Assembly (NCBI GenBank): GCA_016235155.1
Contig: JACRLW010000026.1
Location: 77,771-141,770 of the forward strand
Length of the DNA stretch: 64,000 nucleotides
Source: Planctomycetota bacterium
GTDB lineage: Bacteria; Planctomycetota; UBA1135; UBA2386
Reading direction: 5' to 3'
Shown here: piece by piece, positions 1 to 64,000 of the stretch
Numbering within the stretch: the first letter of the stretch is position 1
How the letters are laid out: each line of letters begins with the position of its first letter
Program-made: the position numbers and the translations under genes
Notes under the pieces: generated by a model
The model's input: the letters and a program-made list of their open reading frames with translations, nothing else
What the model was told of the DNA's origin: nothing
The model's database searches: none

Positions 1-1
1 C

Positions 2-226
2 TCTTGGTTCGTCGCGAACCACGTGCACGAGGGACGCGAGAAGCTGAACTTCTCGACGTGGCTCGACGAGTATCCCGACGACGTCGACCAGGAAGACGCG
101 CGCGACGAATGCTGGGACGAGGTGAAGAAGGGCAAGATGCCGCTGCGCAGCTACCTGATCTCGCATCGCGACGCAGATCTGAGCGACGCCGACAAGGCGC
201 TCTTGAAGGCCTGGGCCGCTCGCTGA
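2..226 (+). CDS. Haem-binding domain protein, 3' end only
   Basis: The reading frame is open from the left edge of the window, so the start lies outside. The visible 74 residues contain HVHEGREKLNFSTW, then an acidic stretch, then KGKMPLRSYLISH and a final LLKAW. This order (HV..GR..LNFS.W, then MPL..Y...H.....S) is that of the small exported haem-binding domain found beside cytochromes in Bacteroidota and Planctomycetota. The family's CxxCH haem site would sit upstream and is not visible. The role, haem binding in the cell envelope, rests on the family only. The gene converges on the broken sulfotransferase gene, whose end is 16 bp away. Confidence 0.6.
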   Translation, partial: SWFVANHVHEGREKLNFSTWLDEYPDDVDQEDARDECWDEVKKGKMPLRSYLISHRDADLSDADKALLKAWAAR

Positions 227-242
227 GGGGGCCCGCGACCGA

Positions 243-1896
243 TCAGCGCGGCCCGAGCGCTTCGAACAACGGCGCGAGCCCGGCCTCGTGTCGTCGCCAT
301 GCCGCCACCGAGGTGCGGAACAGCGGCCGCTTGACCTGAAGCATGCTCGCCGTGCGCACGATCCGATCCGTCTCGTGGGACCGCAGGCAGCCCTCGTGCC
401 ACTCGAGACCGACGAAATCCAACAAGCGTCGCGGCGAAGGGCTGATCGCCCGCGAAGGTCTGGCGGAAGATCGACCAGCAGTTGTCCCGCGCGTCGCGGA
501 TGCAGTGCACGATCTTCGCGTTCGGCAGCATTGCCGCGATCGCGCCGAGCTGGAGGAAGTTGCCCGGGCACTTGTCGACGATGCGCTCGCTGTGCGGCGC
601 GAGCGGGCGCACCGCGGCGAGGTACTCCGCGGCGCCCTCGCGCAGGATCCGTTCATCGAGCGCGAGCGCCGGATCGGCGAGTTCGGGATGACGACGCACG
701 ATCGTCTCGACCTCGTAGAGCTCTCCGGCTCCGAACACGCGCGGATGCGTCGCGAGGATCTGCTCGGTCATCGACGTGTTCGACCGCGGCATCCCGAGCA
801 CGAAGATCATCCCGGGATCGGGATCCCCACGTCCGCGCAGGCGCTCCACGGTGGCACGGTCCCAGCGCCGCCGGATCGCGGCGAACTGGGCGCGGGCGTC
901 GTCGATGCTCCAGCGGATCGTGGCGCGCCGTGCGGCGTTGCCCCGCAGCAGCGCCTGGAACGAACCGCCCGCGTCGCCGAGATCGCCGCGGACCTTCGAC
1001 ACCGCAAACCAGAGTTCGTCCTCCGGCACCCCGGCGTTCTGGGGATCCGCGGCCGCCTGCTCCAGCCAGCGCACGTGGTCGTCTGGTTCGGTGAAGGTCT
1101 TGGTGAGGCACAACGGGATCCGCGCGGAATGGAACCGTGGTTCGATCCGGACCGCTGCCTCGTAGGCGGCGACGGCCTCTTCGCTGCGGCCGGCTTCGCG
1201 CAGCACCTGCCCGAGGTTCAGACGCAGCCCCGCCATGCGCGGCGCGAGCGCGATCGCCTTCTCGTAGCAGTGGATCGCGCGCTGCGAGTCGTTGCGGAGC
1301 CGCGCCAGCGTGCCCGCTCCGTTCCACAGTTCGGGCATGCCGGGCGCGACGGCGAGAGCGGCGTCGAGGAGCCGTTGCGTTTCCTCGATCCGCTTCTCGT
1401 TCATGCGCAGCATCGCGAGGTTGTGCATCGCGCGTGCTGCACGCGGATCGAGTTCGATCGCCTTCTCGTACGCCGCGGCCGACGCCGCCGCGTCGAGCAA
1501 CTTCTCGCAACAGACGCCGAGGTTGAACCATCCGAGGCTGCTCCTCGGGTCGAGCCGGACCATCCGCTCGAAACACGGCCGTGCCGCGCGGAACTTGTTC
1601 TGCGCGAAGAGGAGGTTGCCCTTCGTCGCGTGGTGCGACGGGTTCTTGTCGTCGAGCTTGATCGCCTTGTCGATCGATTCGAGCGCCGCATCGAACCGGC
1701 TCTGCGCGGCCAGCGCGCCGGCGAGGTAGGCGTGCGCGTCCGCGTAAGCCCGGTCGGCCTTGATCGCGGCGCGGAAGATCTGCTCGGCCTGGGGATACTG
1801 CCCCGCGCGTTGCGCGGCGAGTCCCTGCTGCAGGAGGAAGCGGACGTCGCCGCCCGACCTGGGGAACGGTGTGCCTGGAGAACCTGGACGCGTCAT
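243..1896 (-). pseudogene. TPR-sulfotransferase fusion, internally deleted and frameshifted
   Basis: The N-terminal two thirds read cleanly from ATG 1896: about seven TPR units, then the sulfotransferase PAPS loop FVLGMPRSNTSMTEQIL and the 3'-phosphate site PNAKIVHCIRDARDNCWSIF. After FAGDQPFA, near 425, the frame turns to nonsense. The family C-terminus (LLDFVGLEWHEGCL, then RTASMLQVKRPLF and WRRHEAGLAPLF) continues in another frame to a TGA at 243-245. Related proteins have about 45 residues between these parts, carrying YDLE..G.YYR.Y..LM.HWR..LPG and YEDLV. That segment is absent, so a deletion of roughly 135 nt with a frame change is inferred. Such proteins usually sulfate carbohydrates or peptides. 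A longer upstream start exists but adds atypical sequence. An assembly collapse is the alternative to a real pseudogene. Confidence 0.75.
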
Positions 1897-1965
1897 GTCG
1901 CGGGCGCCGGAGGATACCCGTGAAGTTCTTGGGCGGCGGGCTACGTTCGCGACCTCGGTGCGACC

Positions 1966-2175
1966 ATGACCAGCGATCCGACGGACTTCGATCCGACGAA
2001 GACCTTGCTCGAACTCGTCGATGCGTGTCGCGAATGGAATCGGACCGACGACCCGGACGCACGCGACGCCGCGCGCGCCGACGCGATCGATGCACTCGAG
2101 GAACTGCTGGAGTGGTTGAAGGGCGGCGACGACCTGCCGAATCCCGACGGGATCGCCGGTCATCTCGACACGTGA
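1966..2175 (+). CDS. Small acidic hypothetical protein
   Basis: This 69-residue protein starts at ATG 1966 and is strongly acidic (many D and E). It has a predicted helical core around LLELVDACREWN and AIDALEELLEWLKGG. It has no signal peptide and no membrane segment. It is divergent from the sulfotransferase pseudogene, with 69 bp between the two starts, and its end faces the PP2C gene 10 bp away. The amphipathic helices and the absence of low-complexity arginine runs suggest a real gene rather than an antisense shadow. I do not recognise the family and assign no function. Confidence 0.5.
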   Translation: MTSDPTDFDPTKTLLELVDACREWNRTDDPDARDAARADAIDALEELLEWLKGGDDLPNPDGIAGHLDT

Positions 2176-2185
2176 CGCGACCGAT

Positions 2186-2968
2186 TCACGCGCGCGTCAC
2201 GGCGATCGCGAGGTTGTCGCGACCGCAAGCGGCGCCGGGCGAGGGCTCCGCGAGCGCGGTCGCCCCCGCCGCGCGGGCCAGCGCGAGCGGATCCCACGCG
2301 TTCGCCGCCGCGAGTTCGCGCAGGCGCGCAGGCTCGACGCCGACGCCCTCGCCAAAGGCGTCGCAGAGTCCGTCGGTGTAGGCGATCACCAGGTCGCCGG
2401 CGGCGCACGCGAAGCGGTGCGACGGCCGCGCGCGGAGGAGCGACTCGCATCCCCCCGGTCGCACGAAGTCGCGGTCGGGAACGACCGGTTCGCGCACCCC
2501 ACCCACGCGGTCGAGCACGACGAGGCGCGAATCCCCGAAGCACAGGGCGCGGCCCTCGCCGCTCGCCCGGTCGATCACCGCGACGACGAGCGTCGTCGCC
2601 GTCGCGGAGTTCTCCGGCGACGGGAGCGCGGCGAGGCGATGCAGCAGTTCGTCGAACGAAGTCTCGTCGAGGGCCGGTGGTCGGGCCGCGATCGCTTGGA
2701 TCAACGCATGGCTCGACTCACGACCGAAGTGCGCGTCGGCGACGGCGAGCACCGTCGTCGCGCCGCATTCGACGACGCAGCAAGCGTCCTCGTTCGGGTA
2801 GTTCCGGTTCCCCTTCGACGCCCAGAACCGCGGTTCCGGCACGGCTCCCGGCGACGTGGCGAGCGCGCTGCGGCCGCCGCGGGTCGCCGCAGCGCTGACG
2901 CGCTCGAAGAGACGGTGATCGGCGCCGAGCATCACGAGGCGCTCGATCGCCGCCGGAGCGCCGGTCAC
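2186..2968 (-). CDS. PP2C-family protein phosphatase
   Basis: This predicted cytoplasmic Ser/Thr phosphatase has 260 residues. Visible PP2C motifs in order are KGNRNYPNEDA (metal-binding region), VADAHFG in place of the usual DGHGG, ATTLVVAVI, the GDSR motif, YTDGLCDAFG, and a C-terminal CGRDNLAIAV carrying the metal-binding Asp. The GTG start at 2968 is chosen because it overlaps the stop of the upstream lipoprotein as GTGA and the homology begins after it; a longer reading from 3055 would run through that gene. The pair is probably co-transcribed and translationally coupled. A regulatory link with the Hanks-type kinase at 9.4-12.3 kb is possible but not shown. The substituted DGH motif leaves activity uncertain. 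Confidence 0.75.
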   Translation of the reverse strand: MTGAPAAIERLVMLGADHRLFERVSAAATRGGRSALATSPGAVPEPRFWASKGNRNYPNEDACCVVECGATTVLAVADAHFGRESSHALIQAIAARPPALDETSFDELLHRLAALPSPENSATATTLVVAVIDRASGEGRALCFGDSRLVVLDRVGGVREPVVPDRDFVRPGGCESLLRARPSHRFACAAGDLVIAYTDGLCDAFGEGVGVEPARLRELAAANAWDPLALARAAGATALAEPSPGAACGRDNLAIAVTRA

Positions 2969-3237
2969 CTGCCCTCGTACGACTCCGGCGTGTTCTCGCC
3001 GCCGTAGGGATGGACGTCCCAGAACCACTGGAACGGGAACGTCACGACGTCCCATCCCAGCGCGACGGGGAACGCCAACACGGTCCCGCCGGCGCGCACG
3101 AAGACCGACTTGCTCGGCTCCGGTGGGTCGTAGGCGCTCTGCTCGCCGCGCGACCAGTGCACGAGGTGGGACGTGGCGCAGGCGTTCAGGGCCACGAGGA
3201 GCGCGAGGGGGAGCAGACGGACGAGCCGAGACTTCAT
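2965..3237 (-). CDS. Small lipoprotein, YceK-like
   Basis: This is a 90-residue exported lipoprotein. It has a signal sequence with a basic start (MKSRLVR), a hydrophobic core and a lipobox LNAC around residue 19, predicting lipid attachment to that Cys. The mature part contains VLAFPVALGWDVVTFPFQ, resembling the YceK/YidQ group of small outer-membrane lipoproteins of unknown function. Its TGA overlaps the GTG start of the PP2C gene (GTGA), so the two form a tight operon. The start at 3237 faces the M14 peptidase start, with 117 bp between them for divergent promoters. Confidence 0.75.
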   Translation of the reverse strand: MKSRLVRLLPLALLVALNACATSHLVHWSRGEQSAYDPPEPSKSVFVRAGGTVLAFPVALGWDVVTFPFQWFWDVHPYGGENTPESYEGR

Positions 3238-3354
3238 GGCGGTGGCGGAATGTAGCCCGCGAAGACGGTGCGGCGCGCGCCGATCTTCCGGCGCCGGGCT
3301 TCCCGATTCGCCGGTCGTGGCCCGCGCGCGGCGCAGCCGCTATCCCTTTCGCCG

Positions 3355-6171
3355 ATGCGCCGCTCGTTCCGGATCCGTCTCGCCGCCTGCACCGTCGCCG
3401 CCTGCTGCGCAGCCCCCGCGCTCGCTGCGCAGGACCACGAGTTCCTTCCCGGCACGGTGCGCGACCCTGCCGTGCCGTCGCAACAGGACGTGCTCGGCTT
3501 CGCGACCGGCGAACGGATCACGACCCACCGCGACGTCGAGCGCCGGCTCGCGGCGCTCGATGCGGCGTCGGATCGCGTGCGCGTCGAGACCTACGGGGCG
3601 AGCGTCGAAGGCCGCGCGTTGTGGTTGGTGTTCGTCTCCTCGCCCGCCAATCTCGCGCGGCTCGACGCCGTGCGCGCATCGATGCAGCGCCTCGCCGACC
3701 CGCGTGGAGTCGCCGAGGACGAACTGCGCCGCCTTGCCGACGAGACCCCCGCGTTCACGTGGATCGCGTGCTCGGTCCACGGCGACGAGATCTCGCCGAC
3801 CGACGCCGCACTCTGGCTCGCATGGCACCTCGCGTCCGCTCGCGGCGACGCGCTCGTCGACAAGATCCTCCACGAGACGATCGTCGTGCTCGATCCGCTG
3901 CAGAACCCCGACGGCCGCGAGCGCTTCGTGTTCACGTCCGATCAGACGCGCGGTCGCTGGCCGAGCGCCGAGCCCGCCGCGGCGGAGCGCGATCAACCCT
4001 GGCCGGCGGGGCGATTCAACCACGCGCTCTTCGACATGAACCGCGACTGGTTCGCGCTGACCCAGCCGGAGACGCGCGCGCGGGTGAAGGCCTTCCTGCG
4101 GCATTGGCCGGTCGTCTTCGTCGACGCGCACGAGATGGGGACGAACTCGAGCTACTACTTCGGGCCGCCGGCCGAGCCCCTCAACCCCGAGATCTCCCCG
4201 GCGCAACACGCCTGGCTCCTGCGCTACGGGAAGAACAACGCCGCGTGGTTCGACCGATGGGGCTTCGACTACTTCACGCGCGAAGTCTTCGACTCGTTCT
4301 ATCCCGGCTACGGCGAGGGCTGGCCGACCTTCCACGGCAGCATCGGCATGACCTTCGAGGAGTCGTCGGTGCGCGGCCTGGTCGCATGGCGCGAGGACGA
4401 CACCACGAAGCGCTACGTCGACTCGGTGCGAAGGCAGGTGATGGCGTTCCTCGGCACCGCGGAGACCACCGCGCGCGACAAGGACGAGGCCCTGATGCGC
4501 TTCGTCGAGGATCGCCGCGGCGCCGCCGCCGAGGGCGAACGCGGCGCGATCAAGGAGTACGTGTTGCTGCCAGGACGCGATCCCGGTCGCACGGCCGATC
4601 TCGCCGCCCTGCTCGCCTTCCAGGGCATCGAGGTGCGTCGGCTCGTCGCGGCGACGACGAACGGCAGCGTGCGCGAGCACGGCGGCGGCGGCGAAGCAAC
4701 CTCGCGCGAGCTTCCGGCCGGCAGCTTCGTCGTGCGTCTCGACCAGCCCGCGAAGCGCCTGGCGCTCGTGCTGCTCGCGCGGCAGCAGGACATGAAGCCC
4801 GAGTTCCTCCAGAAGCAGATCGAGAAGGAGAAGCGGCGCGAGGACACGGAGATGTACGACGTCAGCGCGTGGTCGCTGCCGTTGACCTTCGGCGTCGAGT
4901 GCGTGGCGACCGGATCGTTCACGAGCGGCGAAGCCGTCCTGGTCGACGGGACTTCGCTCGACGAACCCGCGATCGAGCCGCAGCGCTTCGCGGACGCGAC
5001 ACCGGCGAGGGTCGCATACGTGCTGCCGTCGGCTCGCGCCGCGAGCCTGCGCGCGCTCGCGGAACTGCTCCGCGCCGGCGCGCGCGTGCACGTCGCGGGC
5101 AAGTCCTTCCGGATCGGCGAGCGACGCTTCGACCCGGGCAGCCTGATCGTGAAGGTCGCCGAGAACCCGCCGAGCGTGCACGCGCTGGTTCGCGCTCTCG
5201 ACGCCGCGTTCGCGCTCGACGTCCTCGCCTGCAACGACTCGTGGGTCGACGAGGGCGTCCACTTCGGCAGCAACGACGTGAAGTGGGTCAAGCCGCCGCG
5301 CGTCGCGATCGCGTGGGACCGGCCGACGGCGACGACCTCCGCGGGCGCCGTCCGTTGGCTGCTCGAGTGGCGATGCGGGCAGCCGGTGACCAGCGTTCGC
5401 ACCGACCGTCTGCGCAGCGCCGATCTCTCGCGTTTCGACGTCCTCGTCCTCCCCGACGGCGGTGACTACGGCGACGTGCTCGGCAAGTCCGGCGCCGAAC
5501 GCATCGCCGACTGGGTGCGCGCGGGCGGGACCCTGGTCACGCTCGGCGGCGGCGCGACACGCTGGCTCACCGGCAAGGACGTTGCGTTGCTCGCGAGCGA
5601 AGCCGAGAAGCGCACGAAGCCCGGCGACGAGAAACCGGAAGGGAGCAAGCCGGAAGACAGCAAGCCCGTCGAGAACAAGTCGGACGAGACGAAGCCCGAC
5701 GAGACGAAGCCCGACGAAGCGAAGCCCGCGGCAGCGGAGACGAGCGACGCCGAGACGTCGAAGGCGAAGAAGCCCGCCTACGACTACGAGCGCGCGATCC
5801 TCCCCGAGCACGAAGACCCCGCGGCGACGCCGGGCGCCCTGCTCCGCGTCGAACTCGATCCGGAGGAGTTCGCCGCGTTCGGCGCGGGCGACGCGGTCGA
5901 CGTGCTCTCGACCGACCGCGAGATCTACCTCCCACTCAAGCTCGACCAGGGCCGCAACGTCGGCGTCTTCGCGAAGCGCGACGCCTTGCTCCGCAGCGGC
6001 TTCGCGTGGGAGCACAAGCTCGACCAGCTCGCGCGGAAGGCCTGGCTCGTGCACCAGCCGCACGGCAAGGGTCACGTCGTCGCGTTCGCCGAAGACCCCG
6101 CGATCCGCGGCTTCTGCCGCGCGACCGAACGCCTCGTGCTGAACGCGGTGTTCTTCGGGCCGGCGTTCTGA
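3355..6171 (+). CDS. Secreted M14-family zinc carboxypeptidase-like protein
   Basis: This 938-residue exported protein has a signal peptide ending near ALAAQ, residues 1-23. The M14 zinc site is visible as HGDE at residues 142-145 and the third ligand in FVDAHEMG (His about 259). A conserved TFEES follows near residue 335 and may hold the catalytic Glu. Downstream lie a long region of unclear fold and a glutamine-amidotransferase-like stretch (LVLPDGGDYGDVLGKSGAE, then LGGGATRWL). A charged linker rich in KP, D and E spans about residues 753-806, before the C-terminal domain. ATG 3355 was chosen because the signal peptide starts there. Likely role: peptide breakdown in the periplasm or outside the cell. 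It is transcribed alone or with the hydrolase 38 bp downstream. Confidence 0.85.
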   Translation: MRRSFRIRLAACTVAACCAAPALAAQDHEFLPGTVRDPAVPSQQDVLGFATGERITTHRDVERRLAALDAASDRVRVETYGASVEGRALWLVFVSSPANLARLDAVRASMQRLADPRGVAEDELRRLADETPAFTWIACSVHGDEISPTDAALWLAWHLASARGDALVDKILHETIVVLDPLQNPDGRERFVFTSDQTRGRWPSAEPAAAERDQPWPAGRFNHALFDMNRDWFALTQPETRARVKAFLRHWPVVFVDAHEMGTNSSYYFGPPAEPLNPEISPAQHAWLLRYGKNNAAWFDRWGFDYFTREVFDSFYPGYGEGWPTFHGSIGMTFEESSVRGLVAWREDDTTKRYVDSVRRQVMAFLGTAETTARDKDEALMRFVEDRRGAAAEGERGAIKEYVLLPGRDPGRTADLAALLAFQGIEVRRLVAATTNGSVREHGGGGEATSRELPAGSFVVRLDQPAKRLALVLLARQQDMKPEFLQKQIEKEKRREDTEMYDVSAWSLPLTFGVECVATGSFTSGEAVLVDGTSLDEPAIEPQRFADATPARVAYVLPSARAASLRALAELLRAGARVHVAGKSFRIGERRFDPGSLIVKVAENPPSVHALVRALDAAFALDVLACNDSWVDEGVHFGSNDVKWVKPPRVAIAWDRPTATTSAGAVRWLLEWRCGQPVTSVRTDRLRSADLSRFDVLVLPDGGDYGDVLGKSGAERIADWVRAGGTLVTLGGGATRWLTGKDVALLASEAEKRTKPGDEKPEGSKPEDSKPVENKSDETKPDETKPDEAKPAAAETSDAETSKAKKPAYDYERAILPEHEDPAATPGALLRVELDPEEFAAFGAGDAVDVLSTDREIYLPLKLDQGRNVGVFAKRDALLRSGFAWEHKLDQLARKAWLVHQPHGKGHVVAFAEDPAIRGFCRATERLVLNAVFFGPAF

Positions 6172-6209
6172 GGCGGGGCCGGGCGAAGCACCCGAGCGGC
6201 GCTCGTAGC

Positions 6210-7508
6210 ATGTCGGCCATGCGCCGCGCCTTGCTCTTCATCGCGCCGACCCTCCTCGCGGTCGCGCGGGGAATCGCACAGGACGAGTCACCGGCGGTCG
6301 TCGATCCGCTGCGCCGCGAGATCCGCGTCCCGCTGCACGAGGGTGGCGTCGACACCGCCGAGTTGATCGAGGCGCTGCTCGGCGCGTACGAGCTCGACGT
6401 CGGCGCGCTCGATCTGCCGGATGCCCGCATCGATCTGCGGGGCGTGCGCGGACGACTCCTCCTGCTCGGCTGCAGGAAGGCGCTCCTCGACACCGTGAGC
6501 TTCGCTCGGGCGCTCGACGACCGCGAGCTCATCGTCGTCATCGACCGCGTGCGCGCGCGCGAGGTCCGCCGCGAGCTCCGCGCGAACCTCGCGAAGCTGG
6601 CCTCTCGCCTCACCGGCGAGGACCTGCTCGAGCGCCGCTTCGACCTCGCGCTGCCCGCGACGATCGACGCGACGCGATCGCTCGTCGTGCTCGTCCACGG
6701 CGTCGAGAGCAGCCCCGAGGTCTGGCAGGACCTGCGCGCGTTCCTCGCCGGGAGCGACTGCCAGCTCGCGACGTTCTCCTGGCCGAACGACGAATCCTGT
6801 GAGCTCGCCGCGGCGGAGCTGGCGAAGTCCCTGCGCGCGCTCGGCGAGCAGCGCGTCCGCATCGTCGGGCACAGCGCCGGCGGTCTGATCGCGCGCGCGA
6901 TGCTCGAGGATCAGAAGCTCGATCCCGGCAACGTCGAGATGCTGATCCAGATCGGTGCGCCGAACGCCGGCTCGCGGCTCGCAGGCCTGCGCTTCGCGCT
7001 CGAAGCCGCTCACCTGTTGCGCGACGAACCCGGCGCCGACGCCTATGGCGAGGCGCTGCTCGCCGGCCTGCGCGCCAACCTGCTCGACGGACTCGGCGAA
7101 GCCGGCGGCGACCTCCTGCCGGACTCGGTCTTCCTCACGCGCCTCGCCCGCCGCCCGCGCAACCCCACGGTTCGCTACCACCTCGTGCTCGGCACGCGGT
7201 CGGTGCTCAGCGAACGGCAACTCGAAGCGCTGCGCGAACGCGCGCACACCCTGCTCGACCGCTCCCCCGCGACGCGCGTCGCGCAGGACAAGCTCACGGC
7301 CTGGATCGACGGCCTCGACGAACTCGTCGACGGCCACGGCGACGGCGCGGTCGCGGTCGAACGCGGCGCGCTCGACGGCGTGGAACCCGTGCTCGTCCCT
7401 CTCGACCACGTCGGGCTGGTCCGGCTGCGCGGATTGCTCGGTCGCATCGACGACGCCGCCGATCACCCGGTCTTCTCGCGCGTCCGCGCCTGGCTCGCGG
7501 AGGACTGA
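6210..7508 (+). CDS. Secreted lipase-like alpha/beta hydrolase
   Basis: The protein has 432 residues with a short signal peptide (MSAMRRALLFIAPTLLAVA; a second ATG at 6219 is also possible). Residues 30-150 are a helical N-terminal region. The hydrolase core begins at SLVVLVHGVESSPEVW (oxyanion region). The nucleophile elbow is VGHSAGG, with Ser at about residue 222, followed by IGAPNAGSRLA as in PGAP1/DUF676-type lipases. The late acidic residue and His are likely in GDGAVAVERG and the LDHVGL region. It starts 38 bp after the M14 peptidase and is probably in the same operon. The substrate cannot be deduced. Confidence 0.8.
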   Translation: MSAMRRALLFIAPTLLAVARGIAQDESPAVVDPLRREIRVPLHEGGVDTAELIEALLGAYELDVGALDLPDARIDLRGVRGRLLLLGCRKALLDTVSFARALDDRELIVVIDRVRAREVRRELRANLAKLASRLTGEDLLERRFDLALPATIDATRSLVVLVHGVESSPEVWQDLRAFLAGSDCQLATFSWPNDESCELAAAELAKSLRALGEQRVRIVGHSAGGLIARAMLEDQKLDPGNVEMLIQIGAPNAGSRLAGLRFALEAAHLLRDEPGADAYGEALLAGLRANLLDGLGEAGGDLLPDSVFLTRLARRPRNPTVRYHLVLGTRSVLSERQLEALRERAHTLLDRSPATRVAQDKLTAWIDGLDELVDGHGDGAVAVERGALDGVEPVLVPLDHVGLVRLRGLLGRIDDAADHPVFSRVRAWLAED

Positions 7509-7620
7509 TCGGGACCCGAGCCCGCCGGAATCCAAGGTCTTTGTGTCTGCCGTACGGCGGTCCTCCGATCCAGTCGGAAGACCCGGCCCTTCGCCGGCAC
7601 CCGATTCGAGGTTTGCCCCC

Positions 7621-8856
7621 ATGACCGCCCGCCCCCTGTTCCGTGCCGCCTTCGCGCCGATCGCCCTTGCCATGAGCCTTGGCGCCCAGACGACTCCCGA
7701 GTTGATCGGCATCACGGCCGCGACGCCGTTCGTCCGCACGCGCGACATGGCGCTCTGCCGCGAAGGCACTTGCGCACCGCTCGGCTTCCCCGCGATGGCC
7801 GCGCATCCCGCGGCCGGAGGAACCGGGTACGACCCGACGCGCGGCGGCGTGTGGATCAGCAACGGGACGATGGTCGCGTGCGTGTCGGCGGACGATTGCC
7901 GCTACCTCTGCGCCGCCGCGCCGCTCGCCGGTTCGCGCGCCTTCGTCTCGGGTCTCGCGGTCGACGAGATCCGTACGCGACTCTGGCTCACGGACACGGC
8001 GAACACGATCCACACCTACGAACTGCGCTGCCCGCTGACACTGCCGCTGTCGTCCTGCACCGCGAGCGTGCCCGCCCGTCACACGATCGGCGGCATCGCG
8101 ACCGCCGACGTCGACGGTCTCGTGATCTGGTCGTCGTCGGACTTCTCGGGTACGGCGCCGCCGGGGAACGTGCTCTACGTCGCGCCGATGACGCGCCCGT
8201 GCACGCCGACGTGTTCGACGCCGCTGCCGGGTTGCGGTCTCTCCGCAATGGGTCCGATCCACGGCGTCGCGTACGACCAGTGCAGCCGCATGGTCTGGGT
8301 GACCGACGGCTTCAAGACGCTCGGCCTCGTGCTCGACACCCGGACCTGCGCGCTGACGCCCACGCACTGCTGCGCGCCGTCGACCACCGAACCGTTCATC
8401 GGCCTCTGTGTGAAGCCGAGCCGCGCGACCGTGAGCGGGCGAGCGTGCGTCCATCCGGCCTGCGGTCCTTGCACGCCGACGACCAGCATCGGCACCGCCG
8501 GCGATCCCGCGATCGGCAACCCGAGCTTCACCGTCACGCTCAGCGGCGCGCCGCTCGCGACCACCGCATGGCTGATGCTCAGCCTTGGTGGTCCTTGCGT
8601 GAGCCCCGGTGCACCGGCGCCTGCGCCGTTCTGCGGCCTCCTCGTCGTCGACCTGAGCGTCCCGCCGATCGTCATCGGCCCGGTCACGACCGCCGGCCTC
8701 GCGGCGTGCACGGGCAGCGCGGCGATACGCGTGTCGGTGCCCGCCTCGCTCGGCCTCTGCGGACTGCACGGCTGCGCCCAGTGGATCGGGATCTGCGCGG
8801 CCGGCGCGGGCGGCGTACTGAGCCCCGGACTGTCGTTCGCGCTCAGCGGGACGTGA
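7621..8856 (+). CDS. Cys-rich secreted protein with C-terminal beta-domain
   Basis: This 411-residue protein has a signal peptide ending MSLGAQ near residue 23. The mature part contains repeated motifs suggestive of a beta-propeller: GTGYDPTRGGVWISNGTMV, VDEIRTRLWLTDT, DVDGLVIWSSSDFSG and YDQCSRMVWVTDGF all have the hydrophobic-x-W blade pattern. Cysteines are unusually numerous and paired (CTPTCSTPLPGC, THCCAPS), suggesting disulfide bonds outside the cytoplasm. The last 115 residues, from GTAGDPAIGNPSF, resemble the C-terminal domain shared by other secreted proteins in the window. The gene overlaps the end of the convergent sigma factor gene by 14 bp. Function is unknown. Confidence 0.75.
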   Translation: MTARPLFRAAFAPIALAMSLGAQTTPELIGITAATPFVRTRDMALCREGTCAPLGFPAMAAHPAAGGTGYDPTRGGVWISNGTMVACVSADDCRYLCAAAPLAGSRAFVSGLAVDEIRTRLWLTDTANTIHTYELRCPLTLPLSSCTASVPARHTIGGIATADVDGLVIWSSSDFSGTAPPGNVLYVAPMTRPCTPTCSTPLPGCGLSAMGPIHGVAYDQCSRMVWVTDGFKTLGLVLDTRTCALTPTHCCAPSTTEPFIGLCVKPSRATVSGRACVHPACGPCTPTTSIGTAGDPAIGNPSFTVTLSGAPLATTAWLMLSLGGPCVSPGAPAPAPFCGLLVVDLSVPPIVIGPVTTAGLAACTGSAAIRVSVPASLGLCGLHGCAQWIGICAAGAGGVLSPGLSFALSGT

Positions 8857-9442
8857 ACGCGTCGCCGCCCGACGCGCGCCGCGCGAGTTCGAAGAGCCGG
8901 CGCAGGCGGTCGAAGGCGCGGTGCGCGGCGCGCTGCGCGGCGTCGTGCGCGATGCCCAGGCGTTCGGCCTGCTCCTGCAGCGGCACGCCTTCGCTGGTCC
9001 AACGCACGAGATCGCGGTCGCGCGGCGGGAGCGCCGCCATCGCCTTGATCGCGAGGACGACGAGTTCCTTGCGCTCGGCGAGCGTCGAGGGACCCGGCTT
9101 GCTGCTCGCGGGCAACCGCGCGCTGGTCGCGCCCGCCGCGGAGTGATCCCGGTCGGACAGCGTGAGGCGCAACACGCGCGCGGCGCAGCGCTTGCCCGCC
9201 TTGTAGTGATCCGCGCGATCCGCGACGTGCCGTCGCGCGAGGGTCGCGAGCCAGGCGCGGAACTCCGGCTCGCCGCGGTATGCGAATCGCTCGCGCTCGG
9301 CGAGCGCGCGCGCGTGCGTGCCCTGCACGAGGTCGTCGAGCGTCTCGAACGCAAAGAGCCCGCGCGCGTGGTTCTCGAGGAACGCGCGCAACCACTCCGC
9401 ATGCACCACGAGCAGCGCCGGCAGTTCGGTCGCGTGGTTCAT
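8843..9442 (-). CDS. ECF-type RNA polymerase sigma factor
   Basis: This protein has 199 residues and two sigma domains. The region-2-like part has WLRAFLENHARGLFAFETLDDLVQGTHARAL and FRAWLATLARRHVADRADHY. The region-4-like part has ALPPRDRDLVRWTSEGVPLQEQAERLGI and a recognition helix near AAQRAAHRAFDRLRRLFE. Its ATG overlaps the TGA of the kinase gene (ATGA), so the two are translationally coupled. This is the kinase-plus-sigma arrangement typical of Planctomycetota ECF groups, where the kinase is thought to control the sigma factor. The inference is that this sigma factor is activated by the adjacent transmembrane kinase. Confidence 0.8.
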   Translation of the reverse strand: MNHATELPALLVVHAEWLRAFLENHARGLFAFETLDDLVQGTHARALAERERFAYRGEPEFRAWLATLARRHVADRADHYKAGKRCAARVLRLTLSDRDHSAAGATSARLPASSKPGPSTLAERKELVVLAIKAMAALPPRDRDLVRWTSEGVPLQEQAERLGIAHDAAQRAAHRAFDRLRRLFELARRASGGDAFTSR

Positions 9443-12291
9443 CGCGGCACCTGGGTCTCGCCCGTGGCGCCGGCGATGCGACGAAGAGCGATGCGGAAGC
9501 CGATGCCCGGGTCACGCGTGTCGGCCGGCACGCGACGCGTCTCGAGGCGGAACGCCGCGTCGTTGCGATCGCGCCAACTGCCGCCGCACACCGCCGCGAC
9601 GCCGTCGTCGTCGCACCACTCCGCCGCATTGCCGGTGAGGTCGTAGACGAGGAACGGCGACTCGTCCGTCGGACAACTCATCGCGGGCAAGGGCCGCGGC
9701 GCGGGCAATCCGTCGGCTCCGAGCCACGCTTCGCGGAGCACGTTGCCGAAGACGAAGTACCGGCTGTCGCCGCCCTTGCCCGCGCGCAACCACTCCCGGC
9801 TGGTCGGCAGCGCGTAGCCGTAGCCCGCGGGCTTCTGCCAGTGCGCGTCGGCCCAGGCCGCGAACGCGCGCGCGGCGTGCCAGGTGACTCCCAGCACCGG
9901 TTCGTCGAGGGCGCGCGCGTCGCCGTCCCAATGAAGGGCGCCGTCGACGACGCTCCACGGTCCCGACTCCGGCCAGCGCGACGCATCGCGCGGCGTGGCG
10001 GCGATGAAGTCGCGGTACTCGGCGCAGGTGACCTCGCGCTCCTGGAGGAAGCAGCCGGACTCGCCCCACGCATACGCCTCGGCCGCGATCCGCACGAAGC
10101 CCGCCGGCGTCGTGCCGATCGGCAGGAGCGACACGCTGAGTTCCGCGCAGCGCGCGAAGTGTTCTGCGGCGTGGTCGACGTGGAAGGGCAACACGACGTC
10201 TTCGCAGCCGGGACTGCGCACGAGCGCGACGTACCACGCCGGTTGCAACGACAGATCCTCGATCGGCGTCGTCCCCACGCGCCGATCGTCGCTCAGAAGC
10301 AGCGGTGCCCGCGTGACGCGCACCACCAGGTCCTTCGGCAGTTCGAGGTCTTCGGCGCGGCCGCTGCGCCACACCGTCGCACGCGCGCCGCCGCGTTCGA
10401 CGCGCGCGCGCAAAGCGGCCGGCGATTCGGCCGCGAGGAGCTCGTCGCACGAACGGCCGTCGATCCGAAGGACCAGGTCGCCCGGCGCGAGCCCGCCGCT
10501 CGCGCGCACGATGCGCAGCGCGGCGACGCCCGGTCGCTGCCGCTCGGCGGGTCCGACCGCGCGCATCGGGACGGCGCGCGGTTCGTCGTCGGCAAAGACG
10601 TCGCTGAGCAAGGCGTACTGGAACAGGAAGACCTCGGCGCCCGGCGGGTCGGTGGTCAGCCGCAGCGCGCCGCGACCATCCATGCGCCGCGCCCAGGTCC
10701 CGTCGTGATCCTGTTCGAGGACCCGGCGGCGGAAGAACTCGGCCGCCGAACGGGAGCCGGTCTGCCGAGCTTCGAGCCAGCGCTGCCAGTCGAGCTGCGC
10801 GTTCACCGCGTCGATCCCGGGCGGATCCGCATGCAGCCGGCGCGCGGTCGCGAGGTGGGAGTCGGCGCGTGCGAATGCATCGGCGCGCTCGGCGGTGAAG
10901 GCGTCGATCACCGCACCGAGGCCGGCGGCGCGCGACGCCTCGTCGGCGGTCCAGATCCGCACGGCCTTCGCCGTCTCGAGGTCGCGCAGGACCATCGCAG
11001 CGCGCTCTGCCTCGCCGCGGCGCGACTCGAGCGCGTCGAGATCGGTGCGGACTTCCGCGACGAGCCGCAGGGCCTCGGCCCGGTCCGCGAACCGCACGAT
11101 CACACTGTTCACCACGAGCCCGATCAGGACGACGACGACCGCGAGTGCGACGGCCGCGAGCTGCGGATGCCGTCGCATGCGCTTGCGCGCGATGGTCCAG
11201 AACCTCGGTTCGCGGGCGGCGATCGGCCGGAGTTCGAGCACCGCGCGCAGGTCGTCGCCCAAGGCTTCGGCACTCGGATAGCGACGCGCGGGGTCCTTCT
11301 CGAGAGCGTGCAGGAGCACGGTCTCGAGGTCGCGCGACAGTCCCGGTCGCAACGCGCGCGGCCGGATCGGTTCGTCGTGCAGGACCGCGTGCATCACGCG
11401 CTCGATCGTCTCGCCCGCGAACGGCGGACGGCCGGTGACGCATTCGTAGAGCGTCGCCGCGAGGCCCCACACGTCGACGCGCGCGTCGGGGCGAGCGCCG
11501 GATCGCGCGGTGATCTGCTCGGGTGCGGCATAGCTCGGCGAACCCGCGAACTCGCGCGTGATGCTGCGGGCTTCGCTGCCGAGATCGCGCGCGAGCCCGA
11601 AGTCCATGAGCAGCGCGTGGCCGTCCGGCAGGACGCGCACGTTGTGGGGCTTCACGTCGCGATGCAGGATGCCCGAGGCGTGCGCGCACGCGAGAGCGTC
11701 CGCGATCTGGATGCCGTAGCGCGCGGCGTCGGCGACCGGCAGCGGCTCGCCGCGCTCGAGCAGGTGCCGGGCGAGCACGGCGTCGAGGTCCTCGCCGGGC
11801 AGCACGTCCATCGTGAAGAAGCGCACGCCCTGGTCCTCGCCGAGCGCGTGGACCGACGCGATGTTCGGATGCCGCAGCTTCGCGATCGCGCGCGCCTCGC
11901 GCGCGAGACGTTCGAGCGCCGTCGGCGACGACGCAAGTTCGGGGCGAAGCACCTTCAGCGCGACGAAGCGACCGAGTCCGCTCTGTTCCGCGAGGTAGAC
12001 GACGCCCATCCCGCCCTCGCCGAGGCGACGGATCAGCCGATACCCGCCGAGCTCGCGCCAGGGCAGCTCCGGCTCGGCCGCGATCGCGCCGGCCTGGTCC
12101 GCGGTGTCGCGGGGCCTGCCGGCGAGGCGCGCCATCTCCCGCAGGCGCAGCAGCCAATCGGTGTCCGTGCCCGACGCCGCGAGTTCGATCGTCTCGTCGT
12201 CGAGCGATTCGCCGCGGAGCGCGCGCGCCAGGAGCTCGTCGAAGCGCTCGTCCGCGTTCGGGCTCGTCGGTGCTGGTTCGCCGCCGGTCAT
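9439..12291 (-). CDS. Transmembrane Ser/Thr kinase with PDZ-like and SUMF1 domains
   Basis: This is a 950-residue Hanks-type kinase. Kinase motifs: GEGGMGVVYLAE at residues 91-102, invariant Lys at about 113 in VALKVL, HRDVKPHN at 210-217, DFGLA at 230-234 and YAAPEQ in the activation segment. One membrane helix covers about residues 378-400, placing the rest outside the cytoplasm. The outer part has a helical region, a PDZ-like GLAPGDLVLRIDG stretch near 620, and a C-terminal SUMF1/FGE-like domain (EVTCAEYRDFI, LPTSREWLRAG, LTGNAAEWC, GSWRD, GFRIALR). Here the SUMF1 domain is probably a sensor or binding module. The ATG at 12291 precedes the first homologous region. It is followed with ATGA overlap by the sigma factor gene. 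Confidence 0.88.
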   Translation of the reverse strand: MTGGEPAPTSPNADERFDELLARALRGESLDDETIELAASGTDTDWLLRLREMARLAGRPRDTADQAGAIAAEPELPWRELGGYRLIRRLGEGGMGVVYLAEQSGLGRFVALKVLRPELASSPTALERLAREARAIAKLRHPNIASVHALGEDQGVRFFTMDVLPGEDLDAVLARHLLERGEPLPVADAARYGIQIADALACAHASGILHRDVKPHNVRVLPDGHALLMDFGLARDLGSEARSITREFAGSPSYAAPEQITARSGARPDARVDVWGLAATLYECVTGRPPFAGETIERVMHAVLHDEPIRPRALRPGLSRDLETVLLHALEKDPARRYPSAEALGDDLRAVLELRPIAAREPRFWTIARKRMRRHPQLAAVALAVVVVLIGLVVNSVIVRFADRAEALRLVAEVRTDLDALESRRGEAERAAMVLRDLETAKAVRIWTADEASRAAGLGAVIDAFTAERADAFARADSHLATARRLHADPPGIDAVNAQLDWQRWLEARQTGSRSAAEFFRRRVLEQDHDGTWARRMDGRGALRLTTDPPGAEVFLFQYALLSDVFADDEPRAVPMRAVGPAERQRPGVAALRIVRASGGLAPGDLVLRIDGRSCDELLAAESPAALRARVERGGARATVWRSGRAEDLELPKDLVVRVTRAPLLLSDDRRVGTTPIEDLSLQPAWYVALVRSPGCEDVVLPFHVDHAAEHFARCAELSVSLLPIGTTPAGFVRIAAEAYAWGESGCFLQEREVTCAEYRDFIAATPRDASRWPESGPWSVVDGALHWDGDARALDEPVLGVTWHAARAFAAWADAHWQKPAGYGYALPTSREWLRAGKGGDSRYFVFGNVLREAWLGADGLPAPRPLPAMSCPTDESPFLVYDLTGNAAEWCDDDGVAAVCGGSWRDRNDAAFRLETRRVPADTRDPGIGFRIALRRIAGATGETQVPR

Positions 12292-12335
12292 CGGCGAAAG
12301 AGTAGCTCGATCGAATTGCGGCGGAGCGCGGGCGG

Positions 12336-12776
12336 CTATCTCGAGTCGCCGCGCTTGCGTCCGAAGAGGAGCTTGTCGACCGAAAGCCCGCCGGGCCCGG
12401 CGAGCAAGGTCATGAACGAGACGGCGCAGTAGATCCCTGCGATCTCCCAGGCGGCCGCCTTGCCGTCGGCCGAGACGAAGACATCGCCCTTGCTCACGTG
12501 GAACCACACGGCGACGGCCATCACGCCGGTGCACATCAGCGAGGCGAGCGGCGTGAGGAAGCCGGCGGCGAGACACCAGCCGAACACGCCTTCCGCGATC
12601 GCGCCGAGCGCGACGACCGCGGCGGGAAAGCCGGTGCCGCCCTGATCCCAGGTCGTGAGGTTCTCCAACTTCGGGATCCCGTGCAGGCCGAGAGCGACGC
12701 CGGTCGAGACGCGCGCGAGCAGGAGGCCGAACGACGCGCCGGCGGGGAGGGGACGGGGGACGAAGAGCGATGCCAT
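12336..12776 (-). CDS. DoxX-family membrane protein
   Basis: The protein has 146 residues and four predicted membrane helices. DoxX features are LLARVSTGVALGLHGIPKLENL in helix 1, GAIAEGVFGWCLAAGFLTPLASL in helices 2-3, and AWEIAGIYCAVSFMTLLAGPGGLSVD in helix 4. DoxX relatives are small inner-membrane proteins linked to respiratory or redox processes, but the exact role here is unknown. ATG 12776 gives the usual family length; the frame extends further upstream without homology. It lies 44 bp upstream of the kinase gene on the same strand, and its start faces the glycosyltransferase gene across 123 bp. Confidence 0.8.
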   Translation of the reverse strand: MASLFVPRPLPAGASFGLLLARVSTGVALGLHGIPKLENLTTWDQGGTGFPAAVVALGAIAEGVFGWCLAAGFLTPLASLMCTGVMAVAVWFHVSKGDVFVSADGKAAAWEIAGIYCAVSFMTLLAGPGGLSVDKLLFGRKRGDSR

Positions 12777-12899
12777 GGGGGTTTCGGTTCGGAGCGGCGC
12801 GCAGGATAGGCCGCGAACCCGGGCGACACGATCGACGAAACCCACCCCGGGCAAAGGATCCGCGCACGAGGTGGCCGATCCGTGCGACACGACGGATCG

Positions 12900-14165
12900 A
12901 TGCGCGTCCTTCTCTGTTCGCTCGCGGTGCCATGGCCGAGCCGTCCCCGGCTCGGGATCTTCCACGTGCATCAAGCGCAGGCACTGAGGGAGCTGGGCTC
13001 GGTCATGGAGTTCTTCTCGCCCGGGCCCGCGATCGCCCCGTGGATCGGGGGACTGATGCCGCGCCTGCGCGACCATGCCCGGCGGCCGGTGGAATACGTG
13101 CTCGAGGGCGTACGAGTGCGTGCGCCGCGCACGCGCTTCTGCTTCCCGCCGCCCGTGCGCTTCGAGTTGGCGCGGATTGCGCCGCGGAAGCTGATGGGTT
13201 GGGCGTCGGCCGCGATGAAGGCGCCGCTGGACGATGCGATCGCGGCGTTCCGACCGGACGTGCTCTTGGCGCACGGGATCGTCCCTTGGGGCGAACTCGC
13301 GCTCGACGCCGCGCTGCGTCATGGCTTGCGCTGCGCTTTCGTCGAACATTCCGCCGACGACGTGCTGAGGTTGCGGCCGGCCACGCGGCTCGGCGACGCC
13401 GTGAGTGCGTGTGCGCGGCGGGCCGAGTGCGTGTTCGTTCCGGGGGCACCGAGCCGGGACTGGCTCGTGCGCACGATGGGTTGGACGAACGTTGTCCTGC
13501 TGCCCAATGGGGCCGTGCGCGCAAAGGTCCCGCCGGCGCCTCGGCCTCGGTCGATGGATGGTCGCTTCGTCGTGCTCTCGGCCGCGAACTACTACCGGCG
13601 CAAGGGCTTCGAGGAGCTGGTCGAGGCCGTCGAGCGGGTGGGAGCGGAGCGCGAGGATCTCGATCTCCATCTGGTCACCGACGCGCCGCGGAGCCTCCAG
13701 CGGAGGGTCCGGCGCTCACCGATGGCCGCGCGCATCCACCTGCACGTACCGATGGCGCCCGAGGACTTGCTCGGTTGGATGGCCTGGGCCGACCTGTTCG
13801 CGCTCCCGTCGTGGCACGAGTCTTTCGGATTGGTGTATGCGGAAGCGCTCGCGGCCGGGACGCCGGTGCTGGCGACCAGCGACAGCGGTTTCGCGTGCGA
13901 GGCGCAAAGGTGGGCGGAAGAAGGTCATCCGGCGCCCGCGCTGATCGTTCCCCCGCACGACGTCGGGGCGATCGCCTCCGCATTGGCGGGAGTCATTCAC
14001 GACCCCCTGCACGGCAGGACGGCCGCCGCATCGGGCGCGGCACTCGTCGCCGAGCGCTTCACCTGGGAGCGGAATGCGCGGGCCTTGCTCCAAGCATTTC
14101 GCTCTTGCGTCCGAAGGCCGGAGAAGACCCGCGCGGCGTCCGATCGTTCCTCGTCGCACGTGTAG
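12900..14165 (+). CDS. Glycosyltransferase, GT4/GT-B type
   Basis: The protein has 421 residues and lacks a signal peptide. It begins with MRVLLCSLAVPWP and a glycine-containing loop (RPRLGIFHVHQAQAL) typical of GT-B N-terminal domains. VLLPNGAV marks the interdomain region, followed by VVLSAANYYRRKGFEELVEA and the GT4 signature SWHESFGLVYAEALAAGTPV with the E-x7-E nucleotide-sugar site. Such enzymes add sugars to polysaccharide, lipid or protein acceptors. A start at 12882 is possible, but ATG 12900 matches the family N-terminus. No sugar-biosynthesis cluster surrounds it, so the acceptor is unknown. Confidence 0.82.
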   Translation: MRVLLCSLAVPWPSRPRLGIFHVHQAQALRELGSVMEFFSPGPAIAPWIGGLMPRLRDHARRPVEYVLEGVRVRAPRTRFCFPPPVRFELARIAPRKLMGWASAAMKAPLDDAIAAFRPDVLLAHGIVPWGELALDAALRHGLRCAFVEHSADDVLRLRPATRLGDAVSACARRAECVFVPGAPSRDWLVRTMGWTNVVLLPNGAVRAKVPPAPRPRSMDGRFVVLSAANYYRRKGFEELVEAVERVGAEREDLDLHLVTDAPRSLQRRVRRSPMAARIHLHVPMAPEDLLGWMAWADLFALPSWHESFGLVYAEALAAGTPVLATSDSGFACEAQRWAEEGHPAPALIVPPHDVGAIASALAGVIHDPLHGRTAAASGAALVAERFTWERNARALLQAFRSCVRRPEKTRAASDRSSSHV

Positions 14166-14222
14166 CCGCAAGACCTCGACCGCCGACCGGAAGTGCAAGA
14201 AGGTCGACGCGCAGGGTGGGTT

Positions 14223-14244
14223 GGATCCGTCGTCGCGACGATCC
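14223..14244. terminator. Candidate bidirectional hairpin terminator
   Basis: Between the convergent ends of the glycosyltransferase gene (14165) and the DUF1801 gene (14252), an inverted repeat pairs GGAT plus CGTCG with CGACG plus ATCC around a TCG loop, with one bulged C at 14227. There is no T-run, so this would be an atypical terminator; high-GC genomes often lack U-tracts. The call rests on position and hairpin only. Confidence 0.4.
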
Positions 14245-14251
14245 GACGTCG

Positions 14252-15175
14252 CTACGAGCCCCAGCCGGGCAACGCGGCCGCCTGTCCCACCCAGGTCGCC
14301 ATCTGCGCCTCGTCGATGTCGTCCTCGTGGATGTCGATCCAGCGCGCGTCCTTGCCCGTGCCTCCGGGCGGAACCGGTCGAAGCAACGTGCCTCGGAAGA
14401 AGGTCACCTTGACGTAGCGGGTGAAGACGTGGAACCCCAGGAACCAACCCTGACCTTCGACGCCATAGAACGGCGAGTTCCACCTGACCGCTTTGCGCAG
14501 GCCGGGGACGGTCCGCACGATGAGTTCGTCGAGGCGGCGACCGACCTCGCGCTTCCAATCCGGCATCGCGGCGATGTAGGCCTGCACGGGCTCGTCGCCG
14601 TCGCCTTTCGCGATCTGCGGATTGCCGCCCGCGAGGAGCTTTGCCGCCTTGGCGCCACGCCCGACCGGCTCGGCCGCTTTCGTCGGCGCGCCATTGCGGG
14701 CCACCGCGGCTTTCACGAGTGCCTTGAACGCGCCCGCGTCGACCTCCTCCCCCTCGTGGATGTCGATTGCCCGCCGCGTGTCACCCGCCAAGCTGGAGTT
14801 GAAGAGGCGCGATGGGTCCGGGACATGCGCCCCGCAAGCAAACGTGAGCTTCACGACCTTCGCGTACGCCTCCCCGGTGCAGACGATTCCGTGATGGGAC
14901 CAGACCGGAGTGCCCAGCCACTTCGACTCCTCGGTCATCGCGGGGTCCGCCTCCAGGATCAGCGCCCGCATGCGGGCGAGGGTTTTCCCGCGCCACCCCC
15001 CGAGCTCGCGGATCCGTCGATCGATGAGCCGGGATGCGGGGTTTCCGGCCGCGCCTGCCTTCGGCCGGGGCTTGGACCTCGTGACCGGATTGCGTGGCTT
15101 GCTCGCGCGCGACGCGCCCTTGGCTTTCGGCTTCGCCTTGGTGGCCACCTTTCTCTTCTCCGGCTTCTGCGTCAC
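14252..15175 (-). CDS. Tandem DUF1801-domain protein
   Basis: This is a 307-residue cytoplasmic protein. It starts with a lysine- and alanine-rich tail (residues 1-40, Lys-Pro runs, possibly nucleic-acid binding). Two DUF1801 (YdhG-like) domains follow. The first has TEESKWLGTPVWSHHGIVCT and RRAIDIHEGEEVD; the second has YIAAMPDWKREVGRRLDELI, KAVRWNSPFYGVEGQ and ARWIDIHEDDID. Both halves end with an IDIHE motif, which supports an internal duplication or fusion. GTG 15175 is chosen because the frame upstream lacks homology. The function of DUF1801 is not established. Confidence 0.75.
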   Translation of the reverse strand: MTQKPEKRKVATKAKPKAKGASRASKPRNPVTRSKPRPKAGAAGNPASRLIDRRIRELGGWRGKTLARMRALILEADPAMTEESKWLGTPVWSHHGIVCTGEAYAKVVKLTFACGAHVPDPSRLFNSSLAGDTRRAIDIHEGEEVDAGAFKALVKAAVARNGAPTKAAEPVGRGAKAAKLLAGGNPQIAKGDGDEPVQAYIAAMPDWKREVGRRLDELIVRTVPGLRKAVRWNSPFYGVEGQGWFLGFHVFTRYVKVTFFRGTLLRPVPPGGTGKDARWIDIHEDDIDEAQMATWVGQAAALPGWGS

Positions 15176-15323
15176 GGTCGGTTCTCCGATTCGTCGTGCT
15201 TCTTGGCGGCGACCACGCCCCGGGCGAGCGGCAACGACCGACGCGCACCACGCGCCTCGCACCTGGTGCGGTTGGTCGACAGCACGCTCATCACCTGGTT
15301 CTCGCTTCCCACGCTCAGCCCGG

Positions 15324-15659
15324 TCAAGCCCCCCTCCCGCGCGTGGGCTTCCTGCGAGTCCGGGCTCCCACCGGCCCTTTGACCGCACGGTTGGGAGGAA
15401 CCTGGCTCACGAGCGGGAAGCGCTCCGGATGGTCGATCGACTCGATGGCGAGATCGACGTCCAGATCGGGCCAGTACAAGTGACCCGGGCCTGCGAGTTC
15501 GACCTTCATCACTGCCGCGATGGACTCGGTGCGAAACCAGGGGAACTGCTCGAACGGCATGAACAGTTCGCGATCGCCAGCGAGCAGCCAGATGCCGTGC
15601 GCGGAGATCTGCGTGATCTCAACTTGGGAAGTGCTTCTGCCACGCCGCGCGGATCTCAT
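15324..15659 (-). CDS. DUF2442-domain protein
   Basis: The protein has 111 residues. The core (residues 12-80) shows the DUF2442 pattern: VEITQISAHGIWLLAGDRE, FMPFEQFPWFRT, then HLYWPDLDVDLAIESI and HPERFPLVS. Genes of this family usually stand next to DUF4160 genes in small mobile, toxin-antitoxin-like pairs. That partner is present here, overlapping the first 41 bp. The C-terminal 30 residues are basic and not part of the domain. The ATG at 15659 lies inside the DUF4160 reading frame, so translation of the two is probably coupled. Confidence 0.75.
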   Translation of the reverse strand: MRSARRGRSTSQVEITQISAHGIWLLAGDRELFMPFEQFPWFRTESIAAVMKVELAGPGHLYWPDLDVDLAIESIDHPERFPLVSQVPPNRAVKGPVGARTRRKPTRGRGA

Positions 15660-15852
15660 CGTCGTGCTCCTTGACCAGTCGGAGGGCGGCGGAGAGGTTG
15701 CGTTGGCTCAATCCGTATGCCTGCGCGAGTGCGACCGTCGGTTCGAGCCAGAACTTCGCTTCGCCCGTGGCGTGATGCACGTGCACATGCATCCGCTTTT
15801 CTTCCCGAGAGAAGAAGTGGAAGCGGCGATTCGATGGTCGCGGTGCCGGCAG
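15619..15852 (-). CDS. DUF4160-domain protein, apparent CTG start
   Basis: Reading the minus strand from 15852 gives 77 residues with the DUF4160 pattern: RRFHFFSREEKRMHVHVHH, then GEAKFWLEPTVALAQAYGLS, RNLSAALRLVKEHDDEIRAAW and a final KHFPS. The frame is open only after a TGA about 12 codons upstream of 15852 and has no ATG, GTG or TTG before the domain. The CTG at 15850-15852 gives the usual family start (M-P followed by R/F-rich residues) and length. A frameshift near 15860 is the alternative, because an adjacent frame carries an ATG at 15866. It overlaps the DUF2442 gene by 41 bp. The pair's function is unproven. Confidence 0.65.
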   Translation of the reverse strand: MPAPRPSNRRFHFFSREEKRMHVHVHHATGEAKFWLEPTVALAQAYGLSQRNLSAALRLVKEHDDEIRAAWQKHFPS

Positions 15853-16036
15853 CGATCGGTGGCCATGAAACGGCGGACTTCACGTGGTACGCCGGGGACA
15901 GCGTCGCACGCGCGCGACGCGCGCCACTCAGCATGCAACTCGCATCGAATACGGACATCCGGAGCGCTTCACTCCTCGGCGAGGCGGACCCTAGTCGTCT
16001 GCCGCCCGCGCCGCAAGGCGAAGGAGCTTTGCCAAC

Positions 16037-16615
16037 CTATCCGCCCCGCACGCCTGTCCCCCGCAACTGCCGCAGGCCGACGACGACGTAGCGCACGGTG
16101 CTCCAGGCGACCAACCCGGCGATGAGGAGCAGGAGCGGCAGCGTGACTTCGCGTCCATACCCCGCGCTGAAGGCCAGCAGCATGACGAACAACAGCACGC
16201 TTGCGGCCTTGCCGTGCACCTCGTGCTCGACCTCGACCTTGCCGGCTCTCGCGCGGATCACGAGCACGCCCGCGAGGAGCAGCAAGTCGCGCGCGATCAA
16301 CAGGCCGAGGAACCACAGCGGCAAGGGCTCGAAGGCCTGACCGGAGCGCAATGCCAACCAGGTGACGAGCACGACCTGCGCGAGCTTGTCGGCGACGGCA
16401 TCGAGCGTGGCGCCGACGCGGCTCTGCAATCCGAACCGGCGCGCGAGCCAGCCGTCGGCGAGGTCGGAGATGCCGATCGCGACCAGGACCGCGACGGCGA
16501 GGCAGTTCCCCACGGCACCGCCGTTCGCGAGCTCGGCGGCCCAGACCCACACCGGCACGAGCGCGATCCTCAATGCGGAGATCGCGTTCGGCAGCCAGCG
16601 CGGAATCGTGCGCAT
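16037..16615 (-). CDS. CDP-alcohol phosphatidyltransferase family protein
   Basis: The protein has 192 residues and about five or six membrane helices. The full CDP-alcohol motif D-x2-DG-x2-AR-x8-G-x3-D-x3-D is visible in SDLADGWLARRFGLQSRVGA followed by TLDAVADK, supplying the metal-binding Asp residues. The enzyme would transfer a phosphatidyl group from CDP-diacylglycerol to an alcohol in the inner membrane. Length and the N-terminus (WLPNAISALRIALVPVW) resemble PgsA-type glycerophosphate enzymes, but the acceptor cannot be fixed from sequence. The start is 6 bp below the end of the sialate O-acetylesterase gene on the same strand, so the two may share a transcript. Confidence 0.82.
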   Translation of the reverse strand: MRTIPRWLPNAISALRIALVPVWVWAAELANGGAVGNCLAVAVLVAIGISDLADGWLARRFGLQSRVGATLDAVADKLAQVVLVTWLALRSGQAFEPLPLWFLGLLIARDLLLLAGVLVIRARAGKVEVEHEVHGKAASVLLFVMLLAFSAGYGREVTLPLLLLIAGLVAWSTVRYVVVGLRQLRGTGVRGG

Positions 16616-16621
16616 ACGCCG

Positions 16622-18630
16622 TCAGTTCCGACCGACGAACGACGCGGCGGGCAAGCCGGCGCCGTTCTGGAGCTTGGGTTGGTCGGCGGCGCCGAACGCA
16701 TAGCGCGCCATCACCGGAGCGGTGACGCCCTCCGCCTCGAGCACGACGCTCTCGCCGTCGATGCGGGCGCGGGCGAGGTGCCAGGCGCCGTCCTCGCCCG
16801 CGATCTCGAAACCGCTCGGCGGCTGGCCGTCGTTCGTGCGCAGCCCCGCCGCGTGCGTGAACTTCACGCGCAGAGCCGCGCCCTCCTGCACGACCTCACG
16901 GAACAAGGGCCCGGTGTACTCCATCTCCTTGCCATAGGTCTTCGCCAGCGCCCACAGGGCGAGACGCCGCCCGACCTCGAGCTTGTTGCGCGGATGGATG
17001 TTGCCGGGATCGCCGATGTCCATCGTGACGGCCATGCCGGTGTTCGGCGACACGTCCAGAGTCCGGCGTTGGGCGTCGCGCAGGAGCGCCGCCTGGCCGG
17101 TGTCGTTGCCGTAACCGAAGGGCGCGATCTGCACGAAGAGGAAGGGGAAGTCGCCGCGGCCGAAGGCCCGGCGCCAATCGGCGATCATCGCGGGGAAGAG
17201 CTCTTGGTACTGCGTGTCGCGGCCGACGTTCGACTCGCCCTGGTACCAGATCGCGCCGCGGATCGCATAGGGCGCCAAGGGCGCGATCATCCCGTTCCAC
17301 AACGAGCTCGGCTCGCCGGACCCGATCGCGTCGCTGCGCGGCCGCGGCGGCAGGTCACCCTGCGCGACGCCGCGCGCGATGCGCCACTCGCCGGCAAGCG
17401 ACACGGCCGTCGCCCCCGCCTCGTCGTCGGCGAGACGCACGCGGACCTTCGCCGCGTCGCCGAGGATCCCCCCCTCGCCGGCCGTGTCGTGCGCGCGCAC
17501 CGCGATGGTCGTCGTTCCGCCCCGCACCAGTCGCCCGGGCACGCGGTAGCTCCTCGGCCGATCCCAGCCGTGCGTTGCGCCGGCGAGGATGCCGTCGAAG
17601 TAGGTGACGTCGTCGTCGTCGATCGTGCCGAGTTCGAGGACGACGTCGCGGCCCGCCCAGTCCGCCGGCAACCCGACCGTGCGGCGGTACCACGCGACGC
17701 CGTCGAAATCCTTCAGGTCACCCGCGGCCCACGGCGACGGCACAAGGATCGTCTCCCAGCCCGAATCGTCGACGCCGATCGACGACCAGGCCAAGGGCCG
17801 TCCGTTCGCGATGCGCCCGAAGTCCAGCGCCGCGATCGCCTCGCGCCACGCCGCCTCCGCGCGCTCCGCGGCGCGCCGCGTTCCGATCGGATCGCGCGCG
17901 ATGGCCGCCATCCGTTCGAGCCGCGTCGTGAACATCGGGAACGGCGCCAACGCCTCGGCGCGCGTCCACGACTCCGCGGGCGTGCCGCCCCAGTCCGACT
18001 GGACCAGGCCCACCGGAACTCCCAGCGCGTCCTCGAGCGCGCGCCCGAAGAACTGCGCGACGGCGCTGAAGTCGCGCGCCGAGTCCGGTGCGCTCACGCG
18101 CCATTCCCCCGTCACGTCGTCGAGCGGAGCGGCCGCGGTGCGGTTTTCGACGTCGAACAACCGCAACCGCGGGCGGTCCGCGCTCGCGATCGCGGCGTCG
18201 CCGCCGTCCTCGCGATCGCGGCGTCGCCGCCGTCGACCCCGCGCAGCGCCCACTCCATGTTCGACTGGCCCGAGCAGAGCCAGACCTCGCCGCACAAGAC
18301 GTCCTCGAAGCGCAGCGCTTCGTTGCCCGACGCGACGATCACCGTGAACGGTCCGCCCGCGGCCGGCGTCTCGAGGTCGACGCGGAAGCGACCCTGCGCG
18401 TCCGCGCGCGTCGCGACGCGCTTCGCTCCCGGCCACGACGCGGTGACTTCCACGCTCGCGCCCGCCGCCGTGCGCCCGAAGACCGGCACGGTCGCCTGCT
18501 GCTGGAGCACCATGTGCGATCCGAAGATCCGCGGCAGGACGAGTCCCTGCGCGCGCGCGTCCTCGCGCGCGACGACGAATGCGGAGACGGCGGACAGGAC
18601 GGCGGCGAGCGGAACTCGGATGCGGTGCAT
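16622..18630 (-). pseudogene. Sialate O-acetylesterase, frameshifted by tandem duplication
   Basis: The protein starts at ATG 18630 with a signal peptide, a domain with IFGSHMVLQQQATVPVFG, and the catalytic Ser in LCSGQSNMEWALRG. At 18183-18234 a 26-bp segment is repeated twice in perfect tandem, which shifts the frame. Removing one copy restores a continuous 660-residue protein (DGGDAAIASADRPRLRLF) with a jelly-roll insertion near GVAWYRRTVGLPADWAG, IRGAIWYQGESN, and the catalytic Asp/His in DIGDPGNIHPRNK. The enzyme class removes acetyl groups from sialic acids or plant and algal glycans. As written the product would stop after the N-terminal domain. Slippage during replication or a sequencing artefact could explain it. 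Confidence 0.85.
18183..18234. repeat. Perfect 26-bp tandem duplication
   Basis: Two identical 26-bp units occupy 18183-18208 and 18209-18234, each beginning CTCGCGATCGCGG and ending GCCGCCGTC. Since 26 is not a multiple of three, the second unit shifts the sialate O-acetylesterase frame; loss of one unit repairs it exactly. Confidence 0.95.
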
Positions 18631-18764
18631 GGCGGTTGCGTCCCATCAGCGGAGCACGCGCGACGACGAGTTCCAACGATGAGCCCGGCCGCACCGATCT
18701 CTCCGCCGCCCGACCCGGCCGCCGCTGACGCGATCCGCGACGGCCCGCTACTCTCGCGCGCGCA

Positions 18765-19775
18765 ATGTCCGAACTCCGCTGCGCCCTCCGCTGCGCCGCC
18801 CTCCTCGCGTGCCTCGCCGCCGCGGCGTCCTCGCAGACGATCATCCGCGCCCCCGCGCCGTCGGGCCCGGCGGTGATCGACACCGGCACGCCGCTCCCCG
18901 TGATCCGACCGCCCGGTGGCGTCCGCCGCCGCGAGGTTCCGGTGTTCTGGCTGCTCGGCCAGTCGAATTGCGCCGGCGGAGCGAACGGCTTCTGGCTCGC
19001 GAACCCCTTCGCCGCCGGCAATCGCTGGCCGCAACTCGCCTACCAGCCGTTCGTGAAGATCTGGTGGCCCGGTCCGTCGGCGCTGCGGCCGTCCTCGCGC
19101 CCGAACTGGGAGGACTACCGGACCGGCTCCTTCGCGCCGGTCAACAATGCGAACTGGCACCTCACCGAGGCCAACTTCGGCCCCGAGGCGTCCTTCGGCG
19201 ACGCCGCGTCGCGCGCGCTCGGCGAACCGGTCTGGCTGTTCAAGTTCGTCTCGGTCGCCGCGCTCAACCCGGATCATCATCCGACCTTCAGCAAGGTCGC
19301 CGGACGCGAGACGCTCTTCGACGAGATCGTGCGCGAATGGCGTCGCGCGGCCGCCGCGATGGAAGCGCAGGACCTCGTGCCGCAGATCCGCGGGGTGTGT
19401 TGGATCCAGGGCGAGTACGACTTCATCGCGAGCTACAGCACGAGCTACGCGACGCACCTCACGCGTTTCATCGGCGACCTCCGCGCGGCGATCGCGCGCA
19501 TCAACCCCGACAACGTGCCGGTGCGCGTCATGATCGCTGAGATGCACGACCGCCACGTGCCGACTGCGACGTACGACATCCCCGAGGCGCATCTCCGCGC
19601 GGCGCAGGTCTTCGTCGCGGCCACCGTCGAGGACGTGTTCCTCACCGACGTCGACGACCTGCCGCTCGACCCGCTCTCGCCGAGCCTCGTCCACTTCGAC
19701 GCAGTCGGCGACGTGTTGCTCGGCCAGCGGATGTTCGCGACCTGGTCTTCGGGCGAGGGACCGCCGCGGCGCTGA
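18765..19775 (+). CDS. Secreted SASA-type carbohydrate esterase
   Basis: This 336-residue exported protein has a signal peptide (about residues 1-23, ending ASSQ). It is an SGNH-fold esterase of the sialic-acid-esterase/CE6-like group. The nucleophile is in FWLLGQSNCAGGA, a conserved GVCWIQGEYD follows, and the C-terminal catalytic Asp/His would be in PSLVHFDAVGDVLLG (HFD order). It probably deacetylates a polysaccharide in the periplasm or outside the cell. It is divergent from the broken sialate O-acetylesterase (134 bp between starts), so the two esterases may share a control region and substrate. Confidence 0.8.
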   Translation: MSELRCALRCAALLACLAAAASSQTIIRAPAPSGPAVIDTGTPLPVIRPPGGVRRREVPVFWLLGQSNCAGGANGFWLANPFAAGNRWPQLAYQPFVKIWWPGPSALRPSSRPNWEDYRTGSFAPVNNANWHLTEANFGPEASFGDAASRALGEPVWLFKFVSVAALNPDHHPTFSKVAGRETLFDEIVREWRRAAAAMEAQDLVPQIRGVCWIQGEYDFIASYSTSYATHLTRFIGDLRAAIARINPDNVPVRVMIAEMHDRHVPTATYDIPEAHLRAAQVFVAATVEDVFLTDVDDLPLDPLSPSLVHFDAVGDVLLGQRMFATWSSGEGPPRR

Positions 19776-19807
19776 TCCGGGTCGCGGCTATGCTCCCGCG
19801 CCCGCCG

Positions 19808-20249
19808 ATGACCGACGCACCGCTCACCGACCTCGAACCGAGCACGACCCGACGACGCGGGCTGCGCGGTCTCCCCCGCTGGAAGCTGGTCCTGGTGTTC
19901 GTCGCCGCCGCGTGCCTGATCGCCGGCATCGCGCTGATCCCCTTCGAGAGCAAGCGCAGTCTCGACGGCGAATCGCCCGGCATCGGCGCCCTCCAGACGC
20001 AGGGCGGTGCCGGCGGCGCCACGCTCATGCCGAACGAGGACGGCGGACCGACGCCCGGCGAGCCTCGCGCTGGTCGGGCTCACGCAGCTCGACTGGGTCA
20101 CGGTCCACTGGGAAGCGATCTCCAGCGCCTTCGATCGATTCGTCGCGAACGTCGAACGCGAGGCCGGCTCGTTCCAGACCCTGGTCACGGGGAGCCTGCC
20201 CCAAGCCGGACTCGCCGGGCTCGGACTGTTCGCCGGTCTCCGGCGTTGA
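19808..20249 (+). pseudogene. Small membrane protein, frameshifted
   Basis: ATG 19808 begins a protein with a short polar N-terminus, a membrane helix WKLVLVFVAAACLIAGIAL and a Gly-rich stretch up to PNEDGGPTPGE. At about 20058 the coding signal moves to the next frame and continues SLALVGLTQLDWVTVHWEAI, FDRFVANVEREAGSF and a short hydrophobic tail (AGLAGLGLFAGL) to a TGA at 20247-20249. One extra base near 20058 explains this; without it the product is 146 residues. The unshifted frame runs on as arginine-rich nonsense to 20497. I do not recognise the family. It follows the SASA esterase by 32 bp. Confidence 0.6.
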
Positions 20250-20275
20250 GGAACGCAGCAGTCCGGCGCTCGGAA

Positions 20276-20296
20276 GGCGTCGCGGAAGACGACGCC
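20276..20296 (+). terminator. Candidate hairpin terminator
   Basis: GGCGTCG pairs perfectly with CGACGCC around a 7-nt loop, 26 nt after the stop of the frameshifted membrane protein. A second perfect hairpin (CGCCGG-TCT-CCGGCG, 20231-20245) covers the end of that gene. No T-run follows, so the assignment is tentative. Confidence 0.35.
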
Positions 20297-20415
20297 GCGC
20301 GAAGCCGGCATCCCGCCGTGCGAACGCCCCGACCAGGGTTTCCCGCGTCCGCTAAGGGTCGACCGCCCGGCGGCTCGATGACACGAGATCAGGAAGACCG
20401 GCCGAGACGGCCCGG

Positions 20416-22824
20416 ATGCTGGAGCGCCAAAGCACGCAGAGCGGATCGCCGCCGGACGGGGGAGAACCCCTCGTCGACGCCCTCGCTACGTACCTGAAAA
20501 CCAGCTTCGTCTACCCCGAGAACAACCCGCGGGTGAAGGAGTCGATCCAAGCACTCTCCGAGCGGCTCGCCGCCGCGAGCGTGCAGGGCGCGCCGATCGA
20601 GTTCGTCCTGACGCGCGCCGGGGTGCGCGCCGCGGGTCGCGAGATCGACGGTGCACGGCCGCTGATCGCATGGCTCCGCGAGCGCTTCGTGCGCGCGCGC
20701 ATCCAGGGCGTGCGCATCGATCCGACGCCGGACCCGATCGCGCTCGCCGCATTCGCGGCGGGACTGCGCCAGTGCTTCCCGCCGGGCGCGCCGCCGCTCG
20801 TCGATTCGTGGCGACACCAGGGAATGGGTGTCGAGCCGCTGTTCGCGACCGGACCGGCTGCCGTCGGCGGACCTCCGTCCGAACCGGCGACGCGCGCTTC
20901 GTCGGCGGGCATCCCGTCGTCCGCGAGTCCGTTCCCCGGCGGCGCACCGCGGGCGGTGCAGGCACCGGCACGACCCGAGCCGACGCCGCAAGCGCCGCGC
21001 ATCGCACTCGACGGGATCCTCGCGCTGTTGACCCGCTCCGATCGTGCGCGCACCTCGATCGCGCGGATGCATCAACGCGTCGAGGACGAGTACCACGGCG
21101 CCGCGCACCTCGACACGTCCGGGATGCTGGAAGCGATCGTCGCGGAACTGCCCGAGACGCTCGTCGCGCGGCCCGACGCCGCCTGCCGCGAAGTCGAGGT
21201 CGTGCTCGATGGGCTGCTCGCCCAACTCGACGGCTTCCTGCTCGCACGTCCCGACGATCCGGGCACGCGGATGACGCACATGGCGACGACGATGACGCGC
21301 CGTCGCGCCGCCGCGATGCCGGCTCCTCTTGCGCCGAGCACCCCGCTCGTCCCCCAAGAGCCCGTGCGCGCGCCGGCGTCGGTCGCGCCCCTGCCGACTC
21401 CGCAGTCCGCGGCGCGTCCCGAGCTGCCGCGTGCCCCGCTGCCGCCCGGCACCGTCGTGCGCAATCCGTTCGCGCCGCCTCAGCCCGCGGCTCGGCCCGC
21501 AGCCGCGACGCCGCTCCCGCCGAACCCGCCCGCGCCTGCACCCCAGACGCCGCCGGTCGCGCAAGCTCCGCCCGCGAACCCCCGCAACAGCTTCCTCGAC
21601 GCCTTCGCGATGCCGGCCGCGCACGCCGCGAACGGCACCCGTCCCGCTCCCGCTGCCGCGACTCCGGCAGCGCCTGCCGCGCCGCGGGCGCGCCTTCGCG
21701 AGGACAGCTTCGAGTCGTTCCTCGAAGGCGTGCGCTCCGACGTCGTCACGCGCGCGACCGCGCCGCTCACGCCGCCGAACGACGCGCGCGCGCGCAGCGC
21801 CGGACCTGCGCGCCTCGAGGACGATCTCGAAGCCCTCGTCGACGACGTGCGCCGTCTGCCGCATGCCGCGGACGTCGAGATCGCCGCCGCCGACCCGGTC
21901 GTCGCGGACGAGACGCTCGGCGTCTGCCTGCAGATGCTCGCGTACGCCGCGGACGGCGCGTCGATCGTCGCGGCCGCGGCGCAGGCGGTCGCACCGATCC
22001 TCACGGCGCCGACCGCGAACCAGCGCCGCATCCTCGCGCGTTGGCTCCGCTTCGCGCGCGAAGGCGGGCCGAACGGCGCGCAGGACGAGGCGAACCAGCG
22101 GGTGTTCGAGTTCCTCCAGCAGCACGGCGTCGCGCAGATGCTCTCGTCGCGCGAGTCGCTCGACGTCGAGCAGGTCGTGCAGACCTTCCCGACCCAGTTC
22201 GTCGCCTTCCTCGACGGACTCGACATGAAGGACCCGCGCAGCGAGGAAGCGTTCGCGCAGCTCTGGGAAGCGGTCGGCGGCGACTCGGTCGCCGACGCGG
22301 CGCGCGTGCTCATCGAGGACGGCACGCTGCTCACCCCGCATCGCACCGAGAAGATCCTGAAGCTCGGGGGACGGCGCGCCGCGGCCGTCGCGCGCCACTA
22401 CGTGGCAGCCGGCGCGACGTGGACCCGCGCGCTCGTCGTGAACTTCCTGCGCCGCCAGCAGCTCCCCCGCCAGGAGGCCGCGGCGCTGTCGATCGTGCAG
22501 CCGTTGACGACGTTCCCGAACGGCTACCTCGCCGACCTCTGCGACTGCGTGGCGCACGGCAAGGCGAACTTCAAGCTGCACGGCTACACGAGCCTCCTTC
22601 TGCGCCAGTACATCCGCGACACCGCGGAGAACCCGGGCGATCTCGACCGGCGGCTCTACGCGATCCGCGCGCTCGCGCACTGGCCGACGCCGGAGACGAT
22701 CCAGTACCTCGAACAGCTCGCGAAGGAAGGACGGCTGCTCGCGCAGACCAAGGAAGCGCGCGCCGTGCGCCAGGCGGCGACCGAGACGCTGAAGGCGATC
22801 CGCGAGAGCAAGGAGACGGCGTGA
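20416..22824 (+). CDS. Large helical-repeat protein with Pro/Ala-rich linker
   Basis: This 802-residue cytoplasmic protein has no signal peptide. Residues 1-140 form a mixed domain (VDALATYLKTSFVYPENNPRV, FVLTRAGVRAAGREIDGARP). Residues about 140-425 are low-complexity Pro/Ala with a short helical island near residue 200. Residues 425-802 are helical and resemble HEAT repeats (FEFLQQHGVAQMLSSRESL, EKILKLGGRRAAAVARHYV, RLYAIRALAHWPTPETI). The next gene follows after 10 bp and encodes an HD-GYP-like protein whose N-terminal third has the same feel (HEPTHQRVV, VQGESLSFQGK). The two probably work together, perhaps in second-messenger or envelope signalling. I do not recognise a named family. Confidence 0.7.
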   Translation: MLERQSTQSGSPPDGGEPLVDALATYLKTSFVYPENNPRVKESIQALSERLAAASVQGAPIEFVLTRAGVRAAGREIDGARPLIAWLRERFVRARIQGVRIDPTPDPIALAAFAAGLRQCFPPGAPPLVDSWRHQGMGVEPLFATGPAAVGGPPSEPATRASSAGIPSSASPFPGGAPRAVQAPARPEPTPQAPRIALDGILALLTRSDRARTSIARMHQRVEDEYHGAAHLDTSGMLEAIVAELPETLVARPDAACREVEVVLDGLLAQLDGFLLARPDDPGTRMTHMATTMTRRRAAAMPAPLAPSTPLVPQEPVRAPASVAPLPTPQSAARPELPRAPLPPGTVVRNPFAPPQPAARPAAATPLPPNPPAPAPQTPPVAQAPPANPRNSFLDAFAMPAAHAANGTRPAPAAATPAAPAAPRARLREDSFESFLEGVRSDVVTRATAPLTPPNDARARSAGPARLEDDLEALVDDVRRLPHAADVEIAAADPVVADETLGVCLQMLAYAADGASIVAAAAQAVAPILTAPTANQRRILARWLRFAREGGPNGAQDEANQRVFEFLQQHGVAQMLSSRESLDVEQVVQTFPTQFVAFLDGLDMKDPRSEEAFAQLWEAVGGDSVADAARVLIEDGTLLTPHRTEKILKLGGRRAAAVARHYVAAGATWTRALVVNFLRRQQLPRQEAAALSIVQPLTTFPNGYLADLCDCVAHGKANFKLHGYTSLLLRQYIRDTAENPGDLDRRLYAIRALAHWPTPETIQYLEQLAKEGRLLAQTKEARAVRQAATETLKAIRESKETA

Positions 22825-22834
22825 GGTCCTTCGC

Positions 22835-24202
22835 ATGAGCGAGAAGACCTACTCCCGCATCCCGCGCGCGGTGCTCACGTTGATCGAGCACCTCGTCGCC
22901 GGACTCGTCGCGTGCCGCATCCACGAGCCCACGCACCAGCGGGTCGTGGCCGCGCTCAGTCAGGTGCGCGACGCGCTGCACGAGCTCCGCACGGAGACGA
23001 GCGAACAGGCCTTCGCGCTCCTCGTGCAGGGCGAGTCGCTGTCGTTCCAGGGCAAGATCGCGGTCCCGGCCAACATCAGCGCCGCGCGCCTCCTCGAAGC
23101 GCTCCGCCGCTGGAAGGCCGCGGGCATCCAGATCCACGCCGACGTCCCCGACTCCGAACTGGCGACGCTCTGCCGCATCCTCCTGCGCTCGCCCGACAAC
23201 GTCGTCGCCGATGCGGCCGCCGTGAACCGCGCGCTCGCGGAGCTCGGCGTGCTCGCGGTGCGACTCGTCCCCGGCGCGACGGCCGAGCCGGCGCGCGCGC
23301 CGGCGCCGACGCAGGCCGCCCCGACGGCGAACTCGCGCTCGCTGATCGCCACGGTGCGCGACGGCGTCGAGGAGATGTTCAGCGCGATCGCCGCGGGCCA
23401 ACCCGCCGACGTGCCCCGCGCGCGGCGTTGCGCCGAGTCGCTCCTGACCGCCGTCGACGCCGCGACCACCGGCGTCGAGACGCTCGACCTCTCGCAGCAA
23501 CCGGCGGAGGACCCGCTGCTGGTCCTGCATGCGATGCGCTGTTCGGGCCTCGCGATGATCGCGATGCGCGGCACGACGCGCGACCAGGACCTCGTGCTGC
23601 GCGTCGGCACCGCCGCGCTGCTCCACGACGTCGGCAAGCTCCGCCTCCCGCTCGACCTGATCGCCGCCGAGGGGGAGCACGCGGACGAGTCGAATCCCGC
23701 GGTCCGCCAGCACCCGACGATCGGCGCGGAACTGCTGCTCCAGCACGGCAGCGTCGATCCGCTCTGCCTCGCCATCGTCTTCGGTCACCATCGCAGTCCG
23801 GTCGCGAGCGGCTACCCCGACACGCCCCACGAGCACCGGCCGTCGCGCGCGACGCAACTCGTGCGCATCTGCGACCTGTTCGAATCGCTGACCGCCCGCC
23901 GCGGCGACCGACCGCCGATGTCGCCCTCGCGTGCCTGGCGCGTCCTGTGCGCCGACGACAGCCTGCTCGACAAGTCGATGTTGCGCCGCGTCGTCGAAGG
24001 CGTCGGGTTCTGGCCGATCGGCGCGACCCTCGCCCTCTCCAGCGGCGAATCCGCGCGCGTCGTCCGCCCGACCCGCGATCCCAGCGCGCCGCTCGTGCGC
24101 GTCCTCACCGCCGGAACCGCGGGAACGCCGCCTGGCGGACTCCTCGATCTGAGCCGCACGCGCAGCACGACGGTCCTCGTCGCCGCCCCGGCCGCCATCT
24201 GA
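22835..24202 (+). CDS. HD-GYP-like HD-domain protein
   Basis: The protein has 455 residues. The N-terminal 150 residues are a helical/beta domain related in style to the N-terminus of the upstream protein. The HD domain begins near residue 260: LLHDVGKLRLPLDLI supplies the HD pair, VRQHPTIGAELLLQHG the next His, and VFGHHRSPVASGYP corresponds to the HH-x-DGxGYP motif of HD-GYP proteins, with the Asp-Gly replaced. RATQLVRICDLFESLTARR matches the later D-x-D/YxALT region. HD-GYP enzymes hydrolyse cyclic di-GMP; the altered motif means activity or substrate may differ. The ATG is 10 bp after the previous stop, so the two genes are co-transcribed. Confidence 0.75.
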   Translation: MSEKTYSRIPRAVLTLIEHLVAGLVACRIHEPTHQRVVAALSQVRDALHELRTETSEQAFALLVQGESLSFQGKIAVPANISAARLLEALRRWKAAGIQIHADVPDSELATLCRILLRSPDNVVADAAAVNRALAELGVLAVRLVPGATAEPARAPAPTQAAPTANSRSLIATVRDGVEEMFSAIAAGQPADVPRARRCAESLLTAVDAATTGVETLDLSQQPAEDPLLVLHAMRCSGLAMIAMRGTTRDQDLVLRVGTAALLHDVGKLRLPLDLIAAEGEHADESNPAVRQHPTIGAELLLQHGSVDPLCLAIVFGHHRSPVASGYPDTPHEHRPSRATQLVRICDLFESLTARRGDRPPMSPSRAWRVLCADDSLLDKSMLRRVVEGVGFWPIGATLALSSGESARVVRPTRDPSAPLVRVLTAGTAGTPPGGLLDLSRTRSTTVLVAAPAAI

Positions 24203-24266
24203 CCACGCCCCTCCGTACCCCCGCCCCGGACAGATCGGGTCCCACGCGCTAATCTCCCGCCCGTTC

Positions 24267-25163
24267 ATGGCCGTCGAGGAAGCAGAGCTCCAACGATTCC
24301 TCACGCAGCGGACGCCTCGTCCGCTGACGCCGGGGATCCGCGCCGATCGCCTGCCGCTCTTGCCGATCGCGGCGGCGATCGCGTTCGTCGTCGCTTCGTT
24401 CGTCGCGACGGTCGCGCTCGTGGACCGGATCTTCCCGATCGGCATCCTCGACGACTGGCAGCTCGACCTCTCGGAGACCGCGGTCGCGACCGGCGAGATC
24501 GTCGGGACCGCGGCGACCGAGTTCGAGACCGTCGATCCCGCCGACTCGACGCGCATGCTCCGCGTGCACCGCGTCGACTTCAGCTTCACCGACTCCCGCG
24601 GGGAACCGACCTTCGGTTCGAGCTTCGCGCGCGCGGAGATTCCGGTGCCCGGCAAGCGCGCCGAGATCCAATACCTGCTCGCCGATCCGACGATCGCGCG
24701 CGTGCACGGGACCTCGCGCAGTCCGACGGAGAAGCGCGGCGCGCTCGTGCTCCTCGTGCCGGCGCCGTCGCTGTTGATCGTCGTCTGGTTGTTCGCCCGA
24801 CGCCGTCGCATGTGGCGGCTCCTGACCTGGGGCGTGAACACGCGTGCGCGCGTCGTCGACGTGGTCGACTCGCCGAGCCTGTTCGGCAGGAAGCGGATCT
24901 GCGTGGCGCTGTCGTTCCGCGACGGCCGCAGCACCGTGATCGAGATCCCCGCCCGGCGCGCGGATGCCGTCGCGATCCTCGAGCGATCCGCGGTCGGCGA
25001 GATGGTGCCCGTGCTCCGCGACCTCGTGCGCCCGAGCCGGATGCTCCTCGTCGATCGCATGCGCAGGTCGTCGCCGCAGGGTCTCGTCGCGTTCGACGGC
25101 GCCGACGAGTTCGGCGAACCGGTCGACGGCCGCGTCAGGAGCGAGGTCGCCAAGTCGCGGTGA
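24267..25163 (+). CDS. DUF3592-like membrane protein
   Basis: The protein has 298 residues and two membrane helices, one near residues 32-55 (LPLLPIAAAIAFVVASFVATVAL) and one near 165-180 (ALVLLVPAPSLLIVVWLFA). Between them is an exported domain with ATGEIVGTAATEF and FTDSRGEPTFGS, a pattern like DUF3592 beta-domains. A second, cytoplasmic copy of the same type of domain follows (NTRARVVDVVDSP, RICVALSFRDGRSTV). It starts 64 bp after the HD protein and may belong to that operon. It overlaps the end of convergent hutG by 29 bp. Function is unknown. Confidence 0.65.
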   Translation: MAVEEAELQRFLTQRTPRPLTPGIRADRLPLLPIAAAIAFVVASFVATVALVDRIFPIGILDDWQLDLSETAVATGEIVGTAATEFETVDPADSTRMLRVHRVDFSFTDSRGEPTFGSSFARAEIPVPGKRAEIQYLLADPTIARVHGTSRSPTEKRGALVLLVPAPSLLIVVWLFARRRRMWRLLTWGVNTRARVVDVVDSPSLFGRKRICVALSFRDGRSTVIEIPARRADAVAILERSAVGEMVPVLRDLVRPSRMLLVDRMRRSSPQGLVAFDGADEFGEPVDGRVRSEVAKSR

Positions 25164-25950
25164 ACGCGCCGAGCGCGGCGCGCAGCACCTCGCGCAGCGG
25201 TGCGGCGCGCGCTTCGTCCCACCAAAACGGCGGACCTTCGCGCATGTAGAGCCGCTGGCTCATCTCGAGCTGCAGCGCGTGCACGCCGTGCTGTGGTCGA
25301 CCGAAGCACCGCGTGATGAAGCCGCCTTTGAACGGGACGTTCCGCGATGCACCCGGGTCGTTCGCGGCGAGGACGGCGAACACCGCATCCGCGCGGTGCG
25401 GCTCGCACGACGTGCCGTCGACGTCGCCGAGCATGAAGCCCGGCAAGCGGCCGCGCGCGAGACGCGGCACGTCGCTGACGATGCTGTGCGCCTCGAACAG
25501 CAGCGCGACGCCGAAGCGCGCGACCCGCTCCGCGAGTTGTTCGCGCAGCGCGCGGTGGTAGGGCGTCCAGTACTGAGCGACCCTCGACGCGATCTCGTCC
25601 GCGCCCGGGTCCTCGCCCTCGCGGTAGATCGGCTCGCCGGCGAAGGTCTGCGTCGGGACGAGTCCGGTCTCGGCGCGACCCGGATAGAGCGCGTGCCCGT
25701 CGGACGGCCGGTTGAGGTCGACGACGTAGCGGCTGTAGCGCGCGCACAGGAGCGCGCCGCCGAGCGCGGGCACGAAGTCGTAGAGCCGATGCAGGTTCCA
25801 GTCGGTGTCGGGCAGGGCGCGGATCGCGTCGTTCCTCAGGCGTTCGGCGAGGCCGAGCGGAAGGTCCGTCCCGGTGTGCGGCGCGCTGACCAGCAACGGC
25901 GTGGTCGCGGTCTTGTCGCCCCGCAAGGTGAACGTCGCCGGCGCGGTCAC
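25135..25950 (-). CDS. hutG: N-formylglutamate amidohydrolase-like
   Basis: The protein has 271 residues and lacks a signal peptide. It matches the N-formylglutamate deformylase family: LLVSAPHTGTDLP at the start, ALPDTDWNLHRLYDF, the signature YSRYVVDLNRPSDG, YHRALREQLAERVARFG, LLFEAHSIVSDVP and FKGGFITRCFG near the end. The enzyme releases formate and glutamate from N-formylglutamate, the last step of the five-step histidine pathway. GTG 25950 overlaps the hutF stop as GTGA, so it is coupled to hutF and translated after it. This order matches the hutF-hutG route. Confidence 0.88.
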   Translation of the reverse strand: MTAPATFTLRGDKTATTPLLVSAPHTGTDLPLGLAERLRNDAIRALPDTDWNLHRLYDFVPALGGALLCARYSRYVVDLNRPSDGHALYPGRAETGLVPTQTFAGEPIYREGEDPGADEIASRVAQYWTPYHRALREQLAERVARFGVALLFEAHSIVSDVPRLARGRLPGFMLGDVDGTSCEPHRADAVFAVLAANDPGASRNVPFKGGFITRCFGRPQHGVHALQLEMSQRLYMREGPPFWWDEARAAPLREVLRAALGAFTATWRPRS

Positions 25951-27371
25951 GGCGTGACCTCCGCGAGCCGCGCGACGACGCGCGCGTAGTCGCGCAGGAT
26001 CGTGTCGCGCGCGACATGACGCCCGGCCGCGACGACCTGCCGGCCGCCGACGAACACGTCGCGCACCATCGACCGTCCGGAGTTGGAGAACACGAACGCG
26101 TCGAGCACCGATTCCGGGCGGTGGCCGAGCAGTCGCGGATGTTCCGCGTCGAGCACCACGACGTCGCAGCGCCGACCCACCTCGATCGCGCCGAGCGGTT
26201 GATCGAGCGCGCGCGCTCCACCGGCAGCGCAGGCGTCGAAGAGCCGGCGCCCGACGTGCCGGCGCAACCGATGCCCCGCTTCGCCCGCGCGGTTGCGGCG
26301 TTCGTCGCGCAGGCGCTGGCCGTACTCGAGCAGGCGCAGTTCCTCGGCGAGTTCGATGCTCACGTGCGAATCGCTGCCGATCGCGATGCGACCGCCCACG
26401 CTCAAGAAGCCGGGCAACGCGAAGGTACTGTCGCCGAGGTTGGCCTCGGTCGTCGGACAGAGACCGACCACGGCGCCGGCGCGCGCGACCGCGGCGAGTT
26501 CGTCGGGCGTCGAGTGCGTGGCGTGCACGAGACACCAGCGGGCGTCGAGTCCGCCGGCCTGCGCGAGCCAGGCGATCGGCGCCATGCCGAGGCTCGCGCG
26601 ACATTGCTCGACCTCCGCACGTTGCTCCGCGGCATGGATGTGCACGCGCGCGCCGGGTTCCGCGCCGTGCACGGCTGCGAGCAGGGCCGCGAGTTCGTCG
26701 GGCGCGACGGCGCGCAGGCTGTGCGGCGCGACGCCGATGCGGTGGCGCGACGGGCCGGTGCGCACGACGGTCCGCGCAGCCTCCCAGAGCGCCAGGAACT
26801 CGTCGACGTCGCTCGAACCGAAGCGCCGCTGCATCGGCGCGAGCGGACGGCCGAAGCCGGCGTGGAAGTAGGCGACCGGCAGCAGCGTGACTGCGATCCC
26901 GCTGCGCTCGGCGGCGGCGAGGATGCGGAGCGAAGTCTCCGCGCGCGACGCGTAGCGCGTGCCGTCCTGCGCGTGATGGAGGTAGTGGAACTCGCCGATC
27001 GCGGTGAAGCCGGCTTCGAGCAGTTCCATCTGCACGAGCGCGGCGATCGCTTCGACGTCGTCGGGACTGAGCGCCGCGGCGACCCGGTACATCGCCTCGC
27101 GCCAGGTCCAGAACGAGTCGTCGCCCGGCCCACCGCGCTCGCCCTGCGCGCATTCGGTCTGCCCTGCGAACACCCGCTGGAACGCATGTCCGTGCACGTT
27201 CGCCATGCCCGGGACGGCAAAGCCCGTGAACGACGAGAAGCGCGCCTCCTCCCCCATCGCCGGCGGCGCCTGGTCGACCGCGCGCACGAAGCCGTCGTCG
27301 TCGACCGTGACCCACGCCGGCGCGATCCAGCCGTCGGGTCGATGGAGATGATCGAAGCGCAGGACGAGCAC
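25947..27371 (-). CDS. hutF: Formimidoylglutamate deiminase
   Basis: The protein has about 474 residues (GTG 27371; a longer reading from 27434 is less likely). It belongs to the amidohydrolase superfamily with HutF features: PGMANVHGHAFQRVFAG gives the metal-binding HxH, GEFHYLHHAQDGTRY is specific to HutF, VHIHAAEQRAEVEQC the next metal His, VHATHSTPDELA a further His, and IGSDSHVSIELAEELRLLE the catalytic Asp. It converts N-formimidoyl-glutamate to N-formylglutamate and ammonia. It is followed with GTGA overlap by hutG. Upstream hut genes (hutH, hutU, hutI) are not in the window. Confidence 0.9.
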   Translation of the reverse strand: MLVLRFDHLHRPDGWIAPAWVTVDDDGFVRAVDQAPPAMGEEARFSSFTGFAVPGMANVHGHAFQRVFAGQTECAQGERGGPGDDSFWTWREAMYRVAAALSPDDVEAIAALVQMELLEAGFTAIGEFHYLHHAQDGTRYASRAETSLRILAAAERSGIAVTLLPVAYFHAGFGRPLAPMQRRFGSSDVDEFLALWEAARTVVRTGPSRHRIGVAPHSLRAVAPDELAALLAAVHGAEPGARVHIHAAEQRAEVEQCRASLGMAPIAWLAQAGGLDARWCLVHATHSTPDELAAVARAGAVVGLCPTTEANLGDSTFALPGFLSVGGRIAIGSDSHVSIELAEELRLLEYGQRLRDERRNRAGEAGHRLRRHVGRRLFDACAAGGARALDQPLGAIEVGRRCDVVVLDAEHPRLLGHRPESVLDAFVFSNSGRSMVRDVFVGGRQVVAAGRHVARDTILRDYARVVARLAEVTP

Positions 27372-27424
27372 GCGGCGGCGACCATAGCGCGCGCGCCGCA
27401 CGTCGTCGCTATCGTGCGCCGCTC

Positions 27425-28687
27425 GTGTGCCCACGGACTCGCGAGACTCGAGACGACGCTGCGAGCGACGCCCATCCGCTGCGCGGCCGCGAGATCGCCG
27501 TCACCGGGCGCCTGGCGTCGATGACGCGCGCCGAGGCGATCGACGCCATCGCGCGCTGCGGCGCTACCTACACGCCGGCGCCGGATACGACGACCCACGT
27601 GCTCGTCGTCGGTCTGGAGGGCTGGCCGCTGCAACGCGACGGCCGGCCGACGCGCAGCCTCGCGCGTGCCCGTGAACTCGCCGACTCCGGTCACGCGATC
27701 CGCATCGTCGACGAGGCGGCGTTTCTCGTCGAACTCGGCCAGGACGAGCGCGCCGAGGAACTCGGCAGCCTCTACACGCTCGAGCAGCTCGCGCGCGTGC
27801 TGAAGGAACCGCTCGCGCGCCTCCGCGCGTGGATGCGGCGCGGCCTGATCACGCCGGCCCGCGTGGTCGGCCGGCTCTGCTCCTTCGACTTCGCGCAGGT
27901 CGCGAGCGCACGCGCGCTGCAACGCCTGCTCGACGGCGGCGCGAGCCTCGCCGAGATCGAACGCTCGCTGCGGATGCTCGACGGTTGGATGCCCGGCGCC
28001 TCCCGTGCCCTCGTGCAGATCGCGGCGGCGTCGCGCGGCGGCGCCTTGCTCGTGCGCCTCGACGACGGCCGGCTCGTCGAACCGAGCGGACAGATGCACT
28101 TCGCGTTCGCCGACGACGATGCGCGCGAGGTGCTCTCCCACGGCAACTTCGCGCAGCACCGCCGCCCCAAGAGCGCGGAGGAGTGGTTCGACCGCGGCGT
28201 CGCCGCCGAAGCCGAAGCGCGCTGGGAGGAAGCCGCCGACAGCTACCACCAGTCGCTGCTCTTCGGCGGTCCGCGCGCCGAGGTCGCGTTCAACCTCGGC
28301 AACGTCCTCCACGCGCTCGGCCGCGGCGGCGAGGCCGCGCAGCGCTACATGAACGCCGTCGAGATCGACGGCGGTTTCGCGGAGGCCTGGAACAACCTCG
28401 GCAACGCGCTCGCGGAGCTCGGCCGTTTCGAATCGTCGATCCGCGCCTATCGCAAGGCGCTCGCGTTGCTGCCCGACTACGCGGACGCGCACTTCAACCT
28501 CGCCGAGACGCTGCACCAGATCGAACGCTGGGACGAGGCGCGCACGCACTGGTCGCGCTACCTCGCCGGCGCGCCGCACAGCCAGGACCGCGCCTACGTG
28601 CGCTTCCGGCTCGGCGAGTGCGAGGCCGCGCTGCAACGCGCGGGTGAGCGCGACGCGGTTCCACACGACCAGGAGAACGGCGGATGA
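27425..28687 (+). CDS. BRCT, MerR-like and TPR domain protein
   Basis: This is a 420-residue cytoplasmic protein. An N-terminal BRCT domain (about residues 18-100) shows LRGREIAVTGRLASMTRAEA and TTTHVLVVGLEGWPL. A helix-turn-helix-like MerR-type segment follows (SLYTLEQLARVLKEPLARLRAW, then ITPARVVGRLCSFDF). After a middle region with an acidic patch come at least three TPR units (AEEWFDRGVAAEAEARWEEA, AEAWNNLGNALAELGRF, DYADAHFNLAETLHQIERW). GTG 27425 is used because BRCT begins just after it. The TGA overlaps the ATG of the selenoprotein gene (ATGA), so the two are translationally coupled. It is divergent from hutF, with 53 bp between starts. A regulatory role for the selenoprotein is possible but unproven. 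Confidence 0.75.
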   Translation: MCPRTRETRDDAASDAHPLRGREIAVTGRLASMTRAEAIDAIARCGATYTPAPDTTTHVLVVGLEGWPLQRDGRPTRSLARARELADSGHAIRIVDEAAFLVELGQDERAEELGSLYTLEQLARVLKEPLARLRAWMRRGLITPARVVGRLCSFDFAQVASARALQRLLDGGASLAEIERSLRMLDGWMPGASRALVQIAAASRGGALLVRLDDGRLVEPSGQMHFAFADDDAREVLSHGNFAQHRRPKSAEEWFDRGVAAEAEARWEEAADSYHQSLLFGGPRAEVAFNLGNVLHALGRGGEAAQRYMNAVEIDGGFAEAWNNLGNALAELGRFESSIRAYRKALALLPDYADAHFNLAETLHQIERWDEARTHWSRYLAGAPHSQDRAYVRFRLGECEAALQRAGERDAVPHDQENGG

Positions 28688-30786
28688 ACGCGATCGGACG
28701 ATTCGGTTCTTGGCTCACGGCGCTCGTCGCGCTCAGCAGCGTGACCGCGCAACGACCCGGCCAACCAGCGCAACCCGAAGCCTGGCGCTTCATCGCCGAG
28801 CAGCACGACCAGGATCGTGATGGCGTCGTGACCGCCGCCGAGTACGGGCGCGGCGCGGAGGCATTCGCGCGACTCGACCGCGATGGCGACGGCAGGATCA
28901 CCGCCCAGGACTTCGCGCTGCCGATGCGCCGCGCCGCCGCCGGACGCGCGCGCGGTGTCGGCACGCGCGTCGGCGATCCCGCGCCGGACTTCGATCTGCC
29001 GCGACTCGCAAGACAACAGTCCGCGGGCTCCGAGCCGGCGACGAGCGACGCGACGCTTCGCCTCTCGTCGTTCGCCGGCAAGCGCCCCGTCGCGTTGATC
29101 TTCGGCTCCTGGACTTGACCCCCGTTCCGCGCCTCGGCCGGTCGGCTGAGGGAACTGCGACTGCGCAACCTCGGGAAAGTCGAGTTCGTGCTGGTCTACA
29201 TCCGCGAAGCGCACGCGATCGACGGCGCGATGCCGAACCCGCGCGTACCCTTGGTCGAGGATCCGATCGACGACGGCGAGCGCCGCGAGGTCGCAAGCAA
29301 GTGCGTGCAGGGCCTCGGCCTCGACGAATTCACGGCGGTCGTCGACCGCATCGACGACGCGACCAACCGCGCGTACGGCGCCTGGCCCGACCGCCTCTGT
29401 CTCGTCGGCAAGGACGGCCGCATCGCGTACGCGGGACGCCCGGGACCCGCCGGCTTCGCGCCCGACGAACTCGAAGCGGCGATCGCGATCGAACTTGCGC
29501 GCGGCGAAGAAGGCGGCGGGCAAGCCGGCGAACCGAAGACCGACGACCCGGCGGCCCTGCTGCACGAACTCGTCGATCTGGCCGCGCCGAAGGAACGCGC
29601 GGCGAGGGCGAAGGAGCTCGCGGCGCTGCCGATCGATGTCGACACGTGGATCGGCGCGATGCGCGCATTCGCGCCTCTTGTCGCGGCGAGCCCCGGCCGT
29701 GCGCGCCCGACGGTGCCGCTCTGGAACGGCGAGGCGATGGAGGACACGGAGCTGTGGATCCTCGCGCCGGAGACGATCGACCCGCAGCAGCCGCTCGCGT
29801 TGATCCTGCAAGCGCACGGCACCGGCGCGTCGGGCGAGGGGCAACCGGAGATCTGGCGCGAGGTCGCGCGCGCGTGGCCGGCTGTGATCGTCGCGCCGTC
29901 GGAGTCGGGCGCGAACGACGGCTACCGCTATTCCGACCGCGAGCGCGAACTCACCCTGTCGGCGATGCGCTGGGCGCGCCGGCAATGGCGCGTCGATCCC
30001 GACCGCATCGTGCTGTCGGGCATCAGCCGCGGCGGTCACCTCACCTGGGACCTCGCCTCGCGCCGTCCGGATCGTTTCGCTGCGCTCGCGCCGATGATCG
30101 GCGGCCCGCGCCGCAATCCCGGGCAGGCGCAGAACAACCTGCGTTACGTCGAGAACCTCGCGCCGATCCCGATCCGCGATCTACAGGGCGCCCAGGACGA
30201 CCCGCGCCTCGTGGCCAACCTGCGCATCGCCTTCCAGCGATTGCGCGACGCCGGCGCGCGCGACGCGAAGCTCATCGAGTTCGAGGCGCTGGGTCACGGC
30301 TTCGAGTTCGGCGCCGTCGACTGGGTCGAGTGGTTGAGCGGCGTGCGCCGGGACCCGCGTCCCGAGCGCGTCGTGCTCCGCGCCGCGCGCGCCGGCGAGG
30401 GTCGCTCTTCCTGGTGCGAGATCCTCGCCTACGACACGAGCAAGGTCCGCGAGGAGCCGGCCTTGAGCTTCCCCGCCGCGGAATGGGAGCCGCTCGACGA
30501 GACGGCGAGGCGCGCGAAGGTCCAGCGCCTCCTCGACGACTGCACCGCGCGGCTGGATGCACGATGGGAAGCGCCGGGGCGCATCCGCATCGACACGCTG
30601 CTCGTCAAGAAGCTCCGCCTGCTCCTCGACGACGCGATGTGCGACGAGAAGGGCCAGGTCGTCGTCGTCTGGAACGGCAAGGAGTACCGCCGCACGCCGC
30701 GCCGTGATGCCCAGGTGCTGCTGGCCGAGTTCGCCGAGCGCTTCGATCCGGGCTTCCTGCCCCTGCGGTCCGTTGTGTTGCCCTGA
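28684..30786 (+). CDS. Selenoprotein: EF-hand, deiodinase-like and hydrolase domains
   Basis: The frame from ATG 28684 to the TGA ending at 30786 is continuous except for a TGA at 29116-29118. That TGA lies in FGSWT-TGA-PPFR, the deiodinase active-site motif in which selenocysteine (residue 145) is the catalytic residue, so it is read as Sec. Order: signal peptide (1-23), two EF-hands (DQDRDGVVTAAE, DRDGDGRITAQD), a thioredoxin-fold deiodinase-like domain (VALIFGSWT-Sec-PPFR, VEFVLVYIREAHAIDG, AYGAWPDRLCLVGKDGRIAY), then an alpha/beta hydrolase with nucleophile motif LSGISRGGH (Ser about 448) and GHGFEFG. Total 700 residues. A bacterial SECIS hairpin sits 14 nt after the TGA. Deiodinase-like bacterial proteins are likely redox or peroxide enzymes; iodine chemistry is not implied. 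ATG overlaps the upstream stop (ATGA). Confidence 0.85.
29132..29151 (+). promoter_or_regulatory. Bacterial SECIS element
   Basis: Starting 14 nt after the in-frame TGA (29116-29118), CCTCGGCC pairs with GGCTGAGG to give an 8-bp stem (one G-U) closed by the tetraloop GGTC. Bacterial SECIS hairpins lie just 3' of the Sec UGA inside the coding region and carry conserved G residues in the apical loop; the E. coli fdhF loop contains GGUC. Here the loop is 22-25 nt after the TGA, within the accepted spacing. SelB would bind it to insert Sec. Confidence 0.8.
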
Positions 30787-30795
30787 GGCTCTCGT

Positions 30796-32442
30796 TCAGC
30801 GCCGCGCCTCGAACTCGTCGCCCGGGGTCCAGCGCGGGGCTTCGTCGGCGTCGGCGCAGCGCAGCAGGCATTCGAGCACCAAGCGCAAGTCCATCACCGC
30901 GCCGTCGAGGTTCCAGCGCGGGTCGATCTCGTCGCTCGGTTGGTGGTAATGGACGGTCGTGTAGGAGGCCTTCAAGCGCTGGCGGCCCTCGCGGTTCTCG
31001 AGGAAGTCGCCGCCGGTCTTGAAGTAGGCGGACGGCACGCCGACCTGGGCGAAGGAGAAGTGGTCGGAGCGATAGAACAATCCGAGTTCGGGCTGCTTGT
31101 CGGCTTCGATGCGGCGGCCGCGGCGCTTCGCGACGGTCTCGGCCAATGCGGTCAGGTCGCTCTTGCCGTAGCCGATGAGTTCGAGGTCCTCGCAGGGGCC
31201 CCAGATGTTCATGCCGTCGAGGTTGAAGTTCGCGGCGATGGCCTTCTGCGGGACGGTCGGCGATTGCGCGAACCACTTCGAGCCGAGCAATCCGGACTCC
31301 TCGCCGGTGACGAAGACGACCAGCACCGAGCGGCGCGGCGCGACGTCGAGTCCGCCGAGCACGCGCGCGAGCTCGAGCGCGGCGCCGCAGCCGGACGCAT
31401 TGTCGACCGCGCCGTTGTACAGGTCGTCGCCGTTGCGCTCGCGGCCGCGGCCGAGGTGATCGAAGTGCGCGGTGACCACGACGTACTCGTCGCGCAGCTT
31501 CGCGTCGCTGCCCCGCAGCACGCCGACGACGTTGCCCGAGCGGATCTCGCGCACCGCGTTCTCCGTGGCGAGGTCCACGCTCACGCCCAGGTCGACCGGC
31601 TCGAACTCGCGGGTCTCGGCCCGCGCGCGCAGGGCATCGAGGTCGTGGCCGCCGAGTTGGGCGAGCCGCCGCGCCGCGTCCTCGCTGCACCACGACTGGA
31701 TCGCCAGCGACGGCACGCCCTCGACCGCCGGCAATGCGAAGTGCTCGCTGCCCTGGCCGGCCTGGATCACCTGGAACGGGTAACCCGCCGACGGCGTGGT
31801 GTGGATGACGATCGCACCGACCGCGCCGCGCCGCGCCGCCTCCTCGTACTTGTAGGACCAGCGGCCGTAATAGAGACGCCGCTTGCCGGCGAAGAGCTCG
31901 GGGTCGCTCTCCGGGTCGTTGTTCATCACCAGCACGACCTTGCCGCGCACGTCGGCGCCCTTCCAATCGTCCCAGCGCTGCTCCGGAGCGGTGATGCCGT
32001 ATCCGACGAACACCAATCCCGCACCCTTCCATTCCGACCGCGCCTCGGCGCGACCGGCCTGGCACGTGTAATCGTCCGGTGCGGTCAATGCGAACGCCGC
32101 GCCGTCGCCCCCGGTCGCGGTGAGCGGCACGACGACCTTCGCAGTCACGCCGGTGATCGGCACCGGCTGGTTCCAGGTCCCGTCCGCTGCGCCCGGCGCG
32201 AAGCCCGCGCTCTCGAGGCGGGTCGCGATGTAGAGCCGCGCGAGCGCGTCGCCGCGCGAGCCGGGGCTGCGTCCCTCCAGCAGGTCGTCGGCGAGGAAGC
32301 GGATCGACGCGCGGAGTCCGGCGAGCTCGATGCGGCGGTCGAGGACGTCCCAGTCGCGGTCGACGGACCCGGAGGACGGCGATTGCGCGGCGAGGGGAGC
32401 GGCGAGCGCGACGGCGAGCGCGGCGATGGGTAGGCGGATCAT
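30796..32442 (-). CDS. Secreted M28-family metallopeptidase
   Basis: The protein has 548 residues and a signal peptide ending APLAAQ. A PA domain is inserted between residues about 140-290 (GLVFVGYGITAPEQRWDDW, GKVVLVMNND, GAVGAIVIHTT). The M28 zinc residues are visible in order: VVVTAHFDHLGRG (His, Asp), YNGAVDNASGC (Asp), FVTGEESGLLGSKWF (catalytic and zinc Glu), NFNLDGMNIWG (Asp), TVHYHQPSDE (His). It is predicted to be an aminopeptidase that trims peptides in the periplasm or outside. It converges on the selenoprotein gene (9 bp gap) and diverges from the LysM gene (91 bp). The ATG at 32442 is chosen because it opens the signal peptide. Confidence 0.88.
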   Translation of the reverse strand: MIRLPIAALAVALAAPLAAQSPSSGSVDRDWDVLDRRIELAGLRASIRFLADDLLEGRSPGSRGDALARLYIATRLESAGFAPGAADGTWNQPVPITGVTAKVVVPLTATGGDGAAFALTAPDDYTCQAGRAEARSEWKGAGLVFVGYGITAPEQRWDDWKGADVRGKVVLVMNNDPESDPELFAGKRRLYYGRWSYKYEEAARRGAVGAIVIHTTPSAGYPFQVIQAGQGSEHFALPAVEGVPSLAIQSWCSEDAARRLAQLGGHDLDALRARAETREFEPVDLGVSVDLATENAVREIRSGNVVGVLRGSDAKLRDEYVVVTAHFDHLGRGRERNGDDLYNGAVDNASGCGAALELARVLGGLDVAPRRSVLVVFVTGEESGLLGSKWFAQSPTVPQKAIAANFNLDGMNIWGPCEDLELIGYGKSDLTALAETVAKRRGRRIEADKQPELGLFYRSDHFSFAQVGVPSAYFKTGGDFLENREGRQRLKASYTTVHYHQPSDEIDPRWNLDGAVMDLRLVLECLLRCADADEAPRWTPGDEFEARR

Positions 32443-32533
32443 GCGCGCATGTTCCCGTCCTCGCGCCCGCGGCGCGATGCCAGGGTCGGAACCGCGCAAG
32501 GAACACACGGTCGTGCGATCATCCGCACCCGTC

Positions 32534-33475
32534 ATGACCGCTGTCGCGCCGACCGTCCTGCTCCTCGCCCTGATCGCCGTTCCCGACATCGTCCCCGAGG
32601 GAAGCAAACTGATCCGCGCCGAGGTCCGCTTCGAACTCGGCATGCTCGCCCGGGTCGCGTGCGTCGCTCATGTCGTCGCCGAGGGCGAAACGCTCCGCTC
32701 GATCGCGACGGCGCGCCTCGGCTCCGCCGCGCGTCATGCTGAGATCGCCGCGCTCCAGCCGAGTGTCGATCCCGAGCGCCTCACGATCGGGCAGAACCTA
32801 TGGCTCCCGCCGCGCGATCCGTTGCCCAAAGACCAGGAGCCCGTCGCGGCCGAGGCCGCAGCCGATCCCGGCTGCTGGCGTCGGCGCTGCCGCGCCGACC
32901 AGAAGGCCTCGGCCGCTTTACCAGCCGGGGTCCTTCGCCTCCGAATCCTCGCGCCGCGCGAGGATTCTCCGGACTACGGACCCATGTTCGTCTACGCCGA
33001 CACGGGCCACCCCGCCGGTGTCGCCCCGGAGCCGCTGTCGGCCGACGGACTCCTGGTCTGCCAGGCCCAGTCGAATCGGCCGACGTTGTGGGTCGTCACG
33101 CGAAGCGCGCGTGAGGCGTTCGAGGCCGCGCTCGTGCAGGGACCCCTCGCGCGGCCACAGCTCGAGCCGATGCTCGCGGCGCGAACCGTGCGCGAACTCG
33201 TCGGACCGCGCGTGCAACGACTCGTGCCGCGCTCGACTCCGGTTGCGCGGCGCGAGGTCGTCCTCCGCGTCGTCGACGAATCCAAGGGACGGCTGGCGCT
33301 CGCCGTCGTCGGAAGCCGCAGCTTCGACGCCGAGAACCGTGAGATCGACGACGTCAAGGCCGAGAAGGAACGCAAGCAGGAGACCGTCTTGCTGCTGCTG
33401 CTCGGTTGCGGCGGCGCCCTCGGCCTCTGCTTCGCGGGCGCGCGCCGGCGCCACGCCGTCGTGGTCCCAGCCTGA
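32534..33475 (+). CDS. LysM-domain protein carrying a structured-repeat insertion
   Basis: The protein has 313 residues. It begins with an N-terminal hydrophobic segment (APTVLLLALIAVPDIV), then a LysM domain, residues about 43-95 (HVVAEGETLRSIATARLG, PERLTIGQNLWLPP), which binds glycan or peptidoglycan. A C-terminal helix TVLLLLLGCGGALGLCFAG (about residue 288) is followed by basic residues, so it may anchor in the membrane. Residues about 105-130 (AAADPGCWRRRCRADQ and the following A/L/P residues) are encoded by copy 1 of the 70-bp structured repeat and look like an in-frame insertion into a linker. The stop is 10 bp before qor. ATG 32534 follows the divergent M28 gene. Confidence 0.75.
   Translation: MTAVAPTVLLLALIAVPDIVPEGSKLIRAEVRFELGMLARVACVAHVVAEGETLRSIATARLGSAARHAEIAALQPSVDPERLTIGQNLWLPPRDPLPKDQEPVAAEAAADPGCWRRRCRADQKASAALPAGVLRLRILAPREDSPDYGPMFVYADTGHPAGVAPEPLSADGLLVCQAQSNRPTLWVVTRSAREAFEAALVQGPLARPQLEPMLAARTVRELVGPRVQRLVPRSTPVARREVVLRVVDESKGRLALAVVGSRSFDAENREIDDVKAEKERKQETVLLLLLGCGGALGLCFAGARRRHAVVVPA
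32846..32916 (+). repeat. Three-way-junction repeat, copy 1
   Basis: GCGGCCGAGGCC (32846-32857) pairs perfectly with GGCCTCGGCCGC (32905-32916). Inside are hairpin A (GCAGCCG, loop ATCC, CGGCTGC; 32858-32875) and hairpin B (GTCGGCGC, loop TGCC, GCGCCGAC; 32880-32899), separated by short linkers. The copy lies within the LysM protein coding sequence without breaking its frame. Confidence 0.85.
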
Positions 33476-33485
33476 GGGCCCGCCG

Positions 33486-34475
33486 ATGTCGCTCCCCACC
33501 ACCACGACGGCGATCCGCTTCGCGCGCACCGGCGGACCCGAGGTTCTCGAGTGCCTCGAGATCCCGCTCGCGGCGCCACGCCCCGGCGAGGCCCTGCTGC
33601 GCAACACGGCGATCGGCGTCAACTTCATCGAGGTCTATCACCGCAGCGGGACCTACCCGGTGCCGCTGCCCGCGCTGCTCGGCAACGAAGCGGCGAGCGT
33701 GGTCGAGGCGGTCGGCGAGGGCGTCCGCGACGTGAAGCCCGGCGATCGCGTGGTCACCTGCTCGGGTCCGCGCGGCGCGTATGCGCGGTTCCGCGTCGTG
33801 CCCGCCGACCGGCTCGTCCCGCTACCGCGCGAGATCGACGACGAGACCGCGGCTGCCGCGATGCTCAAGGGCATGACCGTCGAGTACCTGATCCGCCGCA
33901 GCTTCCCTGTGCGACGCGGCCAAACGGTGCTCCTCCACGCGGCGGCGGGCGGCGTCGGCCTCATCGCCTGCCAGTGGCTGAAGGCACTCGGCGCGACGGT
34001 GATCGGCACGGTCGGCAGCGAGGAGAAGGCCGCTCTCGCGCGGGCGCACGGCTGCAATCACGCGATCGTGTATTCGCGCGACGACTTCGTCGGCGCGGTG
34101 CGCGAGCTGACCGGCGGAGCGGGCGTGCCGGTGGTCTTCGACTCGGTCGGGCGGAGCACCTTCCTGCGCTCGCTCGATTGCCTCACGCCGCGCGGCACGC
34201 TCGTGCTGTTCGGCAACGCGTCGGGCAAGCCGGAGCCCTTCGATCCGATGTTGTTGTCGAGCAAGGGCTCCTTGTTCCTCACGCGCCCCTCGCTCCACGA
34301 CTACGTCCACGATCGAACCGAGATGCTCGCAGCGGCGGCGGCGTTGTTCGACGTCTTGCGCACCGGCGCGGTGAAGGTCCGCCCGAGCCGAAGCTTCCCC
34401 CTGGCACGCGCGGCCGATGCACACCGCGCCATCGAGAGCCGAGCGACGACCGGCTCGACGATCTTGATCCCTTGA
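33486..34475 (+). CDS. qor: NADPH:quinone oxidoreductase, MDR family
   Basis: This 329-residue protein starts at ATG 33486, with GAGGG just upstream, 10 bp after the LysM stop. It is a zinc-independent medium-chain reductase of the QOR type: AIRFARTGGPEVLE, GVNFIEVYHRSGTYPVPLPA, the NADPH-binding VLLHAAAGGVGLIACQWLKALG (GGVG loop), GATVIGTVGSEEKAALA and VFDSVGRSTFLRSL. QOR enzymes reduce quinones with NADPH and protect against electrophiles. It is in the same orientation as the three small membrane-protein genes that follow; a shared transcript is possible. Confidence 0.9.
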   Translation: MSLPTTTTAIRFARTGGPEVLECLEIPLAAPRPGEALLRNTAIGVNFIEVYHRSGTYPVPLPALLGNEAASVVEAVGEGVRDVKPGDRVVTCSGPRGAYARFRVVPADRLVPLPREIDDETAAAAMLKGMTVEYLIRRSFPVRRGQTVLLHAAAGGVGLIACQWLKALGATVIGTVGSEEKAALARAHGCNHAIVYSRDDFVGAVRELTGGAGVPVVFDSVGRSTFLRSLDCLTPRGTLVLFGNASGKPEPFDPMLLSSKGSLFLTRPSLHDYVHDRTEMLAAAAALFDVLRTGAVKVRPSRSFPLARAADAHRAIESRATTGSTILIP

Positions 34476-34508
34476 CCCCACCTGGCCCGGACCAGTCCTC
34501 GACACCTC

Positions 34509-34652
34509 ATGCCCGTGCTCTCCGACATCGCGCCGGACCCCGTCCCGGCAGCCGATCCCGTGGTCTTGGTCGCGATCGCGCTCGCCGCTCTCGCGCTGAT
34601 CGCCTTCGTATGGACTCGGCGCCGCGCTCGCCGGCCCCCGCCACAGCCGTGA
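34509..34652 (+). CDS. Short single-helix membrane protein
   Basis: ATG 34509 gives 47 residues: an acidic, Pro-rich N-terminus (MPVLSDIAPDPVPAADP), one strong membrane helix (VVLVAIALAALALIAFVW), and an Arg-rich then Pro-rich tail ending RRPPPQP. This predicts N-out, C-in topology. The stop overlaps the GTG start of the next gene (GTGA at 34649-34652), which supports it as a translated gene and suggests coupling to the polytopic protein. It follows qor by 33 bp. The size and composition resemble small subunits or assembly factors of membrane complexes, but I cannot name it. Confidence 0.6.
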   Translation: MPVLSDIAPDPVPAADPVVLVAIALAALALIAFVWTRRRARRPPPQP

Positions 34653-35599
34653 CCGGTCGCGTCGCGATCGCGGCCCTGTGCGTGGCGGCGATCGCCTTCG
34701 CCGCCGTCAGCGCCCCGCTCGAGGTCTACGTCGTATCTCTCGCGCTGTTCGGGCTGCCGCACGTGGCGACCGAGCTGCGCTACGTCGACGAGCGATTCGG
34801 CGCGCGAATGGGGACGCGGCTCGCGCGACGGCTCGCAATCCCCCTGCTCGGCATCGCGCTCGTGCGTGCGCTCGCGATCGCCGGGGTCGGCGATGCGACG
34901 ACGCGCGCCGCCGTCGAGTGGACGCTCGGCGCCGCGTCGATCGCGGTCGTGTTGCCACTCCTCGCATCCCGCGGCTCGACCCCCGCGGTGCTCGGCGCGC
35001 TGGCGTTGCTGGTCGCCGTCCTCGCCGTGCTCACCGATCCGTTCGCGGCGCTGGTGCTGTTCGCCCTCGCGCACAACCTCACGCCGTTGGGCTTCCTGGC
35101 GGAGCGGCTCGACGGACCGTCGCGCCGGCGAGCGATGCTCGTCGGCGCTGTCGTCTTCCTCGCGATCCCGGCGGTGATCGTCTGCGGAGTCGCATCACCA
35201 GGACTCCCGTCTGATCGCGCGGACGCACTCGCCGCACAGCTCGCGAGCTTCGTCCCGATCGCGTGGCACGAGCACGGCTTCGCCTTCGATCTGTTCCGCG
35301 CCGGCGCCTTCCTCCAGTGCCTGCACTACGCGATCGTGATCCTCGTGCTGCCGCGGCTCGGAGGCGGAGGAGAAGCGTCAGGTGCATGCTGCCCGTGGCC
35401 CGTGCCGAAGCGCTTCGTCGCGTGGATCGGCGCGAGCGCGGCGCTGTTCGCCGTCGGCTACGTCTTGTCGTTCACCGGCACGCGCGCCACCTACGGGGTC
35501 GTCGCGGCGATCCACGCCTGGCTCGAGATCCCCGTGCTCCTCGTCGCATGCGCGGTCGCACCGCGGACCGTGCCGACGCTCGCCGGAGCCCGCGCGTGA
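34649..35599 (+). CDS. Polytopic membrane protein with GLPH motif
   Basis: The protein has 316 residues and about eight to nine membrane helices. Near the N-terminus is FGLPHVATELRYVDERFG, and a second conserved pair of His lies in VPIAWHEHGFAFDLF and LQCLHYAIVILVLPRLG. His residues at such positions in a multi-helix protein suggest a membrane-bound metal centre, loosely like the Brp/Blh carotene-cleaving group, which also has GLPH. The resemblance is motif-level only. GTG 34649 overlaps the previous stop, and the TGA overlaps the next GTG (35596), so three genes are coupled. Confidence 0.65.
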   Translation: MTGRVAIAALCVAAIAFAAVSAPLEVYVVSLALFGLPHVATELRYVDERFGARMGTRLARRLAIPLLGIALVRALAIAGVGDATTRAAVEWTLGAASIAVVLPLLASRGSTPAVLGALALLVAVLAVLTDPFAALVLFALAHNLTPLGFLAERLDGPSRRRAMLVGAVVFLAIPAVIVCGVASPGLPSDRADALAAQLASFVPIAWHEHGFAFDLFRAGAFLQCLHYAIVILVLPRLGGGGEASGACCPWPVPKRFVAWIGASAALFAVGYVLSFTGTRATYGVVAAIHAWLEIPVLLVACAVAPRTVPTLAGARA

Positions 35600-35901
35600 G
35601 CGAGTGGTTGCGTCTGTTCGTCCTCACGGTCACGGTCGAAGTGCCGCTCGCCATCGCGCTGGCGCCGCAAGCTTTCAAGCGGCGCATCGCGCTCGACGCC
35701 CTGCTCGCCAACCTCATGACGCATCCTGCGGCATGGTTCGTGATCGGCCATGGCATGCTCGGTTGGTGGCCGACCGAGTGCGCAGTCACGATCGCGGAGG
35801 CCTTCGTCTTCCGCGCGGTCACCGGCTTGACGTGGCCGCGCGCGACCGTCCTCGCGGTGGCTGCCAACGGCGTGACCGCGGCCTTGTCGTTCGCCGTATG
35901 A
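35596..35901 (+). CDS. Small four-helix membrane protein
   Basis: The protein has 101 residues starting at GTG 35596, which overlaps the previous TGA (GTGA). Three or four membrane helices are visible: EWLRLFVLTVTVEVPLAIAL, LMTHPAAWFVIGHGMLGW, CAVTIAEAFVFRAVTG and ATVLAVAANGVTAALSFAV. A conserved-looking THP and Glu residues within helices (EVPLA, AEAFVF) hint at function within the bilayer. Its place at the end of a tightly overlapped three-gene unit suggests a partner of the GLPH protein. The family is not recognised by name. Confidence 0.6.
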   Translation: MSEWLRLFVLTVTVEVPLAIALAPQAFKRRIALDALLANLMTHPAAWFVIGHGMLGWWPTECAVTIAEAFVFRAVTGLTWPRATVLAVAANGVTAALSFAV

Positions 35902-36031
35902 GAACGGTGCTTGCGCCGCAGCGTGACGAAAGCATGCAAGTCCGCGACGACTCCGCGCGGATTCGAAAGGTAGCCTCCTGCGCGACCCACCCGCGTGCCG
36001 CATGGTGCCGCACCGGACAAGGCCTACGTCG

Positions 36032-37012
36032 ATGCGCAACCTCTTCCCTCTCGCGCTCGTCCTCGCGTCGAGCATCTCCGCCCAGAGCTTCCTCGTCCCA
36101 CCGGGCACATCGCCGACCGTCGGCACGTGCAACGTGTTCCCGTTCGGCACGTCCGACATGCGCTACCAGGCCCTGGTCCGTGCCACTGAACTCGGCAACA
36201 CGCCCGGAGTCATCTCGGGCTTCGCCCTCGCGCCGTGCTCGACCGGAGTGCGCACGATGCGGGCGATCACCGTGAGGTTCGCGCACCTCAACCTCGGCGC
36301 GCTGTCGACGACCTTCGACACCAACCTCAACTCGCCAGGCCCGGCGCAGACGGTGCTCGACACCGTGAACCACAGTTGGCGGATGGTCGCCAACACCTGG
36401 AACTCGGTCGGTCTGCAGGACCCGTTCTTCTACAACGGGAGCGACGACCTCGTGGTCGAGATCACGGTCTACGGCTCGTCGGGTGTCAGCGGCGCCATGC
36501 ACCGCGAAGCGACCAACCAGCGGGTCTATCTGGGCTCGTACTCGGGTCAGCCAACAGGCACCAACGGCGGCAACACCGCGTTCAAGATGAAGCTCCACTT
36601 CGGCGATGCGAACACGCAGTTGTTCGGAGCGAGCTGCCCGGGTTCGGTTTCCACGGCCAGCTTCTCGTTCAACGGCACGGCGCAGCTCGGCACGCAGCTC
36701 GACCTCGTGGTCACGAACGGACCGCCGTCGATGCCGGCTTACGTGTTGCTCGGCTTCGACGCGCACATGCCGCTCTTCCCGATGGACCTCGCGGTCGTCA
36801 ATGCGCAGGGTTGCGTCCTCTACCACGACGTCACCGTCGCCGTCGGCGTGTTCAGCGATCCGGCCGGCGGCTCGGTACTGTCGTTGGCCCTTCCGCCGAT
36901 CCCGTCACTCGCCGGGCTGTTCTTCTATTCCTCGGCGGTGCTGATCGACCCAGCGGCCAACGCCGCGGGCTTCACGACGACCAACTATGGCCGCGCCCTG
37001 CTGGGCAACTGA
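36032..37012 (+). CDS. Secreted protein, first of a tandem pair
   Basis: This 326-residue exported protein has a signal peptide ending SISAQ. The N-terminal domain (residues about 20-205) has beta-rich motifs: MRYQALVRATELG, VISGFALAPC, TMRAITVRFAHLN, SWRMVANTWNSVGLQDPFFY and QPTGTNGGNTAFKMKLHFG. A C-terminal domain of about 120 residues starts at LFGASCPGSVSTASF and ends TTTNYGRALLGN. It has exactly the same length as its neighbour at 37059 and parallels it throughout, so the pair is a tandem duplication. The C-terminal domain recurs in other secreted proteins in the window and may sort or anchor them. Confidence 0.75.
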   Translation: MRNLFPLALVLASSISAQSFLVPPGTSPTVGTCNVFPFGTSDMRYQALVRATELGNTPGVISGFALAPCSTGVRTMRAITVRFAHLNLGALSTTFDTNLNSPGPAQTVLDTVNHSWRMVANTWNSVGLQDPFFYNGSDDLVVEITVYGSSGVSGAMHREATNQRVYLGSYSGQPTGTNGGNTAFKMKLHFGDANTQLFGASCPGSVSTASFSFNGTAQLGTQLDLVVTNGPPSMPAYVLLGFDAHMPLFPMDLAVVNAQGCVLYHDVTVAVGVFSDPAGGSVLSLALPPIPSLAGLFFYSSAVLIDPAANAAGFTTTNYGRALLGN

Positions 37013-37022
37013 CGCCGTCGTC

Positions 37023-37036
37023 GCGGGCCAACCCGC
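37023..37036. other. Hairpin between tandem paralogs
   Basis: GCGGG-CCAA-CCCGC forms a perfect 5-bp hairpin in the 46-bp gap between the two paralogous secreted proteins. It may limit read-through or process a joint transcript; no T-run is present. Confidence 0.3.
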
Positions 37037-37058
37037 CCGCCGCTCGCCGAGGTCGCCG

Positions 37059-38039
37059 ATGCTCGCTCGCCTCCCGTTCGCAGTCGCGCTCCTGTCCTCC
37101 GCACTCGCCGCGCAGAGCTTCGTCGTCCCCGCCGGCGCATCGCCGGCGACCGGCAGTTGCGTCGGTATGCCCTTCACCACGGCCGCCACGCGCTGTCAGG
37201 TGCTGGTGCGCAACAGCGACCTCGGCAGCCAGGCCGGCGTGATCTCGGGTCTCGCGCTCGCGCCGTGTCAGTCCGCCGTCCGCGGGTCGGTTTCGATCCT
37301 GGTGCGGATGGCGCACTTCAGCGGCGCGGCCCTGTCGACGACCTTCGCGAACAACCTGTCGTCGCCCGGCCCGGCGCGCACGGTGCTCGACACGACCAGC
37401 CACGACTGGCGCATGGTCGCCCACACCTGGAACGAGATCGGGCTCCAGGATCCGTTTGCCTACAACGGCAGTGACCACCTGGTGATCGACATCGTGGTCA
37501 CCGGCACGTCGATCGTCCTCGCCGACACGCACATCGACACGACCAACCAACGGATCTTCGCGTTCAACTACACCAACCAGGCGACCGGCACGAACGGCGG
37601 CAACACGGCGTTCAAGCTCAAGCTGTTCCTCGGCGATGCCAACCTGCAGCTCTTCGGTTCGAGCTGCGTCGGGTGGTTCACGCGCCCCCTGTTCTCCTTC
37701 AGCGGCTCGCCGCGCCTTGGCGGGCTGCTCGGCATCCACTGCGGACCGACCTACGCGAGCACCGTCGTGTTCCTGCTCGGCTTCGACACGCATCGCCCGA
37801 CCTGGCCGATGGAACTCAGCGCCTTCGGTGCGCCGGGTTGTCGTCTCTACCACGAGATCATGACGACGATCACCGTCTTCACGGATGTGACCGGCACGGG
37901 GAACTCGCTGCTGTCGATCCCCACCGTCTCGTCGCTCGCGGGCACACCGCTCTACGTGTCGGCGGCCGTCCCCGACCTCTTGATCAACGCCGGCGGCTTC
38001 ACGACGACGAACTACGGGCGCGCATTGCTCGGCAACTGA
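37059..38039 (+). CDS. Secreted protein, second of a tandem pair
   Basis: The protein has 326 residues and a signal peptide ending ALAAQ. It mirrors the upstream paralog: SFVVPAGASPATGSC, VISGLALAPCQ, SDWRM-like HDWRMVAHTWNEIGLQDPF, QATGTNGGNTAFKLKLFLGDAN, LQLFGSSCVG and the same final TTTNYGRALLGN. Cysteines line up between the two. The most variable part is the C-terminal domain interior (ITVFTDVTGTGNSLLSIPT). ATG 37059 was chosen because it opens the signal peptide. The role is unknown; surface adhesion or structural coat is a guess. It precedes the sigma-factor fusion by 73 bp. Confidence 0.75.
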   Translation: MLARLPFAVALLSSALAAQSFVVPAGASPATGSCVGMPFTTAATRCQVLVRNSDLGSQAGVISGLALAPCQSAVRGSVSILVRMAHFSGAALSTTFANNLSSPGPARTVLDTTSHDWRMVAHTWNEIGLQDPFAYNGSDHLVIDIVVTGTSIVLADTHIDTTNQRIFAFNYTNQATGTNGGNTAFKLKLFLGDANLQLFGSSCVGWFTRPLFSFSGSPRLGGLLGIHCGPTYASTVVFLLGFDTHRPTWPMELSAFGAPGCRLYHEIMTTITVFTDVTGTGNSLLSIPTVSSLAGTPLYVSAAVPDLLINAGGFTTTNYGRALLGN

Positions 38040-38112
38040 TCGCGGCTCGTCGGCCGGGGGATTCCGTGCAACGATCCGCGCCGGCACGGCGTCTTCCTGA
38101 CGACGCCACGCG

Positions 38113-41100
38113 ATGAGCGATCCCCAAGAACCGCCGACACCCGAACGCCTCCTCGCCGAACAGGACTTCGTGCGCGGCGTGGTGCGCTCGCTGTTGCGCG
38201 GGGACGAGGCGGAAGACGTGGTGCAGCGCACGTGGTTGCGCGCGGTCCGCAGGACGCTGCCGGCGTCGGCAGGCTTGCGACCCTGGCTCGCCCGCATCGC
38301 CCGCAATCTCGTGCGCGACGGACGTCGCGACGCGCAGCGCCGCGCGGCGCGCGAACTCGCTGCCGCGAAGGACGAGGCCCTGCCTTCGACGCTCGATGTC
38401 CTCGCCCGCGAAGCCGAGCGGCGGCGCGTCGTCGACGCGGTGCTCGCGCTGCCCGAACCGTACCGCGGCGCCGTCCTCGCGCGCTTCTGGGACGACACTC
38501 CGCTTGCCGCACTCGCGAAGCGCCTCGACGTGCCCGACGCGACCGTGCGCTCGTGGCTCCGGCGCGGCCTGTCGATGCTGCGCGCCCGGCTCGACGCCGA
38601 TCGCGACGGCGGCCGTTGGCGCGCAGCGCTCGCACCCTTGCTGTTCGAAGGAGGACTCGTGGTCTCGAAATCGAAGCTCGCCGTCGCTGGTGCTGCCGCC
38701 GCACTGATCGGCCTCGCGTTCTGGTGGAGTTCGTGGCCGGAGTCGATTCCGCCGGAGCCGCCGGTCGCGCGCGGCGAAGCCGATCCGCGGCAGGTGCAGT
38801 TCGCCGGCGAAGCGTCCACGGATCCCGCGATCGGCGAGCGCGCGGCGACCACCGGCCGTGCGCCGCTCGCCGCCGCGCTCGCGATCGAAGTCGTCGTCAC
38901 CCAGGACGGGCTGCCGGCGCCCGGACTCGCTCTCGAACTGCGCGACTTCGCCGGCGCAGGCACCGACGGCAAGCCGGGATCGACGCACGCGCTGCTCACC
39001 GACGAACGCGGTCGCGCCGCGTTGCGCGTCGCCGCGAGCGACGAGCTGCGCACGCTCGACTTGCTGACGAACGAGCCCGCGCGCCGCGTCTGGTGCACGC
39101 CGCTGGTCGTCGCACCCGACGAGTCCGCGGTCACGCTCGAAGCCACGACGACTCGTTTCGGATGCACGCTGCGCGGCGTCGTGCGCGACGAGCGCGAGTC
39201 GCCGATCGAAGGTGCGACGATCTCCTTCAACGGCTGGCACGAAGCGCAATCCGATCCAAAGGGTCGCTACGAACTCCCGATCGGCACCGGCGCCGCGGTA
39301 CGGCCGGTGCTCGCCTACGCGCCGGGCTTCCGCCAGTCCCTGAACACGATCGCCGTGCCCGAGGGCGCACGGGAGCACGTCCTCGACCTCGTGTTGAGCC
39401 CCGGCGCATCGATCACCGGTCGGGTCGTCGACGGCGCGGGCGACCCCATCTCCGGAGTCGAGGTGCGCACGTCGGGTTCGTTCCGGCGCCATGCCAGCGA
39501 CAACGAGGGTCGCTTCGTCCTCGATCACCTCGAGCCCGGCTCGAAGCAGCAGGTCACGGCCGAGTCGCGCGCATACGGCGTCGCGTCCACGATCGCCGAT
39601 GCCGGAGAGGACGTCACCCTCACGTTGTCACCCGGACTGCGCGTCGCAGGCCGGGTGCGCGACCCGTCCGGCCGTCCGATCGCGGGCGCCGCGGTCGGGA
39701 TCTACGCTCAGTCGAGCGGGGTCCGCACGAGAGCCTGGTCCGCTCGCGACGGCAGCTTCGCGGTGACGGGTCTCAGCGCAGGCGAACTCGAGCTCGTCGT
39801 GCGCCGCCGGGGCTTCGCCCATGCGGTGATCCCGCTCGCGCTGACCAGCGACCGCGACGGCCTGCTGGTCGATCTGACGCCCGGACGCAGCGTGCGCGGA
39901 AAGGTGCTCGACGACCGAGGTGCGCCGATCGCCGGAGTCTCGATCTTCGTCAACCTCGAGCGGATGGTGATGGCGCGCACCGCGTCGTCGTCCGTCGCGA
40001 GCGCCGCCGACGGCGGCTTCGAACACCACGCTGTGCCGTCCGAGCCGTGCACGATCCACGCCTACAAGGACGGCTGGCAGTCGCTGGCGCACACGCTCGA
40101 CGGTCTCGGCGACGTCGAAGTCGAGTTGCGGATGACGCGCGCCGCCGGCCTCGCCGGGCGCGTCCTCGACGCCGTCACGCGCAAACCGGTCCCCGAGTTC
40201 AACGTCACGGCCCTGCCCATCCCCACGACCGCGCGCCTGGAGCCCGTGCACTTCGCGGCCCCCGACGGGACCTGGTCGATGCGCGGGCAGCGCATCAAGG
40301 ACGGGCTCGAGTTCGAGATCGTCGTGCGGGCGCCCGGCTACGCACCGGGTCGCATCGTCGCGATCGCGACCGCAAGTCCCGACCCCGAGCGCGCGGTCGT
40401 GCTGCTGGCGAAGGGCGTCGTGCTGACCGGCTCGGTGCTCGACGCCGTGACCGGCGCGCCGATCGCCGGTGCCGGGCTCGCGGTGCAAGGCGAGATCCAA
40501 CGCGGCACGACGACCGACGCCGCCGGGCGCTTCTCGATCGAGGACCTCGGGCCGGGGCCGACGAGCCTTCTCGTGCGCGCGCAAGAGCGGCCCGTGCTCG
40601 TTCACACGCTGGAGATCCCCGCGGCAGCCGCGACGCACGAGATCGAGATCAGAGTCGGGCCCGGCGTCACGGTGCAGGGTCGGCTCGTGGGCTTCGACGG
40701 GCTGCGCCATGCACACGTCCTGCTCGACATGGGCGACGACTCCGCGAATGTCCCCGTCGCCGCAGACGGCAGCTTCGCGGTCACGCGCGTCGGCCCAGGC
40801 ACGCGATCGCTCTACCTCTCCGGCGGCGAGCCGGCGTCGGTCGTGCGGGTCTGGCGCCTCGTCGTGACCGGGTCCGAACCGGCGACGCTCGCGCTGGCCG
40901 CGAGCGAGGGCGACGCGTCGCTGAGCGTCACCGTGCACGGTCTCGCCGACGGCGAAGCCCGCGTCGTGCCGCTCGGCGAACCGCGTACGCCGTTGAGCCT
41001 CCCTCAGCACCATCTCCGTTTCACCGGCGGCGCGTTCCGGGTCGACGGCCTCGCGCCCGGACGCTACCGCGTGCGCGTCACCGGCGAACGCCGCGAAGCG

Positions 41101-41157
41101 GCGCGCGAGATCGACGTCGACGGCGAGACCACGCTCACCGTCGACGTGCCGCGCTGA
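38113..41157 (+). CDS. ECF sigma factor fused to exported CarboxypepD_reg-like repeats
   Basis: This protein has 1014 residues. Residues 1-165 are an ECF sigma factor: FVRGVVRSLLRGDEAEDVVQ (region 2), RPWLARIARNLVRDGRRDAQ, and region 4 with ALPEPYRGAVLARFWDD and PDATVRSWLRRGLSMLRARL. A membrane helix follows at about residues 187-205 (KLAVAGAAAALIGLAFWW). The remaining 800 residues contain repeated carboxypeptidase-regulatory-like beta-sandwich units with the pattern GRVVDGAGDPISGVEV..., GRFVLDHLEPG and GKVLDDRGAPIAGVSI. So the sigma domain should be tethered to the cytoplasmic side of the membrane and linked to an outer sensor. Release would need proteolysis or a conformational signal. The fusion is continuous and its coding signal is uniform, so it is unlikely to be an assembly join. 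Confidence 0.85.
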   Translation: MSDPQEPPTPERLLAEQDFVRGVVRSLLRGDEAEDVVQRTWLRAVRRTLPASAGLRPWLARIARNLVRDGRRDAQRRAARELAAAKDEALPSTLDVLAREAERRRVVDAVLALPEPYRGAVLARFWDDTPLAALAKRLDVPDATVRSWLRRGLSMLRARLDADRDGGRWRAALAPLLFEGGLVVSKSKLAVAGAAAALIGLAFWWSSWPESIPPEPPVARGEADPRQVQFAGEASTDPAIGERAATTGRAPLAAALAIEVVVTQDGLPAPGLALELRDFAGAGTDGKPGSTHALLTDERGRAALRVAASDELRTLDLLTNEPARRVWCTPLVVAPDESAVTLEATTTRFGCTLRGVVRDERESPIEGATISFNGWHEAQSDPKGRYELPIGTGAAVRPVLAYAPGFRQSLNTIAVPEGAREHVLDLVLSPGASITGRVVDGAGDPISGVEVRTSGSFRRHASDNEGRFVLDHLEPGSKQQVTAESRAYGVASTIADAGEDVTLTLSPGLRVAGRVRDPSGRPIAGAAVGIYAQSSGVRTRAWSARDGSFAVTGLSAGELELVVRRRGFAHAVIPLALTSDRDGLLVDLTPGRSVRGKVLDDRGAPIAGVSIFVNLERMVMARTASSSVASAADGGFEHHAVPSEPCTIHAYKDGWQSLAHTLDGLGDVEVELRMTRAAGLAGRVLDAVTRKPVPEFNVTALPIPTTARLEPVHFAAPDGTWSMRGQRIKDGLEFEIVVRAPGYAPGRIVAIATASPDPERAVVLLAKGVVLTGSVLDAVTGAPIAGAGLAVQGEIQRGTTTDAAGRFSIEDLGPGPTSLLVRAQERPVLVHTLEIPAAAATHEIEIRVGPGVTVQGRLVGFDGLRHAHVLLDMGDDSANVPVAADGSFAVTRVGPGTRSLYLSGGEPASVVRVWRLVVTGSEPATLALAASEGDASLSVTVHGLADGEARVVPLGEPRTPLSLPQHHLRFTGGAFRVDGLAPGRYRVRVTGERREAAREIDVDGETTLTVDVPR

Positions 41158-41173
41158 GCGTCGCTCTCCGACA

Positions 41174-44100
41174 TCACTCGATCGTGAAGAAGTACGGGTT
41201 GCTCGTGTTGCCGCGCGGGAAGGGATTGCCGAACCCGATCAGCTGGAAGGCGAAGGGGATCGGTCCGACCAGCGTGGACGGGATCGGGATCGGCGCGCTG
41301 CCGTTGGCCGGCCAGAGGATCGCGTCGAAGGGGCCGCTCGGATCGACGAAGAGGCCGCCGAAGTTCAGCACCGGGAGTCCGGCGCCAAACGGCAGGCCGA
41401 GCGCGAGCGCGACGATCGGGAGCTGCGGCGAAGCGATCGAAGTCACCGTCAGCGTGCCGCCCGGGCTCGAACTGCCGGTGACCAGCAGGAGCAGGTTGTC
41501 GAACTCGTAGGCTCCCATGTCGACGCGCATGGCACCATCGACGTTGCCGTCGAGCAGGCGCGGGAAGCCGAGCCCGTCGAGACCGGTCGGACCGTCCAGC
41601 GGATCGCCGGCGTCGATGCACGGAGACGCCGGCGAGAGCCGCAGGTCGCCGGCGCCGGCGCTGAGGAACAGCGGATCGACGTTCAGGTTGCCGCTGCCGC
41701 CGGGGATGCCGCTGCCGTCGCTGAAGTCGATCTGGCCCGCGGCGAATCCGGCGAAGCCGCCCGTCGGGTTGCCGTGTGCGATCGAGCTGCGGACGTTGCC
41801 GCTCCATGCCGCGAGTCGACGCACGCCGACGCTGCCGTTGTAGGCGCTCGTCGCGCGCAACAGGTCGAAGCCGCCGCCGCGCAGCGTGATGCCGTCGCCG
41901 CCGTTCGCGAACGCGACGAGGTCGCTCGCGACGAACGCCGCCGAGAGATCGAAGCCGCCGAAGCCGCCGAACTCGACGCGGCAACGCCGCAGGGACGCAT
42001 TCCCCGAGTTGCAGGTGATGCCCGCCCAGTTGCCCCAGCCGCTGCATCGGACCAGCGCCAGATCCACCAGCGCGATCGACGTCGCATCGATGCGGATCCC
42101 GTACCACTGGTTCGGACCCGCCGCCGACGCGTTGCCGTTGCCGTTGGTGTCGCCGCCGAAGGCGTCGTCGTGGAACGACGTGAAGACCACCGGGCCGTTG
42201 ACGATCAGGTTGCCGGCGACGACGAACGTGCGCGCGGCGTTCGCCTTGAGGACGAGGCCCGGCTCCAGGGTCAGCGTGACTCCGGTCGGGATCACGGGGT
42301 TCGCGTTGTAGACCAGCACGCCGCCGATCACGTTCTCGGGGCGGACGGTGCACGACGCGACCGGCGCGGCACTGTCGAGCCGCAGGTAGTTCCCGCCCGA
42401 ACAGTTGCTCGCCGTGTTGCGCGAGAGGCCGGCGAGCGCATCGAAGACGAAGCCGTACATCGCGGGCACGGAGGCGATGCGTTGGAAATCGCAGTTCGCC
42501 ACCGTCGGACGCGAGGTCGTGGACACCGCCAGGCCGCCGAAGCCGCCGTCGCTGAAGCGGCAGTGGTCGAAGGACGGGTTCGCGTCGTCGACGCTGGCGC
42601 AGTTCCAGTTGCCCCAGCCCGTGCAGCGGATGTCCGTGTAGGTCAGCGAACTCGCGCTCGACCCGAGTCGGAACGACACGCCATACCACTGGTTGATCCC
42701 GGCCGCGGTCGCGTTGCCGTTCTGGTTGGTGTCGCCGCCGACGCTGTCGTCGTGGATCGACGTCAGCACGACGCGGTTCGCCGCCGTTCCGCTCGCGACG
42801 AGCGTGCCGTTGACCACCATCGTGTGTGCGTTCAGTGCCTTCAGGCCGAGCCCGGCTTGAAGCGTGAGCGTGATGCCCGCGGGGACGACCGGGTTGCCGG
42901 CGTAGACGAGCACGCCCTGGATGCCGTTCCGGGGCCCGAGCACGGTGCTGGCCGCAGGCGTGGCATTGTCGACTCGCAGGTAGGCGCCGCCGGGGCAGTT
43001 GCTCGCGGTCGTATCGGTGAAGCGCGCCGCGGCATCGAAGGTCATCCCGTGCACCGCCGGCACGGAGTTGATGCGCTGGAAGTCACAACGCGTCACGGTC
43101 GGCAGCGCCGCGGAGGCGAGCACGAGTCCGCCAAAACCCCCGTCGCTGAACCGGCAATCGACGAAGGTCGGGTTCGCGCCCGCGACTTCGACCGACCAGT
43201 TGCCCCAGCCCATGCAACGGACCTGCGCATGCGTCAACACGCTGGCGCTCGAGCCCCCGCGGAAGCTCATCCCGTACCACTGATTGACACCTGCGCTGGT
43301 CGCAGTGCCGTTCTGGTTCGTGTCTCCGCCGACGCTGTCGTCATGGATCGAGGTCAGGACCACGGGCTGGGACACGGTGCCGTTCGCGATCAGCGTCCCG
43401 TTCACCACGAAGGTGAGCGCGGCCGACGCCTTCAGCGCGAGACCGGCCTCGAGCGTGAGCCTCGTGCCGCCGGAGACGATCGCGAGGGCGTTGTAGACCA
43501 GCACGCCGTTGATGCCGTTCCTCGGCCCGAGCGTCGCGTCGGCGCCGAGCGTCGCGTTGTCGACCCGCAGAAAGGCACCACCCGGACAGTTGCTCGCCGT
43601 CGTGTCGGTGAAACGGGCCGCGGCCTCGAAGGACAACCCGTGCGCGGCCGGCACGGAGTTGATCCGCTGGAAGTCGCAGCGCGTCACCGTCGGCATGGCG
43701 CCCGCCGTGAGGGAGAGTCCGCCGAAACCACCGTCACTGATGCGGCAGTCGACGAAGCTCGGGTTCGCGCCGGCGACGCTCACCGACCAGTTGCCCCAGC
43801 CCATGAAGCGGATCTGCGTGTGCGTCAACGCGCTCGCTCCCGAGCCGGCGCCGAAGCTCATGCCGTACCACTGGTTCACACCGCCGCTCGTGGCATTCCC
43901 GTTGCCGTTCGTGTCGCCGCCCGCCGTGTCGTCGTGGATCGAGGTGATCACGCACGGACTGCCCGCCGTGCCCTGGCAGAGCAGCGTGCCGTCGATGGTG
44001 AACGTGTGGACGGCGAGCTTGACGACGGCGCCGGGCTGCATCGTCAGCGTCTGGCCCAGAGGTACGTTGATGCTGCCCGTCGTGTGGTAGACGGTCCCCG

Positions 44101-44209
44101 CCAGCAACGGACCGCCCGCGCCGTCGTAGACCGAGCCGGAGATCGGCACCTGGGCGGTCAGTGCGGTGCAGAGAAACAGAGCAGGGAAGATCGCGGAGTG
44201 AGATCGCAT
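41174..44209 (-). CDS. Secreted right-handed beta-helix protein with long tandem repeats
   Basis: This 1011-residue exported protein has a signal peptide ending CTALTAQ. It contains four long repeats of about 195-197 residues, each with VLTSIHDDSVGGDTNQNG-type loops, NQWYGMSF, MGWGNWSV, FVDCRFSDGGFGGL, TVTRCDFQRINSVPA and DTTASNCPGG. Such short hydrophobic turns with Asn and Gly are typical of right-handed parallel beta-helices. A region with dockerin-like asparagine/aspartate loops (PCIDAGDPLDGPTGLDGLG) follows, and a C-terminal domain of about 105 residues ends in NTSNPYFFTIE. The ATG at 44209 opens the signal peptide. It may bind or degrade polysaccharide or serve as a surface layer; no catalytic motif was seen. 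Confidence 0.8.
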   Translation of the reverse strand: MRSHSAIFPALFLCTALTAQVPISGSVYDGAGGPLLAGTVYHTTGSINVPLGQTLTMQPGAVVKLAVHTFTIDGTLLCQGTAGSPCVITSIHDDTAGGDTNGNGNATSGGVNQWYGMSFGAGSGASALTHTQIRFMGWGNWSVSVAGANPSFVDCRISDGGFGGLSLTAGAMPTVTRCDFQRINSVPAAHGLSFEAAARFTDTTASNCPGGAFLRVDNATLGADATLGPRNGINGVLVYNALAIVSGGTRLTLEAGLALKASAALTFVVNGTLIANGTVSQPVVLTSIHDDSVGGDTNQNGTATSAGVNQWYGMSFRGGSSASVLTHAQVRCMGWGNWSVEVAGANPTFVDCRFSDGGFGGLVLASAALPTVTRCDFQRINSVPAVHGMTFDAAARFTDTTASNCPGGAYLRVDNATPAASTVLGPRNGIQGVLVYAGNPVVPAGITLTLQAGLGLKALNAHTMVVNGTLVASGTAANRVVLTSIHDDSVGGDTNQNGNATAAGINQWYGVSFRLGSSASSLTYTDIRCTGWGNWNCASVDDANPSFDHCRFSDGGFGGLAVSTTSRPTVANCDFQRIASVPAMYGFVFDALAGLSRNTASNCSGGNYLRLDSAAPVASCTVRPENVIGGVLVYNANPVIPTGVTLTLEPGLVLKANAARTFVVAGNLIVNGPVVFTSFHDDAFGGDTNGNGNASAAGPNQWYGIRIDATSIALVDLALVRCSGWGNWAGITCNSGNASLRRCRVEFGGFGGFDLSAAFVASDLVAFANGGDGITLRGGGFDLLRATSAYNGSVGVRRLAAWSGNVRSSIAHGNPTGGFAGFAAGQIDFSDGSGIPGGSGNLNVDPLFLSAGAGDLRLSPASPCIDAGDPLDGPTGLDGLGFPRLLDGNVDGAMRVDMGAYEFDNLLLLVTGSSSPGGTLTVTSIASPQLPIVALALGLPFGAGLPVLNFGGLFVDPSGPFDAILWPANGSAPIPIPSTLVGPIPFAFQLIGFGNPFPRGNTSNPYFFTIE
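42103..43960 (-). repeat. Four internal coding repeats of about 591 bp
   Basis: The conserved word for NQWYG recurs with the same phase at 42103, 42685, 43276 and 43867, spaced 582, 591 and 591 bp. Repeats 2 to 4 also share FVDC and DFQRINSVPA segments. Differences among the copies are spread evenly, so the duplications are old enough to have diverged. Confidence 0.75.
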
Positions 44210-44277
44210 CGGAGGTTCTCGGGACGGGATGACGGGACTACTTGCCCCGCGGTCGCGCCCTCTGACGGATTCCCATC

Positions 44278-44348
44278 GCGGCCGAGGCCGCAACCCATCC
44301 GGGTTGCAAGCGTCGTCGCTGACTCGACGACCCGAAGGCCTCGGCTGC
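44278..44348 (+). repeat. Three-way-junction repeat, copy 2
   Basis: This copy lies in the 162-bp intergenic region between the beta-helix gene and the SGNH/TPR gene. The outer stem GCGGCCGAGGCC pairs with GGCCTCGGCTGC (one G-U). Hairpin A is GCAACCC-ATCC-GGGTTGC (44290-44307) and hairpin B is GTCGTCG with CGACGAC (44312-44331). Substitutions relative to copy 1 fall in both arms and preserve pairing. Confidence 0.85.
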
Positions 44349-44371
44349 TCTTCTTGCCAGGGCCCTTTGGC

Positions 44372-45979
44372 CTACCGATTCGTTCCCTCGATCAACGGCG
44401 CCAGACCCTCGGCCACGATCTCGGCCATCAGCCGATAACCCGCGTCGTTGCAGTGACCGTCGGGCGCGCGGAAGTCGACGACGCTCCGCCCGCCAAGCCG
44501 CTCGGCGAAACGCGTCGTCACGTCGATCGCATCGATCCCGAGATCGAGCGACACGGCTCGCAGGGTCGCCGAAGCCTCCTGCACGAACGGATAGACGAGG
44601 AAGACCGGCGTCGCCCCGGCGTTGCGCGCCGTGACGGCGATCCTGCGCGCGTGCGCGGCGAGCACGCGTGCGGCCGCCTCGCCGTCACGGACCGCGAGGA
44701 CTTCGTCCACGATCCGCGTGAGGCGCATACGCACGGCGGGTTCGCACGCAAAGGACTCGAGAACCGGGCGGAGCCGCGTGTCGCCGACGGCGGCTGCCAA
44801 TGCGCGCAGATCGTCGGCGGCCGCCGTCGCGTCGTTGAGCACGGCGTATGCGGTGTAGATCGTGCGAAGACCGTCGTCGACGTCGCGCTGTCCGGTGCAG
44901 CTGACCTTGTAGCGCCAGAAGTACGACCAACGTTCCGGTGAGATGCGGATCGCCTCGTCCAGCGAGCGCTTCGCGTCGTCGTGACGGCCGAGGTAGAACT
45001 CGGCCTGTCCGCGATAGCGCCAGGTCATCGCGTCGTCGGGATGGGTCGCGAGGACCTTCGCCGCGACGTCGATCGCGTCCTGCGCCTTGCCGAGCGCGTC
45101 ATAGGCGATGACGAGGCTGCGGCCGATCCAGAAGTCGGGCCCGCTCGCCCACTCCGCGACGAGCCAGTCGAGATGCGGCATCGCATCGTCGAGTCGACCG
45201 CTCTTGAAACAGAGCTGCACGAGTGCCTGCCGCGTCTGCGGATCCTTGTCATCGATCGCGAGCGCCTGCTCGAAGGCTCGCAATGCGCCCGCGACGTCCT
45301 TCCGTTCGTCCAGTCGCCAACCCTCCTGCTTCAGTCCGCGGGCCGCCTGGTTCTGCGGCCGCTTCATCGGCACGTTGCCGTACGGGAACACCGGCGTCAC
45401 CGGTCGCGGCGCCCACTCCGGACCGCGCGGCGGAGGGGCGGCGGCGGGCGCCTGCCCCGCGCCGTGGAGCTTGCCGCTCACCCAGGCGACGAGTCGCGGG
45501 ATGCGCCAGCGGAAGCGATAGGCGGAGTGATCGATCGCGTCGCCGTCGCTCCGGATCTCCTCGGGCACCGACCAGAAGTCGTTCTGCCCGACGAGCAGGC
45601 AGACGAACCGCGGTCGGTACTCCGCGAGTTGCGACGGGAGGCGCGTGAGCACGTCGCGCGAGTTCTGCCCGGACAGCCCGCCGTTCACGACCGTCCACGT
45701 CCGCCCGGTCCTCTCGCGCAGGAGGGATTGCAACACGGCCGGATAGCCGAGCGTCGTCGGGTCGGAGCTGCCCATCCCGTGCGTCCACGAGTCGCCGACG
45801 CAGAGCACGACGTCGTGACCGGGCGCGATCTCGGGCACCGGCCGGCGTTCCATCGACCACACGACGAAGGCGCCGATCTGCAAGGTGCCCTCGAGCAGGA
45901 CGGCCGACGCGACGACCAGCCACGCCGCGAAGACGAGGCGGCGGCTGCGGCGTCGTCTCGGCGCGTTCGCGGTCGGCAT
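44372..45979 (-). CDS. SGNH/GDSL hydrolase with inserted TPR domain
   Basis: The protein has about 535 residues (ATG 45979; GTG 45985 directly after the tex stop is also possible). It has an N-terminal membrane helix (RRLVFAAWLVVASAVLLEGTLQ), predicting an anchored, outward-facing protein. The hydrolase blocks are split: LCVGDSWTHGMGSSDP holds the Ser, NGGLSGQNSRDVL the Gly, LLVGQNDFWSVPEE the Asn, and much later DFRAPDGHCNDAGYRLMA the Asp and His. Between residues about 205 and 390 lie several TPR-like helices (GALRAFEQALAIDDKDPQT, MTWRYRGQAEFYLGRHDDA). It may esterify or de-esterify envelope glycans; the TPR insert may recruit a partner. Confidence 0.78.
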   Translation of the reverse strand: MPTANAPRRRRSRRLVFAAWLVVASAVLLEGTLQIGAFVVWSMERRPVPEIAPGHDVVLCVGDSWTHGMGSSDPTTLGYPAVLQSLLRERTGRTWTVVNGGLSGQNSRDVLTRLPSQLAEYRPRFVCLLVGQNDFWSVPEEIRSDGDAIDHSAYRFRWRIPRLVAWVSGKLHGAGQAPAAAPPPRGPEWAPRPVTPVFPYGNVPMKRPQNQAARGLKQEGWRLDERKDVAGALRAFEQALAIDDKDPQTRQALVQLCFKSGRLDDAMPHLDWLVAEWASGPDFWIGRSLVIAYDALGKAQDAIDVAAKVLATHPDDAMTWRYRGQAEFYLGRHDDAKRSLDEAIRISPERWSYFWRYKVSCTGQRDVDDGLRTIYTAYAVLNDATAAADDLRALAAAVGDTRLRPVLESFACEPAVRMRLTRIVDEVLAVRDGEAAARVLAAHARRIAVTARNAGATPVFLVYPFVQEASATLRAVSLDLGIDAIDVTTRFAERLGGRSVVDFRAPDGHCNDAGYRLMAEIVAEGLAPLIEGTNR

Positions 45980-45985
45980 GGTCAC

Positions 45986-48340
45986 TCAGTCCTTCGCCTT
46001 GCGACGAGCGCCGTCGAGGGCCCGCGCGAAGGCGTTCTTCACCTCGGGCTCCGGACGGCGCGGCTCTTGCGCGCCGCGTGGCGTCGGTGAGCCGCGCGTC
46101 GTCTCGCCGCGCTTGGGCGCCTGACCGGGCTCGTCGCTCATGCGCATCGTGAGCGCGATGCGCTGGCGCGCGACGTCGACCTCGAGCACCTTCACGCGCA
46201 CGACCTGCCCCGCGCGCACGACGCTGCGCGGATCCTCGACGAAGCGCTCGGCGAGACGGCTGACGTGCACGAGGCCGTCCTGGTGCACGCCGATGTCGAC
46301 GAAGGCGCCGAACGCCGCGACATTGGTCACCGTGCCTTCGAGTTGCATGCCGGGCGTGAGGTCGGCGACGGTGGTGACGTCCGCGCGGAGCGTGGCGGTC
46401 TTCCACTCGGGACGCGGATCGCGCCCGGGCTTCTCGAGTTCGAAGAGGATGTCCTTCACCGTCGGTTCGCCGAATCGCTCGTCGGTGAACGTCCGCGCGT
46501 CGAGCGTGCGCAGGAAGCCGGCGTCGCCGACGAGCTGCTTCACCGTCCGGCCGGTGTGGCGCTCGATACGTCGCACGACCTCGTAGGCCTCGGGGTGCAC
46601 GGCCGAGGCGTCGAGCGGGTCGTCGCCGCCGGGAACGCGCAGGAAACCCGCGCACTGCTCGAAGGCCTTCGGTCCGAGGCGGGCGACGTCGAGCAACTGC
46701 TTGCGCCGCGCGAAGCGGCCGTGGGCGTCGCGGTGCGCGACAATGTTCTCCGCGAGCGTCGTCGACAGTCCGGCGACCCGCGCGAGCAGCGCCGGCGACG
46801 CGGTGTTCAGGTCGACGCCGACGCCGTTGACGCAGTCCTCGATGACCGAATCGAGCGCCCTGCCGAGCCGCACCTGGTTCACGTCGTGCTGGTACTGCCC
46901 CACGCCGATCGACTTCGGCTCGATCTTCACCAACTCGGCGAGCGGGTCCTGCACGCGCCGCGCGATCGAGACCGCGCCGCGCAGCGCGACGTCGAGTCCG
47001 GGCAACTCCTTGCTGGCCAGCTCCGACGCCGAGTAGACCGACGCGCCGGCTTCGTTCGCGACGACGCGGATGACGCCGAGATCCTTCACGCGGGCGAGGA
47101 GTTGCACGACGACGGCGTCGGTCTCGCGCGAGCCGGTGCCGTTGCCGAGGCTGATCAGCGTCACTCCGTGACGTCGCACCAGGTCCTCGAGCGAGCGCAA
47201 CGTGCCGGCGACGTCCTCGCGCGGCGGCGTCGGGAACACGGTCGCCGTCTCGAGCACCTTGCCGGTCTCGTCGACGACGGCAACCTTCACGCCGGTGCGC
47301 AGACCGGGATCGAGGCCGAGGATGCGCTTCGGACCGGCGGGCGCCGCGAGCAGCAGGTCGTGCAGGTTGCGCGCGAAGACCGCGATCGCCTCTTCTTCCG
47401 AGCGCTCTCGCAACGAGGTGACGAGTTGCGTCTCGAGGTGCGCGGCGAGCTTGATGCGCCACGCGAGGCGCGCGGTCTCGATCAGCCATGCGTCGCCGGG
47501 TCGCTTCTGGTCGCGGATGGAGAAGCGCGCGAGCAGAGCACCGAGCCCGACGCCGCGGCCGTCGTCGGCGAGTTCCTGATCGTCGGGCGAGGTGCGGATC
47601 GCGAGGCGGAGGAAGCCCTCGGCACGGCCGCGCAGGATCGCCAGCACCCGGTGCGAGGGGGCGCGGGCCAGCGGCTCGTGGTGATCGAAGTAGTCGGCGA
47701 ACTTCGCCGCCTCGATGGTCTTCTTGGGGTCGACGAGGGTCGTGCGCAGTTCCGCGACCGCGGCGATCCGCTCGCGCAGCGTGCCGACGAGTTGCGGATC
47801 CTCGGCGAAGTCCTCCATCAGGATCTGGCGAGCGCCGTCGAGCGCGGCGTCGACGTCCAAGACCTCGCGCGCCGGATCGACGAAGCCCGCGGCGACATCC
47901 CGCGGATCCCGTGACGGGTCGGCGAGCAGAGTGCGTGCGAGGGGTTCGAGTCCCCGTTCGCGCGCGATCATCGCCTTGGTGCGGCGCTTCTGCTTGTAGG
48001 GCAGGTAGAGGTCTTCGAGGCGCTGCTTGGTGTCCGCGCCGAGGATCGCAGCGCGCAGCTCCGGCGTGAGCTTGTGCTGCTCGTCGATGCTCGCGAGCAC
48101 CGCCGCGCGCCGTTCCTCCAGTTCGCGGAGATACGTGAGCCGCTCGGCGAGCGTGCGGAGCTGCGCGTCGTCGAGTCCGCCGGTCGCCTCCTTGCGGTAG
48201 CGCGCGACGAACGGCACCGTCGCGCCCTCGTCGAGCAGCTTTGCCGTCGCGGCGATCTGCGTCTCGCGCACGCCGAGCTCGGCGGCGATACGGGCTTCGA
48301 TGGCGGTCTGCGCTGCAGTGGGCGTCGTCGCTGCGGTCAT
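45986..48340 (-). CDS. tex: Tex-family RNA-binding transcription accessory protein
   Basis: The protein has 784 residues, near the usual Tex length. The N-terminal helical region has VPFVARYRKEATGGLDD and LEDLYLPYKQKRRTKAMIARE. The YqgF-like domain starts at ILGLDPGLRTGVKVAVVDE. Helix-hairpin-helix motifs are in GVDLNTASPALLARVAGL, and the C-terminal S1 RNA-binding domain is GMQLEGTVTNVAAFGAFVDI through GLVHVSRLAERFVEDP. Tex is a conserved cytoplasmic RNA-binding protein linked to transcription and RNA turnover. ATG 48340 is used because the upstream 15 residues lack homology. The tail is basic and Pro-rich. Confidence 0.93.
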   Translation of the reverse strand: MTAATTPTAAQTAIEARIAAELGVRETQIAATAKLLDEGATVPFVARYRKEATGGLDDAQLRTLAERLTYLRELEERRAAVLASIDEQHKLTPELRAAILGADTKQRLEDLYLPYKQKRRTKAMIARERGLEPLARTLLADPSRDPRDVAAGFVDPAREVLDVDAALDGARQILMEDFAEDPQLVGTLRERIAAVAELRTTLVDPKKTIEAAKFADYFDHHEPLARAPSHRVLAILRGRAEGFLRLAIRTSPDDQELADDGRGVGLGALLARFSIRDQKRPGDAWLIETARLAWRIKLAAHLETQLVTSLRERSEEEAIAVFARNLHDLLLAAPAGPKRILGLDPGLRTGVKVAVVDETGKVLETATVFPTPPREDVAGTLRSLEDLVRRHGVTLISLGNGTGSRETDAVVVQLLARVKDLGVIRVVANEAGASVYSASELASKELPGLDVALRGAVSIARRVQDPLAELVKIEPKSIGVGQYQHDVNQVRLGRALDSVIEDCVNGVGVDLNTASPALLARVAGLSTTLAENIVAHRDAHGRFARRKQLLDVARLGPKAFEQCAGFLRVPGGDDPLDASAVHPEAYEVVRRIERHTGRTVKQLVGDAGFLRTLDARTFTDERFGEPTVKDILFELEKPGRDPRPEWKTATLRADVTTVADLTPGMQLEGTVTNVAAFGAFVDIGVHQDGLVHVSRLAERFVEDPRSVVRAGQVVRVKVLEVDVARQRIALTMRMSDEPGQAPKRGETTRGSPTPRGAQEPRRPEPEVKNAFARALDGARRKAKD

Positions 48341-48403
48341 CGTCGGATCGGCGCGCAGCGAAGGGGATCGGACCGCCGAATGCAAGGTGGCCCGATCGCG
48401 CGT

Positions 48404-49555
48404 TCAGAACGCGGTCACGATGCCGTCGGTGAGCGAACGCGGCGCAGTCGACGACGACTGCACGACCTGCCACGTGAACGAACTGCCGCCCATGCCGGAA
48501 GGGATCGTGATCGAGTAGCTCGCCGACGCGATCCGCGGCGTCGCCGGCAGCGTTCCCATCGCCGCGACGATCGTGCTCGAGGGATCCAACACGAGGAGGC
48601 CGAGATCGCCGAGCGGTTGCGGCGTCGCGCCGCTGCCGGAGATGGCGAGCAACCAGAGGTCGTTCGCGACGCCGTGCGTGCGCAGTGTGAGGGTTCCGGG
48701 CGACGCGTAGCCAGGATCCGCGGCAAGGCCGACGACGCGCTCGAGTTGCATGCGCTCGAAGAGGAAGGCGAGGGTGTCGGCGAACTTCGTCGTCCAGTAC
48801 AGGTCCCACGGCGCGTGACCGGCGCCCTGGAGCGGATGGAACTCGAAGGGCACGCCCGCGAGCTGAGCGCGGTCGCGCAGCGAGGTCGCCCCGCTGAACG
48901 GGACGACCGGGTCCGCGGTGCCATGCACGATGAACAGCGGCGCCTCGCCCGGGTCGATCGACGCCGTCTCGGCGAGCGCGCCCCACAGATCGACCACGCA
49001 GCGCTGCGAGGAGTCGAAGCCGGGGTTGCCGCTGTCGCCCTCGTCGGCGTCGTAGGCGGCGTCGAGCGCGGTGAACGCGCCGGCGGAGCTGCCCATGCCG
49101 GCGATGCGCGTCGTGTCGATGCGCCAGGACGTCGCGAAGCGACGCAGCCAGCGCAGCGCAGCCTTCATGTCGTGCGCCGCGTCGCGAATCACCGCGGCGT
49201 TCACCTGCGAGGAACTCGGTGCGAGCCGGTAGTCGATCGACGCGACGACGTAGCCCGCGCGCGCGAGGTCCGTCGCCGTGCGTCGCATCGCGGCGACCGA
49301 CTTGTTCCCGCCGGTGAAGCCGCCGCCGTGCACGAGGACGATCGCGGCGCGCTCGGCGGCGACGTCACCGCGCGGTTCGTAGAGGTCGAGCAGCAGCGTG
49401 ACGGTCTGCTGCGTGAAGCGGTCGACCGCGCTGCCGTACGCCAGGTTGCTCGAGACGTCGACCGTGGCAAAGACCGGGTCGCGGTAGCGGAGGGACTGCG
49501 CGGGAGCGAGACCCGCGAGGAGGAGGGCGGCGAGAACGAGGCGGAGCATGTGCAT
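48404..49555 (-). CDS. Secreted BD-FAE-like esterase with C-terminal domain
   Basis: This 383-residue exported protein has a signal peptide ending GLAPAQ. It is an alpha/beta hydrolase: oxyanion motif IVLVHGGGFTGGNKS, nucleophile MGSSAGAFTALDAAY, acid FIVHGTADPVVPFSG (Asp) and His in QGAGHAPWDLYW. This is close to carbohydrate-acting feruloyl-esterase-like enzymes. Residues about 275-383 form an extra domain beginning ADPGYASPGTLTLRTHG that resembles the C-terminal domain found in other secreted proteins here. The start could also be ATG 49549. It lies 63 bp upstream of tex on the same strand. Confidence 0.82.
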   Translation of the reverse strand: MHMLRLVLAALLLAGLAPAQSLRYRDPVFATVDVSSNLAYGSAVDRFTQQTVTLLLDLYEPRGDVAAERAAIVLVHGGGFTGGNKSVAAMRRTATDLARAGYVVASIDYRLAPSSSQVNAAVIRDAAHDMKAALRWLRRFATSWRIDTTRIAGMGSSAGAFTALDAAYDADEGDSGNPGFDSSQRCVVDLWGALAETASIDPGEAPLFIVHGTADPVVPFSGATSLRDRAQLAGVPFEFHPLQGAGHAPWDLYWTTKFADTLAFLFERMQLERVVGLAADPGYASPGTLTLRTHGVANDLWLLAISGSGATPQPLGDLGLLVLDPSSTIVAAMGTLPATPRIASASYSITIPSGMGGSSFTWQVVQSSSTAPRSLTDGIVTAF

Positions 49556-49650
49556 GGCGGGCGGAGAACGCAGCGGAACGCCGGACGCCCACGGCGTCGA
49601 GTGCCGACCACACGATGGACCGCAGCCGCGATGCGCCGCAAAGTGCGGGC

Positions 49651-50241
49651 ATGCCGGGCCGCCGCTTTGACCGCGAGTACTACCGCCGCTTCTACGAGGA
49701 CGAAGCGACGCGCGTGTACGCGCGCGACGACGTCGAGCGGCTCTGTGCCTTCGCCCTCGCCTACCTCGACCGCCTCGACATCGACGTGAAGCGCGTGCTC
49801 GATCTCGGTTGCGGGCTCGGCTACTGGCGCGACGCGCTCGCGCGCCAGCGCAAGAAGGCGAAGTACCACGGCGTGGAGATCAGTGAGCACCTCTGCGAGA
49901 CCATGGGCTGGGAGCACGGTTCGGTCGTCGACTGGCGCGGCAACGGTGCCTACGACCTCGTGATCTGCCACGGCGTGCTGCAGTACCTGGGACCCGCCGA
50001 CGCCGAACGCGCGATCGAGAACCTCGCGCGGCACTGCCGCGGCGCGTTGTTCCTCGAGGTGCTCACGAAGCGCGACTGGGAGGAGAACTGCGACCGGAAG
50101 GTGACCGACGGCGACGTACACCTGCGCACGGGGACCTGGTATCGCCGTCGACTGGCCCCGCAGTTCCTGGCCGCGGGCGGCGGGCTCTGGATCGGGCGGG
50201 GTGCCGGAGTGACCCTCTTCGAGTTGGAGACGACGGGGTGA
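49651..50241 (+). CDS. Class I SAM-dependent methyltransferase
   Basis: The protein has 196 residues and is cytoplasmic. The SAM-binding glycine motif is VLDLGCGLGYWRDALA, with the acidic residue of motif II in YHGVEISEHLCETMG and motif IV in YDLVICHGVLQYLGPADA. The C-terminus has LARHCRGALFLEVLTKRDWE and FELETTG. ATG 49651 begins PGRRFDREYYRRFYED, which matches the usual start. It is divergent from the esterase gene with 95 bp between starts and followed by a secreted protein after 74 bp. The substrate is unknown. Confidence 0.8.
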   Translation: MPGRRFDREYYRRFYEDEATRVYARDDVERLCAFALAYLDRLDIDVKRVLDLGCGLGYWRDALARQRKKAKYHGVEISEHLCETMGWEHGSVVDWRGNGAYDLVICHGVLQYLGPADAERAIENLARHCRGALFLEVLTKRDWEENCDRKVTDGDVHLRTGTWYRRRLAPQFLAAGGGLWIGRGAGVTLFELETTG

Positions 50242-50315
50242 AGGACGGCGGATTCCTCGTCTGACCGGCGTGCGCCCGGGCGATAGGGCGGCGACCCGTT
50301 ACCCAGAGGACTCCG

Positions 50316-52436
50316 ATGCACCTTCGCCTGACTTCCCGCGCCGCCACTTCCTGGCTCGCCGGCCTCGTGCTGGCCGCATCCCTCTCCGCCCAATGTCCCC
50401 CCGGACCCAACCGCACCTGCTACACGCTGCGCAGCGGGCCGGGGCAGGGGATCACCGGGACCTTCGGACTGCCGGCCGCCGCGCTGAGCGGTGGAGCCTT
50501 CACCGGCCTCGACTTCTCCGCCGCGGCGATCGGCACGGAACTCGTCGAGGTCACTTCGCCGCCGGGCTCCTGGCTCAACTCCAACTCGTTCTGGAATCCG
50601 CAGGCGAAGTGGATCGGGAAGACGAGCGGCGGCGCGCCGGGGAGCTTCCTGCTCTCCCACCCCTTCGTGCTCGACGGCTGCGCGTTCGCCAACGCCTGCA
50701 TCGAGTTCCACTTCGCCGCGGACGATCAGCTCGGCGACACGAGCGGCGGCGCGAACCAGATCGGCGTGTTCCTGAACGGCAATCCGATCGCGGGCTCCGC
50801 CGGCGGAGGCTTCACGACCGAGTCCACGTGGACCGCGACCGGGATCGGCGGCCTCCTGCTGCCCGGGTGCAACCGGCTGGAGGTCTACGTGCGCGACGTG
50901 CTTGGTGGCCGCTCGGGCGTCCTCTACTCCGCGCGCATCTGCTTCGACGACGAGTGCCTGGCGAAGGAGCACATCAACCTGCACACGGGCAATGGGCTCG
51001 GACCGAACGATGCGAAGATCCGCGCCCTGTCGGTGACGCCCGGCGTGGCGATCACGCCAGCGCAGTTCGTCGCGGCCCGCGGGATACCCACTCCTTTCGC
51101 CCAGTTCATCACCCCGTGGACCGGTTGGTGCACGAACGTCGGCAACAGCGCCGCCGGCTGGATCGGGAACTCCGGCTACGGGACTCTCTACTGCCAACCC
51201 TTCGAGATCAGCGCGTGCAACATCACGAGCCTGCGAATCGACGCGCGCGGCGCCCTCTATCGCTTCCTCGGTGACGACGCCGGCAATCCCAACGTCGGGG
51301 TCTGGATCAACGACCATCCGATCCTGGGCAGCGTCGCGGACGGACTCGGAGGCACCGCTTGCCTGAGCGGCAGCGCGACGATCGGCGGCTGCCACGTGCA
51401 GACCGGCACGAACTACCTCTACGTCTACGTGCGCGACGTGATCGGCCCGATCGCCCCGTTCACCGCACTGCTCTACGACGTGAACCTCACGGTCACGAGC
51501 TGCGCGATGCCCGAGCAGGTCACCTTCGCGAGCGGGCCGGGAGTGATGCAGCGCTCCGGTCCAGCTTCGTCCCCGCTCCAGCTCGGGGCTTTCGTCTGGC
51601 CGACCGACTTCACGTGCTCCAACGCCGCGGTCGTCGTGCCGGCGTATTCCAGCTGGTGCCCCTCGATCTCCGGTTCGCCGGCGGTCTGGCTGTCGAACAA
51701 CGCGAGCCGCGGACCGGCGTCGATCATGTTCTGCCAGGACTTCACCGTGAACACCTGCACGGGCAGCATCGGCAAGGCGATCCTCAACCTGCGCTATGCG
51801 GTCGACGACCACCTCGGCGACGGCGTGTCGGGCGGTCCCAACATCGCGGGCCTCTACGTCAATGGCCAGCCGGTCTACGTGTCCGGCACCACGACCGGCG
51901 CCGCGGGCATCTGCCGCACGATGACGCGCAACATCACGAGCCTCGTGCACCAGGGCGTGAACACCTTCACCCTGTATTGCCGTGACACCCAGGCCGTCAT
52001 CAGTGGCGCCATGTGGGACGCCGTGATCGACATCGACCCCTGCCCGCGTCGCGGCGTCGTGGTCGGCAGCGGCTGCTTCGATCGACACGCGTTGCTCGAG
52101 GTCCGCGACGACTTCGTCCTCGGCGCCACGGGGAGCTTCGAGATCACCCCCGGCAGCCCGGCTGCACTGGGCGCGGTCCTGGGGCTCGGCTTCTTCTCCA
52201 CCCCGCCGATCGACCTCTCGATGTTTGGCGCCCCCGGCTGCAGCCTCGACATCGGCCTCGCCGCGACGATCTTCGCTCCGATCTTCGGACCGCCGGTGAG
52301 CTTCCCGCTCTCGATCCCGAACGATCCGTCGGTCGTCGGCGCCTCGCTCTATGCGCAGGGCTTCGTGCTCGACCCGACGGTGAACGCGCTGGGGATCGAC
52401 GTGACCCAGGCGCTGCGGGTCACGATCGAGGACTGA
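50316..52436 (+). CDS. Secreted protein with three tandem beta-domains and C-terminal sorting-like domain
   Basis: This is a 706-residue exported protein. The signal peptide ends SLSAQ, followed by a CPPGPNRTC cap. Three repeats of about 190 residues share SGPGQ..., FVLDGCAFANACIEFHFAAD, QIGVFLNGNPIAG and LEVYVRDVLGG-like motifs (second copy: NVGVWINDHPILG, LYVYVRDVIG; third: NIAGLYVNGQPVY, FTLYCRDTQAV). Cysteines are paired in each. The final 130 residues from VVVGSGCFDRHALLEV through FGAPGCSLDIG are the C-terminal domain shared by the window's secreted proteins. The repeated domains look like carbohydrate-binding beta-sandwiches but no binding residues can be assigned. It overlaps the convergent YedE gene by 17 bp. 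Confidence 0.78.
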   Translation: MHLRLTSRAATSWLAGLVLAASLSAQCPPGPNRTCYTLRSGPGQGITGTFGLPAAALSGGAFTGLDFSAAAIGTELVEVTSPPGSWLNSNSFWNPQAKWIGKTSGGAPGSFLLSHPFVLDGCAFANACIEFHFAADDQLGDTSGGANQIGVFLNGNPIAGSAGGGFTTESTWTATGIGGLLLPGCNRLEVYVRDVLGGRSGVLYSARICFDDECLAKEHINLHTGNGLGPNDAKIRALSVTPGVAITPAQFVAARGIPTPFAQFITPWTGWCTNVGNSAAGWIGNSGYGTLYCQPFEISACNITSLRIDARGALYRFLGDDAGNPNVGVWINDHPILGSVADGLGGTACLSGSATIGGCHVQTGTNYLYVYVRDVIGPIAPFTALLYDVNLTVTSCAMPEQVTFASGPGVMQRSGPASSPLQLGAFVWPTDFTCSNAAVVVPAYSSWCPSISGSPAVWLSNNASRGPASIMFCQDFTVNTCTGSIGKAILNLRYAVDDHLGDGVSGGPNIAGLYVNGQPVYVSGTTTGAAGICRTMTRNITSLVHQGVNTFTLYCRDTQAVISGAMWDAVIDIDPCPRRGVVVGSGCFDRHALLEVRDDFVLGATGSFEITPGSPAALGAVLGLGFFSTPPIDLSMFGAPGCSLDIGLAATIFAPIFGPPVSFPLSIPNDPSVVGASLYAQGFVLDPTVNALGIDVTQALRVTIED

Positions 52437-53511
52437 CCGGTGCCGCGGCCGTCGCGGTGATCCGCGCCGCATAGGCGAGCGCGACGACGATTCCCGCGAC
52501 GGTCGCAATGCGTCCGGCATCCGTCGCCCCCGCCGGCGACGAGACGATGCCGAGCGTGTGCGCGAGGCCGCCGCCGACGATCAGGCCGCACACGCACACG
52601 AAGGCGTCGCCATTGCCCTCGCCCGCCATCACGAGCTGACGCACCGGGCAACCGCCGGCGAAGGCGCCGCAGAGACCGACGAGTGCGAGCGCGAGCGCGT
52701 TCCACAGCCAGTCGCCGTGTGCGATCGGCTGGCCGTCGAAGCTCCACTTCGACGTCCCGGCGACGAGAGCAGCGATCGCATAGCCGGCGATCAGCAGCGC
52801 GGCGGCGAGCGTCATGCGGCGCTTGGGGGCGAAGAGCTGACGCGCGGCGGAGATCGCGCAGAAGCCGGTGAGCGAGAGGACGGCGCCCGCGACGAGGCCG
52901 ACGGCCAGCGCGATCAGCCACGGCGCGTGCGCGGGGCCGTCGCTCGCGCCGGGGCCCGGACTCGAGAGAACTCCGCCGATCAGGAACAGGACGAGCAGGG
53001 TGCCGAACGCGAGATGCGCCCAGAGTCCGACCGGTGCCGCGACGACGCTCGTCTTCCCGATCGAGTAGCCGCGCTTCTCGAAGCGCGTCGCGACGAAGAC
53101 GCCGAGCACGAAGCCGGGCAGCGCGAACCACGCGTTCAGATCACCGCCGCCGAGCCGCTGCAGCATGCGGAACGGACAGCCGAGGAAGACGAGCGCTCCC
53201 AACGCCATCAGCACGCCGAGCATGAAGCGCGACGCGGCGAAGCTCCCCGAGCGTGCGCCGAAGCGCTCGCGCGCCAGCACCATCGCGAGCGCGCCGAAAG
53301 TGATGCCTGCGAGTTCCGGCCGGAAGATGCGAGGCGCCGGTGCTTGGAAGAAGCCGAGCGCGCCGGCCGCGTCGCGCAGGAAGCAGGCGCCGCAGACTCC
53401 CATGTTGCCCGGATTGCCGAGCGCGACGAGCGTTGCAGCGAGGGCGCCGAGCGCGGCGACGAGGGCGAGAGCGACGGCGTTCTGCCGTGGGGTGACGTCC
53501 GTGCGGAGCAT
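52420..53511 (-). CDS. YedE-family selenium transport/metabolism membrane protein
   Basis: The protein has 363 residues and about nine membrane helices. It matches the YedE/FdhT-like selenium-linked branch of the YeeE/YedE family: LGNPGNMGVCGACFLRDAAG near residue 40, RPELAGITFGALAMVLARE, VFLGCPFRMLQRLGGGDLNAW, TGFCAISAARQLF and FAGGCPVRQLVMAGEGN. Conserved Cys residues in the membrane core (GACF, GCPFR, GFC, GCPVR) are typical. The related proteins are associated with selenium-utilising genomes and may transport selenium compounds. This agrees with the selenoprotein at 28.7 kb. The start ATG at 53511 is 33 bp from repeat copy 3. Confidence 0.82.
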   Translation of the reverse strand: MLRTDVTPRQNAVALALVAALGALAATLVALGNPGNMGVCGACFLRDAAGALGFFQAPAPRIFRPELAGITFGALAMVLARERFGARSGSFAASRFMLGVLMALGALVFLGCPFRMLQRLGGGDLNAWFALPGFVLGVFVATRFEKRGYSIGKTSVVAAPVGLWAHLAFGTLLVLFLIGGVLSSPGPGASDGPAHAPWLIALAVGLVAGAVLSLTGFCAISAARQLFAPKRRMTLAAALLIAGYAIAALVAGTSKWSFDGQPIAHGDWLWNALALALVGLCGAFAGGCPVRQLVMAGEGNGDAFVCVCGLIVGGGLAHTLGIVSSPAGATDAGRIATVAGIVVALAYAARITATAAAPVSPRS

Positions 53512-53544
53512 GGGTTCGTGGGCCGGAGAACGACGGCAAGTAGA

Positions 53545-53613
53545 GCGATCGAGGCCGATTGGCCGCCGCGACGGCGACGACGCTTCGGTCCGTCAGGGTT
53601 GCGCCTCGGCCGC
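53545..53613 (-). repeat. Three-way-junction repeat, copy 3, degenerate
   Basis: Read on the minus strand, GCGGCCGAGG-C at 53613 descending pairs with GGCCTCGATCGC ending at 53545 (one mismatch, one G-U, one missing base). Hairpin B is preserved as GTCGTCGC-CGTC-GCGGCGGC with two G-U pairs. Hairpin A retains GCAACCC but its partner arm has decayed. It lies in the 157-bp gap between the YedE gene start and the antitoxin end. Confidence 0.65.
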
Positions 53614-53668
53614 GATGGGCGCGGATCGTGGCGTGAGGAGCGACCGGATCGAGAGTGGATTCCCATTC

Positions 53669-53989
53669 TCAGGCCGCGCTCGTCGCAAGCGCGCGAGCCA
53701 ACTGCTTGCGCGTGACGCCGAGACTGACGAGCGCGTGCACGAGCAGGTCGATGGACACGGAACGGTCGGCGGCCTCCAACTTGGCAACGCGTGACTGACT
53801 CGAGTGCATGCGTCGGCCGAGATCAGCCTGGGTGAGTCCGAGCTTCGCACGCCGTGCGCGGACAGCATCTGCCAGGGCGAGCTTGATCTCGATGAACACC
53901 TGGTCGGCAACCGTCAGGTCGAGGAAGTCGGCAACCTTGCCGACGCGCCAGCCGGCGGCAACGAGGCGCTTCTGCTTCTTGATATCCAT
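53669..53989 (-). CDS. HTH_XRE antitoxin, HigA-like
   Basis: The protein has 106 residues. The N-terminus (MDIKKQKRLVAAGWRVGKVADFL) is a family-typical antitoxin arm. The helix-turn-helix is RRAKLGLTQADLGRRMHSSQ followed by SRVAKLEAAD and VSIDLLVHALVSLGV. ATG 53989 was selected because it opens that arm; an upstream frame extension has no homology. It lies 23 bp below the stop of a RelE/HigB-like toxin gene, toxin first. Antitoxins of this type bind the toxin and the operon promoter. The toxin gene is interrupted by a stop codon, so this may be an orphan antitoxin. Confidence 0.8.
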   Translation of the reverse strand: MDIKKQKRLVAAGWRVGKVADFLDLTVADQVFIEIKLALADAVRARRAKLGLTQADLGRRMHSSQSRVAKLEAADRSVSIDLLVHALVSLGVTRKQLARALATSAA

Positions 53990-54012
53990 AGATAGGTATC
54001 GGGCAGGTGGGG

Positions 54013-54345
54013 TCAGCTGGAGTCGTAGCGACGAAGTCGGGCTCTCGCGGCCTTCACGACGACATCCGGGGTGGTCGTCGTGCGCTTGGGGAACACGGCA
54101 AGGATGACGATGGCGTCCGGATCGATGCGGTAGAGGATCCGCCAGTTCGAATCCCGGTCGCGGACGCGCAGCACGTGGCACCGAACACCGACGGCCGGCA
54201 TGGGCCGCGAACAGGGCATGCCGAGGAGTTCACCCCGCTGGAGCCTGCGCAGGAGAACACCGGCCTCGCGACGTCCGTCCTCGCCGAAGGGCTACGACTT
54301 GACCTCACCATGAAGCCAGACGAGCGGTTTGTCGGAGTCCGACAT
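54013..54345 (-). pseudogene. HigB/DUF891-like toxin gene with in-frame TAG
   Basis: From ATG 54345 the frame reads MSDSDKPLVWLHGEVKS, then TAG at 54294-54292, then PFGEDGRREAGVLLRRLQRG, LLGMPCSRPMPAVGVRCHVL, RVRDRDSNWRILYRIDPDAI and VILAVFPKRTTTTPDVVV to TGA. Without the TAG this is a complete 110-residue RelE-superfamily toxin (phage Gp49-like/DUF891): the usual HGEVKSPPFSEEARREAG is recognisable, with TAG in place of a Pro codon. An intact copy would cleave mRNA on ribosomes. A shorter product from the internal ATG at 54219 would lack the N-terminal part. It is upstream of an intact antitoxin. The nonsense change may silence the toxin or be a sequence error. Confidence 0.75.
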
Positions 54346-54467
54346 CGAGTGCCAGCATATGTCAACTCGGACATGCCGCAAGGGCGGGCTTATCCCCCGA
54401 CGAGGCGATGTCGCATCCAGGTCGCGAGCGCCCGTCGACCGCATCCACCGCTACGCTCCCCGCCCGC

Positions 54468-57425
54468 ATGCTCGCGAGTCTCCTCCTCAGCGCCGCCCTC
54501 GCCTTCGCTCCGCAAGACGCCGCTCAGGATCCGGCGACGAACGTCGCCACCCTGATCGCCGAGGCGCGCGCCGAACTCGCCAGGCCCGATCACGCCAAGG
54601 CCCGCGCCGCGATCGACCGCGCGCTCGAGCGCGATCCCGTCGACCTGAACGCGCTGCTCCTCAGTTCGCAGATCGCCGAAGCCGCGACCGACAAGGACCG
54701 TGCGACGCACGACCTGCACACCTGGCTGGACCTCGTCGATTCGCTGCCCAAGACGGCGCGCGAACAGAAATCCCGCCTCGCTCCCGAACGCAAGACCCAG
54801 CTGGCCCGTCTCGCCACGCTCGACCCCGAGGCCGCGTCCTGGGGCCGTCTCCAGACCAAGGCCATCCAGGAACTCGACCTGCTGGCGAAGGACTACCAGA
54901 AGCGGAAGGACCTGCTCGGTGCGATCGAGGTCTACCAGGACGAGCTCGCCGTCGACCCGACGCGCGACATCGCGCGCGTCGCGATCACGACCATCCGCCG
55001 CACCGGCGGCAGCGAGGTCGCAATCGACGACGTCTTCGCAGGCGCGGGCGATCCGACCGCGGGCATGTCCGCGGCCGAACGTGCCGCGCTCGACGCGGCG
55101 CACGCCGAGTGGCCGAACGCGTGGACCAACTTCCGCTTCATGGAGGACGGCGGGAAGACGCCGCAGATCGAGATCCGCATCTTCAAGAGCCGCGACCAGT
55201 ACCTCACGCTCGGGCAGAACCCCGTCGCGTGGTCGGGCGGTCACTTCATCGGCGACGCGGTCGAGACCTTCGTCGGCGGCGGCGTGCAGGGGCGCGAGGG
55301 CGTGCGCGACATGTACCGCACGCTGTTCCACGAGGCGGCGCACCAGTTCGTCTCGCTGTCGATCCCCTTCGTGCCCGGCTGGCTCAACGAGGCCTACGCG
55401 TCGTTCTTCGAGGGCTGCACGATCCTCTCCAACGGCAACGTGCGCTGGAACCAGCCGCCGCCGGGACGGCTCTTCCCGCTGGCGGCGCGGATGGAGAAGG
55501 GCTGGATGCAAAGCCCCGACGAAGCCGCGGCCGGCAGCGACGGGCAGTTCAGCGAACCGGAGAACGCGCCGCCGTTCCGCATGGTCGTCGAGGGGCGCTA
55601 CTCGTGGGGTCCGCCGTGGTACGCGCCGACCTGGGGCGTCGTCTATCTGCTGTGGAACTGGCGCGACCAGGATGGACGCGCCGTCTGGCGCGACGCGTCG
55701 CACGCCTACGCCGAGTCGTTCAAGCGCGGGCAGCCCAAGGACCCCGCCCTGCACTTCGAGGAGACGGTGCTCGCGGCGCCGAACTCGCCGGCGAAGCGGA
55801 TCGACGAGATGGACGCGATCTGGAAGGCCTTCGTCCTCGAACTGCGCGACCGTGCCACCGGCAAGCTCGACGACCGCACGCGCTTCCTCGACTGGGCGTC
55901 GCGCGCCGCCGAGCGCGGCGACAAGGCCGGCGCGCTCGAGCTGCTCGAAGAAGCGCTCGAGGACCGCGGCGCCGACCCCGACCTGCTCGAACGCACCGCG
56001 CGCCTGCTCGAGGAACTCGAACTGAAGGCCCGCGCCGCCGCGACCTGGCGCGAACTGCGCGCCGCGCTGCAGGCCGACGGCAAGAACGACGACCCGCGCA
56101 TCGCCGAGGCGAGTGAACGCATCCTCCGCCTCGATCCGCTCGCGCTGAAGCGGATCGCGATCACGCAGAAGTTCGCGAACGACGGCCTCGCGCTCGCGCA
56201 GCGCTACGAAGCCGCGGGCCTGCCGACGATGGGCCTCGAGATCCTGCGCCGGGTCGGCGCGCGCTTCTCCGTCCCTGCGGTGCTCGACGCCTACACGCAG
56301 CTCGCCGAGCGCACCGGCAAGAGCCTCGCGCGCTGGCGACTCGCCTACGACGAACGCACGCTCGACGGCTGGTCGGGCGACTCCGCGAACTACCAGGCCT
56401 ACGGCGCACGGATCCGCGCCGACGTGCCGGCCACCGCGGGCGACGACACGATGGTCACCAAGCTGTTGATCTGCGACGTCGCCTTCGACGCGGACTACTC
56501 GCTCGAAGCGCAGCTGCGGGTCCCGATCGACGCGCAGGGCGTCGCGGAGGGTCGCCTCGCCGGACTCTGCTTCGGCCGCAAGGGCGATCAGGACTACTCG
56601 GCGCTCCTCCTGCATCCGAAGGGCTACCTCGACGTGGCGACGAACCGCGGCGGCGTCTGGGAGGTGCACGATCACCGCAGCGTGCTCGCCGGCCCGGGCG
56701 AGTGGCACACGCTGCGCATCGACGTGACCGGCAACTCGGTCGACGTCTACTTCGACGGCCTCTACGCGCGCAGCGTCGACTTCGCGTCGCCGCACGTGCT
56801 GCGCGGCGGCTTCGGGCTCGTGACCGGACCCGGCGAAGCGGAGTACCGCGAACTCCGTCTCCTCGCGCGCGACCCGCGCGACCCCGCGGCGCGCATCGAG
56901 CGCGTGCTCGCGCAGAAGCGCATCCTCGCCGACGCCTCGCTGCGGCAACCGGGCAGCTTCGCCGGGATCGAACCGCCGCCGCTCGACGTCGACTGGCTGC
57001 GCGGCGAGCCCGTGGCACTCGCGGAGTTGAAGGGCAAGCCGGTGATGCTGGTGTTCTGGTCGCCGATCGCCGAGCGCCTGATCCCGACCGCCAAGTACGT
57101 CGCGCACCTGATCGAGCGCGGCCGCGAGGCCGGCCTCGAGACGATCGTCGTGTGCGATGGCGGCACCGAGGGCCAGGCACTCGAGACCGCGCTCGCCGCC
57201 GAACCGATGACCGGGGCGCGCATCGCGCGCGACAAGACCGCGACCTTCGATCAGTACTTCATCAAGATCGGCGGCTTCGGCATGCCGCGCTTCCTCTTGA
57301 TCCGCCGCTCGGGCCGAGTCGCGTTCGAGGGCGATCCGGGCTTCACGCGGGGGATCGGCTGGCGCAAGGCGGACGGTCCGACCTTCGTCGACCAGCCCTT
57401 CGACGCATTCCTCGCCGACCGCTGA
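54468..57425 (+). CDS. Secreted gluzincin-like metallopeptidase with thioredoxin-like C-terminus
   Basis: This is a 985-residue exported protein. Its signal peptide ends near LAFAPQDAAQ. Helical TPR-like repeats fill residues 30-180. The zinc motif is RTLFHEAAHQFVSL (HEAAH, about residue 290) and the third ligand Glu is in GWLNEAYASFFEG, as in DUF1570-like peptidases. A helical region (residues 430-620) is followed by a DUF1080/laminin-G-like beta-sandwich (LDGWSGDSANYQAYG, ADYSLEAQLRVPI, WHTLRIDVTG). The C-terminal 150 residues are a TlpA-like thioredoxin fold (ELKGKPVMLVFWSPIAERLI), in which the CxxC position reads SPIAER, so redox activity is unlikely. ATG 54468 opens the signal peptide. 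Confidence 0.8.
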   Translation: MLASLLLSAALAFAPQDAAQDPATNVATLIAEARAELARPDHAKARAAIDRALERDPVDLNALLLSSQIAEAATDKDRATHDLHTWLDLVDSLPKTAREQKSRLAPERKTQLARLATLDPEAASWGRLQTKAIQELDLLAKDYQKRKDLLGAIEVYQDELAVDPTRDIARVAITTIRRTGGSEVAIDDVFAGAGDPTAGMSAAERAALDAAHAEWPNAWTNFRFMEDGGKTPQIEIRIFKSRDQYLTLGQNPVAWSGGHFIGDAVETFVGGGVQGREGVRDMYRTLFHEAAHQFVSLSIPFVPGWLNEAYASFFEGCTILSNGNVRWNQPPPGRLFPLAARMEKGWMQSPDEAAAGSDGQFSEPENAPPFRMVVEGRYSWGPPWYAPTWGVVYLLWNWRDQDGRAVWRDASHAYAESFKRGQPKDPALHFEETVLAAPNSPAKRIDEMDAIWKAFVLELRDRATGKLDDRTRFLDWASRAAERGDKAGALELLEEALEDRGADPDLLERTARLLEELELKARAAATWRELRAALQADGKNDDPRIAEASERILRLDPLALKRIAITQKFANDGLALAQRYEAAGLPTMGLEILRRVGARFSVPAVLDAYTQLAERTGKSLARWRLAYDERTLDGWSGDSANYQAYGARIRADVPATAGDDTMVTKLLICDVAFDADYSLEAQLRVPIDAQGVAEGRLAGLCFGRKGDQDYSALLLHPKGYLDVATNRGGVWEVHDHRSVLAGPGEWHTLRIDVTGNSVDVYFDGLYARSVDFASPHVLRGGFGLVTGPGEAEYRELRLLARDPRDPAARIERVLAQKRILADASLRQPGSFAGIEPPPLDVDWLRGEPVALAELKGKPVMLVFWSPIAERLIPTAKYVAHLIERGREAGLETIVVCDGGTEGQALETALAAEPMTGARIARDKTATFDQYFIKIGGFGMPRFLLIRRSGRVAFEGDPGFTRGIGWRKADGPTFVDQPFDAFLADR

Positions 57426-57545
57426 CCGCGGAGCGGACACGAACCCCTGCCGCGTCTCGCGACGGGAGCACGGGCGAGGCGTCGCATCCATCGACGGTTC
57501 CCGGCCGGTGACCGGCGCACTGTCGAATCGCGGTGCAGCCGGACG

Positions 57546-57561
57546 CTTCGACCGGTCGAAG
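57546..57561. promoter_or_regulatory. 16-bp perfect palindrome upstream of histidine kinase
   Basis: CTTCGACCGGTCGAAG is a perfect inverted repeat centred 47 bp before the GTG start of the kinase gene, within the 175-bp gap after the metallopeptidase. It is a candidate operator for a dimeric regulator. No such site was noticed elsewhere in the window. Confidence 0.4.
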
Positions 57562-57600
57562 ACCCGACGGGACGAACGGGTTTCGAACCTCCGATCTGAC

Positions 57601-59028
57601 GTGCGCCCACACCACAGAGTGATCATCGCCATCACGGTCGCGACGGCCGCCGCCGGGACGATCGGCGGGCTCGTGGCGTCGCGCGACGCGGCGGTGCCCG
57701 CGCCGGGCGCGGGCTTGCTCGACGACGCGAACCTCGTCGCGCTCGCGTTGCCCACGGCGGACGACCACGATGCCGAAGCCCGCTCGCGTCTGATGCTCCA
57801 GCGCCTGGTGCGCGCCCGCGACGGGGTTGTCGGCGCCGCGTGTTGGTTGCCGAGCATCGACGGCGCGAGCGACGTGTTCGCCGCCGCGGGCGATGCCGGG
57901 GATGCCGTCGAGCTGCGCGAACACGCCGGTTTGCCGCGCGCGGTGCAACTCGCCGACGGCCGCACGGTCGCGGCCCCGGTGCGCAGCACCGACGGCCGCG
58001 CGCACGGCGTCGTCATCCTGCGTGGCGCGGAACCGCTCGACGCGCCGCTGCCCTGGTGGCCCCTCGCGACGCTCGTCGCGACGGGCATCGCCTTCGCATG
58101 GGCGCGGATGCAGGTCGGGTCCCCGCTCCGCCGGCTCGGGTCGCTCGCGCCGGGGATGTCGCCGGACGCTTCGCTGCACGCGCTCGCCGATCGGCTCGTC
58201 GACGACCTGGGCGAAACTCGCATCGCCGCGAAGATCGAACGTCAGGTGCGCCTGCGCACGCGCGAACTCGAGCTCCTCGCGCGTCGCGCCGACGATCACC
58301 TCGCGAACACCGCTCACGAGTTGCGCACGCCGCTCACCGCGGCGCTCGCCGCCGTCGACATGGTGTACGACGGCTACGCGACGACCGAGGAGGAACGCCG
58401 CCAGTTCCTCGAGCAGGCTGCGACCTCCGGACGGCACCTGATGCTCCTGCTCAACGACCTTCTCGACCGCGCCGCCGTCGAGTCAGGTCGACTGCGCATC
58501 GACCCGCGCGACTGCTTCGTCGAGGACGTCGTCCGCGACGCGCAGAAGATCCTCGCGCCGATGGCCGCCGCGCGCGGCAGCGCGTTCGCCGTCGAGATCG
58601 CGCCGGATGTCGCGCGGGCGGTGCGCGCCGATCCGACACGCGTGCTGCAAGTCCTCTTCAACCTCGTCGGCAACGCGCTCAAGTACTCGCCGAGCGGCTC
58701 GCCGGTCGCGCTGCGCGCGACGGCGGTCGAACGCGGCGTGCTCATCGAGGTCGAAGACCGCGGCATCGGCGTGCCGGAGTCGCAGCGCGGGCTCCTGTTC
58801 CAGCGCTTCAGCCGGGTGCACGACGCCTCGTCGTCGTCGGCCGCGGGCTCCGGCATCGGCCTGTGGGTCTGCAAGGCGCTCATCGACGGGATGGGCGGCG
58901 AGATCGGGCACAAGGACGCGGCCGACGGTTGCGGCTCCGTGTTCTGGTTCCGCCTCGACTGGGTGCCGGGGAGACCGGCGTCGGGCAAGCGCAGCGTGGC
59001 GGCTCAGGAGCAGAACGCGACGGCCTGA
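57601..59028 (+). CDS. Membrane sensor histidine kinase
   Basis: The protein has 475 residues. A short N-terminal membrane helix (VIIAITVATAAAGTIGGLV) and a second one near residues 145-165 (PWWPLATLVATGIAFAWA) flank a periplasmic domain of about 120 residues. Phosphoacceptor motif NTAHELRTPLTAALAAVDMV has His at residue 239, HisKA type. The ATP-binding region shows the N box VLFNLVGNALKYSPSG, G1 EVEDRGIGVPESQRG, F box LLFQRFSRVHD and G2 GSGIGLWVCKALIDGMGG. GTG 57601 starts directly before the first helix; an earlier GTG at 57508 adds Arg-rich sequence. No response regulator follows; the next two genes are 12 bp and 4-bp overlap away and may be co-transcribed. Confidence 0.85.
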   Translation: MRPHHRVIIAITVATAAAGTIGGLVASRDAAVPAPGAGLLDDANLVALALPTADDHDAEARSRLMLQRLVRARDGVVGAACWLPSIDGASDVFAAAGDAGDAVELREHAGLPRAVQLADGRTVAAPVRSTDGRAHGVVILRGAEPLDAPLPWWPLATLVATGIAFAWARMQVGSPLRRLGSLAPGMSPDASLHALADRLVDDLGETRIAAKIERQVRLRTRELELLARRADDHLANTAHELRTPLTAALAAVDMVYDGYATTEEERRQFLEQAATSGRHLMLLLNDLLDRAAVESGRLRIDPRDCFVEDVVRDAQKILAPMAAARGSAFAVEIAPDVARAVRADPTRVLQVLFNLVGNALKYSPSGSPVALRATAVERGVLIEVEDRGIGVPESQRGLLFQRFSRVHDASSSSAAGSGIGLWVCKALIDGMGGEIGHKDAADGCGSVFWFRLDWVPGRPASGKRSVAAQEQNATA

Positions 59029-59040
59029 GCGACTGCCGCC

Positions 59041-59856
59041 ATGATCCGGGCGATGCGCCGCCGCCCGGTCCGCCCCACCGTCCTCGCCCTCGCCGCCCTG
59101 GCCGCTCAGGCGACCGGTCTTGGACTCGCGGCGCAGGCGACGGGCGGCCCGACCCCGATCCCGACCGCGACCCACCGGATCGCACAGTTCGTGTGGGCGG
59201 GAGAGTTCCCTTCCGGCTGGCGGCAACTCGAGCGGCAAGAGGTGCTGGGCTTCGCGGGCCGCCTGTTCAGCGACACGGCGGTCGAATCGATCGCCGCGGC
59301 GGAGCTCACGGTCTTCGGTGAGATCGACCGTTGGCGCACCGGCGGAACCCGCGGCGGCGCTCTCGCGGTCGTGGTCCGCGACGGGGAACGGGTCGCGGAC
59401 GAGGCCCTGGTCGAAGAGCTCGAGAGCTTCTACGCCAGCCTCACCGGCGACCGCTGCGAGGTCCTGTCCACCGGCCTTTCGACCGTCGGCAAGGCGGCCC
59501 ACCCGGTCGTCGAAATGTCGCGTCGGATCAGCCCCGCCGACGGCAGTCCACCCTTCCGCACGCTCGACGTCGTCGCCTCGACTTCGGGCAAGCTGTTGAT
59601 CCTCAGCTTTCGCGCGTGGGAGAATGAGTTCGTCGAAGTCGAACCCGGTTTGCGCGCCATCGCCTCGAGCCTCAGCTTCGCTCGGCCCCCGCGCAAACCC
59701 GGCGAGCTCGGCGATCGCCTGCTACAGGCTGCGGTCTTCGGCGGTTTCCTCCTGGTCGGACTCTTCGGCCTGAGGGCGCTGCTCCGCCGTCGCCCATCGG
59801 AACACCTCCTGCCGTCGGACCGCGATCGCGGTACCGGGTCTGGCAGCCCAGAATGA
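59041..59856 (+). CDS. Exported hypothetical protein with C-terminal membrane helix
   Basis: The protein has 271 residues and a signal peptide (ending near LAAQATGG), a soluble domain of about 170 residues with FPSGWRQLERQEVLGFAGRL, VVVRDGERVADEALVEELE, LTGDRCEVLSTGLSTVG and KLLILSFRAWENEFVEVEPG, then a membrane helix LLQAAVFGGFLLVGLFGLRA and a basic tail. The domain looks like a lipid- or membrane-damage-related family of PsbP-like fold, but this is a weak impression. It follows the histidine kinase by 12 bp, and its stop overlaps the next ATG (ATGA). I assign no function. Confidence 0.65.
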   Translation: MIRAMRRRPVRPTVLALAALAAQATGLGLAAQATGGPTPIPTATHRIAQFVWAGEFPSGWRQLERQEVLGFAGRLFSDTAVESIAAAELTVFGEIDRWRTGGTRGGALAVVVRDGERVADEALVEELESFYASLTGDRCEVLSTGLSTVGKAAHPVVEMSRRISPADGSPPFRTLDVVASTSGKLLILSFRAWENEFVEVEPGLRAIASSLSFARPPRKPGELGDRLLQAAVFGGFLLVGLFGLRALLRRRPSEHLLPSDRDRGTGSGSPE

Positions 59857-61393
59857 GCAAGAAGAAAGCCGCGACCACGGCCGAGAGCCGTGTCTCCATC
59901 ACCAAGCCGCTGTTCGAAGCCGGGATGCAGTGCGCGAAGCGCCTGTATCTCGAACGGAACGAAGCGCCCAGCAAGCCGGAACTCGACGACTACCACCAGG
60001 AACTGCTCGAGCTGGGCGGGGCGCGAAGCTCGTCGAGCTGGCGAGTCAGCCGTTCCCGAAGGGCATCGACCTCGGCAAGGACGACTTCGACGACGCGCTG
60101 AAGAAGACGCACGCGTTCCTCACGATGGGCAAGCCCGGCGTGCTCTTCCACGCGGCATTCCGGGGCGGCGACGTGGAAGTGCGCGTCGACATCGTGCTCG
60201 TCTCCGCGAAGGCGGAACTCGATCTCTTCGAGGTGAAGGCGGGGACGACGGTGAAGCCGCGCCATCTCCAGGACATCGCGATGCAGATCCGGGCGATCGA
60301 GACGTCGAGCTTCCAGGTGAAGAGCGCGTCGATCCTCCACCTCGATCCGCGCTACGTGCACGACGGCTCGGCGAACTACCCGGTGCACAAGCTGTTCCGG
60401 AGCGTCGACGTCACGCGCCGCGCGCGACGACTGCTCCCGCGCGTGGCCGAGCAGATCGAGACCTTCGCCTCGGTCCTCGCCGACGAGAGCACGCTCGAAC
60501 TGCCGACCGGCACGTGGTGCAAGAACCCGCTCCCGTGCCCGTTCCTCCCCCGGTGCACGAAGCAGGGTCCGGCGCATCCGCTGGTCGAGCTCCCGCAGTT
60601 GAACCAGCAACTCGAGCGACGCTTCCACGAGGATGCCGTCGAGTCGATCACGCAGCTCGATCCGCAGGACGAAGGGCTCTCGCAGCAGCAGCGTCGCGTC
60701 GTCCGGGCGATCGCCCTCAAGGGGCTCGTCGTCGAGCCGTTCGTCCCGGAGGAGTTGCAGGACGTCGACTGGCCGTTGTGCTTCGTCCACATCGGCTGGC
60801 ACCTCGAACCGCTGCCGCGCCTGCCCAAGACCAAGCCCTGGCTCAAGCTGCCATTCGCCTGGTCCGTCCACCGCATCGGGCAGACCGGCTACGTCGCCAG
60901 CCAGAGCTTCGTCTCCGCCGTCGCGGACGACCCGCGACGCCCGGTCCTCGAGAGCCTCGTGAAGGAACTCACCGACGCCGGCACGGTGGTCGTCTACGGC
61001 AACGGGCACGACGAGCGCCTGCGCGCGCTTCTCGACCTCGATCCCGAACTCAAGCCCAAGCTGCGTTCCCTGTTGCAGGCGCCGCTGCTCGAGATCGGCA
61101 GCCTGATCCAACACGGCGTCTACCACCCGGACTTCGACGGCCGCTTCGAGATGCCGACCGTCCACGCGGTCCTCGCCGAAGCGCTGTCGCACCTGGAGCG
61201 CCCGCCGATCGCCGAACTGATCGACGCGTCCGATCTCGAGATCCACGACGACGACGAAGCGAGCCGCGCCTACGCGAAGATCATCGCGAAGCGCACGCGC
61301 ACGACGACGCGCGAGAAGCTCGGCGCCGAGATCGACAAGTGGGCCAAGCGGTCGAGCGCCGTCCTCTACGACCTCTGGCGCCTGCTCAAGTAG
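59853..61393 (+). pseudogene. Cas4-like PD-(D/E)XK nuclease with DUF2779-like region, frameshifted
   Basis: ATG 59853 begins SVSITKPLFEAGMQCAKRLYL, the start of a Cas4-like nuclease. The frame breaks near 60020-60030, in a G/C run after ELLELGG. Downstream coding continues in another frame as AKLVELASQPFPKGIDLG; one missing base explains it and would give 513 residues. Nuclease motifs: RVDIVLVSAKAELDLFEVKAG (D...ExK). Four Cys for an iron-sulfur cluster are in GMQCAKR and WCKNPLPCPFLPRC. The second half is DUF2779-like (LPFAWSVHRIGQTGY, GTVVVYGNGHDE, IGSLIQHGVYHPDFDG), but the usual D-x-E-T exonuclease signature is replaced by FVHIGWHLEP. It overlaps the previous stop (ATGA). A DNA repair or recombination role is likely if intact. 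Confidence 0.75.
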
Positions 61394-61401
61394 CGGCGCA
61401 G

Positions 61402-62562
61402 CTACGCGCCGCCGAGCGCCGCGTCCTGCGCCGCACCCTGCTCGACGCCGTTCACGGGCGCCGCGCTCTTCACCGGTTCGACCAGTTCGCTCGGCTCGAG
61501 GCCGACGCCGAACGCGTCGGGAGGTCCGCCGACCCGGACGCGCGACCAGGCCGCTCGCACGAGCGTGTGCTCGTCGTCGAGCACGATCACGGAGTACGGA
61601 TGGTCGGCGTAGAGGTTCTCGCGCTCCTCGATCCGCAACACGCCGCGGTCGCGCAGTTCGTTGATCATCGCGCGCCGCTCGGGGTGGACGATGTGCGCGA
61701 AGTGCTGGCTCATCGCACCCTTCAGGAACGGCGAGAGCCACACCTCCTTGCTGCCGTGACGGAGTCGCGAGCGGATCATCAGCTCGACGCACTGCATCAA
61801 CCGGTCCTCGTGCTCCTGCGGCGTCGCCTCACCGCCCCAGGTGACCGGGATGCGGCCGACGACCACCGCGGAGCGATCGCGCGCCGGCGGGCGGACCGTG
61901 CGGCGGAGGCCGCGGGCCGCCGGACGCAGCAGTTCCTGATCGGCTCCTGACCCCTCGGCGTCGATCGCGGGCGCCGGCGCTTCGAGCGTCTGCTCGATGA
62001 TCCGCTCGGTCGGCGCGCGCGACGGCGGCGGGGCCTGCGGCTCCTCGACCGGCGGCGCCGCGAGCCGATCGCCGGCGAGTTCCATCGCGTCCCAGAAGCG
62101 GTCGGCGCCGACGCGCGCACGAAGGTCGCCGCTCGTCGAGTCCATGATCGAAACGAGGCGCAGTTCACGCCCCTCTTCCAACACCTGGCGCGCGACCGGA
62201 AGGAAGTCCCGGTCGCCGGAGACCACGACGATCATGCCGACGTCGCCGCGGCGGAAGAGCACGCGCGCGACGTCGAAGGTCAGTTGGATGTCGGCCGAGT
62301 TGCGGCCCGAGTGCCCGACGAGCACGTACTGCGGATCGAGACCGAGCAACGCCAGATCGTGCGCAACCTCCGAACCGGGGTAGTTGTCGAAGGCCGCGTA
62401 GCTGCGGCCGATCAGCATCGCGACGCCGTTCTCCCGCAACCGACCCACCAGTCCCTGCAACACACCGAGTGCGACGTCGCGGACGCGCTGGTCCCCCACC
62501 TCCGCACGCCCACGCAACGCACCGAACAGATTCTCGAAATCCACGAAGACCGCTGCATTCAT
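61402..62562 (-). CDS. NYN-domain protein (LabA/DUF88-like)
   Basis: The protein has 386 residues. The NYN nuclease-like domain covers residues 1-160 with the four acidic sites visible: MNAAVFVDFENLFGAL, SGRNSADIQLTFDVA, GMIVVVSGDRDFLPVA, and a later LVSIMDSTSGDL. A Pro/Ala-rich linker follows (about 170-240). The C-terminal part (about 250-345) has helical elements WLSPFLKGAMSQHFAHIV and RRAMINELRDRGVLRIEE, like an OST-HTH/LOTUS-type winged helix. NYN proteins usually cut RNA in a metal-dependent way. It lies 8 bp from the convergent nuclease pseudogene. Confidence 0.82.
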   Translation of the reverse strand: MNAAVFVDFENLFGALRGRAEVGDQRVRDVALGVLQGLVGRLRENGVAMLIGRSYAAFDNYPGSEVAHDLALLGLDPQYVLVGHSGRNSADIQLTFDVARVLFRRGDVGMIVVVSGDRDFLPVARQVLEEGRELRLVSIMDSTSGDLRARVGADRFWDAMELAGDRLAAPPVEEPQAPPPSRAPTERIIEQTLEAPAPAIDAEGSGADQELLRPAARGLRRTVRPPARDRSAVVVGRIPVTWGGEATPQEHEDRLMQCVELMIRSRLRHGSKEVWLSPFLKGAMSQHFAHIVHPERRAMINELRDRGVLRIEERENLYADHPYSVIVLDDEHTLVRAAWSRVRVGGPPDAFGVGLEPSELVEPVKSAAPVNGVEQGAAQDAALGGA

Positions 62563-62649
62563 GCCGGGATCGTTGTGGGCCGGGCGGCGGGGATCAAGCC
62601 CCGTGTCCCGCGACGATCACGGGCGCGGTGAACGTAGACCCAGCGCTCG

Positions 62650-64000
62650 TCACTTCGCCGCGACTTCGCTGGCGGCGTCGAGGCGGGGGAGCGGCTTGAG
62701 CTCGGACTGGGGCACGTCGTCGCGCGAGAGGTAGGTGTAACCGGCGAGCGCCTCGTCGTAGCGGCGCATCAGCAACGCCAACTCCTCCAGCTTCAGCGCC
62801 TTGTTGCGCACCGCCAGCTCGCCCGCCCGGCGCACGCGGCGCATCAGGTCCTCGCGCTGGTACTGCACGTAGCCGAGCACCTCCGTGATCGAATCGCCCT
62901 CGACGACGCGTTCGATCTCGTAGCCGAGTTCGCCGTTCAGCGAGACGTGGATCGCGTGCGTGTCGCCGAACAGGTTGTGCAGGTCGCCGAGGATCTCCTG
63001 GTAGGCGCCGACCATGAACACGCCGATGTAGTACGGCTCGTTCGGGCGCTCGTCGTGGAGTTCGATCACGCGCTTCGTGTCGTGCAGGTCGATGAACTCG
63101 TCGACCTTGCCGTCGCTGTCGCAGGTCAGGTCGCAGAGCATCGCGCGGCGGCGCGGCTCCTCCTCGAGCCGGTGGATCGGCAGGATCGGGAAGAGCTGCT
63201 TCACGGCCCAGTGGTCGGGGATCGACTGGAACACCGAGAAGTTGCAGTAGTACGTGTCGGCGACGACGCGCTCGAGGCTCTCGAAGTCCTCCGGCACGTA
63301 GTCGAGCTCGCGGACGATGCGCAGGATTCGGGTGCAGATCGCCCAGAAGATGCGCTCGGCGAGTGCCCGGCCCTCGAGGTCGAGGTAGCCGAGGTTGAAG
63401 AGGGACAACGCCTCTTCCTTCTGTTGGAGCGCGTCGTGCCAGCACTCGCTGAAGTTCTTCTTGCTGACCGACTTCCAGGTGTCGAACAGGGCGCGGATCG
63501 GCGGGCTCTTGTGCGCCGAAGACTCCGGCGGCGGCGGCTCGATCGGCACCGACGTGTGGCCCAGCACGTCGAACACGAGCAACGCATGGTGTGCGACCAG
63601 CGCGCGCCCGGACTCGCTGACGATGTCGGGATGCGGCACCGACTTCTGGTCGCAGGCCTCCTGGATCGCACTGACGACGTCGTTGGCGTACTCCTGCAGC
63701 GTGTAGTCGGACGACGAGTGCCAGTTGGTCTTGCTGCCGTCGTAGTCGACCGCGAGACCGCCGCCGATGTCGATGAAGCCGAGCCCGGCGCCGAGCGCGT
63801 GCAGTTCGACGTAGAACCGGCTCGCCTCGCGCAGCGCCTCCTTCACCGAGCGGATCGCCGTGATCTGGCTGCCGATGTGGAAGTGCAGCAGCTCGAGGCA
63901 ATCGAGCATGCCCTCGGCGCGGAGCTTCTCGACGACGCTCATCAACTCGGCGGACGTCAGCCCGAACTTGCTGCGGTCGCCCGACGACTCCACCCACTTG
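62650..64000 (-). CDS. speA: Biosynthetic arginine decarboxylase, 5' end outside window
   Basis: The frame enters from the right edge as KWVESSGDRSKFGL and runs to the stop at 62650. About 449 residues are visible. Matches to PLP-dependent SpeA include LELLHFHIGSQITAIRS, GLGFIDIGGGLAVDYDGS, IVSESGRALVAHHALLVF, RVVADTYYCNFSVFQSIPD, CDLTCDSDGKVDEFID and YYIGVFMVGAYQEILGDLHN. The missing N-terminus holds the PLP-binding lysine. The enzyme makes agmatine from arginine at the start of polyamine synthesis. It is 87 bp upstream of the NYN gene on the same strand; the start is not visible. Confidence 0.9.
   Translation of the reverse strand, partial: KWVESSGDRSKFGLTSAELMSVVEKLRAEGMLDCLELLHFHIGSQITAIRSVKEALREASRFYVELHALGAGLGFIDIGGGLAVDYDGSKTNWHSSSDYTLQEYANDVVSAIQEACDQKSVPHPDIVSESGRALVAHHALLVFDVLGHTSVPIEPPPPESSAHKSPPIRALFDTWKSVSKKNFSECWHDALQQKEEALSLFNLGYLDLEGRALAERIFWAICTRILRIVRELDYVPEDFESLERVVADTYYCNFSVFQSIPDHWAVKQLFPILPIHRLEEEPRRRAMLCDLTCDSDGKVDEFIDLHDTKRVIELHDERPNEPYYIGVFMVGAYQEILGDLHNLFGDTHAIHVSLNGELGYEIERVVEGDSITEVLGYVQYQREDLMRRVRRAGELAVRNKALKLEELALLMRRYDEALAGYTYLSRDDVPQSELKPLPRLDAASEVAAK

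What the first reader, a model, noticed from the sequence alone, without database searches (positions are those of the whole stretch)
28684..30786. New-type selenoprotein: EF-hand + deiodinase-like Sec domain + hydrolase
The frame is continuous apart from an in-frame TGA in FGSWT-TGA-PPFR, which is the deiodinase T-Sec-PPF motif, and both flanks (VALIF..., VEFVLVYIREAHAIDG, AYGAWPDRLCLV) match that family in the same frame. Deiodinase-like bacterial selenoproteins are known, but a fusion to EF-hands and an alpha/beta hydrolase, coupled to a BRCT-TPR gene, is unusual. A simple frame-caller would split it into two genes.
Basis: partly seen in the sequence, partly recalled or inferred. Interest (0 to 1): 0.92.

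Follow-up and report, generated by a model that had tools for sequence, protein, structure and literature searches.

The report
Secreted selenoenzyme fused to an esterase
A Planctomycetota bacterium appears to encode one long secreted protein that joins calcium-binding loops, a selenium-containing relative of the thyroid-hormone enzyme family and an esterase; the selenium part belongs to a known bacterial family, while the join to the esterase looks recent and rare.

Summary
The frame 28684-30786 is open except for TGA at 29116-29118, and the merged protein matches T4_deiodinase, EF-hands and, below cut-off, a PHB/CE1-type esterase. The UGA is very probably read as selenocysteine. The genome has tRNA-Sec(UCA), selA, selB and a selD with its own in-frame TGA. 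The aligned codon is TGA in 70 of 71 class loci (the other, divergent, has Cys) and in 80 of 80 public loci, 37 of which repeat class loci. A covarying GGUC-loop hairpin sits 24 nt after the U of UGA. The domain model matches mouse Dio2/Dio3 best and keeps most of the catalytic relay; one relay His and thyronine-contact residues are lost, so thyroid-hormone deiodination is unlikely.
Novelty is smaller than claimed: bacterial deiodinase-like selenoproteins (2005) and an EF-hand fusion (2021) are in print. The esterase fusion is the new part, seen only in this genome in a 154-genome class search and an overlapping 392-genome phylum draw. The sister species has the three genes in the same order with the esterase separate. 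The BRCT-MerR-TPR coupling was seen only in the genus. Another member of the class (L110) fuses the domain to an unrelated esterase family. Substrate unknown; a secreted Sec reductase/peroxidase-type activity is most likely.

The parts
27425..28687 (+). Upstream gene: BRCT, MerR-type HTH and TPR repeats; overlaps the selenoprotein start by ATGA
   Evidence: Pfam BRCT 24.3, MerR_1 40.9, TPR_2 64.7 bits, all over cut-off; same order in sister species
28684..30786 (+). Selenoprotein gene, 700 residues with UGA read as Sec
28684..28752 (+). Probable N-terminal signal peptide (MNAIGRFGSWLTALVALSSVTAQ)
   Evidence: read from the sequence by eye; no predictor was run; helix at residues 2-21 in the model at low confidence
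28807..28842 (+). EF-hand loop 1, DQDRDGVVTAAE
   Evidence: read from the sequence; Pfam's best stretch covers loop 2 only
28876..28911 (+). EF-hand loop 2, DRDGDGRITAQD
   Evidence: Pfam EF-hand_6 and EF-hand_1 over cut-off at residues 59-78
28966..29478 (+). Deiodinase-like thioredoxin-fold domain, residues 95-265
   Evidence: Pfam PF00837 80.8 bits; PDB 9h48 and 4tr3 by sequence and fold
29116..29118 (+). In-frame TGA, selenocysteine 145
   Evidence: TGA at the aligned site in 70 of 71 class loci and 80 of 80 public loci; 112 distinct sites in all
29132..29151 (+). bSECIS-like hairpin CCUCGGCC-GGUC-GGCUGAGG, loop 24 nt after the U of UGA
   Evidence: covariation; fold of 29131-29155 -15.3 kcal/mol, z -3.43
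29302..29304 (+). Cys207, candidate resolving cysteine (inference)
   Evidence: C in 50 of 57 aligned sequences
29497..29532 (+). Fusion linker region; the sister species has a stop codon and a second leader peptide here
29551..30783 (+). PHB-depolymerase/CE1-like alpha/beta hydrolase domain; Ser448, Asp505, His538 invariant, catalytic roles inferred
   Evidence: NF050058 46.6 bits, below its cut-off of 150; conserved columns; blocks mostly above pLDDT 90; fold match 3wyd
30796..32643 (-). Convergent neighbour: M28 family peptidase, not part of the system
   Evidence: Pfam 144.2 bits

Best explanation
The gene encodes an exported selenoprotein. SelB delivers Sec-tRNA-Sec to UGA 29116 under control of the hairpin at 29132-29151 (inferred from conservation and from the genome's Sec machinery). 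The product has two EF-hands, a Dio-fold thioredoxin/peroxiredoxin-like domain with catalytic Sec145, and a serine esterase (probable triad Ser448-Asp505-His538). The esterase became fused when a stretch holding the upstream stop codon and the esterase's own leader peptide was lost in frame (from comparison with the sister species; the direction of change is inferred). Most likely action (inferred): Sec145 selenolate, tuned by Ser142, Thr144, Tyr172, Glu175 and His177, reduces a small oxidised or halogenated substrate outside the cytoplasm. It is then recycled through a selenenylsulfide, with Cys207 as candidate partner. The esterase works on a related or co-located substrate.
For: tRNA-Sec 77.7 bits with tca anticodon; selB 327, selA 442 (two pieces together) and selD 337.5 bits, all over cut-off, selD with an in-frame TGA. 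Sec-site TGA in 70 of 71 class loci; the 70 come from 61 genomes, 59 with selA, and in 80 of 80 public loci, 37 of which repeat class loci. Hairpin, 70 loci: 43 both-side-changed cells against 11.6 in shuffles, 0 of 500 as high. Stems of six or more pairs at 90% of sites against 22.6% of 7776 control windows; GGT in 46 of 53 Gly codons at UGA+8 against 13% elsewhere. Dio2 and Dio3 are the best fold hits; relay residues kept. Sister species: separate esterase with its own leader.
Against: No protein-level evidence. Longer folds around the UGA are not better than shuffles (z -0.42, 0.03, 0.17, 1.85); the 25-base stretch with z -3.43 was cut to the hairpin. Rfam found nothing in the window. The tRNA-Sec model is over its cut-off in 5 of 14 control genomes and marginally at a second place here (47.5 against 47), so the anticodon and score carry that point. 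The fusion rests on one draft genome (85.5% complete, 152 contigs) and could be an assembly error, though it is in frame and cleanly placed. Substrate and redox partner are inference.
Confidence: 0.86

Rival explanations
1. The TGA is a true stop or a sequencing error, giving a truncated EF-hand protein or a mis-called Cys codon.
For: A simple caller splits the gene in two.
Against: TGA at the same aligned site in 112 distinct loci; domain conserved on both sides; covarying hairpin; complete Sec machinery.
Confidence: 0.03
2. The deiodinase and esterase are two separate genes in the living organism; the fusion is an assembly artefact of a draft genome.
For: In the 29 other genomes whose esterase locus was fetched (L022-L050) none has the two domains in one open frame; 27 show no deiodinase match above 80 bits in the fetched flank of up to 1.5 kb, and the other two (G126, G138) have a stop between them. 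No other fused case.
Against: The junction is in frame, lies where the sister species has the stop and the second leader, and both flanking domains are intact.
Confidence: 0.08
3. A true iodothyronine deiodinase acting on thyroid-hormone-like compounds.
For: Pfam family over cut-off; best fold hits are Dio2 and Dio3; six of seven relay positions kept.
Against: By the alignment, Dio3 Phe258 is Pro235 (Pro in 57 of 57), His219 is Ile195, Trp207 is Ala182 (Trp in 12 of 57), Arg275 is Pro253 (Arg in 23 of 57); the loop around His219 aligns loosely. That thyronines are not expected in bacteria is also said in PMC1088965 (passage).
Confidence: 0.05
4. Sec145 reduces hydroperoxides on or near esterified lipids or phenolics, with the esterase releasing the damaged acyl or aryl group: a repair or detoxification pair.
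For: Redoxin 24.1 and AhpC-TSA 15.5 bits also hit the window domain, both below their cut-offs, and AhpC-TSA is over cut-off in seven of the eight relatives scanned; thiol peroxidase and peroxiredoxin chains appear among the fold matches; relatives fuse the domain to another esterase family and to a thioredoxin-like domain.
Against: No substrate evidence; Dio-type T-U-PPF rather than a classical peroxiredoxin motif (recalled).
Confidence: 0.3

Closest known systems
Bacterial deiodinase-like selenoproteins (Sargasso Sea 2005, PMC1088965; GOS 2008, PMC2398784)
   Same: PF00837 domain; 2005 passages report Sec and Cys forms with bacterial SECIS elements; a 2008 table row lists the family
   Different: No fusion of this family to an esterase in the passages seen
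EF-hand/deiodinase-like fusion selenoprotein (GOS 2021, PMC9402790, Fig. 2B legend)
   Same: EF-hand plus deiodinase-like selenoprotein (passages)
   Different: The window protein adds a C-terminal esterase; the words esterase and hydrolase do not occur in that paper's main text
NCBIfam NF038285 deiodinase_rel
   Same: 161.7 bits over residues 93-271; six relatives 172-222 bits
   Different: Below the 250-bit cut-off in all 7 proteins tested
Mouse iodothyronine deiodinases Dio2 (9h48) and Dio3 (4tr3)
   Same: Fold and most of the proposed catalytic relay
   Different: Thyronine-contact residues and one relay His not kept; probable signal peptide instead of a membrane anchor; different candidate resolving Cys (inference)
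LC-Est1 C-terminal esterase domain (3wyd)
   Same: Best sequence match for residues 360-521 and best fold match
   Different: Fused to a selenoprotein module here

Membership tests
Bacterial selenoprotein | Genome encodes tRNA-Sec, SelA, SelB, SelD | tested here: met
Bacterial selenoprotein | In-frame UGA at a redox site where homologues have Sec or Cys | tested here: met
   TGA in 70 of 71 class loci, the other (L121) Cys; 80 of 80 public loci
Bacterial selenoprotein | Hairpin just downstream of UGA with G in the first loop positions | tested here: met
   longer folds not significant. The loop rule is recalled, in part confirmed by a passage of PMC1088965
Bacterial selenoprotein | Se in the purified protein | not testable with these tools
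   needs 75Se or mass spectrometry
T4_deiodinase (PF00837) | Score over Pfam gathering cut-off | tested here: met
   80.8 against 27 bits
NF038285 deiodinase_rel | Score over 250 bits | tested here: not met
   161.7 bits
Animal iodothyronine deiodinase | Relay Ser, Thr, Sec, Tyr, Glu, His and second His | tested here: not met
   six of seven kept; second His (Dio3 His219) aligns with Ile195 (roles from passages of PMC11592359)
Animal iodothyronine deiodinase | Thyronine cleft residues (Dio3 Phe258, Trp207, Arg275) | tested here: not met
   Pro235, Ala182, Pro253
PHB depolymerase/CE1-like esterase | Ser, Asp and His at triad-like positions in an alpha/beta hydrolase fold | tested here: met
   Ser448, Asp505, His538 invariant in 12 of 12; fold
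PHB depolymerase (TIGR01840, NF050058) | Score over curated cut-off | tested here: not met
   35.4 of 107.85 and 46.6 of 150 bits
EF-hand protein | EF-hand profile over cut-off | tested here: met
   EF-hand_6 28.3/25, EF-hand_1 27.8/25.4; calcium binding not tested

The most novel reading that the evidence does not exclude
The Sec-deiodinase fold is a portable extracytoplasmic reductive module that planctomycetes pair repeatedly with ester hydrolases (a CE1-like esterase here, an unrelated SASA-type esterase in L110), forming two-step enzymes that de-esterify and reductively dehalogenate natural halogenated phenolics or glycans: a bacterial dehalogenating use of the deiodinase fold from which the animal enzymes could be derived.
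Probability: 0.1. Interest if true: 0.78.

Novelty: new variant of a known kind. Interest (0 to 1): 0.45.

Why it matters
It is a clean case of a selenoprotein that a plain ORF caller cuts in two, with RNA-structure evidence that the UGA is decoded. It shows that deiodinase-like Sec proteins are common across a planctomycete class in which selA is over cut-off in 139 of 154 genomes (52 of 53 good ones). The before-and-after pair (separate genes in the sister species, fused here) and a second fusion to a different esterase family give a testable hint at the unknown bacterial function of the deiodinase fold.

Tried and rejected
Rejected: chance open frame; true stop; thyroid-hormone substrate; 'EF-hand fusion is new' (in print); a widely conserved coupling to BRCT-MerR-TPR (seen only in the genus). 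Folding longer windows around the UGA gave nothing significant. An Rfam scan of the window found no family. The whole-protein model left the deiodinase half at low confidence, so that domain was modelled alone. Searches were translated in the wrong frame or strand and were not used. The class search covered the same 154 genomes as the order search, so it is not independent. The 46 rows of A6 were picked by hand as those with GGTC at UGA+24, which leans towards the structure; the 70-row count does not have that bias. The match list was cut, and three partial deiodinase matches in it were not fetched. The phylum search scored at most two candidates a genome.
Full report
WHAT IS THERE. The frame 28684-30786 on the + strand is 701 codons, open except for TGA at codon 145 and the final TGA. 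Read through, Pfam finds EF-hands, T4_deiodinase at residues 95-265 (80.8 bits, cut-off 27) and alpha/beta-hydrolase matches below cut-off; the part after the TGA alone scores 52.5 bits for T4_deiodinase and 22.9 for Peptidase_S9 (cut-off 22.6). NCBIfam gives deiodinase_rel 161.7 bits (cut-off 250) and a PHB-depolymerase-type esterase 46.6 bits (cut-off 150). By sequence the nearest solved structures are mouse Dio2 9h48 (6.6e-16) and Dio3 4tr3 (9.2e-16) for the Sec domain and esterase LC-Est1C 3wyd (5.2e-12) for the C-terminus.

SEC MACHINERY. The genome (G000, 5.34 Mb, 152 contigs, 85.5% complete) has a tRNA-Sec at 77.7 bits, called tRNA-SeC with anticodon tca by ARAGORN, selB 327 bits, selA 442 bits as two pieces in one frame and selD 337.5 bits with one in-frame TGA, in the stretch SCAAGUAAKLP. 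The tRNA-Sec family model is not fully specific: it is over cut-off in 5 of 14 control genomes and, at 47.5 against 47, at a second place here. selA and selD lie side by side on the window's own contig, upstream of the window. selA is over cut-off in 139 of 154 genomes of the class, 52 of 53 of the good ones; of the controls only E. coli scores.

CONSERVATION OF THE UGA. A search of the 154 genomes of the order gave matches to some part of the protein in 112. I fetched 71 loci from the deiodinase-type matches (L051-L121). With the window locus L021, and without L115, where the alignment does not reach the site, 71 loci can be read: TGA in 70, and TGC in L121, which is divergent (75.5 bits). 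L022 and L024 are second views of the L051 and L072 sites and were not counted. The 70 TGA loci come from 61 genomes, 59 of which have selA over cut-off; G117 and G146, both under 84% complete, do not. Of these 80, 37 share the 75 bases around the TGA with a class locus; both sets together give 112 distinct sites. The query carried Cys there, so ranking did not favour Sec forms. Most record titles say Planctomycetota or a group within it; others say Latescibacteria, Acidobacteria, Chloroflexi, Binatia, Deltaproteobacteria or Bacillota.

THE HAIRPIN. The 48 bases from the UGA align without gaps in the 70 loci. A stem of columns 18-24 with 29-35 around loop GGUC has 83.7% of cells paired against 74.5% in shuffles and 43 both-side-changed cells against 11.6, with 0 of 500 shuffles as high on either or on the covariation score; slid versions are all lower in cells paired and covariation. 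In 46 rows picked for the main register the figures are 93.2% against 84.7% and 28 against 7.7; the count of further pair types is not raised there (405 of 500 shuffles as high). In several rows CGG (Arg) to CAG (Gln) comes with GCC to GCT (silent), as expected if the RNA is selected. The codon at UGA+8 is GGT in 46 of 53 Gly cases against 13% of other Gly codons nearby in the same genes; stems of six or more pairs occur at 90% of sites against 22.6% of 7776 control windows, some of which overlap the hairpin itself. A minority of loci show the GGUC loop in another register, mostly at UGA+20 (15 loci). The stretch 29131-29155, cut to the hairpin, folds at -15.3 kcal/mol, z -3.43. Longer stretches are no better than shuffles (z -0.42 to 1.85).

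THE FUSION. In the sister species (G126; its contig has the same length, 55140, as that of Planctomycetota bacterium SJ480) the BRCT-MerR-TPR gene, the deiodinase-like gene and the esterase gene lie in the same order, but the deiodinase frame ends with a stop and the esterase starts afresh with a leader read by eye. G138 also has the two enzyme genes adjacent with a stop between. In the other 27 genomes whose esterase locus was fetched there is no deiodinase match above 80 bits in the flank of up to 1.5 kb. By my listing (a cut list), 25 genomes hold both a deiodinase domain and a strong esterase match, and only G000, G126 and G138 have them on one contig (counted; contigs read). A linker of about ten residues (GEEGGGQAGE) stands where the sister has the stop and second leader. 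No other genome gave a match spanning residues 1-700, or both parts in one frame without a stop, among the 154 or among 392 drawn from the phylum, which overlap the 154. Other fusions exist: L110 has PDZ, Sec-deiodinase and a SASA-type esterase (65.2 bits, cut-off 24.8); L204 adds a C-terminal thioredoxin-like domain; L168 adds about 380 residues without a Pfam match.

STRUCTURE AND CHEMISTRY. The deiodinase domain modelled alone has pLDDT 94.4 and pTM 0.90; its best Foldseek matches are Dio2 (2.3e-14) and Dio3 (5.1e-13), then DsbE, Etrx2 and ResA-type proteins. Across 57 aligned sequences Ser142, Tyr172, Glu175 and His177 are invariant and Thr144 is 56 of 57; the Sec site is invariant because every row has TGA there. 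These positions correspond to a proposed Dio proton relay (PMC11592359, passages; residue matching by the alignment). The second relay His and the cleft residues Phe258, Trp207 and Arg275 of Dio3 are not kept in the window protein; Trp is present in 12 of 57 and Arg in 23 of 57 at those positions. Cys207 is present in 50 of 57 and is a candidate resolving cysteine (inference). The esterase half is mostly above pLDDT 90, has invariant Ser448, Asp505 and His538 in 12 of 12, and is closest to LC-Est1C.

WHAT IS KNOWN. Bacterial deiodinase-like selenoproteins: PMC1088965 (passages) and PMC2398784 (a table row with 22, 12 and 21, headings not seen; passages). A deiodinase-like selenoprotein fused with EF-hands: PMC9402790 (passages). 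A 2026 review lists the family; the words EF-hand and planctomycet do not occur in its main text (PMC13188914, passages). Planctomycete selenoproteins: PMC4807772 (passages; deiodinase not in the main text; its candidate table is in a supplement I could not read). A search for deiodinase with fused, esterase and selenocysteine listed three papers: one is PMC2398784, whose single esterase mention concerns another family; the other two were judged by title. The library holds open-licence papers only.

VERDICT. A selenoprotein of a known family with a published EF-hand architecture, carrying a so far single-genome fusion to an esterase. Identity is well supported, function is inferred.

Noticed in passing
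G000:C70:46724-48981 (L123, L019): selD and selA lie next to each other upstream of the window on the same contig, and SelD is itself a predicted selenoprotein (SCAAGUAAKLP); the stretch after its UGA also folds into a hairpin, not better than shuffles overall (z -0.64).
   Followed up: partly
class of the window genome (154 genomes): selA is over cut-off in 139 of 154 genomes (52 of 53 good ones): Sec decoding looks near-universal in this planctomycete class.
   Followed up: partly
L110:313-2508: PDZ + Sec-deiodinase + SASA carbohydrate-esterase fusion, a second unrelated esterase joined to the same Sec module.
   Followed up: partly
L168:3710-6175 and L204:3662-5767: Two more long Sec-deiodinase fusions: L168 has about 380 C-terminal residues without a Pfam match; L204 has a middle region without a match and a C-terminal thioredoxin-like domain.
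   Followed up: partly
window:27425-28687: BRCT-MerR-TPR protein, an odd domain mix; relatives covering nearly the whole length appear in five other family genomes, while the other 18 matches lack the BRCT part.
   Followed up: partly
L121:800-1700: Divergent Cys-form homologue (ASYTCPVFR) in a genome (G139) that also has a Sec form (L104).
   Followed up: no
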